A stretch of DNA of 33,297 nucleotides from Desulforudis sp. (GTDB lineage Bacteria > Bacillota > Desulfotomaculia > Desulfotomaculales > Desulforudaceae). The notes below the pieces were generated by a model. That model had not been told where the DNA came from. It was given only the letters and a program-made list of their open reading frames with translations, and did no database searches. A program made the position numbers and the translations under genes. Below, in pieces: positions 1-33,297 of the stretch. The DNA lies in assembly GCA_019084485.1 (NCBI GenBank), contig JAHRFU010000091.1, positions 1-33,297 on the forward strand. Direction: 5' to 3'. Numbering within the stretch: the first letter of the stretch is position 1; every line of letters begins with the position of its first letter.

Positions 1-228
1 AGCCTGACGGACGTCGCGCTCTTCGAGTAGCGGGTGGCGCACCCGGTGAGCGGACCTCGCGATTCTTCTTTCGACCTCGTGCAGCAGACGGTCATAGGGC
101 CGCGCAGCCTGAACAGCAGTCTGGGCGCGTCCGGCCCTGGCGAGCGAGACGGCCTTCATCACCTGGGTAATCTGCCTGATGTTACGAATTCCCCGGATCC
201 GGTTACGATACTCATGCCTGGCGGACAC
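1..228 (-). CDS. atpG: ATP synthase F1 subunit gamma, N-terminal part (runs off the window edge)
   Basis: Reverse complement from GTG at 228 reads MSARHEYRNRIRGIRNIRQITQVMKAVSLARAGRAQ..., similar to AtpG N-termini (RIRSIKNTQKITKAMKMV); lies directly downstream of atpA after a GGAGGAGGAGGGGGAG Shine-Dalgarno-like tract. Confidence 0.9.
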   Translation of the reverse strand, partial: MSARHEYRNRIRGIRNIRQITQVMKAVSLARAGRAQTAVQAARPYDRLLHEVERRIARSAHRVRHPLLEERDVRQA

Positions 229-247
229 GCTCCCCCTCCTCCTCCTC

Positions 248-1777
248 CTATGCACCAATCCCCTGTTCGATCTTAAACTGAGCCAGCAGGTCTTCGATGA
301 TCCGGCGCAGCGTCTGTTCGTCACTGTCGGTAAGGTCGCCGCTTTCCCTGATTCTCTTCCCTAGGTCAGGATGTTCCAGCCTGATCACTTCACGCAAACG
401 CGTTGCGAACCGGTCGACCAGTTCAACCGGAATTTCGTCCAGATAACCCTGGATCCCTGAATACAGTGAAACCACCATCTCATCCAGGCTCAGCGTACGG
501 TACTGTTTTTGTTTCAGCAACTCCACCAGCCGGCTCCCCCGGGTTAGGCGGGCCCGTGTCCTCCGATCAAGGTCGGCACCGAACTGGGCGAACGCAGCCA
601 ACTCGCGGTAGCGGGCCAGATCAAGCCGTAACTGTCCTGCCACCCGACGCATCGCCTGGGACTGTGCACTCCCACCGACCCGCGATACCGAAAGGCCCAC
701 GCTGATGGCCGGGCGGACTCCAGCATAAAAGAGGTCGGACTGAAGGTAGATCTGGCCGTCCGTTATCGAAATGATATTTGTTGGAATATAGGCTGAGATG
801 TCCCCTTGTTGAGTTTCAATAATTGGGAGGGCGGTAATGGAGCCTCCACCGTGGGTATGGTCAAGCTGCGCCGCGCGCTCTAGTAAGCGGGAATGCAGGT
901 AGAAGATGTCCCCCGGAAAAGCTTCACGTCCCGGCACCCGTCGCAGTAGCAGGGATATCTCGCGGTAGGCGATGGCGTGTCGGCTGAGGTCGTCGTAGAC
1001 GATTAGAACGTCGTGACCCTGCTCCATCAGTTCCTCGGCCACGGTCGTGGCCGCAAAAGGGGCAATGAATAGTAGCGCTGCCGGTTCCGCCGCAGTGGCG
1101 GCGATTACCACCGTATGCGCTAGGGCGTCCTCATCGCTAAGTCTCTGGATAACGCGGGCCACCGTTGAAGCCTTCTGGCCAATCGCCACATACACGCAGA
1201 TAACACCCTGGTCACGCTGGTTGAGGATCGCATCCACCGCTATGGCGGTCTTTCCGGTTTGGCGATCCCCCAGGATCAGTTGCCTTTGCCCGCGCCCTAT
1301 CGGAACCAACGCATCTACCGCCTTGATCCCCGTTTGCAACGGGCGGCCCACCGGTGCCCGTGCGGTCACCGCCGGGGCAAACTTCTCCACGGGACGGTAT
1401 CGGTCTGTCTTTAGGGCTCCTCGTCCATCTAGCGGTATCCCGATCGGATTCACTACCCGCCCGATTAGTTCCGATCCCACCGGTACGGACACGATTCGCC
1501 CCGTCCGCCTTACAATGTCCCCCTCGCGGATCGGGTGGAACTCACCAAGGATTACGCAACCGGTCAGTTCCTCTTCCAAGTTGAGCGCCATGCCCATGAC
1601 CCCATCCGGAAACTCAACCAGTTCGGCCAGCATCACCCGGCGCAAGCCATGCACCAAAGCCACCCCGTCTCCAACCCGGACCACGGTACCAACTTCGTCG
1701 ACTTCCAACTGTACTTCGAACTGTTCAATCTCATGTCGGATCAGGGCACTGATTTCATCCAGTTTGAGGCTCGTAAT
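248..1777 (-). CDS. atpA: ATP synthase F1 subunit alpha; likely start is an ATT codon at 1777 (ORF track starts at an internal TTG at 1708)
   Basis: Walker [29 protein letters not shown] motif; 23 codons upstream of the TTG read [23 protein letters not shown], matching AtpA N-termini. Confidence 0.96.
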
Positions 1778-1792
1778 CGGTCACCCTCCCCA

Positions 1793-2350
1793 CTACCGTG
1801 AAGCAGTACCGGATAGACGTCGCTTCAGGCGCTGAAGGCCGCTCCGGACGGTGCCGTCCACCAGGTAGTCCCCCGCACGAAACCGGATTCCGCCGACCAC
1901 TTCCGCCTTGACGTGAAACGTGACCTCCGGGCTCACCCCCCGCTTTTCCGTGAGCCCGGCCGCTAGTCGGGTGATCTCCGTCCGCAAGGCATCCGAGAGG
2001 GGAACAGCGGATACCACTTCCACCGCTTCACGACCTGCGTCCCGTCTAACCAGATCGGCGAACCGCGCCGCGATTAACCGAAGGTATTGCTCCCTCCGCC
2101 GCTTCACCAACACTTCCAGGAAACGCGTAGCCAGAGGGGACACTCTGCCCGCCACAATCCGGCTCAACAGGGCCATTTTCGCGCTGACCGGAAGACGAAG
2201 CCCTACCCAGAAGACCCGCAACTGATCCAGTTCATCCACTGCCCGGACGAACTCAGCCAGTTCACGCCCAATCTCCGCAGATCGACCCTGTTGCTTTGCG
2301 ACCGCGAAAAGCGCCTGACTGTAGCCTTTGGCCACTGAAGGATCTAGCAT
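1793..2350 (-). CDS. atpH: ATP synthase F1 subunit delta
   Basis: MLDPSVAKGYSQALFAVAKQQ...; position between atpF and atpA. Confidence 0.93.
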   Translation of the reverse strand: MLDPSVAKGYSQALFAVAKQQGRSAEIGRELAEFVRAVDELDQLRVFWVGLRLPVSAKMALLSRIVAGRVSPLATRFLEVLVKRRREQYLRLIAARFADLVRRDAGREAVEVVSAVPLSDALRTEITRLAAGLTEKRGVSPEVTFHVKAEVVGGIRFRAGDYLVDGTVRSGLQRLKRRLSGTASR

Positions 2351-2838
2351 TACTTCCTTCCTACTTCTCGAAGGGACTCCGCCACCAGCCGCTCGTGGTC
2401 TGCGTTATCGATAACCTTGCCGATCAACCTCTGTGTACCCAAGACGACCAACTCGGTCAGTTCCCCCCGGATATCCGCCTGCGTGTCAGCCCTTTCCTGC
2501 TCGATTTCCGCAATAGTCCTAGCCTTCAGTTCTCTGGCCGCGCCCTCCGCCTGGCTGAGAATCCCTTCCGCCCGCTCCCTCGCCTCAGACTCGGCGTGAG
2601 CCACGATCAGTCCGGCCTGTTCCCGGGCCTCCGCCAATATTTCTTCCCGGCGCTGCCGTAGCAAACCAGCTGCCTCCCGATCCCGTTCCGCGGCTTCCAC
2701 CTGATCCGCCACCAGGCGTTTACGGTCATCCAACACCCTTAGCAATGGGCGGTAGGCAAAGATGCGTAGCAAAACCAGCAGAAGTAGAAAATGAAATACT
2801 TGTGCCACCACAGTGGCGTTAAAGCTCAGATCCGTAAT
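2350..2838 (-). CDS. atpF: ATP synthase Fo subunit b; likely start is ATT at 2838 (ORF track starts at GTG 2811)
   Basis: Single N-terminal TM then coiled-coil; upstream codons ITDLSFNAT complete the typical xxFNATLxxQ N-terminus of subunit b. Confidence 0.92.
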   Translation of the reverse strand: MTDLSFNATVVAQVFHFLLLLVLLRIFAYRPLLRVLDDRKRLVADQVEAAERDREAAGLLRQRREEILAEAREQAGLIVAHAESEARERAEGILSQAEGAARELKARTIAEIEQERADTQADIRGELTELVVLGTQRLIGKVIDNADHERLVAESLREVGRK

Positions 2839-2867
2839 ACCACCTTCTTCGGTCTGGTGTTTGAACT

Positions 2868-3107
<240 letters not shown>

Positions 3108-3131
3108 TCATCCTCGTCGCAAAGATTCTGG

Positions 3132-3917
3132 CTAGTGACTCTCGGTTACGGCCAGGGAGATGTACGCAATGCTTAGGATTGTAAACACAAACGCCTGGAT
3201 TATGGAAATGAACAGGCCGAAACCCAGCCAGAGTACAGACGCCATGAATCCGCCGGCCAACTCAGCCACTCCGGTGATCAGTCCCAGCAGCGCTAAGATC
3301 ATAATCTCCTTCCCCTTCATATTCCCGAACAACCTGATGGCCAGGGTCACAGGCTTAGCCACTTCCTCGATCAGCCTAATCGGGAGGAAAAAAGGATACG
3401 GCCGTAGAAAATCCTTGAGGTATTCTCCCCGGCGGTAGCGAATGCCCCACAGGTGCAACGTGACGAAGGTCACACCGGCGAAAGCAAAAGCCGTCTGATG
3501 GTCTGCGGTGGGCGCAAAAAGGGTCGGGACGATACCCAGCATGTTCATAACGGCAATGAAGATGAGAAAGGTCATTGCCAGAGACAGAACCATGTTGCCC
3601 TTTCGCTCTTCCATGGTGTCCTTAATCATGTCTCGAATGAAATCGATGATGATTTCGTAAGCAATCGCCGGACGCCCCGGGTAACGAACGTGTGCGGTTC
3701 TAACCGCCGCCGCCGACAATGCCAGTACAATAACCATCGCCACCCAGGTAAAGATGATGGTCCGCGGATTAAGGTCGATGGGGTAACCAAGCAGTTCCCC
3801 CAGCCGCCAGGGCCCCTCCGGTATGTTCCAGATATTCAGATCCTGTTGGACCCGCTCGATCAGTGGGACCTCGGGTGTCCGCCCGGCTTCAGGAATCAAG
3901 TGTGCAAGACCTCCCAA
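3132..3917 (-). CDS. atpB: ATP synthase Fo subunit a (start TTG; a second TTG at 3899 has the better GGGAGG Shine-Dalgarno)
   Basis: LAIRLFGNMKGKEIM helix with essential Arg; ...FVFTILSIAYISLAV C-terminus. Confidence 0.95.
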   Translation of the reverse strand: MGGLAHLIPEAGRTPEVPLIERVQQDLNIWNIPEGPWRLGELLGYPIDLNPRTIIFTWVAMVIVLALSAAAVRTAHVRYPGRPAIAYEIIIDFIRDMIKDTMEERKGNMVLSLAMTFLIFIAVMNMLGIVPTLFAPTADHQTAFAFAGVTFVTLHLWGIRYRRGEYLKDFLRPYPFFLPIRLIEEVAKPVTLAIRLFGNMKGKEIMILALLGLITGVAELAGGFMASVLWLGFGLFISIIQAFVFTILSIAYISLAVTESH

Positions 3918-4098
3918 CCCGAATCCTCATCACCACCGCATCATTGACATCTTCTCCCCGGATTTCCGGGATTATGCGGAGATGGCAGCAACTCGCCGGG
4001 CAGTCGGCCAATGGGCCAAAGCCCCAAAAAGGGATTGAGCCATGAATGTCCAACTATGTGAGTAGTCTGAGGGTTCTGCATAAGGAGGAGTGGTACAA

Positions 4099-4713
4099 AT
4101 GCTTTCTGACTTGGTCCATCGGAACCGCAGTTACCGTCGGTTTTCCCAATCAACAAAGATTGAGGAAGCTACACTCCGAGAATTGGTCGACTTGGCCCGC
4201 CATACCGCCTCCGCCGCCAATCTCCAGCCTTTAAGATATATGCTGTCTTCGGACGCCGTACGGAACGCCCTCATTTTCGACTGTCTGACCTGGGCCGCCT
4301 ATCTGAAAGACTGGAAGGGCCCGGTTGAAGGCGAAAGACCCTCCGCCTATATTGTGATTCTTGGTGACACCACTGTAAGTCGGAGCATTGACTGTGACCA
4401 CGGTATCTCAGCCCAGACTATCCTGCTGGGAGCGGTGGAGCGCGGCCTGGGTGGCTGTATGCTGGCTGCGATTGACCGCGACCGATTACGGCAGACACTA
4501 CGCATTCCAGACCGGTACCAGATACTTCTGGTCATCGCCCTGGGCGAACCCGCCGAAACGGTGGTTATCGATCCGGTCGGCGACAATCGCAGCATCAAGT
4601 ACTGGCGGGATCACCAGGGGATACACCACGTACCGAAACGCAGCCTAGATGAAATCATCCTGGGAAAGCCAATAGCCAGTCGCATACGCACAGTGTCAAG
4701 TCTGTGCCAGTGA
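4099..4713 (+). CDS. nitroreductase family protein
   Basis: LVHRNRSYRRFSQSTKIEEATLRELVDLARHTASAANLQPLRY; AAGGAGGAG at 4082-4090 precedes the ATG. Confidence 0.9.
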   Translation: MLSDLVHRNRSYRRFSQSTKIEEATLRELVDLARHTASAANLQPLRYMLSSDAVRNALIFDCLTWAAYLKDWKGPVEGERPSAYIVILGDTTVSRSIDCDHGISAQTILLGAVERGLGGCMLAAIDRDRLRQTLRIPDRYQILLVIALGEPAETVVIDPVGDNRSIKYWRDHQGIHHVPKRSLDEIILGKPIASRIRTVSSLCQ

Positions 4714-4772
4714 GGGGTGCCAGTGAAGGGTCGGGGCTTTAGTTCTTTAAGTATTTTCGTACCCTAACACTT

Positions 4773-4796
4773 GAGCGCCGCAATCTTGCGGCGCTC
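4773..4796. repeat. perfect inverted repeat (GAGCGCCGCA-ATCT-TGCGGCGCTC), possible terminator hairpin without a clear U-tract
   Basis: 10-bp perfect arms with 4-nt loop. Confidence 0.6.
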
Positions 4797-4838
4797 ATCG
4801 AGGGGTCGGCTCATTGAGGGGTTGAGACTTTACTTATT

Positions 4839-5077
4839 TCAGGAACTTTTACTCCATCTGCTCACAATGTTGGTCAGGCCACACCCGTATTAAGGAGCTT
4901 GTGGTCTTCCTCAGGAAGGAGCAGGCGGGGTGTGACCCCCGCTTCAAATAACAGCCGCCAGAAGCCCTTGTTCCGTCCGGCAAAGTGGTGCCCCACCTGT
5001 GCCGCCCTCTCCCCGGGGTTGTAACCCACAAATACAATCCTCAAATCATCGCCCAAAATGTCCGGAATGATGCTCAC
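4839..5077 (-). pseudogene. mismatch-specific uracil/thymine DNA glycosylase (Mug family) remnant, frameshifted and truncated
   Basis: VSIIPDILGDDLRIVFVGYNPGERAAQVGHHFAGRNKGFWRLLFEAGVTPRLL... matches Mug N-termini; homology continues in a shifted frame as LTNIVSRWSKSS then stop. Confidence 0.78.
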
Positions 5078-5085
5078 ATTCCTCC

Positions 5086-6294
5086 TTAAGATGCCCTGTT
5101 TACCGGTACCGTCGATGGGTCTCCGGTTTTCGGCGGCGGCGGGGTCTTAAAGAAACGCTCGTTTGCCCATTTGGACCACTTCGGGGCTTTGTTAAACATG
5201 AGTAACCCGACCAGTGCCGTAAAAAGGATATAAATACCGCTAAAGGTCCGCCAAGCCGGGGCGGCCAACGCCGCGATAATTGCCGAAAACTCTCCCCTCT
5301 GAACCAGTGACAGTCCCGCCCGCAAGGAAGCTCTGGGCGAGAGGCCGTACATCCGTCCGCCATAGAAGCCTACCAGTACCTTACCGGCGATAGACCAGAG
5401 CACCAGCGCCACCAGTAACCCCGCCATTGGAATACCCTGGCCGAAAGTAATGGTGGTACCAAACCAGAAGAAGAAGAAAGGCAAGGTTATGTCCCGCACT
5501 GGGAGGATCAGGTGATCCAGTTCCTTGGAACGGCCGGTCTCTGACAGCATCACCCCGGCTAGGAACGCCCCCAGCACCTCAGACAGCCCCAGAGCCATGG
5601 CCAGACCAGCATACCCCAACGCAATGCCGACGGCCAACAGAGGCATCAAGTCGGTCTCCATGTGCTTCTCCATGAACTCGCCAAGCTTACGGAATCCGAA
5701 GTATCCGATCAGGATCGCCCCAGCGGTGATCAGCAAAATCTTGGCAAACAGGATGACCAGACTTTGTGTCGTGACGTCCCCGCCGGAATGCAGCCCGGCC
5801 AGGAACGAGACCAGGATCGGCGCAACCAGGTCCTCAAATATCAGAAGCGCGAGAATGAATTCTGCTTCGGGGCTCGCCAGCCTCTTCTTCTCTTCGAGCA
5901 TCTTAAGCGTGATCGAAGAACTGCTAGCATAAACCACCGCGCCGATCAGGAGCGCCATCGCAAAGCTAAGACCGAAGATAAGGGCAATCAGCAGGCCTAC
6001 CCCCAGGTTCAGGACAATATCCAGAAGGCCTGCGGGCCAAACTCTTTTCGAAATCTCCATCATCCGCCGGAGGGGAAATTCCAGACCGAGCAGAAAAAAC
6101 AGCAGGACAATCCCGATTTCGGCAACGGTGTGGAGTGTCTTGCCATCGCCGTTCATCAGGGTGCTTAACAGGATCCCGATGATGATGAACGCGAGCACCG
6201 ACGGTAACCTGAGCCTCCGGCAAGCATAACCCACGATGAAGAACAGGCACAGCATTATCCCTGCAACTAAGAGGAACGGTGTCTGTTCCAGCAT
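5086..6294 (-). CDS. khtU: cation:proton antiporter, CPA2 family (KefB/KhtU-like)
   Basis: Multi-TM Na_H_Exchanger protein (LLFFLLGLEFPLRRM, GAVVYASSSSITLKMLEE); paired with a KhtT-like protein. Confidence 0.8.
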   Translation of the reverse strand: MLEQTPFLLVAGIMLCLFFIVGYACRRLRLPSVLAFIIIGILLSTLMNGDGKTLHTVAEIGIVLLFFLLGLEFPLRRMMEISKRVWPAGLLDIVLNLGVGLLIALIFGLSFAMALLIGAVVYASSSSITLKMLEEKKRLASPEAEFILALLIFEDLVAPILVSFLAGLHSGGDVTTQSLVILFAKILLITAGAILIGYFGFRKLGEFMEKHMETDLMPLLAVGIALGYAGLAMALGLSEVLGAFLAGVMLSETGRSKELDHLILPVRDITLPFFFFWFGTTITFGQGIPMAGLLVALVLWSIAGKVLVGFYGGRMYGLSPRASLRAGLSLVQRGEFSAIIAALAAPAWRTFSGIYILFTALVGLLMFNKAPKWSKWANERFFKTPPPPKTGDPSTVPVNRAS

Positions 6295-6295
6295 C

Positions 6296-6787
6296 CTAAC
6301 TCTCCTGTTCCTTACACAACGACTTGAGAGACTTGATCTGATCCCTCTTGCCGATGGCCATCAGGACGTCTCCCGGAAGAACCACTTCGTGCACGTCCGG
6401 ACTGCCGATGACCTCCTCCTTGCGTTTAATACCGATTACGGTAACCCCGGTGGTCTTCCTGATCTGAGCCTCCTTGATACTCTTGTGCGCTAACGGTGAT
6501 CTGGTGCAAACCTCAATCCACTCCACTCGAATGGTGTTGACCAGAAGCTCCGCTCGCTCATCGCTAACCGGTTGGTAGTCGGCTCCGAGCAAGATGGCAC
6601 CGACATTCCGCGCCTCTTCATCATTCAATTCAAAGGTTAGAATGGGCTCATCATCATCCGCATCAGCCATAAAATATATCTCACGACGGCCACTGTGATG
6701 AATGATGATCACAAACAACAGACCGTCAGACGAGTGCATAGTGTACTTCTTCCCGATACCTGGTAGATCGACACTCTTAATCTTCAT
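6296..6787 (-). CDS. khtT: KhtT-like antiporter regulatory subunit with TrkA-C/RCK_C domain
   Basis: MKIKSVDLPGIGKKY... and C-terminal TGVTVIGIKRKEEVIGSPDVHEVVLPGDVLMAIGKRDQIKSL; likely start ATG 6787. Confidence 0.8.
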   Translation of the reverse strand: MKIKSVDLPGIGKKYTMHSSDGLLFVIIIHHSGRREIYFMADADDDEPILTFELNDEEARNVGAILLGADYQPVSDERAELLVNTIRVEWIEVCTRSPLAHKSIKEAQIRKTTGVTVIGIKRKEEVIGSPDVHEVVLPGDVLMAIGKRDQIKSLKSLCKEQES

Positions 6788-6920
6788 GCTCTCTTCCCCT
6801 CTCGCTCCGTAATCTGGCCTGAAGGCGCCCAGCGCCGAGAACCTGAGCGACCCCTTCGCGGTAAACGCCCCTGACATGGACTATACCATAGACCGCACCG
6901 CCGGATAAAGGCGTACAGCT

Positions 6921-6950
6921 GTATGAAAGCCTGCTAGAACAGACATAATA
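6921..6950 (+). promoter_or_regulatory. possible sigma-F/G-type forespore promoter upstream of the CotF-like gene
   Basis: GTATG (6921-6925), 18-nt spacer, CATAATA (6944-6950); the -10 fits CATNMTA, the -35 only approximately. Confidence 0.35.
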
Positions 6951-6982
6951 CCCACGAAAATAACTTCCTGGAGGTATGTATC

Positions 6983-7702
6983 ATGCGCTTTGGTATGCAC
7001 GAGGCTCTGGACCTGCACGAGGTTCTGAGCGACAAGGTCTGCGCCATCGACCACTTTGCACTCTATGAATCGCAGTGTCAGGATCAGGAACTCAAGTCTC
7101 TGATTCACCGGCAGGTTTCCAGAATGGCTCAGGACTACAATACTCTGGTGAATATGGCCCGCGGCCGGGGTGTCGAGCCGCGCAACGTTCCCCAGCGTGT
7201 GGAGCACCCTGACGTCCATTACGGCATGACTGCCGGTCAGCCGACTCATCCGCACCTGCACGCGAAACGCCTCTCCGACCAGGCAATTGCTCAGGGCGTG
7301 CTCCTCCATCATAAGTGTGGTGCCAGCCACTCCACATTGGCGGCCCTTGAGTCTGCAGACCCGGATCTTAGGCAGATGATGACGAACTGCTCGGTAACTG
7401 CAATTAATATGGCCTATGAAATCTTCCAGTACATGAATGCCAAGGGTCACTACCAGGTTCCACAGATGGACCAGCGTACCATGAGCCAGATGGGTCAATC
7501 ATACCAGCCCGTCAACCTCACCGGTACCCACGCCGGTGCCGGAATGGGTACTGGGATGGGTGCCGGAACTGCTCATCCAACCAGCAACATCGGCCGTACC
7601 GGTAACGTCCAATTTGGAGGCCAGTACGCCGGCAATCCCACGACCGATTATGCGTTAGGAAACCCTGCCGAGCACGTATCTCCTGAAAACTTCAAAATGT
7701 AA
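6983..7702 (+). CDS. spore coat protein, CotF family
   Basis: HEALDLHEVLSDKVCAIDHFALYESQCQDQELKSLIHRQ plus Gly/Met-rich C-terminal tail; CTGGAGGT Shine-Dalgarno. Confidence 0.82.
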   Translation: MRFGMHEALDLHEVLSDKVCAIDHFALYESQCQDQELKSLIHRQVSRMAQDYNTLVNMARGRGVEPRNVPQRVEHPDVHYGMTAGQPTHPHLHAKRLSDQAIAQGVLLHHKCGASHSTLAALESADPDLRQMMTNCSVTAINMAYEIFQYMNAKGHYQVPQMDQRTMSQMGQSYQPVNLTGTHAGAGMGTGMGAGTAHPTSNIGRTGNVQFGGQYAGNPTTDYALGNPAEHVSPENFKM

Positions 7703-7725
7703 AGTTCACCGTACACCTGACAGCC

Positions 7726-7757
7726 AAGGGGAGTAGCTAAGCGTTACTCCCCTTTTA
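7726..7757 (+). terminator. Rho-independent terminator after the CotF-like gene
   Basis: AAGGGGAGTA-GCTAAGCG-TTACTCCCCTT followed by TT. Confidence 0.75.
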
Positions 7758-7944
7758 CGTTGCTCTTACTATTTTCAACTACCCTATTTTTGTCTCTTTT
7801 CCTTCCACATAGACCCTTTAATTCCCTCTTGGTCAGCAGGAACACCTTAACTTGCTTGCCCGGACGGGGTATGATATCCATATAAAGTGAGCTCACCGGC
7901 TGGAATTAACTGCCGGGTTTAGTTGAAGAAAAGGAATTGAGACT

Positions 7945-9540
7945 GTGATCCGGGTTGGTAACATACAGCTTTCCCTGGCCGAAGACTCCCCAGCGGCACT
8001 CGAGCGGGCACTACTCTACAGGCTGAAGGTGAGTCAGGGTGACTTGCTGGAATACAATATCTTCCGGCAGTCAATCGACGCCCGCAACAAGAGCGCCATT
8101 CGGTTCGTTTACACGGTGGATGTCCGAGTGCAGAATGAGTCCCGCGTACTGCGTAGCTTGCGTGACCGCGATATCGCGATCACTCCCGCCGAGACCTACC
8201 AGGAGCCTGAGACGGGCAGTGTACCTCTGGACGAACGTCCGGTGATCGTGGGCACTGGTCCGGCCGGTTTGTTTGGCGGACTGATTCTGGCACAGCTTGG
8301 TTTCCGTCCCATCCTGCTCGAACGTGGTGACGATGTGGACCGCCGGACTGCCCAGGTAACCCGCTTCTGGCGTAGCAGTGAACTAGATGCCGACAGCAAC
8401 GTACAGTTCGGAGAAGGGGGTGCCGGTACCTTTTCGGATGGAAAGCTGACCACCCTGATCCGCGACCCTCGCTGCCGTAAGGTCCTGGATGAGTTGGTCG
8501 CCGCCGGTGCCCCTCCGGAAATCGTCTATTCCTTTCGACCCCATCTGGGTACCGATAAACTGCGTAGCATAGTAAAGAACCTGCGTCAACGGATTATCCA
8601 CTCGGGTGGCGAAATTAGGTTCCGTAACAAGGTAACCGATCTCATTGTCAGATCCGGACGAGTGTGCGGACTGGTCATAAACGACAGTGAGCACATCCCC
8701 TGTCGGGTCGTGCTGCTGGCCCCGGGACACAGCGCCCGGGACACCTTTGCAATGCTGTTGTCGAGAGGGGTGTTAATGTGGCCCAAACCCTTTTCCATCG
8801 GGGTTCGGATTGAGCACCCGCAGGATCTGGTAAACCGCGCTCAATATGGTGGAAACGCCAGTCACCCCCGGCTGGGGGTCGCCGACTACAAGCTCGCCTA
8901 TCATTCACCTGGTGGTCGTTCGGCTTATACCTTCTGCATGTGCCCCGGTGGGGTTGTGATTGCCGCCGCTTCAGAACCGGGACATCTGGTTACCAACGGG
9001 ATGAGTGCTTACGCCCGTGACGGTCAGAATGCGAACAGTGCCTTCCTGGTGGGTGTCACCCCCCAAGATTTTGAGAGTGACCATCCACTGGCCGGTATTG
9101 AGTTCCAGCGTCGATGGGAGAGTCTCGCCTTTCGTGTCGGCGGAGGTGATTATCAGGCACCGGTGCAGCTTTTGGCCGATTTCCTTAACGATCAGGCTGG
9201 AACCGGGCCAGGTGCCGTACCGGCCACCTACAGACCCGGGGTTAGGCCTGCTGAGTTGAAGAAGTGTTTACCACTACACGTCGTTATGATGCTCCGGGAA
9301 GCGGTACCGCAGTTGGACCACAAACTAAGGGGCTTTGCCTTGCCCGAGGCCATTCTAACCGGTGTGGAAACCAGGAGTTCCTCGCCCGTTCGTTTAGAAC
9401 GTGACGAGTCATTTCAGTCCAACATTCGGGGGCTGTACCCGGCTGGGGAAGGTCCGGGATACGCCGGGGGAATAGTCTCCTCAGCCGTGGACGGGATCAA
9501 GGTCGCCGAAGCGATTACCGGCCGCTACAAACCTTTGTAG
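7945..9540 (+). CDS. FAD-dependent dehydrogenase (COG2509-like)
   Basis: PVIVGTGPAGLFGGLILAQLGFRPILLERG dinucleotide-binding motif; C-terminal GLYPAGEGPGYAGGIVSSAVDGIKVAEAI. Confidence 0.9.
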   Translation: MIRVGNIQLSLAEDSPAALERALLYRLKVSQGDLLEYNIFRQSIDARNKSAIRFVYTVDVRVQNESRVLRSLRDRDIAITPAETYQEPETGSVPLDERPVIVGTGPAGLFGGLILAQLGFRPILLERGDDVDRRTAQVTRFWRSSELDADSNVQFGEGGAGTFSDGKLTTLIRDPRCRKVLDELVAAGAPPEIVYSFRPHLGTDKLRSIVKNLRQRIIHSGGEIRFRNKVTDLIVRSGRVCGLVINDSEHIPCRVVLLAPGHSARDTFAMLLSRGVLMWPKPFSIGVRIEHPQDLVNRAQYGGNASHPRLGVADYKLAYHSPGGRSAYTFCMCPGGVVIAAASEPGHLVTNGMSAYARDGQNANSAFLVGVTPQDFESDHPLAGIEFQRRWESLAFRVGGGDYQAPVQLLADFLNDQAGTGPGAVPATYRPGVRPAELKKCLPLHVVMMLREAVPQLDHKLRGFALPEAILTGVETRSSSPVRLERDESFQSNIRGLYPAGEGPGYAGGIVSSAVDGIKVAEAITGRYKPL

Positions 9541-9557
9541 AAAGGAGTCTGCATCCA

Positions 9558-10805
9558 ATGTCGGAAACACCATCACTACAAGTAGCCATTATCGGTGGAG
9601 GCGCGGCCGGACTGATGGCCGCCATCGCCGCACGGCGGGCCGGTGCCGAGGTTACGATTCTGGAAAAGAATCAGAGGGTCGGGAGAAAGCTCCTGGCCAC
9701 CGGGAACGGTCGCTGCAACCTGACCAACACTGATCTGGAAATCTCCCGTTTTCACGGGCAAAACCCGAAGTTTGTCCACAGTGCCCTCGCCCGCTTCGAT
9801 CAGTACCAAACCATTACCTTCTTCGAGCAGCTCGGAGTAGCCCACAAGGTTGAAGCCGGAGGCAAGGTGTTCCCTGTTTCCAACCAGGCATCGAGTGTAT
9901 TGGACGTCATGCGCTATGAATTGGACGAAATCGGGGTGGCCACAGTCCTGGAGTTCGAGGTCGATGCGATTGCCCACCAAGGAAAGGGCTTCACCATCCG
10001 GGCCGCGGACGGACGTGAGCACCAGGCCGACCGGGTCATCGTGGCTACCGGAGGTAAAGCCGCACCTCAACTCGGCTCCAACGGGAGCGGGTATCGGCTC
10101 GCAGAGCAATTCGGGCACCGAGTGATAGAGCCTTTTCCGGCCCTGGTGCAGCTGCGCCTCAACCACACTGTCTTTAAACACCTGCGGGGCATCAAGTTTG
10201 AGGGGGCCGTAGAGGTTCTGGTCAATAAGCAGACGATTGACCGTGCAACGGGGGAAATCCTCTTCACCGACTACGGTGTTTCGGGTCCGCCCATATTTGA
10301 CGTCAGCCGCACGGCCGGTGCCCTTCTACAGAAGCGAAAGCCTGTCTGGCTGAAGCTGGTGCTGGTTGCAGATGTTTCCCGGGAGGCGCTGGATCAGCTA
10401 CTGCTTAAGCGCTTCTCGGATCGTCCTCGAAAAACCCTGGCCTTCAGCTTTGTCGGCTTTCTAAGCAAGCGCCTCGCTCCCGTAGTGTTGAAAGAAGCGG
10501 GCATTGAGGATCCGGAGCGGCCGGTCTCATCCCTCACCGCCCAGGAGCGCCAGCGGATCGTCGATGTCCTTCAGGATTGGCGTTTCGAAGTGGTCGGTAC
10601 CAACTCCTGGACTGCCGCCCAGGTCACCGCAGGGGGCGTTGAAGTGCGAGATTTGGATCCCCGCACTCTAGAATCCCGGCTGGTACCGGGCCTCTATTTC
10701 GCAGGTGAGGTCGTGGATGTAGACGGCGACTGTGGTGGTTTCAACCTGCAGTGGGCCTGGTCCTCGGGTTGGGTGGCTGGCCGGAGTGCCGCCGACGTTG
10801 GGTAA
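9558..10805 (+). CDS. NAD(P)/FAD-dependent oxidoreductase, HI0933/BaiN-like family
   Basis: VAIIGGGAAGLMAAIAARRAGAEVTILEKNQRVGRKLLATGNGRCNLTN; C-terminal LYFAGEVVDVDGDCGGFNLQWAWSSG. Confidence 0.93.
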   Translation: MSETPSLQVAIIGGGAAGLMAAIAARRAGAEVTILEKNQRVGRKLLATGNGRCNLTNTDLEISRFHGQNPKFVHSALARFDQYQTITFFEQLGVAHKVEAGGKVFPVSNQASSVLDVMRYELDEIGVATVLEFEVDAIAHQGKGFTIRAADGREHQADRVIVATGGKAAPQLGSNGSGYRLAEQFGHRVIEPFPALVQLRLNHTVFKHLRGIKFEGAVEVLVNKQTIDRATGEILFTDYGVSGPPIFDVSRTAGALLQKRKPVWLKLVLVADVSREALDQLLLKRFSDRPRKTLAFSFVGFLSKRLAPVVLKEAGIEDPERPVSSLTAQERQRIVDVLQDWRFEVVGTNSWTAAQVTAGGVEVRDLDPRTLESRLVPGLYFAGEVVDVDGDCGGFNLQWAWSSGWVAGRSAADVG

Positions 10806-10847
10806 CCCTTCGGTCATCCTGTTTCATTGAGCTGTTTACCGGAAAAT

Positions 10848-10882
10848 AAAACAGCACCGAAGAATATTCCTCGCCGCTGTTT
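10848..10882. terminator. imperfect inverted repeat, possible bidirectional terminator between convergent genes
   Basis: AAACAGC ACC GA A GAATATTC C TC GCC GCTGTTT. Confidence 0.5.
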
Positions 10883-10910
10883 GCAATGATCAGTTTGCTC
10901 GACTTGGGTC

Positions 10911-11864
10911 TTAAGGAACTATCCTCCGGGCCCCAAGATAACGCGATGAATAGTACGAATCACCCATCGCTGTATAGATCACCCCGCCGCTCCGCGGGGA
11001 ACTGGAATGGATGAACTGGTTGTTGCCAACATAGATGCCCACGTGACTCGCACCAGGAGCATAAGTAGTAAAGAAAACCAGATCGCCCGGGCGCAGGTCA
11101 CCCCTTTCAACCGTTGTACCCACTCTATACTGGGCATCGGATGCTCTGGGGAGGGTTATCCCGAAATGATCGAAAACGTGACTCGCAAACCCGGAACAAT
11201 CAAAGCCTGCAGCAGTCGTGCCACCCATGCGGTAGGGTGTTCCAAGCAAAGTGCGCGCGTAACTCAAGATGTTCTGGACTCTGTCTCCGGAACGGCTAAC
11301 CTCCGTTCCCAAAGTACTTAAATCCGAACGAATGCTGTTGGTCACACTGTTTGGTAGGAGTAGTCTTTGTCCGATGATCAGCATGTCTCCAGGGAGTCCG
11401 TTAACCAATTTAATGCCATTCACGGTAACCCCATATCGGGCTGCAATGGACCAAAGGGTATCACCGGCGCATACGATGTACTCCAACTGCAGAGCCTCGG
11501 GGTTGCCCGGGGACGTGGATTCTACTTCGGGAGACGACGCTGACCTAGCGAGAATCAAAGCTCCCCCTACAGGAGTTGTCTGAGCCGGTAGCGAAATCAG
11601 CAACTTTTGGCCCACAGAGAGCCTATCCGAACCCAGGCCGCTGGCCTGCATAATGGCATTAACCGTGGAATTATGCGCGCGGGCAATGTTCCAAAGATTG
11701 TCTCCGGATTTCACTACGTACGGCTTAGTGGTCTGGACTGCCTCGGCAACCATCGCTCCGCAAGAAACGAGGACACCCAGTGCCAAAACACAGCAAATAA
11801 CTACAGCTAAACCAAACCGGTAACTAATAGAGGATAATCCAGGGCGCTTACTGACAAATACCAA
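10911..11864 (-). CDS. cell-wall hydrolase: two LysM domains plus NlpC/P60 endopeptidase
   Basis: Two LysM repeats (YVVKSGDNLWNIARAHNSTVNAIM; YIVCAGDTLWSIAARYGVTVNGIK) and TTAAGFDCSGFASHVF...ASHVGIYVGNNQFIHS. Confidence 0.95.
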   Translation of the reverse strand: MVFVSKRPGLSSISYRFGLAVVICCVLALGVLVSCGAMVAEAVQTTKPYVVKSGDNLWNIARAHNSTVNAIMQASGLGSDRLSVGQKLLISLPAQTTPVGGALILARSASSPEVESTSPGNPEALQLEYIVCAGDTLWSIAARYGVTVNGIKLVNGLPGDMLIIGQRLLLPNSVTNSIRSDLSTLGTEVSRSGDRVQNILSYARTLLGTPYRMGGTTAAGFDCSGFASHVFDHFGITLPRASDAQYRVGTTVERGDLRPGDLVFFTTYAPGASHVGIYVGNNQFIHSSSPRSGGVIYTAMGDSYYSSRYLGARRIVP

Positions 11865-12051
11865 TAAATTACACCACCCTCTCTATCACCCTATTCGCTT
11901 TCGCCATACTTTGCCAAAATCCTGCCTGCCAGGAAAAAATACTGCATAACTTGTCCGATACCGGCGAACTCTGGAATTGACGTATCGCGGAAAAGGTGTT
12001 TCCATATAGAAACAATGTCATAATCCGATTAATTGCGAGCGGGGTGTTCAC

Positions 12052-12360
12052 GTGGCGATGGAGGTAGAAGTCGTAGGAGACATACCACCCAATCGTTTCG
12101 GCCGACCGGGGTGACCTCCTGAGGGATGCACGTCCGTGAGGCGGGCGGTCGCACATGAGTATAAGCTTCTGGAGGGAGTACTGGGCTGGTACTTTGGACC
12201 TTCCATCAGCCTCTCCTACCACTACAAGCCTGAACTGCAGGACAAACAGCTTCCTGTGGTCCTGATCGATGGAGTGGTCTTCGCGGAAGGAAGAATCCCT
12301 GTGAATGAGGTAGCCGACTACATTGAATCGACGGGGGTCACCCGGTTGGACGGGCGGTAG
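12052..12360 (+). CDS. candidate selenoprotein: thioredoxin-fold-like protein with in-frame TGA at 12112-12114 (U-P-P-E-G-C)
   Basis: GTG 12052/ATG 12058 frame reads (MA)MEVEVVGDIPPNRFGRPG-TGA-PPEGCTSVRRAVAHEYKLLEGVLGWYFGPSISLSYHYKPELQDKQLPVVLIDGVVFAEGRIPVNEVADYIESTGVTRLDGR; GGGGTG upstream of the GTG; beta-strand, redox-type motif, helix, cis-Pro-like QLPVVLIDG pattern. Confidence 0.6.
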
Positions 12361-12764
12361 TATCCGGCAATCTCCAAGACCATTCGCCAATGCGGCTCTG
12401 AGACAGGCACTACGGACAACCGCGGGAGGTGCACCAGCTCCCATCCCCCAAAACGTTCATCGGCTTTGATTTCCTTAAGGGTTACCGGTCTGGTTAGTCT
12501 TTCCCCGGCGCGTACTTCAATAACGAGACGGCGGGGGTTGTTTTGTTCCGGATCCGGAAAGGGATCGCTTACTACCTCCCCGGTACCGACAATGGCTCTT
12601 TCCTTGCCAGTATGGTAAAAGAAAAAATGATCTCCCCGACGCATTCCGGACATGTTCTTCAAGGCCTTAAAGTTTTTCACCCCATCCCAGAGATCCTGTT
12701 CCTGGGCTTTGAGATCATCGAAGCTGTAATCGTCGGGCTCACTCTTAAGCAACCAGTACCCCAC
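12318..12764 (-). CDS. EVE domain-containing protein
   Basis: MGYWLLKSEPDDYSFDDLKAQEQDLWDGVKNFKALKNMSGMRRGDHFFFYHTGKERAIVGTGEV. Confidence 0.94.
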   Translation of the reverse strand: MGYWLLKSEPDDYSFDDLKAQEQDLWDGVKNFKALKNMSGMRRGDHFFFYHTGKERAIVGTGEVVSDPFPDPEQNNPRRLVIEVRAGERLTRPVTLKEIKADERFGGWELVHLPRLSVVPVSEPHWRMVLEIAGYYRPSNRVTPVDSM

Positions 12765-12792
12765 AATGTTTACCTCTTTTTAGATAGTCTTC

Positions 12793-13617
12793 TTACAACA
12801 GGCTCCGCAGCTGCCGGAAGAGCGGTTCCCGCCGTCTGAAGGTGGTAACGTAATTGAATCCTGCTTGTGTCAGAATCTCGTAGCCCCGCCTTAACTGAAG
12901 GCCCACCTGTTCCACACAGTGGGCATCTGAACCCACAGTGATCACCTCACCCCCCAGTCGGCGGTATAGTCTTACCATCTCCGGTTCCGGGAGGGTGTAT
13001 CCCGCCCCCGAGCGGTAGCCGGACATATTTACCTCGATACCCCTTCCAGTTTCAATCAAGACCCGAAAGGTGTCCTCGATAATGTCTTGATAGTCGGCCC
13101 AGTTGACGTCTTGTCGCTTACAGTTTATAAAATGGAGATACCGCTTGAAGAGATCCAAGTGCCCCAGCACATTAAAACCACTGTATTCACGAACACATTG
13201 GTTGACCGCCTCCAGGTAACCTCGTGCCGCATCATCCAGCGACCGCCCCTCGAAATACTCCCCGTTGTCCAGGTCCTGGGCACCAACGATATGCACCGAC
13301 CCGATCAGAAAGTCAAAGGGGTAGCTATTGGTGAACGCTTCATTCCGGGCATGGCTGTTCAGATGCAGTCCCAACTCGGCACCACGGATTACCGTCAGCT
13401 CGCCCCCGAACAAGCTCTCACAGCGAACAATCTCGCGTTCATAAGTTTCCTGATCGAATTCCCAGTTGAGAGTGCTCCCCGGATAAACATAGTCCACATG
13501 GTCGGTAAAAGCGATTTCATTAATAGTCAGACGTACTGCTCTGGCACAGGCTTCGGTCATAGACATTTTCCCATCTGCGGAAAACAGGGAGTGGACGTGG
13601 TAATCAAACATGCACAA
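12793..13617 (-). CDS. PHP-domain histidinol-phosphatase, HisJ family
   Basis: MFDYHVHSLFSADGKMSMTEACARAVRLTINEIAFTDHVDY; VGSDAHCVEQVG. Confidence 0.88.
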   Translation of the reverse strand: MCMFDYHVHSLFSADGKMSMTEACARAVRLTINEIAFTDHVDYVYPGSTLNWEFDQETYEREIVRCESLFGGELTVIRGAELGLHLNSHARNEAFTNSYPFDFLIGSVHIVGAQDLDNGEYFEGRSLDDAARGYLEAVNQCVREYSGFNVLGHLDLFKRYLHFINCKRQDVNWADYQDIIEDTFRVLIETGRGIEVNMSGYRSGAGYTLPEPEMVRLYRRLGGEVITVGSDAHCVEQVGLQLRRGYEILTQAGFNYVTTFRRREPLFRQLRSLL

Positions 13618-13786
13618 CCGATCCTTTCCAACGCTGGACTTGCTCCCCCCTATTCTACCTCATTCTGCACCCTCGATCGACCACATCCTGATGGGTTAAG
13701 CAAACCCTGCCTGGTGATTTGCGGAAGAATGGAACATTACCTTATTAGGGAACCATAAGCGCAGATCGTCAGGGGAGGTAATTACG

Positions 13787-15493
13787 TTGGAAACGGAGAA
13801 ATTGCGGGTCGTCATCATCGGCGGCGTCGCTACGGGTCCGAAGGCAGCAGCGCGGGCCAGGCGGATGGCACCCGAAGCAGAGATTGTCCTGGTGGACAGC
13901 GGAAGCATCCTATCATACGGCGCCTGTGGGATGCCCTTTTACTTGGAAGGCCATGTGAAGGACCTTAAACAGTTGTTACGTACAGCTTATGGTGTGACAC
14001 GCGATGAACAGTTCTTCCTGCGCGAGAAGGGCATAAACGTCCTGACGCGAACCAAGGCCACTAATATCGACCGGGAACGAAAGACTGTATCGCTTTCCAA
14101 CCTCGACACCGGGCAAGATTCCGTGATCTCCTATGACAAACTGGTACTTGCCACGGGTGCCCGTCCCACGACCCCTCCTGTTGAAGGCATTGACTTGATG
14201 GGAGTCTACCGCCTGCACCATCCGGATGACGCCTGCAAGATCATGGACAACATGGAGCATTTTAAGGAAATGGTGGTTATCGGCGGCGGGTTTATCGGCC
14301 TCGAGGTAGCCAGTGCCTTCAGCAACCGGCGTCTTTTCGTGTCGCTCATCGAACTGCATAATCAGATCCTGCCCGGTGTTTTAGATCCTGATTTGGAAGC
14401 CATTCTGCGGAAGCATCTGGAGAACCGGGGTATGGAATTCTATCTAGGCCGGAAGGTGCTCCGCTTTGAGGGAGATGCCGAAGGAAACCTAGCCCGGATT
14501 ATTACTGATCGAGACAGCATCGACGCTAATGCCGTAATTATGGCCGTGGGTGTTCGCCCTAATGTTGATCTGGCCCGGAAAGCGGGACTGGAGATCGGTT
14601 CCACGGGTGCCATTGCGGTCAATGAGTACCTACAGACCAGTGACCCTGACGTCTATGCCGCCGGTGACTGTGCGGAAACAACACATGTCCTGACCGGAAG
14701 ACGTGTCTACCTGCCGCTGGCTTCCACCGCGAACCGCCAGGGGCGAGTAGCTGGAGACAATGTAACCGGACGACGTACCCGTTTTAAGGGCGTGATGGGT
14801 ACCGCCGTATTACAGATCATGGACTGGAACGTCGGGCGAACCGGGATCGGTGACTCCGAGGCCCGTGCCTTGGGCTACGACGTTTTGACCACTGTGACGC
14901 CAGCACACGATCGAAGCCATTTCCACCCCGATCACAGTCTGGTGATACTGAAGATCATTATGGATAACAAGTCGCGTAAGGTGCTCGGTGTTCAGGCCAT
15001 TGGACCCGGAAACGTCGACAAGCGCATCGATGTGGCGGCGTCCGCGTTGCATTTTGGTGCCGGCATCGATGACCTGAGCGAACTCGATCTGGGATATGCC
15101 CCTCCCTACAATACAGTCATCGACCCCCTACAGCACACCGCCAATGCCATGCGCAACAAGGCGGACGGACTGTCCCACGCCATCACCGCACAACATCTAA
15201 AGGAAAGACTTGAAAGAGGGGAGGAACTGATCATCCTCGACGTCCGGACCGAGCGTGAGTTTAAGTTTAAGAAATTTGTGGGCGGCTCGATGACGATCCC
15301 CTTGACCCTTTCCGATCTGCGCGGGAAACTCCAGGAACTCCCGCGTGATAAACCGGTTATTGTCCTCTGCGAATCAGGCGTGCGAAGTTACGAGGCCATG
15401 CGCACCTTGAAGGGTGCGGGCTTCGAAAACGTGGAGTATCTGGAAGGCGGCCTTCAGGCTTGGCCATATGGACCTTCCGGCCTGATGTCCTAA
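13787..15493 (+). CDS. CoA-disulfide reductase / NAD(P)H sulfur (polysulfide) reductase with C-terminal rhodanese domain
   Basis: VVIIGGVATGPKAAARARRM, SYGACGMPFYLEG single-Cys active-site region, C-terminal rhodanese PVIVLCESGVRSYEAMRTLKGAGFENVEYLEGG. Confidence 0.9.
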   Translation: METEKLRVVIIGGVATGPKAAARARRMAPEAEIVLVDSGSILSYGACGMPFYLEGHVKDLKQLLRTAYGVTRDEQFFLREKGINVLTRTKATNIDRERKTVSLSNLDTGQDSVISYDKLVLATGARPTTPPVEGIDLMGVYRLHHPDDACKIMDNMEHFKEMVVIGGGFIGLEVASAFSNRRLFVSLIELHNQILPGVLDPDLEAILRKHLENRGMEFYLGRKVLRFEGDAEGNLARIITDRDSIDANAVIMAVGVRPNVDLARKAGLEIGSTGAIAVNEYLQTSDPDVYAAGDCAETTHVLTGRRVYLPLASTANRQGRVAGDNVTGRRTRFKGVMGTAVLQIMDWNVGRTGIGDSEARALGYDVLTTVTPAHDRSHFHPDHSLVILKIIMDNKSRKVLGVQAIGPGNVDKRIDVAASALHFGAGIDDLSELDLGYAPPYNTVIDPLQHTANAMRNKADGLSHAITAQHLKERLERGEELIILDVRTEREFKFKKFVGGSMTIPLTLSDLRGKLQELPRDKPVIVLCESGVRSYEAMRTLKGAGFENVEYLEGGLQAWPYGPSGLMS

Positions 15494-15769
15494 AACAACC
15501 ATGCGTCCTCGCAGAGCCGTGTCTTCGCAGAGGTTTGAGTGCCTTCTGTAGTGTACCTGTTCTTTGCACTACCCAGGCCTTCTTCGCAAACCGAACAGCC
15601 GTCTGCAAGCAGTCGACCAAAACTGCTCGGTACCTGTATGTGTTATAGTGCCGCTCCAAGAATTGTCATAGTGTGACTATTTATCCCCTAAGAGGAACTC
15701 CGTCCATGTAAGAGAATTCTACCACAGGAATACTGTGTTAATTCGGAAACTGGGGGGAGCGGTTTCTAG

Positions 15770-17737
15770 TTGTGCACGCTTTTACGCCTGCTTTACGTTT
15801 GGGTAATCGTGCTGATTACTCTGGGCGCTGGAATGCTTCCAGCCGAGGCCCAGCTGGTGAACAGCGACCTGAAGGTCTTCCTCACCCCTGGCCAGACCAC
15901 GGCCGAAATTAACGGAACCCCCGTCGACCTCGACGTCCCTGCGGTGATTGAGGAAGGGTACACCCTCGTTCCCCTGCGCTTCGTGGCTGAAGCCCTGCAG
16001 GCCGTTGTGCAGTGGAACGGCGAGAACCGGTCAATTCTCGTGCAATCCCTCGATCATCACGTGTTTCTGCAGGTAGGTAACCCAAAGGCTACCGTGAACG
16101 GTGCCAGCGTCGAACTAGCCCTGGAGCCCCAGCTTCGCCAGAACAGGGCGATGGTCCCACTGCGTTTCGTAAGCCAGGCCCTAGAAGCAGATGTCCATTT
16201 TCAACCGGACACAAAACTGATTAGTATAACCAGATCAATAAGGCTGCCGGTGGCTGACTTTACTTTTGTGGAAAAGGCTATTCCTCCGCAGGGAAGTCCC
16301 CATGTTGTCGAGCGCAGTTCCCATCCCCGGGGACTGGCGATTGTGGACCGTGAATGGACAGGGCTGTACGACCGCTATCCTGAACCTGGCACCTATGACA
16401 TTACCCTACGGGTCAAGGATGAGCAAGGGAATTGGAGCCTTCCGGTTACCCGTACGCTTGTGGTGAAGCATCCACCAGTGGCCGGGTTTCGTACGGAGAA
16501 GTCCTCTTACCGAAGCGGTGAACCGCTCGTTTACATAAACGAGAGTTATGATCCCGACGGTAAGCCGCTGACCCTGAAGTGGGAGGCCCAGCCCGCCTAC
16601 TTTGAACCGGGAAACAAGACGGTCCGGCTTACGGTCACCGACTTGTACGGGTTAACGTCCACCGCCTCAGCAACGGTCGAGATTATCGACGATATTTACT
16701 ATACCAAGGAACAGTTTTACCTGATCTATGGGAAGGTCGGGGCGGTTGTGCCGTACGAGAAGAAGGTTCTCGATTTCCCCGTGCTTACGCCGCAGGTCAC
16801 CGAGTCGAACCGAACACTGCTGCGCGTAAACAGCCCTGAGGAAATCAAGGAAGAAGGCATTCTCTACCGGGACAACGTTTCGGGGCCGATCCGGGTGATG
16901 GTCCATCACCTGAACCGCTCTCCATGGCCAATCAGAATCCATGCGCTGGCCCATAATCCCTCGTCTTCTCCGATTACCGTACGTATCACCCGCCAGGGGC
17001 TCGGCGGCCCGTCGGCGGATATTCTCCATCTGGGTCGGGTACACCTAACAAAATTCTTCAGTATCCAGTCCGAGCAGGTGATCACCGTCCCGGCGGGCAA
17101 AACGATTAATCTCCTCTCAAGCCTCAGCGCCGCTCAGATGGCCCCGAACGCCTGTCTCTCCGGAATGTGGGACCTTGAGGTGTCGGCGCCGCTTGCCTTT
17201 ACTTTTGCCGCCCTGAAGGCGGAAGACGATCCTCTTGAACACGTCGACCGCTTACCCGTACTGCCCGCGGACGGTATGCACATCCGGGGGACCTTCCCTG
17301 TCGCCGACCGCGAGCTTCTTTTCGATGTGCTCCCGGCCGGCGAACGCGGCAGGATCGTCCTGGCGGACAGCCAACTCGACCCCCCGGAAACCGGAATTGA
17401 CGCTATGACCGGCCAACCCGTTCAGAACCTCGGCAACTACGGGGTGGTTTACACCTTGGTCTTATCCCGCCTGCCCGATGACACCGCCATATTGCTTAAC
17501 CCGCGCGGCGGGAATTTCTGCGGCGCCGTCCGGATCGGTCAGCAGGTGGTTCAGGTTCCGACAAGCGGCTACGCCCCGCCGCAGCGGCATGCCGTCGTTC
17601 TCTACAGGAATGAAGACGGGCCGCACCGTATCACGGTGGATTTCAGCCCGCCTTCCGGGAGTTATCTCCCGGTCAATATCCTGCTTTTACCGATTCCCGA
17701 GTCCAAAGGGGAACCGGGGCCCCTGATTCCGAGTTAA
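15770..17737 (+). CDS. secreted stalk-domain (copper amine oxidase N-terminal-like) protein with PKD-like region
   Basis: Signal peptide; two stalk motifs (YTLVPLRFVAEALQAVVQWNGENRSILV; RAMVPLRFVSQALEADVHFQPDTKLISI); PKD-like YDPDGKPLTLKWEA. Confidence 0.85.
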   Translation: MCTLLRLLYVWVIVLITLGAGMLPAEAQLVNSDLKVFLTPGQTTAEINGTPVDLDVPAVIEEGYTLVPLRFVAEALQAVVQWNGENRSILVQSLDHHVFLQVGNPKATVNGASVELALEPQLRQNRAMVPLRFVSQALEADVHFQPDTKLISITRSIRLPVADFTFVEKAIPPQGSPHVVERSSHPRGLAIVDREWTGLYDRYPEPGTYDITLRVKDEQGNWSLPVTRTLVVKHPPVAGFRTEKSSYRSGEPLVYINESYDPDGKPLTLKWEAQPAYFEPGNKTVRLTVTDLYGLTSTASATVEIIDDIYYTKEQFYLIYGKVGAVVPYEKKVLDFPVLTPQVTESNRTLLRVNSPEEIKEEGILYRDNVSGPIRVMVHHLNRSPWPIRIHALAHNPSSSPITVRITRQGLGGPSADILHLGRVHLTKFFSIQSEQVITVPAGKTINLLSSLSAAQMAPNACLSGMWDLEVSAPLAFTFAALKAEDDPLEHVDRLPVLPADGMHIRGTFPVADRELLFDVLPAGERGRIVLADSQLDPPETGIDAMTGQPVQNLGNYGVVYTLVLSRLPDDTAILLNPRGGNFCGAVRIGQQVVQVPTSGYAPPQRHAVVLYRNEDGPHRITVDFSPPSGSYLPVNILLLPIPESKGEPGPLIPS

Positions 17738-17870
17738 AGCCTTGCTACCCACCTATCCATAGATCTTACCAATATAACCTCCTGAACGATTCTGCCTGCC
17801 GGAACGGCACGGACTAACATAGAATCGGTCGGGGAAGATACTAGCAACACCCCAAAAGAATGGAGCAGGC

Positions 17871-19034
17871 ATGGACCATATCGAACTGATCGCCACTGCA
17901 CCCTTCGGGCTGGAAGCGGTGGTTGCGCGGGAAGTAAAGCAACTTGGTTACGAGGATGTGACCGTGGAGAACGGGAGGCTCACCTTTATAGCAGACCTCT
18001 CGGCCATCTGCCGGACTAACCTCTGGCTGCGCACGGCTGATCGGGTGTTGGTAAAAATGGGCTCTTTTACGGCTCTGACCTTTGATGAACTCTTTGAGCA
18101 GACCAAGGCCCTGCCCTGGGACGAATGGATCCCGGTCGACGCCGAGTTTCCGGTTCAGGGTAAATCCGTTAAATCCCGGCTTTTCAGTGTGCCGGACTGT
18201 CAGGCAATCGTAAAGAAAGCTGTGGTTGAAAAGCTGAAGCAGCGGTACCACCAGGAGTGGTTCGCAGAAACCGGACCGCGTTACAACATCGAGGTTGCCT
18301 TGCTTAAAGACGAGGCCACCCTGACTATAGACACCAGCGGTGCGGGCCTGCACAAACGCGGTTACCGTAAACTGGGGAGTACCGCCCCGCTCAAGGAAAC
18401 CCTGGCCGCAGCCCTGGTATTGCTCAGCTACTGGCGGCCCGAACGGCCGCTAATCGATCCCCTTTGTGGTTCCGGCACCATACCCATTGAAGCCGCCTTG
18501 ATCGGATTGAATATCGCCCCCGGCCTCGGCCGTGAGTTCGCCGCCGAGAAATGGCCGGTCATACCGGCTTCACTGTGGAAAGAAGCCCGGGTCGAGGCTC
18601 GCCACCTCATATCCCACGATCGCGAACTGGAAATCACCGGATCGGACAATGACAGCGAAGTGTTAAGCCTCGCCCGACACCACGCCGAACAGGCCGGTGT
18701 GGACGACCAAGTTTTGTTCCGTCACCGCTCTCTAGCGAACTATAGTTCCGCCTACCCGTACGGATGTGTGATCACCAATCCTCCGTACGGTGAACGCCTC
18801 GGTGAATCAGGTGCCGTGGAAAACCTCTACCGCGAGATGGGCAGAGTGTTTCAAGCGTTCGGCACGTGGTCATTCTATATCCTCACCGCCTATCCCGGGT
18901 TCGAGCGCCTTTTTGGCCGGCCAGCAGACAGGAAGCGTAAGCTCTATAACGGACGTATCGAGTGCCACTACTACCAGTTTTTTGGGCCGCGGCCGCCCCG
19001 GGACCTGCCTGTCGACATCCGTCAAGCAGAATGA
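17871..19034 (+). CDS. THUMP domain class I SAM-dependent RNA methyltransferase (RlmL/YpsC-like)
   Basis: N-terminal THUMP-type region; PLIDPLCGSGTIPIEAALI and GCVITNPPYGERLGE motifs. Confidence 0.93.
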   Translation: MDHIELIATAPFGLEAVVAREVKQLGYEDVTVENGRLTFIADLSAICRTNLWLRTADRVLVKMGSFTALTFDELFEQTKALPWDEWIPVDAEFPVQGKSVKSRLFSVPDCQAIVKKAVVEKLKQRYHQEWFAETGPRYNIEVALLKDEATLTIDTSGAGLHKRGYRKLGSTAPLKETLAAALVLLSYWRPERPLIDPLCGSGTIPIEAALIGLNIAPGLGREFAAEKWPVIPASLWKEARVEARHLISHDRELEITGSDNDSEVLSLARHHAEQAGVDDQVLFRHRSLANYSSAYPYGCVITNPPYGERLGESGAVENLYREMGRVFQAFGTWSFYILTAYPGFERLFGRPADRKRKLYNGRIECHYYQFFGPRPPRDLPVDIRQAE

Positions 19035-19129
19035 GGTAGATAAATAAGATCCTAGGCTTAAGGAAGAGGCGTTGATGCCAGGCTTCTCGTAATCCTGTTT
19101 GAATAGGGCTTATGTGAGCCTTCAGCGGC

Positions 19130-19852
19130 CTATCTTTTGGCCGAACGGCCAAGGTATGCGGTATGGAGGCTCCCGCTTGCAGCCACCTCTTCCGGAGTAC
19201 CGCTGAACGATACTCGGCCCGGTTCCATAATCAATACCCGGTCTCCGACTCGTAGGGCAGCCCTTGCGTTCTGCTCCACTAGGACAATGGTATGCCCCTG
19301 CATCTTCAGTTTGCGCACCGTCTGCATAATCTCCCTGACCACCAAGGGAGCCAATCCAATTGATGGTTCATCCATAAGCAACAAACGTGGCTTGGCCATT
19401 AGAGCGCGACCGATGGCCACCATCTGTTGCAACCCACCGCTAAGCGTGTGCGCAGGTTGATTTAGTTTTTCGGACAATGCTGGAAACAAGCTCAGGACTC
19501 CCGCCAAGTCATCCGGAAGAACGGCTTTTTCGCGGCGGTAACGGTGAAACGCCCCGAGCATGAGGTTGTCTCGGACACTCAGCGCAGGGAACAACTGGCG
19601 ATCCTCTGGAACCATGCTGATCCCCATTCCTACGATCCTTTCCGGAGGCTGGCCGACAAGATCGTCTAGGTCAAAACGGATTTCCCCTCCTGTTGGCGGG
19701 TAGAGGCCGGCAATACTACCGAGCAAGGTACTCTTCCCAACCCCGTTTGCCCCGAGGATTACCACCACCTCGCCGACTTCGACATCGAAGGAGACACTAT
19801 TCAACGCCTGAATATGCCCACGGAGTACCGAAAGGTTGCGGACACTCAGCAC
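19130..19852 (-). CDS. livF: branched-chain amino acid ABC transporter ATP-binding protein
   Basis: Walker A GANGVGKSTLLG, LSGGLQQMVAIGRALM, gene order. Confidence 0.95.
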   Translation of the reverse strand: MLSVRNLSVLRGHIQALNSVSFDVEVGEVVVILGANGVGKSTLLGSIAGLYPPTGGEIRFDLDDLVGQPPERIVGMGISMVPEDRQLFPALSVRDNLMLGAFHRYRREKAVLPDDLAGVLSLFPALSEKLNQPAHTLSGGLQQMVAIGRALMAKPRLLLMDEPSIGLAPLVVREIMQTVRKLKMQGHTIVLVEQNARAALRVGDRVLIMEPGRVSFSGTPEEVAASGSLHTAYLGRSAKR

Positions 19853-20613
19853 ACCTCATCATCCTCCTTCCCGAGGTAAGCAGCGATAACCTCGGGGTCT
19901 TGCTGCACTTCCGAAGGTGACCCGCCGGCGATAACGGTGCCGAAGTTCAGTACCACGATCTGGTCGGCAACACCCATGACTGTATCCATGTCATGCTCAA
20001 CCAAGATCAAGGTCAGTCCCCGTTCAGCCAACGAACGCAGGAAGGCGGCCAGATCCGCGGATTCAGCGTGGTTGAGCCCTGCCGCCGGTTCATCAAGCAG
20101 GAGAACCTGCGGTTCGCCGGCCAGGGCTCGGGCTATCTCAAGGAGACGCTGTTGTCCGAAGGTCAAGCTCTTCGCAGGCCAGTCGGCCTTACCCTTCAGA
20201 CCGACCTGGGCAAGAAGGCCCAATGCCTTGTTGTAGAGTTCCTGGTCCTTTTTCATCATACCCGGACGACGGAACAAACACCGCAAAAAACTGGCCCTGT
20301 TCCGCGGCCAAGCACCCACCATAACGTTCTCCGCTACGCTAAGAGTTGTGAACAACTCCAGATGTTGGAAGGTGCGACTGATACCGAGAGCTGCAACTTC
20401 AAACGTTCTTAGCCCGTCAATACGCTTGTTGGCCAGGAGGATCTCTCCCTGGTCGGCCTGCAGGACTCCGGTAATCAGGTTGAAAACCGTGGTTTTTCCG
20501 GCACCGTTCGGACCGATCAGGGCCAGTATCTGCCCCGGCTGCGCCACAAAACCAACTCCGCACAAGGCCGTAAGACCGCCAAACTGCTTGGTAAGCCCGT
20601 TTACCCTGAGCAT
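19846..20613 (-). CDS. livG: branched-chain amino acid ABC transporter ATP-binding protein
   Basis: GPNGAGKTTVFNLITG; LTFGQQRLLEIARALAGEPQVLLLDEPAAGLN. Confidence 0.95.
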   Translation of the reverse strand: MLRVNGLTKQFGGLTALCGVGFVAQPGQILALIGPNGAGKTTVFNLITGVLQADQGEILLANKRIDGLRTFEVAALGISRTFQHLELFTTLSVAENVMVGAWPRNRASFLRCLFRRPGMMKKDQELYNKALGLLAQVGLKGKADWPAKSLTFGQQRLLEIARALAGEPQVLLLDEPAAGLNHAESADLAAFLRSLAERGLTLILVEHDMDTVMGVADQIVVLNFGTVIAGGSPSEVQQDPEVIAAYLGKEDDEVC

Positions 20614-21590
20614 TTTTCCTCCTTAACCGCCACCCCGGACATCCCCGACGGTCTGCCCGGAGCAAGAATCCCCTGCGGCCGTAGCAGCATTATCAGCACA
20701 AAAATAATACCAAAGAACACAATCTCGAATTCGCCGCCGACCTTGGGCAAGAGTATCGGCACGCCCCAGCGCAGGAACTCCGCCAACCCCACAATTATCG
20801 CCGACCCAAGCACCGGCCCCCAAAGGGTGCCGAGCCCTCCGACCACGGCCATCAGCACAAATTCGATGGAAGCGGTAAAGCCGAAAGGCGAGGGGCCGAC
20901 AAAGGTCACCCAAAATGCGTAAAGACCTCCGGCCAGACCGGCCAGAAAGGCGCTGAAAACAAAGGCCTGGAGCTTAAGCAAGGCAGTGTCGATACCGGCC
21001 GACTGCGCAGCCTGTTCGCTGGCATGAATGGCCTTAAAGGCTCGACCGATCGGTGAGCCGGTCAGGTTGGCAACGGCCAGAATAACCAGACCCAGAACCC
21101 CCCATACCACGTAGTAGTATGAACGATCGTTATCCAGCACCAGTGGTCCGATACTCAGATAAGGAATCCCGGTAAGCCCGGAAGGGCCGCCGGTTAACGC
21201 GATAGACTCGTTAAAAGCGGCGAAGGCCAGAATACCGAAGCCGAGCGTGGCTAAGACCAGGTAGTGTTCGCGCAAACGCAGGATGGGCCGTCCGATAATC
21301 AGCGCAACCAGAGCGGGCAGAAAAGGGGCTACCAACACACACAAAACAGGCGGCCAATCGCACTTGGTGGCCAGAATAGCGGCCGTATATGCGCCAAGGC
21401 CGTAGAAGGCCGCCTGACCGAAAGATACCTGCCCGGCGTATCCCATTAACAATCCAAGCCCTTGAACGATAATCGCATACAACCCGATCACGATCAAAAT
21501 GCTGAGCACGTAGTTGCTTTTTACGAACAGCGGCACACACACGACAACCAGGATTAACGCGATCCAGTACCGACTTTTTGCCGAAGCCAC
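20601..21590 (-). CDS. livM: branched-chain amino acid ABC transporter permease (start likely GTG 21590)
   Basis: GYAGQVSFGQAAFYGLGAYTAAILA; overlaps livH by about 37 nt. Confidence 0.94.
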   Translation of the reverse strand: MASAKSRYWIALILVVVCVPLFVKSNYVLSILIVIGLYAIIVQGLGLLMGYAGQVSFGQAAFYGLGAYTAAILATKCDWPPVLCVLVAPFLPALVALIIGRPILRLREHYLVLATLGFGILAFAAFNESIALTGGPSGLTGIPYLSIGPLVLDNDRSYYYVVWGVLGLVILAVANLTGSPIGRAFKAIHASEQAAQSAGIDTALLKLQAFVFSAFLAGLAGGLYAFWVTFVGPSPFGFTASIEFVLMAVVGGLGTLWGPVLGSAIIVGLAEFLRWGVPILLPKVGGEFEIVFFGIIFVLIMLLRPQGILAPGRPSGMSGVAVKEEKCSG

Positions 21591-22486
21591 ACCATCCAAC
21601 TCCCAGTTCTCTTGTTGTAGATTCTCAGTCCCATAATGCCGGTCGGGCAAATAAGGAGCACAATGATCATCACCATCATCGCAATGCCATCCTTCATACC
21701 GGAGGACAGCATCCCGATCGCAAAGGCCTCAATAATTCCGAGCAGCAAACCACCGACAATGGCTCCCTTGACATTGGTGACGCCTCCGAGAATGGCGGCC
21801 ACGAAGCCTTTCAGGCCGAGCATAAACCCCATGTCGTAGGTCGCAGTGGTGATCGGCGCGATGAAGATACCGGCCAAGGCGGCTAGCATCCCGGAGAACA
21901 CGAAGGCCAGCAGCGACAGCCGTGCCGGGTTGATACCTACCAGGCGGGCGGCGTTGCGGTTGATCATCGCTGCTCGTACGGCCTTGCCCGCATATGTAAG
22001 GTCGAAAAAGGCAAAGAGCAACATCACCGCAACCACCGCCAGGCCGAGCACAAAGAGCATTTGCGGGATAATCACGGCACCCCAAAGGGCTATCGGAGCA
22101 GTATCTACAAAGGGCGGCAAAGGATAGGGGTGTGTCCCCCAGATGAGAAGGGCCGCACCCCTTAAAGCAATGGCTACACCGATAGTGATGATGATCAAGG
22201 TTAAAATTGAAGCTTTCCGTGCCGGATAGATCGCGGCCCGCTCCATAGTCGCGGCGATTACCCCGGCGATCAGGACCGCCAGGACGAATGCAGGCACATC
22301 CGGGCAACCTGCCGACCGGAGGGTTACCGCTGAGAGGGTGCCGATGGTCACGAACTCGCCAATTGCCAAGTTGAAAATGCCGGTGATGTTGAATGTGACC
22401 ACTAGGGCCAAGGCAATCAAAGCGTAAATACTCCCCAGCGTAATTCCGGAGATCAGGTACTGAATGTGCTGGCCTTCCGCACCCAA
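21554..22486 (-). CDS. livH: branched-chain amino acid ABC transporter permease
   Basis: ISGITLGSIYALIALALVVTFNITGIFNLAIGEFV. Confidence 0.95.
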   Translation of the reverse strand: MGAEGQHIQYLISGITLGSIYALIALALVVTFNITGIFNLAIGEFVTIGTLSAVTLRSAGCPDVPAFVLAVLIAGVIAATMERAAIYPARKASILTLIIITIGVAIALRGAALLIWGTHPYPLPPFVDTAPIALWGAVIIPQMLFVLGLAVVAVMLLFAFFDLTYAGKAVRAAMINRNAARLVGINPARLSLLAFVFSGMLAALAGIFIAPITTATYDMGFMLGLKGFVAAILGGVTNVKGAIVGGLLLGIIEAFAIGMLSSGMKDGIAMMVMIIVLLICPTGIMGLRIYNKRTGSWMVWLRQKVGTGSR

Positions 22487-22508
22487 TTGGCAATTGCCCC
22501 CTTATCCG

Positions 22509-23678
22509 CTACTCCAAAAGTTGCCATTTGCCGTCTTTGATTTGAATTACGACCATTGAATCCTCGCCAAGGCCGTTGTGATCCTGCGGCGAAAGATTGA
22601 ACACTCCGCTGATCCCGACCAGACCTGTCGTGTGCTCCAGCACGTCCCTGATCGCAGCACGGTCCGCACCAGCCTCAGTGATGGCGTGGACCACTAGATT
22701 GAAGGCATCGTGCGCATGCCCACCAAAGGTGCTGGGCCGCGTCCCGTAGCTCTTTTCAAAGGCTGTGATGTACTCAAGCAGCAACGCCTTTTGTGGATCG
22801 CTGTCCGGTAGTTGTTCCGCCACCACCAGCTTCCCCATCGGGGCAACGACGCCGTTTGCGGCATCACCGGACAAATCCAGAAAAGCCTGGTTGCCGATAC
22901 CATGGGTTTGAATCAGGGGAACGCCCAGACCCAAATCTTTGAAGTTCTTGGTAATGATTGCGGCTGAGGGAGGAATCGCCCAAACCACAACAGCTTCGGG
23001 TTTAGTGGTTCTAACCTTGGTCAACTGGGAGGTCATATCCTTGTCCGTGGCTTCGAATTTTTCCTTGGCAATGATGTTCACTCCGTGAATCGGGGCGGCT
23101 TTTTCGAAGTTGACCCGGCCCGAGTCCCCGAAGGCATTGTTCATGGAAAGGAAAGCTACGTTCTTCATCCCGTTAGCAGCGAGGTAGGCCGCAATCTTAT
23201 TGGCCACCATGATGTCGCTCTGGGCTGTTTTAAACACCCATTGACGATCGGTGACCGGCTCAACAATCAGGGCCGAGGCTGCCATGGAGATCTGGGGTAC
23301 ATTAGCCTTCTGTACCGTGTCAACGATAGCCAGAGACGTACCGCTGGCGCTGCATCCGATAATGGCGAGCACACCCTGATCGATCAGCCGCTTGGCGGCA
23401 AGGACCGCCTCCGTCTCCAACGACTTGTTGTCCAGGATGATCAGGTCAACCGGGCGTCCGTCAATGCCCCCCCGGGCATTCAACTCGTCAGCCAGCATTC
23501 TTAGAGTATCCCTTTCCGGTTCACCCAGTGAGGCCGCCGGACCACTGATATCCACGATAGCTCCGATTTTGTAGGGCTCTGCCGCCTTCTCACCGTCGGT
23601 CGACCCCGGTCCCTGACCGCAACCGGCGACCAGTAGCAATGACATACATAAAAGCAGGCATAGAATCCGTCTGTTCAC
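22509..23678 (-). CDS. livJ: branched-chain amino acid ABC transporter substrate-binding lipoprotein
   Basis: Lipobox LLLVAGCGQG; YKIGAIVDISGPAASLGEPERDTLRMLADELNARGGIDG. Confidence 0.94.
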   Translation of the reverse strand: MNRRILCLLLCMSLLLVAGCGQGPGSTDGEKAAEPYKIGAIVDISGPAASLGEPERDTLRMLADELNARGGIDGRPVDLIILDNKSLETEAVLAAKRLIDQGVLAIIGCSASGTSLAIVDTVQKANVPQISMAASALIVEPVTDRQWVFKTAQSDIMVANKIAAYLAANGMKNVAFLSMNNAFGDSGRVNFEKAAPIHGVNIIAKEKFEATDKDMTSQLTKVRTTKPEAVVVWAIPPSAAIITKNFKDLGLGVPLIQTHGIGNQAFLDLSGDAANGVVAPMGKLVVAEQLPDSDPQKALLLEYITAFEKSYGTRPSTFGGHAHDAFNLVVHAITEAGADRAAIRDVLEHTTGLVGISGVFNLSPQDHNGLGEDSMVVIQIKDGKWQLLE

Positions 23679-23812
23679 CTTTCACTTTCTCCTCTCATCA
23701 AAACAAAATAGTGACCCCCGTTCAGATCATCCAGCGTCGTCTCTCCGCTTTTCTTGCCGTGTGATGGTGTTCCTCACCTCTTTCCGCCGGTAACGTGCAC
23801 AAGCTCCCTAGC

Positions 23813-23853
23813 CGAAAACAAAAAGACTTCCATCGTTTAGGGACGAAAGTCTT
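23813..23853 (-). terminator. Rho-independent terminator of the T-box leader
   Basis: Minus strand AAGACTTTCGTCCCTAAACGATGGAAGTCTTTTTGTTTT. Confidence 0.88.
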
Positions 23854-24105
23854 CGCGGTACCACACCCTAGTTAGCATCGAAATGCTCACTTTTTGTCGA
23901 GTACGAACAACTCCTGAAGAGCCCCGAACTCCCCTTCCCTGTAACGGCGGAAGTTTCTCCGGCAAAGCCTACTTGCCTCACTCGAGGTTTCAGCCCACAG
24001 CTTGCGAGGGAACTTCGTTTAACCGGCCCTTGGAGCGCTTTCAGTCTACGGCACCGCCTCCCTGTCAAGGGCTGGGACTAACTTACTTTCCTCGGTCATA
24101 GCCTT
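23854..24105 (-). promoter_or_regulatory. T-box leader (tRNA-sensing) upstream of livJ
   Basis: Minus strand contains AGGGTGTGGTACCGCG (T-box motif plus 2 nt), GAGGAAAGTAAG with pairing CAGCCC/GGGCTG stem I, GGCAA-AGTAGGC-TTGCC element, and an adjoining terminator. Confidence 0.88.
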
Positions 24106-24226
24106 TCGGATATGGTATGATTCTGCTACAACCTACCATCATCCGACACCGGGTGTCAATAGATTTAAACAAATATATATTTAAAAATATTTCAAGGGAA
24201 CCGTTCAGGGATCAGTAGTAAATGGT

Positions 24227-24260
24227 GTAAGGGCACTCCCGATAGGGGAAGTGCCCTTAC
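24227..24260 (-). terminator. terminator hairpin downstream of the SASP gene
   Basis: GTAAGGGCACT...AGTGCCCTTAC, 11-bp arms, just beyond the SASP stop codon. Confidence 0.7.
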
Positions 24261-24270
24261 TGTGGAGAGC

Positions 24271-24429
24271 TTAGACCATGGCCTTCTCCGCTCTGGCAAT
24301 GGCGAACTTTACAAAGCTGCCACACTCACGGGAGGTTAGTTCACCGTAGTCGGTGCCTTTGATCTTGTGGGCTGCGCCCATCTCCCGGGCCAGTTCGTAC
24401 TTAAGAGCGTCGCTCATCAGTTTTGCCAT
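24271..24429 (-). CDS. small acid-soluble spore protein, alpha/beta type (52 aa)
   Basis: MAKLMSDALKYELAREMGAAHKIKGTDYGELTSRECGSFVKFAIARAEKAMV; AAAGGAGGG Shine-Dalgarno; absent from the ORF track because it is under 60 aa. Confidence 0.88.
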   Translation of the reverse strand: MAKLMSDALKYELAREMGAAHKIKGTDYGELTSRECGSFVKFAIARAEKAMV

Positions 24430-24492
24430 TTGATTTAACCCTCCTTTACATCAATATTCCCGAAACCGGGGTGCGTAATGTTGGGTTTTCTT

Positions 24493-24520
24493 TCAAAAAC
24501 AAATACCGCCCGGAGGGCGG
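24493..24520 (-). terminator. Rho-independent terminator downstream of the recA / hslO-remnant region
   Basis: Minus strand CCGCCC-TCC-GGGCGG-TATTTGTTTTT. Confidence 0.7.
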
Positions 24521-24546
24521 CTTTGTACTCTGTGTTCAACACACTA

Positions 24547-24740
24547 TTAGTTGTGACCTGGAGTACGCAACTCCCCAATCAATCTTTCCAGATCCTCTTG
24601 CCCGAATGTGTACCATTCACTACAGAAATGACAGCGTACACTGGCCTCTCCGTCTTTCTGAAGCATGTCCTGAAGCTCCTCCGATCAAATACCCGGACAC
24701 TATTAGCCGCACCAACAGCTTTAATGAGATAGTCCGACAA
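24547..24740 (-). pseudogene. hslO: hslO (Hsp33 chaperonin) internal-deletion pseudogene
   Basis: N-terminal LSDYLIKAVGAANSVRVF joined out of frame to C-terminal EELQDMLQKDGEASVRCHFCSEWYTFGQEDLERLIGEL; the central region is missing. Confidence 0.82.
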
Positions 24741-24773
24741 GAAAAATCCACTCCCCCGCCTGTTGCGGAAAGG

Positions 24774-25838
24774 TTACTCCTGTTCAGTAGCTCCTTCACC
24801 TCGTGGCGCTTCGATACCTACATATTTCCCCAGTAGGGGGATCCTAAACCCTTTAGCGACAAGCGCTTCCCGTGTTTGGCGCTCAATCTCATGGGATACC
24901 TCGGGATGCTCTTTCAAGTACTCACGGACGTTATCCCGGCCCTGACCCATTCGCTCGTTATTAAACGAGTACCAGGCGCCGCTCTTCGCTACCACGTTGT
25001 GTTCAGTGGCCACATCCAGCAGGCTACCCAGTCTGGAAATCCCTTCTTCGTAAAGAAGCTCCACCTCAGCCATCTTGAACGGCGGCGCAACTTTGTTCTT
25101 AACCACTTTAACCCGCACCCGGCCTCCGACGATGTCCGCCCCCTGCTTGATCGCTTCTGTTCTTCGGACGTCAAGCCGTACTGAAGCATAGAACTTCAGG
25201 GCCCGTCCACCTGGAGTTGTCTCCGGATTGCCGAACATTACGCCGATTTTCTCCCGAAGTTGGTTGATGAAGATCGCCGATGTCCGGGATTTTCCAATCG
25301 ATCCGGTCAATTTCCGCAAAGCCTGGGACATCAGCCTGGCCTGAAGACCGACATGGCTGTCTCCCATTTCACCCTCTAATTCGGCACGCGGGACTAGTGC
25401 GGCGACGCTGTCGATAACCACTACATCCACAGCCCCGCTACGGACGAGGGCTTCGGCGATCTCAAGCGCCTGTTCACCGGTATCGGGCTGGGAGATCAGC
25501 AGGTTGTCCACATCAACCCCCAGACGGCTGGCGTATTGCGGATCCAAAGCGTGTTCGGCGTCAATAAAGGCTGCGGTACCACCGATCCTTTGGGCCTCAG
25601 CCACAACGTGCAGTGCCACCGTAGTTTTACCCGATGATTCAGGACCGAAGATCTCGACAACCCTTCCACGGGGTATGCCGCCCACCCCTAACGCCAGATC
25701 CAGTCCTAGAATCCCCGTCGAAATGACTTCTACATTCAGTTTGGCGGCAGCTTCACCCAGCTTCATAATGGAACCCTTGCCAAACTGCTTCTCGATACCA
25801 ACGAGTGCGATTTCCAGTGCCTTTTGCCTTTCGTTCAT
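24774..25838 (-). CDS. recA: recombinase RecA
   Basis: [69 protein letters not shown]; start ATG 25838 preceded by AAGGGGGTT. Confidence 0.99.
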
Positions 25839-25940
25839 ATCTGCAACCCCCTTTATCCTTCTAAACTCCCTTAACACTAAACAACCCTATGGACAACTCT
25901 CTGTCACAGCATGCAAACTAGTAATGACTATCTTTGTAGT

Positions 25941-25946
25941 ATTATA
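25941..25946 (-). promoter_or_regulatory. possible -10 element of a recA promoter
   Basis: TATAAT on the minus strand about 100 nt upstream of the recA ATG; -35 not convincing. Confidence 0.3.
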
Positions 25947-26385
25947 CACTGATTAGTTAAATGCCTTTTGCATAGAGCCAGAAAATGCATCAAAAAGGGC
26001 AAACATATACTGCCCCGGGGGCAGCATAGGATAGCTAATCTGAATACCTTGAAAATACCAACACCTGGAAGGTGCAGGGCGCGTTGAGGGTATTGCCGGA
26101 ACAAACGGTAGGGAGACTTGTAATGACAGTACGCCTTCAAGGCTTTCGAACTTTGAAGCGCTTGTTTTTTGTTACGAATCTAGAGACGTCTCAATTGGAC
26201 TGTGTCCAATCAAAAATGCGCAGTGAGCCGCGGATCAGCGTCGACCGCCTGTTTGAGTGAGCGTAGCGAGCGAGCAGATTCCTCTGTCACGTACGTGTTT
26301 GTGGAGGCAATCCCTCAGGAAAGCGCACAGCACCATACAACAATTTTCATAATTCGTGGTGCCGGTCGTTGGACGGAATGGGCGA

Positions 26386-27633
26386 CTATCCTCGATAACC
26401 CTCAAGGTATCGCTTCAGGATGTTCAATGCCGAGTTAACGGCCCCGACGCGGACTCCAATCCGTTCTCCAGGCAAGCGGAAGTGACGACAGATGGTCTCC
26501 CTGGGTGTAGCCAGTGCGATGTGTACCAGTCCGAGGGGTTTCTGCGCTGTTGCCCCGCCGGGTCCGGCAATGCCACTGATCGCCAGCCCCAGATCACCGC
26601 CGATGATGGAGCGTACTCCCTCGGCCATGGCTACAGCCGTCTCGGCACTCACCGCGCCGTACTCAGCGATAGTCTTGGCGGGAACACCGAGAATCGTAGT
26701 CTTCATCTCATTGCTGTACACCACAATGCCACCTAGAAAATAGCGGGAACTACCGGGGATGTTCGTCAGTCGGCCCGCCACCATTCCCGCCGTACAGGAT
26801 TCGGCTGCCGATATGGTCAGGTTCGTATCAATCAGCAGTCGGGCTACCGACTTTTCCAACACCTCGTCGTCAAACCCGAACACATAGTCTCCCACAGCAT
26901 CCAAGACCTTACCTACCAAGTCCTCAACCAGCGCCTCCGCAACAACCGCATCGGCGTGCTTCCCACTGACCCAGATCTGGACCTCTCCGGGTACGGTAAG
27001 GTACCCAAGACCAGGATTCCCTTGCCCTCCCAGGTCCTTTAACAGCTTCTGCACCCCGTACTCAGCGATCCCAGTCAGCTTCAAAACCCGGGTCCGAACC
27101 ACATCTCCACGCCCGGGTATCCCCGAAAGATAAGGCAGCACTGACCCTCGGAACATTGAACGAACTTCGTTGGGCGGACCCGGAAGAAGGATAATGACCT
27201 TCCCGTCCTTCTCGATCAGGGCCCCTGGGGCTGTCCCTTTGTAGTTAGGCAGGATAACCGCCCCGGTCGGAAACATCGCCTGCCGCTCACATACGGTAGG
27301 CATCTCACGCCCCCGTTTATCACGAAAAAAAACTCGAATATCAGCGAGCGAGGCCTCATCTGTAAGCATCGGCAGCCCAAGCAGATGGGCAATCACATCC
27401 TTGGTTATGTCATCGGTTGTGGGGCCCAATCCCCCAGTTGTGATCACCAAGTCCGAACGCTCCAGGGCCTCGCCGATGACCCTGACCATCGCTTCCCATT
27501 GGTCGCCGACGGTTGAGTGCAGCGTAACCTCGATCCCCAACTTCGCAAGCTCTTCGCTCAGAAACTGGGCATGGGTATTTTGGACATAACCCATCAGCAA
27601 TTCGCTACCGGTGAAAACCAACTCGGCACGCAT
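26386..27633 (-). CDS. cinA: competence/damage-inducible protein CinA with C-terminal amidase domain
   Basis: MRAELVFTGSELLMGYVQNTHAQFLSEELAKLGIEV; C-terminal TISAAESCTAGMVAGRLTNIPGSSRYFLGGIVVYSNEMK. Confidence 0.95.
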   Translation of the reverse strand: MRAELVFTGSELLMGYVQNTHAQFLSEELAKLGIEVTLHSTVGDQWEAMVRVIGEALERSDLVITTGGLGPTTDDITKDVIAHLLGLPMLTDEASLADIRVFFRDKRGREMPTVCERQAMFPTGAVILPNYKGTAPGALIEKDGKVIILLPGPPNEVRSMFRGSVLPYLSGIPGRGDVVRTRVLKLTGIAEYGVQKLLKDLGGQGNPGLGYLTVPGEVQIWVSGKHADAVVAEALVEDLVGKVLDAVGDYVFGFDDEVLEKSVARLLIDTNLTISAAESCTAGMVAGRLTNIPGSSRYFLGGIVVYSNEMKTTILGVPAKTIAEYGAVSAETAVAMAEGVRSIIGGDLGLAISGIAGPGGATAQKPLGLVHIALATPRETICRHFRLPGERIGVRVGAVNSALNILKRYLEGYRG

Positions 27634-27787
27634 GACAAACCACCTTAATCTTGTGCTGCATTTCACTTTTGGGACTGCGAAAACATACACCACAAGGAAG
27701 AGCGTTCACGACTATTATAATCATTAATCTTGAGCAAGACAATGCAGAATACGCCCTGAAGATTGTGAACTGTTGCACATTCCCCCG

Positions 27788-27816
27788 CAAAAAAGAAGCA
27801 CACGCTTTAAGCGTGT
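27788..27816 (-). terminator. Rho-independent terminator after the FtsH-like gene
   Basis: Minus strand ACACGCTTAAAGCGTGT-GCTTCTTTTTT. Confidence 0.8.
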
Positions 27817-27832
27817 ACTCCGGTGGATCTAT

Positions 27833-29323
27833 CTATGCGGCAGGAGCAGACTTCGAGAGGAAATTCCGGAACTCCTCACCGGTCAGCTTCTCCTTCGCCA
27901 GCAACTCCTCCACAATCTCCAAGAAGACCCCTGTGTTAATTTCCAAAAAGCCTCTGACCCGGGTCTCCTGCTTTTGCAGGATTTCTTGCATTGCTGCGTG
28001 TTTTTCCTTTTGAGGCAGACTGCCCACGGAGACAATCCCCAGCCGTGACATTCCGCCCTTGATCAACAGTTCGGCAATATTGAGCGCCTGCTCAAAGTCA
28101 CTGGAGGCGCCGGTACTCCGCGATCCCAGAAATACCTCTTCGGCAATGGCACCCGCCAACAAAACCGAAATCTGATTCTCCAGGTACTCCTGGGTATGCA
28201 GGTAGCGGTCGTCTTCCGACGTCTGACGCATGTAGCCAAGGGCGGAGCCGCGGGGCGTAATTGTAAGCGTCGATACCGAACCGGCCCGTACCTGTTCACT
28301 GATGGCGGCATGTCCCGTCTCATGGAACGCCACCCGCCGCATCTCCTCAGTGGAAGGCCGTCGGTCCAGCTTACCGCCCATGATCACCTTGTCCACCGAT
28401 TCAATAAAATGTAGTTGGTGGATTTCCTTCGCTCCTTCACGCATCGCCAGGATTGCCGCCTCGTTAGCGAGGCTCTCCAGGTGCGCACCGGAGAAACCGA
28501 ATGTATCCTTGGCCAGTGACTCCAGGTTAACATCCTTTGCCAAGGGCTTATTGCGGGTATGCAAGGTCAGGATTTCCAGCCTTCCCACCTTGTCCGGCAA
28601 ATCAACCCGGACCTGCCGGTCGAAACGCCCCGGCCGCAGGATTGCCGGGTCCAGCATGTCCGCCCTGTTCGTGGCGGCCACCAGGAGCACCTGCACCTCG
28701 TCGTCAATCTTAATGCCGTCCATTTCCACCAGCAGCTGGTTCAACGTCTGGTCATACTCCATATGGCTGGAATTCTGACCGCGCTTAGCACCCAGCACTT
28801 CGATTTCGTCAATGAAGATCAGCGCATTCTTCTTCTTTTGTTTAGTCGCCGTATCACGAGCACTTTGAAACAACTTTCGCACTCGCTGGGCACCGACCCC
28901 AGCATACATTTCTATAAATTCACTTCCAGATGCTGCCAAAAACACCGCATCCGTGTAGCTTGCCGCAGCACGGGCCAAGAGCGTCTTGCCGGTACCGGGA
29001 GGCCCGGTCAGCAGGATCCCTCTAAGGGGTCGAATCCCGAGGCGCCGGATATCTCCCTGGTGCTTAAGGAAATCGAGGGCTTCCCGCAGTTCCCGAATCG
29101 CAGAAGCCTGGCCGCCTACATCAGAGAAGGAAGTCTGCGCCCCGCCGTTCACGGCTACCTTGTCGAAGGTTTTGACCATCCCTCGCGTGCGCAGCATGTA
29201 GAACAAAACACCGCACATCACGGCAATCAACAACAGAGGGCCGATATTGTATCCACCAACCAGCAGAAAAATCAGCAGTGCTGCTCCCGCACCAATGCTA
29301 AGCTCTTTATGCATACAGGCCAC
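27833..29323 (-). CDS. FtsH-like AAA+ zinc metalloprotease lacking the canonical extracytoplasmic domain
   Basis: GPPGTGKTLLARAAA, SRH region ATNRADMLDPAILRPGRFDRQV, HETGH zinc motif, GASSDFEQA; short N-terminus with two hydrophobic stretches. Confidence 0.92.
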   Translation of the reverse strand: MACMHKELSIGAGAALLIFLLVGGYNIGPLLLIAVMCGVLFYMLRTRGMVKTFDKVAVNGGAQTSFSDVGGQASAIRELREALDFLKHQGDIRRLGIRPLRGILLTGPPGTGKTLLARAAASYTDAVFLAASGSEFIEMYAGVGAQRVRKLFQSARDTATKQKKKNALIFIDEIEVLGAKRGQNSSHMEYDQTLNQLLVEMDGIKIDDEVQVLLVAATNRADMLDPAILRPGRFDRQVRVDLPDKVGRLEILTLHTRNKPLAKDVNLESLAKDTFGFSGAHLESLANEAAILAMREGAKEIHQLHFIESVDKVIMGGKLDRRPSTEEMRRVAFHETGHAAISEQVRAGSVSTLTITPRGSALGYMRQTSEDDRYLHTQEYLENQISVLLAGAIAEEVFLGSRSTGASSDFEQALNIAELLIKGGMSRLGIVSVGSLPQKEKHAAMQEILQKQETRVRGFLEINTGVFLEIVEELLAKEKLTGEEFRNFLSKSAPAA

Positions 29324-29864
29324 CTCCCGTCACAGGCCCCGCGTTGTTGTCTCCGGTACTGCGGGGAACAACAACATTGAGATAGTGATCGACGGTTTCC
29401 ATCTGTATGTACACGTTACGGTTGTCAACAAAGATCTTCGCCTCGGCACCCGCTTCTCGGGCGTTGTCCTGAACAACTCTGGCCATTTCCGGGAAACTCC
29501 CCTGAATGATGGCCTGGTACACGGCGAACTGGCTGTCATAGTAGGCTCCGTTCAGCGTGGCGTTGCGTTCGTCTGCAACCACCAGTTCGTACGGACGTCC
29601 CGAATTTGCCACCCATACCGCCTGATCAAGTCGCTGGTAGCTTTCCATCAGGTTATCCGTTCGGGTGAATGTCACGGTGATTCGAACCACCGGTGACTTC
29701 TCATCAATTTCATAGGACTTCACGTATTCCTGCTGTTCGAGAGCCTGGCGGAGCGGCTGGTGATATCCGTACTTCTGATAGACCACCTGTCCACCGAACA
29801 ACAGACCCAATACTACTATAAACGCTAGAATCGCGATTTTGACCCGAATTCCCTGCCATTCCAT
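29307..29864 (-). CDS. conserved-looking single-pass membrane protein co-encoded with the FtsH-like protease
   Basis: N-terminal TM (KIAILAFIVVLGLLFGGQVVY) and extended soluble domain; overlaps the protease ORF by 17 nt. Confidence 0.75.
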   Translation of the reverse strand: MEWQGIRVKIAILAFIVVLGLLFGGQVVYQKYGYHQPLRQALEQQEYVKSYEIDEKSPVVRITVTFTRTDNLMESYQRLDQAVWVANSGRPYELVVADERNATLNGAYYDSQFAVYQAIIQGSFPEMARVVQDNAREAGAEAKIFVDNRNVYIQMETVDHYLNVVVPRSTGDNNAGPVTGGGLYA

Positions 29865-29961
29865 AATATCGCTCCCCTAGTTAATCTCCTGTGACAGCTA
29901 TTGATTATAACATATACGTTAGTTAATTGCCGCAGGAAAACCCTGTTAGAGCGGTTCATGC

Positions 29962-29985
29962 AAAACGTGACCACCGAGGGTCACG
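29962..29985 (-). terminator. Rho-independent terminator after rimO
   Basis: Minus strand CGTGACC-CTCGGT-GGTCACG-TTTTG. Confidence 0.75.
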
Positions 29986-30047
29986 GAGAGCGGCGTAGAG
30001 CAAAGTGCGAAGACTTGTAAATCAGCCCTTATGCGGGTTCAAATTAC

Positions 30048-31367
30048 CTAGGCCTTCCCTTTCAGGCCATAAGCCCCTTTTGTTCCGGTAATTCGCACCT
30101 CAACCAATTCACCTGGTTTTAAGGGTTTCCGCGTCAAAAAGTATACCATCCCGTCAATCTCCGGAGCATCGGCCTCCGTACGTCCAAAATGACCGACCCG
30201 GGACTCTCCCTCCGCCATAACCATAACCTGCTTCCCGACCAGGGAGCGATTGCGATCCAGCGATATGTCCTGCTGAACCGCGGCTACGCGGGCTAAGCGT
30301 TGCCGCTTAGTCCTTTCAGGGACCTGCCCAGACATCTGGGCTGCCCTCGTACCATCCTGCGGTGAGAATACAAAGAACCCGGCGCGCTCCAGACGCGACT
30401 CCCGCAAAAACTCGATTAGCCTATCCACATCGTCCTCGGTTTCTCCCGGGAAACCAAGCATGAAGGTAGACCGAATCGCCAGGCCGTCTACATGCTCCCT
30501 CAAATACGAGACCAGACGGCGCAGGTCATCCTCTGAAGTCGGACGCCCCATCCGCCTAAGCACCGGATCCGAAGCGTGCTGCATGGGAATGTCCAGGTAC
30601 CGGCAAATCCGACGGTGTGTTCTGATGGTCTCAACCAGTTTATTGGAGATCCCGTTTGGATAGCAGTACAGTACGCGGATCCAGGCCAGCCGATCAATCT
30701 CGGCCAGCCGGCTGAGCAGTCCGCCCAGGGTTGTCCCATTCTGCAGATCGGTTCCGTAACGAGTACTGTCCTGGGCCACAAGACAGATCTCCCGTACGCC
30801 GGAATCAGCAAGTCCTACCGCTTCCTCAACGATGGAATCTGGCCTGCGGCTTCGGTATGGACCCCGCAACGAAGGTATCACGCAGTATCCGCAGCGGTTG
30901 TTGCATCCCTCAGCGATCTTAAGATAGGCAGTGTGTATCGGTGTGGTGCGTACCCGGGGAAGCGCGGCATCACTAAGGAAACCCAGACCCTCTGTGTCGA
31001 AAACAGCCTCTCCCGCCACTGAGCGTCTAACGATATCTACAATATCGGCCACCTTGCCGGTTCCGATCAAAGCATCGATCTCCGGAATCTCAGCCCGCAA
31101 TTCTTCGGGATAGCGTTGCGCCAGACAACCGCTGACAATCAGTCGTTTACAGCGGTGTTCCTTCAAAGCGGCCAATTCCAGAATGGTATTAACGGATTCC
31201 TCCTTAGCGGCATCAATAAACCCACAGGTATTCACCAAAACAACTTCGGCCTCCCGTTCATCACCGGTTATTTGAAAACCGGCATCTATCAGAAGGCCTA
31301 ACATTATTTCGGTATCTACCCTGTTCTTGTCACAGCCAAGGGTCACCGCGCAGATCTTAAATGACAC
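30048..31367 (-). CDS. rimO: ribosomal protein uS12 methylthiotransferase RimO
   Basis: VTLGCDKNRVDTEIMLG, radical-SAM CxxxCxxC IAEGCNNRCGYCVIPSLRGPYRSR, C-terminal TRAM. Confidence 0.97.
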   Translation of the reverse strand: MSFKICAVTLGCDKNRVDTEIMLGLLIDAGFQITGDEREAEVVLVNTCGFIDAAKEESVNTILELAALKEHRCKRLIVSGCLAQRYPEELRAEIPEIDALIGTGKVADIVDIVRRSVAGEAVFDTEGLGFLSDAALPRVRTTPIHTAYLKIAEGCNNRCGYCVIPSLRGPYRSRRPDSIVEEAVGLADSGVREICLVAQDSTRYGTDLQNGTTLGGLLSRLAEIDRLAWIRVLYCYPNGISNKLVETIRTHRRICRYLDIPMQHASDPVLRRMGRPTSEDDLRRLVSYLREHVDGLAIRSTFMLGFPGETEDDVDRLIEFLRESRLERAGFFVFSPQDGTRAAQMSGQVPERTKRQRLARVAAVQQDISLDRNRSLVGKQVMVMAEGESRVGHFGRTEADAPEIDGMVYFLTRKPLKPGELVEVRITGTKGAYGLKGKA

Positions 31368-32110
31368 TATCCTCGCACCACAAACTCACGTTCGACAATC
31401 TCTCCCCGCCGTCCAAGAGCGCCGAGATTCTCCCCGTTCAGGTGAACTTCGACGTCTCCCGCATTGCCCAGTCGGAAGGTTACCGATTCCTTCCCGGTGA
31501 AGTCGAGCGAACGCCCGGCCGGGACGGTACCTTCGAAGCTCACGTTCCCATCAACCAGCACCCTCACCCAGCTGGGGCGCTCCTTAACCACCAATAGAAT
31601 CTGCACGTCCTGCCGCCCTTCCGAAGGTGTGAGCGGTTCATTTACAGGGGCCTGGGTATCAGAATCCTGATTTCCGACGGGGGTCTCCCCAACAACCGGG
31701 GGATCCTGGACACGATCCATATGGGGTACACCGGAACCATAGAGGGCATTGAACGCAAAAAGCGCCATCACAACACTTACAGCAACCAGAACCCCAAAAT
31801 AGCGGGGCCGCGTCCGGTTGACAGGGGTAATCACGGGCGCACGCTCAGGTTCGGCAGCAACCCCGTTCATTGGATAGCGCTGATCAAATTCCTGTACCAA
31901 TGCCTCACTTTTCAGACCAAGATATTTGGCATAGGTACGTAGAAAGGCCTTAGCATAAACCCTTCCAGGAAGCACCGCATAGTCTTCCTGCTCCAGGGCA
32001 TCAATGTATCTCTTGCGAATCTTGGTTTCCTCTTCGGCGGCTTTAAGGGTGAGTCCCAACGCTTCCCTGGTTTCTTTAAGTAGCTGTCCGCTGGACACCC
32101 TGTAGCCCAC
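31367..32110 (-). CDS. RodZ-like protein: helix-turn-helix, TM, DUF4115-like C-terminus
   Basis: GQLLKETREALGLTLKAAEEETKIRKRYIDALEQEDYAVLPGRVYAKAFLRTYAKYLGL; C-terminal RPSWVRVLVDGNVSFEGTVPAGRSLDF. Confidence 0.9.
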   Translation of the reverse strand: MGYRVSSGQLLKETREALGLTLKAAEEETKIRKRYIDALEQEDYAVLPGRVYAKAFLRTYAKYLGLKSEALVQEFDQRYPMNGVAAEPERAPVITPVNRTRPRYFGVLVAVSVVMALFAFNALYGSGVPHMDRVQDPPVVGETPVGNQDSDTQAPVNEPLTPSEGRQDVQILLVVKERPSWVRVLVDGNVSFEGTVPAGRSLDFTGKESVTFRLGNAGDVEVHLNGENLGALGRRGEIVEREFVVRG

Positions 32111-32233
32111 CTCCTTTTATTCCGGCGAGCGCTGGCCGTTTTCGGTGAAACGCAGTCTCTGGAAAGTTATGCAAACTTTCTGATATTATTGTATTATTAT
32201 TTATAACACACTGTTCGAACAGAATCAATCAAG

Positions 32234-33297
32234 CTACTTTTTCTGCTTAAATACCAAGTTAAACTGCTCCTGTGTCATCAGTACCTGCCTCGGTTTAGAC
32301 CCTTCGTATCCACCCACTATCCCGCGCCTTTCCATTATATCAATCAGCCGTGCGGCACGGGCATACCCAATTTTCAGCCTGCGCTGGAGCAATGAAATCG
32401 AGGCGTGACCCGTCCGAACCAGAATCTCTACAGCTTCCGGCAGCAGTTCATCGTCGTGCACCTTGCTTTGCTCCACCGGTTCCTCGGTAAAGATCTCTAC
32501 CTCGTATTCCGGGGAGGCCTCCTTGGTCAGATAGGCGACAACGGCCTCAACATCGCGGTCTGAAAGATATGCCCCCTGAACCCGAATCGGCTTGGAAGCA
32601 CCGATTGGTAGGAACAGCATGTCCCCCCTGCCGAGCAGCTTCTCCGCCCCCCCGCAGTCGAGAATGGTGCGTGAATCTGTCTGAGACGAGACTGCAAACG
32701 CAATTCGGGACGGAATATTCGCCTTTATCAAGCCGGTAATAACGTCTACCGAAGGCCGCTGCGTAGCCACGACCAAATGAATCCCTGCCGCCCGGGCCAT
32801 CTGAGCCAACCGGCAGATGGCGTCTTCCACGTCTGCCGGGGCTACCATCATCAGATCCGCCAACTCATCAATTACGACCAGAATCAGGGGCAGGTGACCG
32901 TGTTCCACATCCGCTTCACGGGACTTAAAGATGCTGTTGTACCGACTAATGTCACGAACCCCGGTGGCCGCAAACAGCTCATACCTGCGCTCCATCTCCC
33001 GAACCAGCCATTTCAGCGAGATCGCCGCCTTCTTCGGGTTCGTAACCACCGGCGAAAGTAGGTGTGGGATTCCATTGTAGGTAGTAAGCTCTACCATCTT
33101 CGGGTCAATCAGCAGCAGCTTAGCATCATCGGGCCCACTCTTATATAGGATACTCGATATCAGAGTGTTCAAGCAGACGCTCTTCCCGGAACCGGTAGAT
33201 CCGGCAATCAAAAGGTGCGGCATCATCGCCAGATCCGCCACGATGGGGTTGCCGGCGATATCCTTCCCAAACGCTACGGTCAGGCGTGACGGCGACT
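32234..33297 (-). CDS. DNA translocase FtsK/SpoIIIE, C-terminal part (runs off the window edge)
   Basis: [52 protein letters not shown], gamma winged-helix region; open to the window end. Confidence 0.97.

Follow-up and report, generated by a model that had tools for sequence, protein, structure and literature searches.

A conserved in-frame TGA, very probably read as selenocysteine, in a small, predicted thioredoxin-like protein of Desulforudis and its relatives

The window analyzed here (the whole stretch of 33,297 nucleotides from Desulforudis sp.) contains a short forward-strand frame that runs from GTG 12052 to the stop codon TAG at 12358-12360 and whose sole interruption is a TGA at 12112-12114, raising the question of whether the gene has been broken by a stop codon or is intact and decoded with selenocysteine (Sec). 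Read through the TGA, the translation is MAMEVEVVGDIPPNRFGRPG-U-PPEGCTSVRRAVAHEYKLLEGVLGWYFGPSISLSYHYKPELQDKQLPVVLIDGVVFAEGRIPVNEVADYIESTGVTRLDGR. The initial annotation had proposed that the TGA encodes Sec, based on the open frame, an upstream GGGGTG, and coding appearance on both sides of the TGA; it pointed to homologues, the Sec machinery of the host, and a SECIS element as the evidence to be sought, and to a nonsense mutation or a sequencing error as alternatives. The frame, its single TGA, and GGGGTG were confirmed, as was the C-terminal frame of 74 codons plus stop (12136..12360) beginning at GTG 12136. ATG 12058 is also in frame with GTG 12052; the latter is preferred as the start, since it aligns with Met1 of the homologues and lies 5 nt behind GGGGTG (Table 1). 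The GC3 value of the frame is 0.637, and neighbouring genes are alike. With a probability of roughly 0.9, we conclude that the locus encodes a 102-residue selenoprotein, thioredoxin-like and presumably a selenol oxidoreductase, in which the UGA would be read as Sec by means of SelB, Sec-tRNA-Sec, and a SECIS element.

Table 1. Positions of the proposed selenoprotein gene and its features in the window
Feature	Position	Strand	Basis
Selenoprotein gene of 102 codons and a stop codon, starting with GTG; residue 21 is Sec	12052..12360	+	Frame and TGA shared by homologues
Ribosome-binding-like GGGGTG, 5 nt upstream of GTG 12052	12041..12046	+	Sequence; putative function
In-frame TGA, probably read as selenocysteine (Sec21)	12112..12114	+	TGA in 25/26 aligned members
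TGC codon for Cys26, the proposed resolving residue in the U-X4-C motif	12127..12129	+	Alignment of members; putative role
SECIS-type hairpin with its arms at 12129-12135 and 12139-12145; the loop, 12136-12138, opens with the invariant G	12129..12145	+	Covariation
CCT codon for Pro68, the counterpart of the cis-Pro in thioredoxin folds	12253..12255	+	Alignment A1 and model

The TGA column among homologues

Relatives of the read-through protein were found in 15 of 60 related genomes, and a profile built from 16 members matched 35 of the 113 genomes of the class. Comparison of 26 aligned members revealed TGA at the Sec column in 25 and the Ser codon TCA in the remaining one; a Cys codon (TGC or TGT) was present in none. 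All 26 belong to one bacterial order, Desulfotomaculales (the name being taken from a few matched records), and the same TGA is kept by relatives in about thirty sulfate-reducing and related bacteria. The alignment thus places the TGA-containing frame well beyond chance, since the homologues keep both the frame and the TGA column. "Candidatus Desulforudis audaxviator," Desulforamulus ruminis, Desulfofundulus kuznetsovii, and Pelotomaculum thermopropionicum may, we presume, be further carriers. A scan of 84,980 species was blind to Sec versus Cys at the column, because its patterns were drawn solely from sequence 3' of the TGA; it returned three loci, in Desulfocucumis palustris NAW-5, Desulfotomaculum sp. 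BL5_bin.2, and MAG DeMMO5_3, and all three carry the TGA. A tblastn search against plasmids gave no match. In one detail, the findings differ from the supposition that Sec replaces a redox Cys: the family yielded no homologue with Cys at this column, and hence no existing Cys form that Sec could be seen to replace.

The member with TCA stands in tandem with a TGA copy within one genome, and the tree places it among TGA-bearing members; on both counts, it looks like a derived loss of Sec. The tandem pair is located in genome G007, where L019:1519-1848 (+) adjoins L024, one copy having TGA and the other TCA at the Sec column. In another genome (G005), a second copy beside an intact one (L077:5349-5647, minus strand) looks damaged: it is split into two fragments that lie in different frames and contain additional TGA codons.

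A SECIS-type hairpin and the selenocysteine machinery

Covariation was analyzed in 12 ungapped homologue sequences, column 1 being the T of the TGA. Columns 18 to 24 pair with columns 28 to 34 in a 7-bp helix, with 85.7% of the cells paired and 18 double-sided changes, and none of 500 shuffles reached the pairing value or the number of double-sided changes. Shifting the partner arm by 1 to 3 columns, as a control, reduced pairing to at most 57%, and RNAalifold independently predicted six of the seven pairs. The G at column 25, the first base of the apical loop, is invariant. The hairpin starts 14 nt after the UGA and 21 nt separate the UGA from the apical loop, a distance that fits bacterial SECIS elements. 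Two of the seven pairs are broken in the window copy, leaving five, and the free energy of its hairpin alone is not exceptional; this value being uninformative, we relied on covariation. Helix covariation in a second subgroup was not clear of its controls, and an Rfam scan of the window gave no match. The search for a SECIS element thus led to a putative one, a covarying helix with an early loop G as expected of bacterial SECIS elements, with a weaker signal in the second subgroup.

The host genome encodes all of the components that had been looked for: a tRNA-Sec (76 bits, anticodon TCA), adjacent selA and selB genes, and selD, which itself has an in-frame TGA, with a hairpin predicted about as far downstream of it as in the present gene. 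tRNA-Sec was detected in 32 of the 33 related genomes checked. In the D. palustris genome (G074), which carries a TGA gene (L094), neither tRNA-Sec nor selB was detected above the cut-off; the assembly is 84% complete, and missing sequence is the likely reason. Since selB is above the cut-off in 109 of 113 genomes of the order, its presence alone cannot separate carriers from noncarriers. Together, the conserved TGA, the covarying stem, and the Sec machinery support the Sec assignment made by the initial annotation, and Sec would very probably be inserted at this UGA.

Predicted fold, known relatives, and possible function

The AlphaFold2 model, based on four aligned sequences with Sec entered as Cys, has a pLDDT of 84.7 and the order beta-alpha-beta-beta-beta-alpha, and thus predicts the thioredoxin-like fold that had been claimed. 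In the model, Sec21 follows strand 1, within the loop that leads to helix 1. Pro68, which immediately precedes strand 69-72, is invariant in alignment A1 (16 members) and not in all of the members of alignment A2. Foldseek returned 481 matches at an E value of ≤10 and none at ≤0.001, the best being weak (0.028); ArsD and thioredoxin-like proteins head the list, in which 1xg8 and SelW are also present with weak E values. The model and the remote homology described below would place the protein in a thioredoxin-like superfamily together with YuzD/DUF1462 and ArsD. Counted by eye in A2, a partner Cys follows Sec by five (once six) residues in 18 of the 25 Sec members, a Cys directly precedes Sec in 4, and 3 have neither. 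Invariance of Sec in the face of a variable partner suggests that Sec is the reactive residue and that Cys26 is a resolving residue replaced in some subgroups.

Scanning of the window protein and its relatives with NCBIfam 20.0 and Pfam models gave no match above the cut-offs for the family, with sub-cut-off echoes of Thioredoxin_3, MTH895/ArsE, ArsD, and TsoC. Thioredoxin_3 and MTH895-ArsE (PF13192 and TIGR00412) were the best remote echoes, with five members each, although the scores are far under the curated cut-offs. YuzD/DUF1462 (PF07315) is likewise small and thioredoxin-like, and a profile search of PDB sequences ranked a chain of its structure 1xg8 first (E value of 0.2), but the family members have no DUF1462 match, only outer relatives passing the gathering cut-off. 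SelW (2npb) resembles the model in its thioredoxin-like fold (TM-score of 0.60/0.69); unlike SelW-like selenoproteins, for which a CxxU motif is listed (PMC13188914), the window protein has no PF10262 match. TsoC (NF045708) is also a small protein in which Sec is located near the N terminus, and one family member gave a weak match (E value of 0.093), whereas the window protein gave none and the TsoC motif, NEPxGxxU, contains no U-X4-C pair. Two small TGA-containing open reading frames matched TsoC with scores under its cut-off, L060:2363-2605 (-) in G019 (E value of 1.7e-8) and L062:4932-5183 (-) in G004 (E value of 5.2e-8); the former is located about 1.6 kb from the G019 family member.

A 2026 catalogue lists 119 prokaryotic selenoprotein families and subfamilies in its Table 1 (PMC13188914), in which a single-Sec U-X4-C thioredoxin-like family is absent; for the Tso families, this review cites Haft and Tolstoy 2025. 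Literature searches found no paper linking DUF1462 and selenium and none on selenoproteins of Desulfotomaculum, and the papers found for Pelotomaculum were unrelated, as judged from titles and abstracts. We therefore rate the family as a new selenoprotein family in comparison to the NCBIfam models and PMC13188914, through which alone the Tso families were compared; a prior description is possible.

Beyond the family, a wider TGA-bearing set, mostly from elsewhere in the phylum with a few distant relatives in the same order, aligned with it at an hhalign probability of 99.3%. This set is related to DUF1462 and ArsD; two of its members pass the DUF1462 gathering score, and no NCBIfam model was above the cut-off for the members scanned. 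The thioredoxin-like TGA loci concerned are L099, L101-L105, L111, L112, L116, L123, L125, L129, L131, L132, L134, L142, L144, and L145, and also L084-L086. Several other matches in the phylum have Cys in place of Sec. Tentatively, and at somewhat less than even odds, the window protein may represent one branch of a superfamily of YuzD/ArsD-like selenoproteins that extends across the Bacillota and has been overlooked. In this superfamily, Sec would be the fixed reactive residue and the partner Cys would move or vanish, and within this branch no Cys would replace Sec.

How the protein would act can be proposed as follows. Ribosomes would read UGA 12112-12114 as Sec with the aid of host SelB, Sec-tRNA-Sec, and the SECIS hairpin, and the product would be a small cytosolic selenol oxidoreductase with a Sec21-Cys26 pair. 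The substrate attacked by Sec21 would be oxidised, a persulfide, or a metalloid, and the resulting adduct would be resolved by Cys26 through a selenenylsulfide. A redox role is modestly favoured. No conserved gene neighbourhood or operon was detected across the family, local synteny being limited to subgroups, and the Pfam-matched neighbours in the window encode NlpC/P60, EVE, PHP, and FAD-dependent proteins. Positions 13787-15493 (+), which begin some 1.4 kb past the end of the selenoprotein gene, encode a protein in which a pyridine nucleotide-disulfide oxidoreductase is joined to a rhodanese domain; no shared context of this gene with other family members was found.

The selenoprotein might instead bind or deliver soft metals or metalloids in the manner of the arsenic metallochaperone ArsD, Sec and a nearby Cys acting as ligands. 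This is the less expected role, although ArsD resembles the model in fold, its structures (3ktb, 3mwh, and 3kgk) lead the Foldseek matches (E values of 0.028 to 0.17), relatives from the wider superfamily score against the ArsD models NF033727 and PF06953 (below the cut-off), and a vicinal Cys-Sec pair replaces U-X4-C in some subgroups. The window protein itself is subthreshold for ArsD (11.8 bits versus 27; E value of 0.31), no ars gene was present among the Pfam-matched neighbours in the window, and most members keep the redox-type U-X4-C motif and the Pro at the cis-Pro position. Selenol oxidoreductase is thus the most likely function, and soft-metal or metalloid binding comes next.

Alternatives to selenocysteine and significance

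A lone TGA in a single genome would look the same if it were a true stop dividing a longer gene into two pieces, as a result of pseudogene formation or sequencing error, and the second copy in G005 does look damaged. Coding evidence was considered on both sides of the TGA. In the group of the window protein, identities at codon positions 1/2/3 are 0.68/0.75/0.38 upstream and 0.55/0.67/0.33 downstream, and the pN/pS ratios in five close pairs are 0.22 and 0.30, respectively. As judged by these comparisons, conservation is codon-like and purifying selection acts on either side, in agreement with the coding appearance reported by the initial annotation. The nonsense mutation and sequencing error that it had considered are contradicted by the members, 25 of which (out of 26, drawn from numerous families within the order) share the TGA: homologues carrying TGA at the same column and coding conservation on both sides exclude a private mutation or error. 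With the covarying hairpin in addition, a true stop is highly improbable.

An equally slight chance is left for reading of the UGA as another residue, such as Trp, or for general readthrough. The Ser codon at the column of one member would fit such decoding, but the SECIS-like helix with its invariant loop G and the presence of the Sec machinery argue for Sec, and TGA still terminates some genes of the family (L020, L022, and L023).

The 191-residue antisense frame at 11869-12444 is long and spans the entire region but was rejected as a real gene casting the sense frame as its shadow, having no Pfam match and stops in each antisense frame of the 13 homologues checked. A mechanical scan detected other long read-through frames with one TGA, at window positions 21729, 7499, 29330, and 31386 (-), which may be frame shadows.

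The gene seemingly broken by a stop is thus very probably intact, the TGA encoding Sec. Standard gene callers are expected to truncate it at the TGA, leaving the family largely invisible, and discovery methods that rely on Sec/Cys pairing could miss it, since the family yielded no Cys form. The finding also points to a larger Bacillota set of TGA-containing relatives without an NCBIfam match above the cut-off; if the Bacillota-wide superfamily does exist, its thioredoxin-fold chemistry would depend on selenium. For sulfate-reducing and syntrophic bacteria, the proposed family would add a Sec-dominated thioredoxin-fold member to the selenoproteome.
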